Of a stretch of DNA of 14,980 nucleotides, positions 1 to 14,980 are shown piece after piece. A program made the position numbers and the translations under genes. Source of the stretch: Chloroflexota bacterium (GTDB lineage Bacteria; Chloroflexota; Dehalococcoidia; SAR202; UBA11138); contig JADFQF010000006.1 in NCBI GenBank assembly GCA_022561955.1, positions 1 through 14,980 of the forward strand, read 5' to 3'. The notes beneath the pieces are model-generated. The model was not told the origin of the DNA. It saw only the letters and a program-made list of their open reading frames with translations, and made no database searches. The first letter of the stretch is position 1. Every line of letters begins with the position of its first letter.

Positions 1-772
1 CATTCCAAACATTTGGGTTTAGGTGGACCGGGAAGACGATCTCAACGTCGGTATTTCGCTCCGCGATGTCTCGGAGCGCAGAGCAGATGACCTCCATCCG
101 GGCTCCAAAACTCTCTCTCCTATGGCAGGTCACCAACACCAGCCTCTGCCCCTGTGTCCGCCATCGTCGGGTCTGGGCTGCAAGTCTTTTGGATACGCCC
201 GAGGGCTGTTGTACGTCGGCGTCACGGGCGGCGATCCAAAGCAGTGCGTCGATTCCGGTGTTACCGGTCACCCAGATCCTGTCCACCGGGTGGCCTTCGG
301 AAATCAGGTTTGATTTGGAGCGCTCCGTGGCGGCAAACAGATAATCGGATAGCTTGTCGGCGAGCACCCGATTCAGCTCTTCAGGAAACGGGTCGCGAGT
401 GTTGCCGGTCCTCAACCCGGCCTCTACGTGGGCAACTGGTACCTGATGATAATAGGCCGACAGGGCCGCCGCGAACGCGGTTGTGGTATCTCCCTGGACG
501 ATCACGAGGTCGGGGTGCTCGGAGGCGAATACGTCCTCCAACTTGCGGAGCACTCCTATGGTTATCCTCGTCAGGGTCTGGTTGGGCCGCATGAGACCGA
601 AGGTATGGTCAGGCTGGATAGCAAAAAGCTCCAAGACCTGGTCGAGCATTCGGCTGTGCTGACCGGAATTGCAGACGATGCACTCAATCCTTGGTTCGTC
701 CACCAGCGCACGGATGACTGGAGCCAGCTTAATGGCTTCTGGCCGGGTGCCAAATACTACGAGTACACGCAT
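1..772 (-). CDS. wecB: UDP-N-acetylglucosamine 2-epimerase (non-hydrolysing), 3' part beyond window
   Basis: The first 257 residues of a non-hydrolysing UDP-GlcNAc 2-epimerase are encoded here; family members have about 370-380 residues, so the last third lies outside the window. The enzyme interconverts UDP-GlcNAc and UDP-ManNAc in the cytoplasm for surface polysaccharide synthesis. Visible family signatures are FGTRPEAIKLAPVI at residues 7-20, QGDTTT at 93-98, HVEAGLRTG at 115-123 followed by the FPEELNR segment, and a CHRRESFG block near 216-223. The ATG at 772 gives the classic start (MRVLVVFGTRPEA); an AGGGAGG lies about 16 bases upstream, rather far, and an in-frame TTG at 787 is a less likely start. 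The frame is open to the window edge with no damage. It follows the NusG-like gene on the same strand, so it is probably a member of a glycan operon controlled by that factor. Confidence 0.95.
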   Translation of the reverse strand, partial: MRVLVVFGTRPEAIKLAPVIRALVDEPRIECIVCNSGQHSRMLDQVLELFAIQPDHTFGLMRPNQTLTRITIGVLRKLEDVFASEHPDLVIVQGDTTTAFAAALSAYYHQVPVAHVEAGLRTGNTRDPFPEELNRVLADKLSDYLFAATERSKSNLISEGHPVDRIWVTGNTGIDALLWIAARDADVQQPSGVSKRLAAQTRRWRTQGQRLVLVTCHRRESFGARMEVICSALRDIAERNTDVEIVFPVHLNPNVWN

Positions 773-815
773 GGGCTCAAGGGCCAACCTCCCTAGGTTT
801 GGTTGCCTCGCCGAA

Positions 816-965
816 TCAATTGGTTCTCCCGCGAGCGACATGCCGGCGGAAACGGGTTTGCTCCAGCGAGTCTGCAATGTTGGGCGGCTTGCCACTTCCC
901 AGGCTTCGTGCTATCGCCCCTCGTGCAAGCATTATATTCGGCGTTCTACGGGACAGCTCCGCCAT
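816..965 (-). CDS. doubtful small ORF, 49 residues, between nusG-like gene and wecB
   Basis: A 49-residue reading frame with an ATG start occupies most of the gap between the NusG-like gene and wecB on the same strand. Its product is basic (many Arg; it ends in FRRHVARGRTN) and has no signal peptide or membrane segment. I do not recognise it. No convincing Shine-Dalgarno site precedes it; only a GGGTCGGG stretch is near. Its position and strand favour a small operon member, but length alone does not exclude chance, and it may be a remnant of a larger gene. Confidence 0.22.
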   Translation of the reverse strand: MAELSRRTPNIMLARGAIARSLGSGKPPNIADSLEQTRFRRHVARGRTN

Positions 966-1021
966 ACCCGACCCTTGGCGGGCATTCAAATAGTCTGTGA
1001 AGAGCGCCTTCGGAGCTACCG

Positions 1022-1642
1022 CTACCTCGAAGAGCGTCCGTTTTGCGGGGCACTGGGACCTATACCATGGAGATACCGTCCCCTACCCCTCGTACGGCGG
1101 CGTGGGAGGAATGAGCCTGCTTGCCCAAAGGCGTTGTCATTCGGAGCCAGCCGAACGTTCTGCAAAGGGACTTCCGCATGAGCCAAACGTCCCAGGAACT
1201 CCAACAGCACTCGCACGCGCCCGTGAGGGGGCTTCCCATCCGCCATAACCTCTGCAAGATTCTCCGAATCTCGGGAGTCCAGGCGGACCAGCACCCGGTC
1301 GCCTGGTTGGAACTGCCTCCAGAGCCCTCCACTGCCGTTGACTTCCACTAAACGCTGCCGCAACTCACCGATGACATCGTCAGGAAGCGCGGGCGAGACT
1401 CCGTCAAAGGCTACCAACCCCGCGAACTCCGCAACCCGCCGCAACTGCATCGTGCCACACATCTCGAGGTCGTACTGGATGAACAGGTAGCCCGGGAATA
1501 ATGGCGTGTATTCTCTACCCCGTCGTGGCGACGGGGCTCGGAGCGCGGGGAGAAAACATTCGATTCCCCTTGCCTCCAAGTGATCCCTGGCCCGGTATTC
1601 CGCCAGAGGTGTGGTGCGGGCGACGTACCACGCAAGCGCCAT
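1022..1642 (-). CDS. NusG/RfaH-like specialised transcription antiterminator
   Basis: This 206-residue protein has the layout of NusG paralogues. An NGN domain occupies about residues 4-100, with WYVARTTP near the start, a CFLPALRAP strand and the hallmark PLFPGYLFIQYD. A KOW-like region follows, with FQPGDRVLVRLD near 110-125. Such paralogues (RfaH, LoaP, UpxY families) bind elongating RNA polymerase and allow read-through of long glycan operons. Its place directly before wecB and divergent from a Wzz-like gene argues for this operon-specific role rather than for housekeeping NusG, which normally lies beside secE and rplK. The ATG at 1642 is supported by GGAGG 8 bases upstream and by a one-base overlap with the stop of the upstream ORF (TGATG). 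The last 35 residues are Arg-rich and atypical for the family. No ops-like recruitment element was found by eye. Confidence 0.85.
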   Translation of the reverse strand: MALAWYVARTTPLAEYRARDHLEARGIECFLPALRAPSPRRGREYTPLFPGYLFIQYDLEMCGTMQLRRVAEFAGLVAFDGVSPALPDDVIGELRQRLVEVNGSGGLWRQFQPGDRVLVRLDSRDSENLAEVMADGKPPHGRVRVLLEFLGRLAHAEVPLQNVRLAPNDNAFGQAGSFLPRRRTRGRGRYLHGIGPSAPQNGRSSR

Positions 1643-1945
1643 CAGGCGAGCCTCCGTTCACTGACCAGATCCGGATGTGTCGTTTGTAGCAGAATTCCCG
1701 ACGAGACAAACAGCGCTGCGACATTCTCCTGGGGTAATCTTATCTCCTGGAACTTACACAATTCCAACTCGAAGTCTTCCAGGCCGGTCAGGTGTCCGCG
1801 GTCGCGCTTAATAAGGCCAATAACCTCTAGGGGAAACTGTGGCCCCGACCAGACTCCACAGGCTCGTTAAAGCCATCCGTCCCAGGTCGTTAAGGAAGCT
1901 CGTTTCCTTGAGAACGGGGCCATCAAGGCTGGCATAAAATCCCAT
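1642..1945 (-). pseudogene. frameshifted small gene coupled to the NusG-like gene
   Basis: Two overlapping minus-strand frames read as one protein of about 100 residues if a single base is removed. The first runs from the ATG at 1945 to a TAA at 1810-1808 (45 residues, starting MGFYASLDGPVLKETSF). The second is open from 1866 to the TGA at 1644-1642 (ending LLQTTHPDLVSERRLA). The natural joining point is the G tetramer at 1830-1833 (CCCC in the coding sense); dropping one base gives a continuous junction ATVSLEVIGLIK. The second frame has no good start codon of its own, and its TGA overlaps the ATG of the NusG-like gene by one base, the usual sign of translational coupling. I do not recognise the family. 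It could be a true pseudogene, a programmed +1 frameshift or a homopolymer sequencing error. Confidence 0.5.
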
Positions 1946-2437
1946 TTTCTACGCATCACCACTGAATGTATCGGCCGATAGTATTGTTGTCAAGCACCGC
2001 ATGGCCCTTCGTACTGGGAAAAGGCGTTCAACGTTGAGCCTGCCCCGGAAGAGCACGCCGCTACATGATGGTGCAGGAAGACGGCGTCGCGGGCTGCCAT
2101 CACTTTCCGACTCGAATGTGGTTGAGCGTCTAACTTAGTGCAAGGTCCAGGTCCACTTGGAGAACCCAGTTCAGAATACAATGTGCCTTTCCAACTCCTG
2201 TAGATATCCCTCTGCGTGGTGGTTCAGTCCTAGGCCATTTTCAACATATTCATAGCTGGGCCATTGGCTCAAGGATGCTCTTCTCGGTAGTACCACCTAG
2301 CGTCTTCGGAGTGATCTACCTTGGCTGTCACGGTTGGCGGCAATAACCACCGACGTACAGATTGAACGTAAGGGTACGGAGTGATAGTGTGTAAGCGGAG
2401 TGAACACGTTACACCCTTGAACCAGGTTGGGGACTGC
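1946..2437. other. divergent intergenic region with no recognisable gene
   Basis: About 490 bases lie between the small frameshifted gene (minus) and the start of the wzz-like gene (plus). All frames are interrupted. Short open stretches exist, such as one around 1990-2068 in the plus direction that reads YWEKAFNVEPAPEEHAA before a stop, but none has a start, a ribosome site and a recognisable product. The region should hold the promoters for the two divergent transcripts; a weak plus-strand candidate is listed separately. Confidence 0.5.
2362..2390 (+). promoter_or_regulatory. weak candidate promoter for the wzz-like gene
   Basis: TTGAAC (2362-2367) and TAGTGT (2385-2390) are 17 bases apart and lie about 48 bases before the preferred ATG of the wzz-like gene. 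The -35 matches the consensus at four of six positions and the -10 at only three, so this is tentative. An inverted repeat, GTGTAA (2389-2394) and TTACAC (2409-2414), follows at once and could be an operator or part of the leader. Confidence 0.25.
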
Positions 2438-3784
2438 ATGACTCAAGATCAAGAGCATTTTTTAGATGGCGGAATCGATGTTGGAGCTTATATTGCTATA
2501 CTCCTTCGGAAATGGTGGGTCGTGCTTTCGGTTTTCTTGCTCGTCGTCGGTTTCGCTTTCCTGAACAACGATCGTCAGCCGGATGTCTACGAGGCCCGTA
2601 CCAGGGTGCTGATATTGTCTCCTGTCTCAGAGCGGCTGTTGGCCAATGAGGGCACCCCAGGAGATCGATTACCAATAAACCCATTCCTGGGATCCAAAAT
2701 CTCCGTAGATACGCTGTCGGCTCTCGGAGCTTCTAATGATCTCCTTGGGGAAATAATCGAGCGCTTGGGTCTGCGGGTATTGCCCGCGGGAGACCTATGG
2801 TCAGTTGAGCAGCTTCGAAGCATCATAGAAATCAGGTTTGAAAATCCCGGCGGAGGTCAAGGTTCTTTACCACTTATAACTATGACAGCTCGCTCGGGAG
2901 ACCCCAACGTGGCCAAACGCGTTGCAGAAACGTGGGCAGAGCTATTTATCGATCAGAATAGCAAGATATTCGCCACGGAAGCCAGCCGATCTTACAATTT
3001 TGTTGTTGGTCAGTTCAACGACACGGATGAAGAGCTCCGGCTGAAAGAAGACGAAATCATACAAATGCAAAGGCAGAGTTCCCCCAAAATCTTGCAGAGC
3101 CAGCTCAAAGTTCTTACTTTAAAATATGAGGAATTTTATGATCGGCTTCTCGAAAAACGGTCCAAGCTTGTTGGAGTAAAGGCCATATTAGCAAGCACAG
3201 AGGAGGCACTTACCGATGAGCCACGAGTTGTCACGCTGGAGCAGTCCATCTCCAGTGAGGCGCTGTTAGTGCTCCTCGCGAGTGGGAGGGAGGATCTCGA
3301 TCTCAACGGAGTTGCGGACCTGGTTTCGACAACCCAGGAGAGAAACGCTCTTTACTATTCAATGAAAGGGAATATAATCGGGACGCGATCCGAATTATCG
3401 GCTTTGAACTCGGACATCGAGTACTTAGAAACCTCGACCTTGAACCTTCAGAACCAGATAAAGGAGATTTCCAGCGAAATCTCTGAAAGACTTTTGGTTC
3501 AGAAGCGACTAAATCAAGAAGTCACCCTACTTACCGAAAATTTCGACCGCCTGGCACGGAGTTTGCAGCGGTCTCAAATTACCAAGGAAGAGCAATCGGG
3601 CTTCGTCCAAATCGTGGAATCCGCGGTGAAACCAAGGCAGCCTGTGGCGCGCGAAAGCCGACGCGCCATCCTTATTGCTGGCATGGGTGGCCTAGTTGTA
3701 GGTGTGGGCATGGCCTTCGTTGTGCACTTTGCTCAGGAGGCTTTCCGAAGCGGCAGAAAAGACGAAGTAGAGCACGATTCATAG
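2438..3784 (+). CDS. Wzz-like polysaccharide chain-length determinant / co-polymerase
   Basis: A 448-residue protein with the architecture of Wzz/PCP proteins that set surface polysaccharide chain length at the cytoplasmic membrane. A short cytoplasmic N-terminus leads to a first membrane segment at about 25-43 (KWWVVLSVFLLVVGFAF). The extracytoplasmic domain begins with the usual YEARTRVLI strand. A long charged coiled-coil region (about 190-380) is followed by a proline-containing VKPRQPVARES element and a second membrane segment near 410-430 (IAGMGGLVVGVGMAFVV). No Walker motifs or tyrosine-rich tail follow, so it lacks a fused BY-kinase. The frame is open further upstream to a GTG at 2381, but the ATG at 2438 is preferred because GGGGA precedes it closely and the protein then starts like other family members. 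The gene is visibly AT-richer than pyrG or the lipoprotein genes, suggesting transfer. Confidence 0.85.
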   Translation: MTQDQEHFLDGGIDVGAYIAILLRKWWVVLSVFLLVVGFAFLNNDRQPDVYEARTRVLILSPVSERLLANEGTPGDRLPINPFLGSKISVDTLSALGASNDLLGEIIERLGLRVLPAGDLWSVEQLRSIIEIRFENPGGGQGSLPLITMTARSGDPNVAKRVAETWAELFIDQNSKIFATEASRSYNFVVGQFNDTDEELRLKEDEIIQMQRQSSPKILQSQLKVLTLKYEEFYDRLLEKRSKLVGVKAILASTEEALTDEPRVVTLEQSISSEALLVLLASGREDLDLNGVADLVSTTQERNALYYSMKGNIIGTRSELSALNSDIEYLETSTLNLQNQIKEISSEISERLLVQKRLNQEVTLLTENFDRLARSLQRSQITKEEQSGFVQIVESAVKPRQPVARESRRAILIAGMGGLVVGVGMAFVVHFAQEAFRSGRKDEVEHDS

Positions 3785-3820
3785 GATGTGACACGCCGCG
3801 TTACGCGTCGATGAGCAGTT

Positions 3821-3990
3821 TTACCGACCCTGCATCTCTCCGTTGCCCGGGACGTTCAAGAATTCTGCTTCGCCTTGGTACCGGTCATGCTTTCTTTCGC
3901 ACATGCGGCAGCTTCCAGGCGGTTCATGCCGTCGGAAAATATCAACCCGAACCATCCTGCGCAAAAGCACCTCCAGAATGAATATCGACT
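3821..3990 (-). pseudogene. decayed 3'-terminal fragment of a second rho gene
   Basis: Read on the minus strand, this stretch matches the last ~45 codons of the intact rho at 5983-7248, but with frame changes. One frame gives VLLRRMV (rho: VLLRRMVGM). A one-base insertion after ATGGT shifts to IFSDGMNRLEAA (rho: [12 protein letters not shown]). The first frame then resumes with ERKHDRYQGEAEFLNVPGN (rho: [18 protein letters not shown]), ending at a TAA at 3823-3821. At DNA level the segment TTCCGACGG-ATGAAC is shared. Similarity fades beyond about 3976-3990, so only the 3' end is preserved. It cannot encode a working Rho. It lies on the same strand as intact rho, with manC between them, so it looks like the trace of a duplication or of an insertion next to rho. 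Its divergence suggests an old event or a different donor. Confidence 0.7.
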
Positions 3991-4281
3991 TACCTAACGG
4001 ACTTTCTTTAGACCGATTCGGGTTTGGAGGCGTGACGAAGTAACCACACGGGACGCGAATTTTGGCGCTGCTATGATATCAAACCCCGTTCGGAGCCAAG
4101 TTTTTTTCACCGGACGGATACCTTATTTGAGTGACTTACATGACAAATCTGAATTGACTAGCTAATCATCACTCCTCTAATCTTGAATCCGCCCGATATT
4201 TCACCCGAATATCTTCAGTGACTTGCAGGCGGTTTCTGAAAGCTGGCAGACCACCAGTCTCTCCACTGAACGGAGGAGCAA
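3991..4281. other. intergenic region upstream of manC, no gene seen
   Basis: No frame here has a start, ribosome site and coherent product. I looked for an upstream continuation of the rho fragment in all minus frames and could not follow it. The stretch is AT-rich and holds a possible terminator hairpin, listed separately. A promoter for manC is expected here but none stands out. Confidence 0.4.
4062..4107 (+). terminator. weak candidate intrinsic terminator
   Basis: TTGGC (4062-4066) pairs with GCCAA (4095-4099) and is followed by a run of seven T (4101-4107). The stem is short and the loop long (28 bases, with a small CCG/CGG inside), so folding energy would be modest. It lies about 280 bases after the wzz-like stop, with the rho remnant in between, and could end that transcript before manC. 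Confidence 0.25.
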
Positions 4282-5772
4282 ATGGCTATCGTTCCCATAA
4301 TTTTGGCGGGCGGATCCGGTACCCGGCTGTGGCCCTTGTCACGGGAGCTTTATCCAAAGCAGTTTCTCCCATTGATGGGCGACCGCTCGCTTCTGCAGGA
4401 GACGTTGTCGCGCATCGACGGCGTACCGAATATTGGCGCCCCGATCATCGTCTGCAACGAGGAGCATAGATTCCTGGCCGCTGAGAACGCGAGGCAACTC
4501 GGAATTAAGCCGGCGGCCATCGCCCTGGAGCCCGTCGGACGCAACACTGCGCCGGCACTAACGCTGGCATCGCTCATGATCCCACAGATAACGAAAGGGT
4601 CGACTGCCGAAGACCCGGTGATGCTCGTGATGCCGGCGGACCACCTGATAGAAGACGTCGAGGTATTTCGAATAGCCCTGATCCGTGGCGCCGCGCTTGC
4701 CGACACAGGCGCCATCGTTACCTTTGGAATCGAACCTGACGCTCCTGAGTCCGGCTATGGTTACATTCGAAAGGGCAAGCATACCTCGGGCGAAGGCAAC
4801 TCCGCTCCAGGCCATTACAATGTGTCCGCCTTCGTCGAAAAGCCGGAACCCATTGATGCGCAAAGGATGGTGGACGCTGGAGAGTACCTCTGGAACAGTG
4901 GAATCTTTATGGTCAGACCTTCAATTTGGCTTCGAATTCTTGGTCGGTTTAGGCCAGACATCCTTGAGGCATGCGAGTCGGCGCACGACCAAAGCAAATG
5001 GGACGGAGACTTCTACAGGCCCGACGCCAAGATATTCAGCTCTTGCCCCAGTGACTCCATAGACTACGCCGTGATGGAGAGGGTCGGAGAAGACCACTCT
5101 ATGACAGATAGGATCGATTCCGCCGCGTGCGTGGTCTTGCCGCTGGAGACCGGCTGGTCCGACCTTGGCGCATGGTCTACGATTTGGGGCCGGGGGAATC
5201 AGGACGCCGACGGAAACGTAATTCGCGGCGATGTCTATGCCCGTGGCATGAAAAACTCGCTAATATTCGGAGAGCATCGCCTCGTCGCGGCGGTCGGATT
5301 AGAGGACATAATAGTCGTGGAGACGGCCGATGCGGTACTCGTGGCCAACAGGGACGAAGTTCAGGGCGTAAAGGACCTCGTAGGCCGGCTGAAAGACGAG
5401 GGGCGTAAGGAGCAAGTAAACCATCGTAAGGTCCACAGGCCCTGGGGTTTCTACGAGACCATAGATGTCGGAGCCCACTTCCAGGTCAAACGTCTCGAGA
5501 TAAATCCGGGATCGGCACTTTCTCTTCAAAGGCATGAGCATAGGGCGGAGCACTGGGTTGTCGTCGAAGGCACTGCAAAGGTGACCAGGGGAGACGAAGT
5601 GTTCTTGCTGACGGAAAATCAGTCGACCTACGTGCCGGTAGGAATGAAGCACCGCCTGGAAAACCCCGGCACCGTCCCCGTGGAGATAATTGAGGTGCAG
5701 ACCGGGAGCTACCTGGAAGAGGACGACATCGTCAGGTTCGAGGACCGCTATAACCGCCACAAAGACGGCTGA
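4282..5772 (+). CDS. manC: mannose-1-phosphate guanylyltransferase / mannose-6-phosphate isomerase (bifunctional)
   Basis: A 496-residue type II GMP/PMI enzyme of full family length. The N-terminal nucleotidyltransferase domain (about 1-340) opens with PIILAGGSGTRLWPLSRELY then PKQFLPL, the GTP-binding and catalytic signature, and includes VMPADHLI and FVEKPEP. The C-terminal cupin domain (about 370-485) carries HRPWGFYETI, then LQRHEHRAEHWVVVEGT near residues 415-431, whose His/Glu residues would bind the metal of the isomerase. Together they convert fructose-6-phosphate-derived mannose-6-phosphate towards GDP-mannose; the mutase step (ManB) is not in this window. The ATG is supported by GGAGGA about 7 bases upstream. 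Its neighbours (wzz-like, wecB) support a role in surface glycan supply. It converges on rho, with 210 bases between the stops. No damage is seen. Confidence 0.96.
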   Translation: MAIVPIILAGGSGTRLWPLSRELYPKQFLPLMGDRSLLQETLSRIDGVPNIGAPIIVCNEEHRFLAAENARQLGIKPAAIALEPVGRNTAPALTLASLMIPQITKGSTAEDPVMLVMPADHLIEDVEVFRIALIRGAALADTGAIVTFGIEPDAPESGYGYIRKGKHTSGEGNSAPGHYNVSAFVEKPEPIDAQRMVDAGEYLWNSGIFMVRPSIWLRILGRFRPDILEACESAHDQSKWDGDFYRPDAKIFSSCPSDSIDYAVMERVGEDHSMTDRIDSAACVVLPLETGWSDLGAWSTIWGRGNQDADGNVIRGDVYARGMKNSLIFGEHRLVAAVGLEDIIVVETADAVLVANRDEVQGVKDLVGRLKDEGRKEQVNHRKVHRPWGFYETIDVGAHFQVKRLEINPGSALSLQRHEHRAEHWVVVEGTAKVTRGDEVFLLTENQSTYVPVGMKHRLENPGTVPVEIIEVQTGSYLEEDDIVRFEDRYNRHKDG

Positions 5773-5982
5773 CTACATGCCGCAGTCCCGAAAGAGAAAG
5801 CCTCTAGGGGTCGTGCGCCCTACGCGTCGAAGCTACACGACGATTGATTTATCTACAGCGGGCGCAGAGGCGGTGTGGGGATGAAGGACTTTTCTGAAAG
5901 GCGAATAAGCGAGCCCAGAAGTAGCTCAGGGACCGACTCATCTCGTTCACGAGACTTATCGTTGCTTCTAATCGAGCGGCTA
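5773..5982. other. convergent intergenic region between manC and rho
   Basis: This 210-base gap separates two converging genes. It contains a small perfect hairpin TCTCG-TTCA-CGAGA (5941-5954), without a T run on either side, which might be a weak Rho-independent or processing element. A 35-residue plus ORF (5777-5884, starting MPQSRKRKPLG) is open here but lacks a ribosome site and is not claimed as a gene. Confidence 0.4.
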
Positions 5983-7248
5983 CTAGGACTCTCCGCCGAG
6001 GCTCGCTAGAAATTCCTTGTTGTTCTTTGTCTTGCTCAGGCGCTCTATGACCTTCTCCGTCGCCTGGAGGTGGTTCATACCGTCGGAAGTGATCATCCCG
6101 ACCATGCGTCGGAGCAACACCACCTGCTTATATGTAGCCTCGTCCAAGATAAGCTCCTCACGCCGCGTACCGCTGCGTTCGATATCGATGGCAGGGAAGA
6201 ACCGCCTCTCGGCCAGCCTGCGGTCAAGGTGGACCTCCATATTGCCGGTGCCCTTGAACTCCTCGTAGATCACCTCGTCCATGCGGCTGCCGGTGTCTAT
6301 GAGGCACGCCGCCAGTATCGTCAGGCTGCCGCCCTCCTCCGTTTTTCGCGCCGCCCCGAAGAAGTGCTTAGGCGGGTACAGGGCGACGGGATCGATTCCT
6401 CCGGAAAGCGTTCGTCCGCTGGAAGGCAAGGACAGGTTGTAGGCCCGAGTCAGCCTGGTTATGCTGTCGAGAAGAATCGCCACGTCCTTGCCACTCTCCA
6501 CGAGCCGCTTGGCGCGCTCCAGCACAAACTCGGCGACCCTGCAGTGGTCTTCCACCGGCTCATCGAATGTGGAGCTATACACCTCGCCTTTCACCGATCT
6601 CCTGACGTCGGTCACCTCTTCCGGGCGCTCGCCTATAAGGGCGACCATGATATGAATATCGGGGTGGTTCTCGCTAATCCCTTTCGCGATATCCTTTAGC
6701 AGCGTGGTCTTGCCCGCCTTGGGAGGGGAAACGATAAGGCCGCGTTGGCCGCGTCCCACGGGCGACAGCAGGTCAATCAATCGCGTGGACAGAATCTTCG
6801 GGTCCGTCTCCAGCAAAATCTGCTCTGTTGGAAACACGGCGGTGAGATTCTCGAAATGGGGTCGGCTGCGTGAGGCCTCCGGCTCGACTCCATTCACGCC
6901 CTCTACTCTTACCAGTCCGAAGTAGCGCTCGCCGTCTTTGGGTGGCCTGACCTGGCCGGTGATCTCGTCGCCGGTCCTCAGGCCAAACCGCCTGATCTGA
7001 GATTGAGATACGTATACGTCTCCGGTGCCCTGTTGCCCTCCGATCTGTCGGAGAAAGCCATATCCCTCGCTTACTATGGACAAAATACCGCTCGCCTTGA
7101 GATTACCGTTCTGCTCGGCAAGGGTATTTAGCACCCTGGACATAAGGTCCTGACGTTTTTGAACGGCCCCGTTTTCCGTCAGGCCCATCTCTTTGGCGAG
7201 GTCATTCAGCTGCTCATTGTCCAGGCTTTGCAATTCAGTCAGATTCAT
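5983..7248 (-). CDS. rho: transcription termination factor Rho
   Basis: A 421-residue hexameric RNA/DNA helicase that ends transcription by translocating along C-rich nascent RNA. From the preferred start it begins [14 protein letters not shown], like the family N-terminal helix bundle. A cold-shock-type RNA-binding domain follows with GYGFLR, the RNP1-like strand, near 63-67. The ATPase core has the P-loop [11 protein letters not shown] at about 174-184, the Q-loop region around SGRTLSGG (277-284) and the C-terminal [15 protein letters not shown] block (329-343). An in-frame ATG four codons upstream (7260) is possible, but the ATGGAGAAGAAAATG arrangement places GGAG at a good distance before the second ATG, and family alignment supports that one. 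The gene is complete. A broken copy of its 3' end lies at 3821-3990. Confidence 0.97.
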
Positions 7249-7771
7249 TTTCTTCTCCATAACCTGAATTCATCAGGCTACAACTTTCTCGAAACGCAAT
7301 TTCCAATATTGCTAATTAATTGCGGTGCTTCGTTAGATTTTGCATAGCATTAGTTAGTGGCGAGGCTCGGGTGCTCCTCATACTTATCGGGGGGAGTCTC
7401 CATTAGGTTAGGAACGTGCCTGGTGTGATGGGGCGTCAATCCGCTTCAGATAGCGCTTGACTACGCGAATGAATCAAAGCCTGGGAATGTCGCCTGATTC
7501 GAATAGTTTCCTATCTGGAAGGTCTCTTTAGAGAAAGATCATTCATCTACTTCGCGAAGACCCAACGATAAAGGTACGGCTTCACCAGACGGCAAACCTC
7601 TTATCATTAGAGGCGCCTAAGTCCTCTGGGATGCAGACACCGATCTGAGAAGACTACCGCGACTTTTTCCACAGGCGCACTGACCAAGGGAATTCGCTAA
7701 AGCAAACAAAATCTTTGGAAGATACGTGAAGGAGATTACATTAATAACGTATCATATTGAGCCGAATTCGT
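7249..7771. other. intergenic region between pyrG and rho, no gene seen
   Basis: About 520 bases separate the pyrG stop from the rho start. No coherent reading frame, tRNA or known RNA motif is visible. It should contain the rho promoter and 5' leader; a small inverted repeat GCAAT-ATTGC lies around 7296-7312, and CCTCT-AGAGG around 7598-7614. The length would allow a regulatory leader for rho, whose expression is often self-limited through early termination, but nothing here proves it. Confidence 0.4.
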
Positions 7772-9436
7772 CTACACCTTTTTCATGTCTACAATTGAAT
7801 CCGTTTCTTCGAGAGGCATCGCGTGCTGACCACCTTCTCTAAGTGTCCTTTTTGCGGCACCGATAAACTCCCTAAATAGCGGATGTGGCCGATCGGGCCG
7901 GGAGAGGAACTCCGGATGGAACTGCGTACCCAGCATGAACGGCTGCCCCACCATCTCCATGATCTCCACGAGATTTCCGTCGGGAGATAGCCCGGTTGGC
8001 CAGAGTCCCGCCGCTTCGAACTCCTCCTTGTAGCTGTTGTTGAACTCGAACCTGTGGCGATGCCTTTCGTAGACCCGTGGCTCGCCATACGCCCTGGAGG
8101 CCAAACTGCCCTTGACCACATCGCAAGGATATACGCCGAGCCTCATCGTGCCGCCCTTCTGAGTAACGTCTTTCTGGTCGGGCATGATGTCGATCACCGG
8201 GTCGGGGGTATCCGGATCGCATTCCGTCGTGTTGGCGTCTTTTCTCCCGAGAAGCGCTCGGGCGACGTCGATGACCATTACCTGTAGGCCCAGGCATAGC
8301 CCCAGATAAGGAACGCCGTGGTTTCGCGCGTAACGCACGGTCTCGATCATGCCCTCCACGCCACGGCTCCCAAACCCTCCAGGGACCACGATGCCCTGGA
8401 CCGACTTCAGGAACTCGTCGGGGCCGAACTCTTCGACGTCTTCGGAGTTGATCCATTTCACTTCTACATCGCAATCGTGGGCCAGCCCAGCGTGTATCAG
8501 GGCCTCTTTAACGGATATATATGAGTCCCGTAGATTGACGTATTTGCCGACCACGGCTATGGACAGCACCTGCTTGGGAGCCTTCAGGTCGTTCACCATC
8601 CGGCGCCACTCGACCATATCTCTCCCATTTGTCTGGATGTTCAGGGTCTCGACTATGAGGTCTCCAAGCCCTTCTTCCTCCAGGATGAGAGGGACCTCGT
8701 ACACCGTGTCGACGGTCGGAAGTGTGATGACTCCCCGCGCCGCGACGTCGCAGTGCACGGTTATCTTCCGTTTGATCTCCTCGCTCATCTCGTGGTCGCT
8801 ACGACAGATTATCGCGTCGGGCTGTATCCCGATGGAGCGAAGCTCGCGCACGCTGTGCTGAGTAGGCTTGCTCTTAAGCTCATCGGTCGCGGATATGTAC
8901 GGTAGGAAGGTCACATGTATGTAGAAGACGTTGTCTCTCCCCACCTCGTTGCGCATCTGCCGTATGGCCTCCAGAAACGGCAAGCCTTCTATGTCGCCGA
9001 CGGTACCGCCAACTTCGACGATTATGACCTCTGCCTGGCTCTCTTCCGCCAGGCCGCGAATGCGCTCCTTGATGGCGTCTGTGACGTGAGGTATCGCCTG
9101 TATCGTTCCTCCGAGGAACTCCCCCTTGCGCTCTCTGGAGATGATATCGCTGTAGATCTGCCCGGCCGTCAAATTGGACGAGCGGGTGAGGTCCAAGTCT
9201 ATGAAGCGCTCGTAGTGCCCGAGGTCCAGGTCGGTCTCGCAGCCATCCTTGGTCACGAAGACCTCGCCGTGCTGAAACGGCGACATCGTTCCCGGGTCCA
9301 CGTTGAGATACGGGTCCAGCTTGAGGACCGACACAGTAACCCCGCGACTCTTCAGGATTCTACCCAGAGAAGCGACGCTGATGCCCTTGCCTACGGAGCT
9401 AACGACACCGCCCGTTACAAATATGTACTTGGTCAT
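7772..9436 (-). CDS. pyrG: CTP synthase (glutamine hydrolysing)
   Basis: A 554-residue complete CTP synthase, which aminates UTP to CTP with ATP and glutamine, the last step of pyrimidine nucleotide synthesis in the cytoplasm. The synthetase domain (about 1-265) begins KYIFVTGGVVSSVGKGISVA, including the nucleotide-binding loop, and has DPGTMSPFQHGEVFVTKDG and EVGGTVGDIEGLPFLEAIRQ. The class I glutamine amidotransferase domain (about 292-535) has the nucleophile in LGLCLGLQ (Cys381) and the His507/Glu509 pair in GTQFHPEF. The ATG at 9436 is preceded by AGAGGG about 10 bases away. The C-terminal tail of about 20 residues after the amidotransferase fold is acidic and poorly conserved in the family. 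It is on the same strand as rho but separated by more than 500 bases, so co-transcription is uncertain. Confidence 0.98.
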   Translation of the reverse strand: MTKYIFVTGGVVSSVGKGISVASLGRILKSRGVTVSVLKLDPYLNVDPGTMSPFQHGEVFVTKDGCETDLDLGHYERFIDLDLTRSSNLTAGQIYSDIISRERKGEFLGGTIQAIPHVTDAIKERIRGLAEESQAEVIIVEVGGTVGDIEGLPFLEAIRQMRNEVGRDNVFYIHVTFLPYISATDELKSKPTQHSVRELRSIGIQPDAIICRSDHEMSEEIKRKITVHCDVAARGVITLPTVDTVYEVPLILEEEGLGDLIVETLNIQTNGRDMVEWRRMVNDLKAPKQVLSIAVVGKYVNLRDSYISVKEALIHAGLAHDCDVEVKWINSEDVEEFGPDEFLKSVQGIVVPGGFGSRGVEGMIETVRYARNHGVPYLGLCLGLQVMVIDVARALLGRKDANTTECDPDTPDPVIDIMPDQKDVTQKGGTMRLGVYPCDVVKGSLASRAYGEPRVYERHRHRFEFNNSYKEEFEAAGLWPTGLSPDGNLVEIMEMVGQPFMLGTQFHPEFLSRPDRPHPLFREFIGAAKRTLREGGQHAMPLEETDSIVDMKKV

Positions 9437-9454
9437 TGTTGATAGCCCTCTACT

Positions 9455-9460
9455 AGTATA
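9455..9460 (-). promoter_or_regulatory. candidate -10 box for pyrG
   Basis: TATACT on the minus strand lies 18 bases before the pyrG ATG. It would start transcription around 9448 and leave a leader of about a dozen bases with the AGAGGG ribosome site. The -35 at the matching distance (TTCCAT) is poor, so only the -10 is proposed. Confidence 0.3.
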
Positions 9461-9610
9461 TTCAGAGAATCGCAGAGCATGGAACCACAGAATAGTTTCA
9501 TATACGGCTACACACCACGATTAGGGCACAGCATTACACGGAGTTTGCAATAAAGACTTGATAATTCAAGGAGGGACGAGAGGGGTAGTTCGAGAAGGGG
9601 GCCTGTCATA

Positions 9611-9631
9611 GCGAGAGAATGCAACTCTCGC
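9611..9631. repeat. perfect hairpin, 7-base stem
   Basis: GCGAGAG and CTCTCGC flank a 7-base loop (AATGCAA). The stem is perfect. No T run follows on either strand, so it is not a standard terminator; it might be a regulatory or processing structure or a protein-binding palindrome in the pyrG upstream region. Confidence 0.5.
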
Positions 9632-9647
9632 AAGCTCATGCCGACCT

Positions 9648-9664
9648 TTCGATTTTCAATCGAA
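9648..9664. repeat. perfect hairpin, 7-base stem, 3-base loop
   Basis: TTCGATT and AATCGAA flank TTC. It begins 17 bases after the previous hairpin. The AT-rich stem would also serve as a dyad operator. No function can be assigned. Confidence 0.45.
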
Positions 9665-9911
9665 CAAGGCTAACCAATGGCTGGTCACTTCCCCTCTATT
9701 TGTTGTGGAAAGTATAGGGCCGTTGAGAAATCATTGTCAATTCAATCCTAGCATCAGCCGGAAGATACCGGAAGGGCAGATGGCCGTGAATCCACTGAAT
9801 TCAAGATGGAAGCAGAGCAATTGCGACGACTAATGCGCGGGGGCTGATAAGGGCGGGGTGACCCACGAAACAGTGTTTTGGAATGGGCGCTGCCCTTCTA
9901 TTTTCCGATGA

Positions 9912-9941
9912 TTAACGTCGAGACGGCGCGTGATGTAGTAT
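9912..9941 (+). promoter_or_regulatory. candidate promoter for the metalloprotease gene
   Basis: TTAACG (9912-9917) and TAGTAT (9936-9941) are separated by 18 bases; each matches the consensus at four of six positions. The predicted start near 9948 would leave a leader of about 23 bases carrying the AAAGGAGA ribosome site before the TTG start. Confidence 0.3.
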
Positions 9942-9970
9942 TGATTGGCAGACTCTAAAGGAGACGTAGC

Positions 9971-10873
9971 TTGAGCATCGCGGTGATACCCGCCTATAAG
10001 GTGATCGCAAAGTCGGCCAGGCAGGCGGTGGGACTTCCCTTCGAGGAGGCCGTGAACAAGCTGGAAGAGGGTCTTCGCAGCTATATCAGGGACCTGCTTT
10101 CGAACCTGCATACATCCTTTGTAGACCTGGGGGAGAGGTCGGCCGTGGCGCAACTTGGCGACCCGAACCCCGAAGAGCTCCTGGACGCCTTGAGCGCCCT
10201 CGAGTCGGGTGAGCCGAAGGGCATTGTCGAAGATGCGCTGGCGTTATGCGTGAAGCACATGCCACGATCCGACCTCGACGCGCGGGTCGTACTGCTTCCA
10301 GGCGACGGGAACAGCACGGTGCTGGTGAACAAATTGAACGGCGCGCTGGGATTCAGTCTGGGCGCCCAGGTGATGATGGTATTTCTGTGGCCCACCGATA
10401 GCTGGCAGACCTGGCTCAGGCATACGGTCACGCACGAATACGCCCATCTGGTGAGGAACCTGCTGTTCCCCAGGGGGCTTGCGGGCGGCAAGCTCATTTA
10501 CTTGAAGACGCAGGAGCCCGAAACGCTGCTGGATGCCCTGGTAGCCGAGGGCCTGGCGGACACGTTTGCGAAGCAGGTCCTGCCGGACATCTCACCTCTG
10601 TGGACCGAAGCGCCCTTCGATGACCGGGAGGCCATCGTCTGGCGCCGCGTGCATCGCAGGCTCGGCGTCTCCGAGCCGATCGAGATACGAAGAATCCTCT
10701 TCGGCGACAACGACAGGATACCTCAATGGGCCGGGTACAGCTTCGGATACCGGATAGTCGGCGACTTCCTGAAAGCGAACCCCGGTACTGACATTGCGGA
10801 GCTCATGGACCTGCCCGCGAAGGCCATATATGAAGGCAGCGGCTTTCAGGCCAGGCAGGAGTCGGCCCTTTAG
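9971..10873 (+). CDS. DUF2268-like predicted zinc metalloprotease
   Basis: A 300-residue cytoplasm-type protein (no signal peptide) with the zinc motif HEYAH at residues 155-159 and a downstream LLDALVAEGLAD segment in which Glu193 fits as the third zinc ligand. This HExxH plus EGLA arrangement is typical of the DUF2268 (YjaZ-like) predicted Zn-dependent proteases, whose substrates are mostly unknown. The start is TTG at 9971, chosen because AAAGGAGA ends 6 bases before it and the frame upstream offers nothing better. The stop overlaps by 3-4 bases with the stop of the convergent serine-protease lipoprotein gene, leaving no room for a bidirectional terminator. Peptidase function is inferred from motifs; the substrate cannot be told. 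Confidence 0.8.
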   Translation: MSIAVIPAYKVIAKSARQAVGLPFEEAVNKLEEGLRSYIRDLLSNLHTSFVDLGERSAVAQLGDPNPEELLDALSALESGEPKGIVEDALALCVKHMPRSDLDARVVLLPGDGNSTVLVNKLNGALGFSLGAQVMMVFLWPTDSWQTWLRHTVTHEYAHLVRNLLFPRGLAGGKLIYLKTQEPETLLDALVAEGLADTFAKQVLPDISPLWTEAPFDDREAIVWRRVHRRLGVSEPIEIRRILFGDNDRIPQWAGYSFGYRIVGDFLKANPGTDIAELMDLPAKAIYEGSGFQARQESAL

Positions 10874-12765
10874 GGCGCCACCGCGAATCGCGAAATTATA
10901 CGCTCCACCGTGGGCTCAAGGTCGGGCCAGTCAGCGAGGCCGCTCTGAACGGTGAGCCAGACGGCGGCATCACCACTGAGCATCAGCAGCACGGCGCCGC
11001 GAACGACGACGCCGTCCTCCGCAGACCCTTCGTAGTCGATCCTGTAGCCCGGATTCGATCGCCGTTCGAACACCTTCCCACGCGACAGCACTCGAAGTCT
11101 CGGGTCCGTGAGCTCGACGCTGTCGCCGTACTCTTCGATGCTCGCGGCGGCTGAGCCGGGCCGGACCTCCACCCACAGAATTCCGGTGCCGGTCGATTGT
11201 GTCGCGAAGTATTCGGTACGCTCCCCAGAACCCTTCGTCCATTCGGGAGGATGTGAGATCGAGAACAGGGAACTGTCGTCCGTGAAGACGGAGGGATCGA
11301 ACGAGTCCTGAATCTGAAGCAGCCGGCTCCACTGCTCGGCCTCTTCATCCCAGAGCCGCTTCTCTGCGATGGCCTCCAGGCTAATCAGATAGTTTCCCAG
11401 TACGAACCAGTGCACGCGGCCCTGCCAACGCTCGCCGGCGTCGCGGTGCCTCGTTACGTACTCGTGGGCGGGGACCGGCAGACGGCTGCGAATAGGGCCG
11501 TCGTTCAGGACTCGGAAGTCGGTCCAAGAGGTGGCCGGTCCGGGCACCCAGCTCGCAACATAGCTCTCTATCGAGGAAAACTTTTCCGGGTCTATGACGT
11601 CTGCCGCGATCAGGATTACACTCTCCGTGACGGGCTCCCAGATCAGGACTCTGTCCGGATTGCTCGAGCTTATTCGCCATCCTTCCGCAACGTCCACCGA
11701 GTACCAGTGCCTGTCGTTGACGTAACGGAAGCCCGACTCCTGTTCGGGCCCCGAGGTAAAAGACTTTTCGGGAGCCGCCTCACCAGAGACGCGGACAATT
11801 CTGCCGTTCATGAGGTCCGGGAGCAGCTCCTGAACCGTATTCGAAGAAATGGCCAGGCCGATTCCCAGCACCTGCCGGCCCAGCGCAAGGTCGATCCTGG
11901 AGGTGTTGATTCCCACGACCTCGCCACTGGTATTAATCAGCGGCCCCCCGCTGTTGCCGGGATTAATCGCGGCATCGGTCTGAAGGTACTCGACGGAGTC
12001 CGTAAAGCGTCTCGACGACACGACTCCCTTCGTAACCGTCGCCGTCGAGCCAAGTATATCGCCGAGAGGGAATCCTATAGCGACAACGTCTTCGCCTTCA
12101 CTGACGACGTCGGAGTCGGCAAAGGTCAAGATCTGGAGCACCCCGAAGCCCTCGAGTCGGATGACGGCGAGATCTATCTCTTCGTCAAGGCCGACAACCC
12201 TCCCCTTGATCGGAGTCCGCCCATCTATCATTACCGCGACATCCAGAGAGTTTCCGACGACGTGGGCGTTCGTCACCACCCATCCATCTTCGCTAAACAC
12301 GAATCCCGAGCCCGTTCCCGCGTCGGAGATTATCTGGACGACCGCGGATTTTATTTCGGCAATGACCTTGGACAGGGTAGGGGTCGCGGTCGGACGCGGG
12401 GTGGACGTCGGAGGGGGCGCAGGTGTGGGCGTTGAGGTCGCCTTGGGCAGCGGGCTGTTCGTGGGCGTTGGCACAGGCGTGAACGTCGGCGCCGGCAGAG
12501 AAGTCGCCGTGGGAACGGGAATTGCGGTAGCCGTGAGGGTCGGAGTATTGGCCAACTTCCGGGCCGAGATGGCCTCGACCGTTCGCCGGACCCGCACCGC
12601 GACAGTGGCCTCGGCGTCGATTTCCGGCATGGCCGTTTCTCTGGGCAGCGCGGCGGCGACGGCGGCCTGGACCGTGGCTTCGATATTAGGCTGTGGCGTC
12701 GCCTGGCAGCCGACCAGTACGATCAGACCCACCAATGTCATCGAGCCCCAAGAAAGACCCCGCAT
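10870..12765 (-). CDS. HtrA/DegP-type (S1C) serine protease lipoprotein with two C-terminal PsbP-like modules
   Basis: A 631-residue exported, lipid-anchored protease. The signal peptide MRGLSWGSMTLVGLIVLVGC ends in a lipobox (LVGC, Cys20). An Ala/Thr/Val-rich helix (about 26-72) and a Thr/Pro-rich linker (about 78-130) follow. The trypsin-like domain (about 132-325) has the full triad: His168 in TNAHVV, Asp198 in EIDLAVIRL and Ser272 in NPGNSGGPL. No PDZ domain follows. Instead residues 355-489 and 501-629 look like two diverged copies of a PsbP/DUF1795-like fold, each opening with a 'YSVDVAEGW' / 'FSISHPPEW' strand and closing with an amphipathic helix. The frame extends upstream to a TTG at 12801, but that TTG is part of the -35 box, so the ATG at 12765 is chosen. 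It likely acts outside the membrane in protein quality control or processing; the substrate is unknown. Confidence 0.9.
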   Translation of the reverse strand: MRGLSWGSMTLVGLIVLVGCQATPQPNIEATVQAAVAAALPRETAMPEIDAEATVAVRVRRTVEAISARKLANTPTLTATAIPVPTATSLPAPTFTPVPTPTNSPLPKATSTPTPAPPPTSTPRPTATPTLSKVIAEIKSAVVQIISDAGTGSGFVFSEDGWVVTNAHVVGNSLDVAVMIDGRTPIKGRVVGLDEEIDLAVIRLEGFGVLQILTFADSDVVSEGEDVVAIGFPLGDILGSTATVTKGVVSSRRFTDSVEYLQTDAAINPGNSGGPLINTSGEVVGINTSRIDLALGRQVLGIGLAISSNTVQELLPDLMNGRIVRVSGEAAPEKSFTSGPEQESGFRYVNDRHWYSVDVAEGWRISSSNPDRVLIWEPVTESVILIAADVIDPEKFSSIESYVASWVPGPATSWTDFRVLNDGPIRSRLPVPAHEYVTRHRDAGERWQGRVHWFVLGNYLISLEAIAEKRLWDEEAEQWSRLLQIQDSFDPSVFTDDSSLFSISHPPEWTKGSGERTEYFATQSTGTGILWVEVRPGSAAASIEEYGDSVELTDPRLRVLSRGKVFERRSNPGYRIDYEGSAEDGVVVRGAVLLMLSGDAAVWLTVQSGLADWPDLEPTVERIISRFAVAP

Positions 12766-12801
12766 GTAAGAATTATATAGACGGCATGTGGGGCTCCTCA
12801 A
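12530..12801 (-). repeat. duplicated promoter-signal-anchor cassette, copy in the serine protease gene
   Basis: The promoter, lipoprotein signal and the first ~78 codons correspond to those of the CAP gene (copy at 13955-14225). In a gapless hand alignment 59 of the first 78 residues are identical, with PRETAMPEIDAEATVAVRV wholly conserved, and the DNA is similarly close in the anchor region. After it the two linkers diverge, and the catalytic domains are unrelated. Confidence 0.75.
12772..12801 (-). promoter_or_regulatory. promoter of the serine protease gene, apparently leaderless
   Basis: TTGAGG (12801-12796), an 18-base spacer and a perfect TATAAT (12777-12772) are followed after six bases by the ATG at 12765. 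Transcription would start at the A of the ATG. No Shine-Dalgarno site fits this ATG, consistent with a leaderless mRNA. The paralogous CAP gene has the same arrangement. Confidence 0.7.
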
Positions 12802-12821
12802 TCTCCTACCGGGCCTGAATG

Positions 12822-14189
12822 CTATCGCTGGATGGCCGAAAGCTGAAGAATAGATTCAGTAAGCCGAGGCCCCGCGGCCGCCCGCCACACGACGACCGTG
12901 TACACCCCCGGCTCGGTGGCTAACGAACCAAGCCCGGCCAGGAACGAGAATCCATCAGAGTTTTCGCTCCAGGCCTCGGCCACGACCGCGTCGGGACCTA
13001 AATCTGAGTAGTAAGAGCCCGGCGGAGGTGGTTTGAGAATCCTCGCAATGGGCCCGACGCAGTCCGTTGTGAAGCCCCCGCCGAGGCAGTAGCTTCTGAG
13101 CGACTCAATCTGCGCCGGAGTCTTCCGGCTTGGCGGTGGATCGTAGTAGACGCTTATGACATTAGCGATGTCGACGCCGTCCGCGAGCTTTGTCAGCTCT
13201 AGCGAGAGAGTGCCGTCGGCTCCGATTTGGGGTGGGCTATTCGCGGCAACGTCTCCACCCTCAAAATGCTGCACGAAGACCGTTCGGCGGCCATTCCAGG
13301 CTATGCCTATGTTCACGAAGCGATGCGTCGTGCCGAGGATATTGTCGCGGTGCCCCCAGTCGGAGTCTGCATCGTCGTACACCATGTCCCACTCCGCCCG
13401 CTCCACCTCTTCACCAGGCTCCGGGACCTCACAGACCACCAGGTAGGAGTCGCAGTTTTTCTCGTCCCAGCGCTTGTCGGTCCAACCGCCGTAAGAGACG
13501 TTCTCCTTCGCGTAGCTCTTACCACCGGTCTCCGTGTACACCATGTATGGTTTTCGCCCATCCGACCACCAGTGGCCAAAGTAATCTTGCTCCAGCATGT
13601 CCTCGGCGTGCAGCTGTGCGGCTATGTTCGATCCCAAGGCTACCGGCGGCACGCCGTGATCGGCTCTGTCCTGATTTATCAGGTCGAGGGCGAGACGGCG
13701 TAGCTCGATTATCCGCTCCGACCGTGCAGCAACAGTCGGGATAGGGGTGCTCGTCGAAGTCTGCGTAGACGTCGGACGCGGCGTGAAGGTCGGCTGGGCC
13801 GTCGATGTAGCTTTTTGCGGCGGCTTGCTCGTGGGCGTCGGAATCGGTGTGAACGTAGAAGTGGCTCCAGGCAGCGGGCTGATCGCAGGCGTCGGTGCCG
13901 GCGTGAGCGTCGAGGTCGGCAGGGAGGTCGCCGCAAGAACGGCAGTCGCGGTACTCCCGAGGGCCGGGATATTGGCCAGTGTCTGGGCTGAAACAGCCTC
14001 GACCGTTCGCTGGACCCGCACCGCGACGGTGGCCTCGGCGTCGATTTCGGGCATGGCCGTTTCTCTGGGCGGCGCGGCGGCGACGGCGGCCTGGACGACG
14101 GATTCGATATTAGGCCGTGGCGTCGCCTGGCAGCCAACAAGTGTTGAAAGACCTGCAAACGCTACGACACCCCATAAAAGACCCCGCAT
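12822..14189 (-). CDS. CAP/SCP1 (PR-1 superfamily) domain lipoprotein
   Basis: A 455-residue lipid-anchored extracytoplasmic protein. The signal peptide MRGLLWGVVAFAGLSTLVGC ends in lipobox Cys20, followed by an anchor helix and a Thr/Pro-rich linker to about residue 155. The CAP domain (about 158-312) starts ELRRLALDLINQDRADHGV and contains QLHAEDM (His194), FGHW (His206), AKENVSYG (Glu229) and the hallmark WGHRDNIL (His280), the residues that line the CAP pocket. An acidic insertion with two cysteines (KNCDSYLVVCEVPEPGEE) lies between Glu229 and His280. About 140 C-terminal residues (VDIANVISVYYDPPPS onward) are unassigned and look beta-rich. Bacterial CAP proteins have varied or unknown activities. 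The TTG at 14225 is part of the -35 box and is rejected as a start. The gene precedes the serine protease gene by 56 bases, and that gene has its own promoter. Confidence 0.88.
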   Translation of the reverse strand: MRGLLWGVVAFAGLSTLVGCQATPRPNIESVVQAAVAAAPPRETAMPEIDAEATVAVRVQRTVEAVSAQTLANIPALGSTATAVLAATSLPTSTLTPAPTPAISPLPGATSTFTPIPTPTSKPPQKATSTAQPTFTPRPTSTQTSTSTPIPTVAARSERIIELRRLALDLINQDRADHGVPPVALGSNIAAQLHAEDMLEQDYFGHWWSDGRKPYMVYTETGGKSYAKENVSYGGWTDKRWDEKNCDSYLVVCEVPEPGEEVERAEWDMVYDDADSDWGHRDNILGTTHRFVNIGIAWNGRRTVFVQHFEGGDVAANSPPQIGADGTLSLELTKLADGVDIANVISVYYDPPPSRKTPAQIESLRSYCLGGGFTTDCVGPIARILKPPPPGSYYSDLGPDAVVAEAWSENSDGFSFLAGLGSLATEPGVYTVVVWRAAAGPRLTESILQLSAIQR

Positions 14190-14225
14190 GCAAAAATTAT
14201 ACCGACGGTTCACGAAAATTCTCAA
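13955..14225 (-). repeat. duplicated promoter-signal-anchor cassette, copy in the CAP gene
   Basis: This is the partner of the segment at 12530-12801. The two are in direct orientation about 1.4 kb apart, so recombination between them could delete or exchange the CAP gene. Confidence 0.75.
14196..14225 (-). promoter_or_regulatory. promoter of the CAP-domain lipoprotein gene, apparently leaderless
   Basis: TTGAGA (14225-14220), an 18-base spacer and a perfect TATAAT (14201-14196) are followed after six bases by the ATG at 14189. The predicted start is the A of the ATG. Spacing is identical to the promoter at 12772-12801, while the spacer sequences differ. Confidence 0.7.
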
Positions 14226-14254
14226 TGTCCTATCGGGCCCAAATGTCCTTTAGC

Positions 14255-14283
14255 TTGACCGAGCCGCGTTGCTGCCCTAAACT
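14255..14283 (+). promoter_or_regulatory. candidate promoter for the FAH-family gene
   Basis: TTGACC (14255-14260) and TAAACT (14278-14283) are 17 bases apart, with good -35 and fair -10 matches. The start near 14290 would leave a short leader holding the GGGGAGGAGG ribosome site. Its -35 box lies 30 bases from the divergent -35 of the CAP gene, so the two promoters could be co-regulated. Confidence 0.45.
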
Positions 14284-14313
14284 CCCGTGTGGTCTATCGA
14301 GGGGAGGAGGCTC

Positions 14314-14980
14314 ATGAGGTACTACAAGCTCATCACATCGGAAGGGGACACGAGGCTGACGGTCGAGACTCGGGAGGGCGCCCTGTCCGACCTCACCTCC
14401 GTGGACGAGGACCTGACCGAAATCGACGATCTGGCCCTGGCGTCGGCCTTATCGGGGCCATCCATTGACGATCTTGCCATGCGGCTCCTGGAGTCCGGCC
14501 AGCCTGATGTTTACGACCTGGCCCAGATCATCGAGGACTCCAGGGAGGGCGGCGGCGACTTTCGGCTCGACAGACCGCTGGAGCCGCCGGAGGTCTGGGC
14601 CGCGGGCGTGACCTACCAGACCAGCGAGATGGAACGGCGCAGGGAAAGCGACACTCCCGACGTATACTCGAAGGTGTACACGTCGGAACGTCCCGAGCTG
14701 TTCCTTAAGGCGACGCTGGACCGCTGCGTGGGGCCCTTCGAGTCAATCGGCATACGTGGAGATTCCAAGTGGAACGTGCCGGAGCCGGAGCTTGCATTCG
14801 TCCTGTACAAGGGGGCGATCATCGGGTACACCATCGGCAATGACGTGAGCAGCAGGTCCATCGAGGGCGAAAACCCTCTCTACCTTCCGCAGGCCAAGAT
14901 GTTCAATCGGTGCTGCTCCATTGGCCCCTGCTTCATTACCGTCGAAAGCGGCCTCGATCCCTACAAGCTGGCCGTCCAGT
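14314..14980 (+). CDS. fumarylacetoacetate hydrolase family protein, likely 2-keto-3-deoxy-sugar acid dehydratase, 3' part beyond window
   Basis: The first 222 residues of an FAH-superfamily enzyme, cut by the window end. A variable N-terminal region of about 90 residues precedes the FAH domain, which starts EVWAAGVTY at 93-101. Visible are ERPELFLKAT (125-134), VGPFESIGIRGDS, then the metal-binding EPELAF (Glu157, Glu159) and GYTIGNDVSSRSIEGEN (171-187, with Asp177). The IRGDS-W-VPEPEL and IEGENPLYLPQAK strings resemble 2-dehydro-3-deoxy-D-arabinonate (pentonate) dehydratases used in oxidative pentose breakdown rather than true fumarylacetoacetases, but substrate assignment within this superfamily is unreliable. 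The ATG is backed by GGGGAGGAGG 3 bases upstream. It is divergent from the CAP gene. Confidence 0.88.
   Translation, partial: MRYYKLITSEGDTRLTVETREGALSDLTSVDEDLTEIDDLALASALSGPSIDDLAMRLLESGQPDVYDLAQIIEDSREGGGDFRLDRPLEPPEVWAAGVTYQTSEMERRRESDTPDVYSKVYTSERPELFLKATLDRCVGPFESIGIRGDSKWNVPEPELAFVLYKGAIIGYTIGNDVSSRSIEGENPLYLPQAKMFNRCCSIGPCFITVESGLDPYKLAVQ

Follow-up and report, generated by a model that had tools for sequence, protein, structure and literature searches.

The window analysed here, a stretch of 14,980 nucleotides, joins a wzz-like gene and manC to an intact rho gene that is followed by pyrG (Table 1). Wzz and manC are separated by a gap of 497 bases, and within this gap sits a decayed remnant of a second rho 3′ end, 48 bases lying between the stop codon of wzz and the remnant position equivalent to the rho stop codon. 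The manC gene is convergent on rho both in the window and in the genome with the most similar rho, designated G071.

Table 1. Genes and other features of the window; coordinates are window positions.
Feature	Position	Strand	Basis or remark
wecB-like epimerase	2-895	minus	truncated at window edge
RfaH/UpxY-like NusG paralogue	1022-1642	minus	
wzz-like chain-length determinant	2381-3784	plus	Pfam GNVR and Wzz; homologue adjoins rho in G126
rho 3′-end remnant, last ~50-55 codons	envelope 3830-4008, aligned 3841-3993	minus	nhmmer, shuffles, codon-position spread
best-kept part of remnant	3911-3970	minus	profile positions 283-341
unassigned DNA, gap between remnant and manC	4009-4281		presumed to contain the junction
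manC, mannose-1-phosphate guanylyltransferase / mannose-6-phosphate isomerase	4282-5772	plus	TIGR01479 above cut-off; synteny with G071
rho, intact, 425 aa	5983-7260	minus	ORF; NCBIfam NF006886 and TIGR00767 above cut-off
pyrG	7772-9436	minus	
DUF2268 protease, trypsin-like protein, CAP-domain protein, FAA hydrolase	beyond pyrG, in that order		

Several other features of the window were recorded. The NusG paralogue, which adjoins wzz and stands three genes away from rho, is nearest to RfaH (TIGR01955) and UpxY, with both matches below cut-off, and is likely to be an antiterminator of the polysaccharide operon. Two long stretches, 1643-2380 and 7261-7771, carry no assigned gene, and the latter is 85% identical to its counterpart in G071. 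On the far side of pyrG, the trypsin-like and CAP-domain proteins have a duplicated N-terminal part in common (12422-12821 and 13846-14245; 77.8% DNA identity over 401 bases), so that two otherwise distinct proteins carry a lipoprotein-like head. The trypsin-like gene of G071 likewise matches both copies of this part, and the CAP gene of G071 is cut by the end of its contig.

A sequence-only reading of the window had claimed a decayed extra copy of the rho 3′ end between wzz and manC, and had proposed comparing its alignment with that of shuffled sequence. When the reverse complement of 3781-4281 was aligned locally with the intact rho, the score was 43 (at window 3917-3972), whereas 500 dinucleotide shuffles averaged 21.6 and reached 30 at most. 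We also built a DNA profile from the last 420 bases of 60 rho genes, namely those of a set of 75 whose proteins are at least 66% identical, leaving out 15. In an nhmmer search of the window, this profile matched the intact rho and the minus strand from 3993 to 3841 (22.0 bits, E = 1.9e-7), with no other match at E <1. The second match covers profile positions 260-412 of 420, collinear with roughly the final 160 bp of rho and on the same strand as rho. Conservation is uneven along its length, with 46 of 59 bases identical to the G071 rho in the best-kept part versus 50 of 93 in the remainder (Fisher p 0.003). In the profile alignment, on the 5′ side of the best-kept part, 12 of 23 bases are identical to the G071 rho, a level reached by three of 2000 composition shuffles, and on the 3′ side 38 of 70, reached by none of 2000. 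The segment is confirmed as a second copy of the rho 3′ end, with similarity above chance. The originally proposed extent of 3821-3990 identified the right region but fell slightly short, the match reaching to about 3993-4008. Short pieces of the remnant had no exact copies in viral contigs or in 212 loci. The adjoining DNA at 4009-4281 had no match among the tblastx matches listed against the 75 rho loci, nor among the blastn matches listed against seven manC loci.

The reading frame of the remnant is broken by one +1 and one −1 shift, and its alignment with rho contains one inserted and one deleted base; by eye from the alignments, the extra base follows ATGGT and the missing base is near GGCGAA. 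The description of matching blocks in alternating frames was accurate, and the blocks are collinear with rho. One of the blocks, given as 'ERK', came from the wrong frame: that stretch, in the middle part of the remnant, reads in the other frame, where the alignment gives the matching residues E..T.TK (by eye). The reading had also ended the copy in a stop codon at the place equivalent to that of rho. A stop codon is present (3821-3823), but it lies about 12 bases, or about four codons, past the equivalent of the rho stop, which falls at about 3833-3835 when the profile alignment is extended.

Over the 152 sites aligned with the window rho (about 50 codons), the remnant has 19, 20 and 27 mismatches at the first, second and third codon positions; the corresponding counts for the intact rhos of the window and the relative G126 are 12, 4 and 27. 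Given that mismatches in the remnant are spread over all three codon positions, coding constraint appears to have been lost, and the remnant looks like non-coding debris. Together with the nhmmer match, this spread bears out the claim of a decayed extra copy. Of 152 sites compared with the G071 rho, 56 (37%) differ in the remnant. The window and G071 have diverged less than this in either spacer: by 27% between rho and manC (195 aligned sites, with 17 further gap columns) and by 15% between pyrG and rho (510 sites). By this plain neutral yardstick, the remnant is therefore older than the split between the window and G071. Within 3700-4330 there are no terminator-like sites and one promoter-like match (4140-4169), with 0.4 expected by chance. 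A functional RNA at the remnant was considered and rejected, there being no Rfam match at the gathering threshold anywhere in the window.

The 75 sequences with an intact rho (74 others and the window) amount to 732,098 bases, with 135 to 8,523 bases of DNA downstream of each rho and many flanks incomplete. At E up to 1, a second rho match was detected in two of these loci, the window (9.4e-6) and L030 (0.91, chance level). No rho fragment was found in the 74 other loci, many of which have short flanks, and the window alone carries one. Whether other glycan islands end at rho fragments had been raised as a question; within this sample it is no rule, with one of 75 rho flanks, the window itself, showing such an end. 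Two further candidates were dismissed: in G003 the second rho match is a piece of another rho at the edge of a contig, and in G120 a single gene broken by a run of N gives a split match. A wzz or manC gene adjoins rho in three of the 75 loci, those of the window, G071 and G126.

We next turn to the rho neighbourhoods of relatives. The order was sampled twice, at 247 genomes each and with mostly overlapping membership, and the closest rhos in these samples are those of G071 (94% amino acid identity), G126 (81%) and G067 (77%). At the G126 locus, L118, an intact rho (2296-3558, minus) faces a convergent wzz-like gene (838-2211, plus), and the 84 bases between them contain no manC. Because wzz faces rho directly there, the remnant most likely marks an old boundary, as had been supposed. 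The wzz proteins of the window and G126 are 36% identical (E 1e-75). Window-type wzz is rare: in the order, six genomes out of 250 have it at E <= 1e-10, and in the family it occurs in one of eight genomes. Among the six genomes of the order it adjoins rho only in G126, with wzz and rho on different contigs in the other five. Given this rarity, and given that only the wzz of G126 is rho-adjacent, the position of wzz beside rho in one lineage and beside rho debris in the other is unlikely to be due to chance. A comparison of the wzz-rho spacers of G126 and the window gave a best local score of 17; among 1000 letter shuffles the 95th percentile was 16 and the highest score 25, and we give the result no weight. 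G126 has a second wzz-like reading frame (L118:26-808) in tandem upstream of 838-2211, close to the edge of the contig, and its match to wzz is confined to the C-terminal part.

The G071 locus (L117) aligns with window 4327-13304 in a single alignment of 88.7% identity and has the manC-rho arrangement of the window. Its contig ends inside manC, and searches elsewhere in the G071 assembly, for wzz at the protein level and for window 2300-4281 at the DNA level, gave no match. Neither wzz nor manC was found in the rho flanks of G099, G111, G041, G002 and G087 (852 to 8,523 bases downstream), and these five flanks of the family thus give no sign of a wzz-rho contact older than the ancestor of the window and G126. 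In G119, of the same family, no rho was found beyond weak matches. In G126, G087 and G002, manC lies elsewhere and is followed by an aminotransferase gene. The aminotransferase gene of G071 has no manC within 1,500 bases upstream, which is compatible with a move of manC without proving it. At that locus (L215, G071:C357), a frame resembling FAA hydrolase, as judged by eye from its translation, occupies the opposite strand upstream of the aminotransferase gene in the place of manC. In an unrooted manC tree, the rho-side copies of the window and G071 pair on a long branch, whose joining point has moderate support (74 and 82).

Of the 60 rho genes, those closest to the remnant are G071 (63.2% identity), the window (56.6%) and G126 (55.9%). 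In a maximum-likelihood tree of 54 rows including the remnant, from which identical rows and rows with no more than 400 filled positions were dropped, the remnant joins the pair of G071 and the window with support of 89, and G126 comes next with 84. On this best tree, the remnant would branch off after G126, from the stem that leads to G071 and the window. The AU test did not reject attachment to G071 (p = 0.51), to G126 (0.51), to the more distant rho L169 (0.47) and to the stem of the window, G071 and G126 together. Attachment to the window's own rho (p = 0.056) or to G067 (p = 0.053) was borderline, and attachment to L140 was rejected (p = 0.016). The rhos of the window and G071 differ at 13 sites; the remnant carries the G071 base at 11 of these and the window base at one. 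At nine of the sites G071 has more of the 58 other rhos on its side than the window has, and the remnant follows them at seven; at the remaining four, two of which fall in one codon, the window has more, and at all four the remnant agrees with G071. Because an origin in the stem lineage does not predict four out of four, this G071-like pattern tells against a simple stem origin.

We consider it somewhat probable that a rho tail was stranded beside wzz after manC and a second rho 3′ end had come between them. The starting state would have been a rho gene ending beside wzz, as in G126. In an ancestor shared by G071 and the window, DNA carrying manC and a homologous rho 3′ end would have entered at rho, through a single crossover within rho or an equivalent tandem-type duplication. 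Rho would have acquired its 3′ end from the incoming copy, manC thereby becoming convergent on it, and the displaced old tail, severed from its 5′ part, would have lost its function and drifted. We infer this order of events, and the crossover, from the remnant and its decay, the contact of wzz with rho in G126, and the contact of manC with rho in G071 and the window. The same layout would result from a single crossover with DNA bearing a rho tail and manC, from tandem-type duplication or from site-specific integration, and the data do not separate these routes. Counted against this history is that the remnant is seen in the window only, with no second genome. The history also departs from the idea that the remnant dates from the arrival of the glycan genes, in that wzz appears to be an old neighbour and that it was manC and a fresh rho tail that would have come between. 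With the identity between the wzz proteins of the window and G126 at just 36%, the glycan genes themselves may also have been exchanged.

Other histories would place the rho tail beside wzz as well. The glycan cluster could have arrived later, bringing a rho tail from a G126-like donor in which wzz adjoined rho, and been joined illegitimately upstream of a manC already in place at rho. This fits the manC-rho arrangement of G071, whose assembly has no wzz match, and the lower GC3 of wzz (0.54) than of manC (0.68) and rho (0.73); the closer agreement of the remnant with the G071 rho at 11 of the 13 informative sites mildly favours it too. However, the decay of the remnant exceeds the divergence since the window-G071 split, so that a tail that arrived intact afterwards would be too young and decay in the donor would be needed, and the best tree places the remnant on the stem. 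We regard a late arrival as rather unlikely, although it is the strongest of the alternatives.

An integrase-driven element inserted at the rho 3′ end, of which the remnant and the intact tail would be the worn attachment repeats and most of the rest would be lost, seems to us improbable. The direct orientation, with a gene 3′ end on either side of the intervening DNA, and the single better-kept stretch of 59 bases are what such an element might leave. Yet none of the 10 scanned window proteins, which cover part of the neighbourhood, is an integrase, no tRNA was found, manC alone lies between the copies, and none of the 74 other rho loci has a rho fragment; the repeat is too diverged for a test of an attachment core. 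It is more improbable still that the wzz-remnant and manC-rho stretches come from different genomes and were joined in assembly. No whole genome was available for the window, and the G071 contig breaks inside manC, but the remnant is decayed and hence no mis-joined piece of a living rho, and of the 60 rhos the closest to it are those of G071, the window itself and G126.

Truncated, duplicated 3′ ends are a known kind of gene remnant at rearrangement junctions. Like them, the rho remnant is a 5′-truncated, frame-broken and unconstrained copy in direct orientation with its intact parent gene nearby; there is no difference of principle, and what is informative in addition is a relative showing the presumed earlier neighbour. 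Genomic islands integrate at the 3′ ends of tRNA or protein genes and duplicate those ends. The locus resembles such islands in that the intervening DNA is flanked by an intact gene end and a displaced one, both oriented the same way, but the scanned window proteins include no integrase, one gene lies between the copies, and the repeat is too decayed to reveal an attachment core. Capsule and O-antigen clusters are exchanged through recombination in flanking conserved genes, as with pneumococcal cps between dexB and aliA. Here, too, glycan genes adjoin a conserved housekeeping gene capable of providing the homology, whereas no truncated second copy is left behind by a clean exchange, and wzz or manC stands beside rho in just three of 75 loci. 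A limited literature search found no report of a truncated rho copy at a genomic island, and we make no claim that none is in print.

A single locus is involved, and what happened there is an ordinary kind of genome rearrangement. We think it unlikely, though conceivable, that the rho 3′ end has been a repeated docking point for polysaccharide genes in this small clade, with wzz in G126 and wzz, then later manC, in the window lineage, and with the conserved rho tail providing homology for uptake or exchange. A molecular fossil and two relatives make an order of events readable for a glycan locus in an uncultured lineage, whose nearest named relatives are MAGs of the Chloroflexota/Dehalococcoidia. 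Should more genomes prove to dock glycan genes at the rho tail, this gene would become a new anchor for the exchange of surface polysaccharides.
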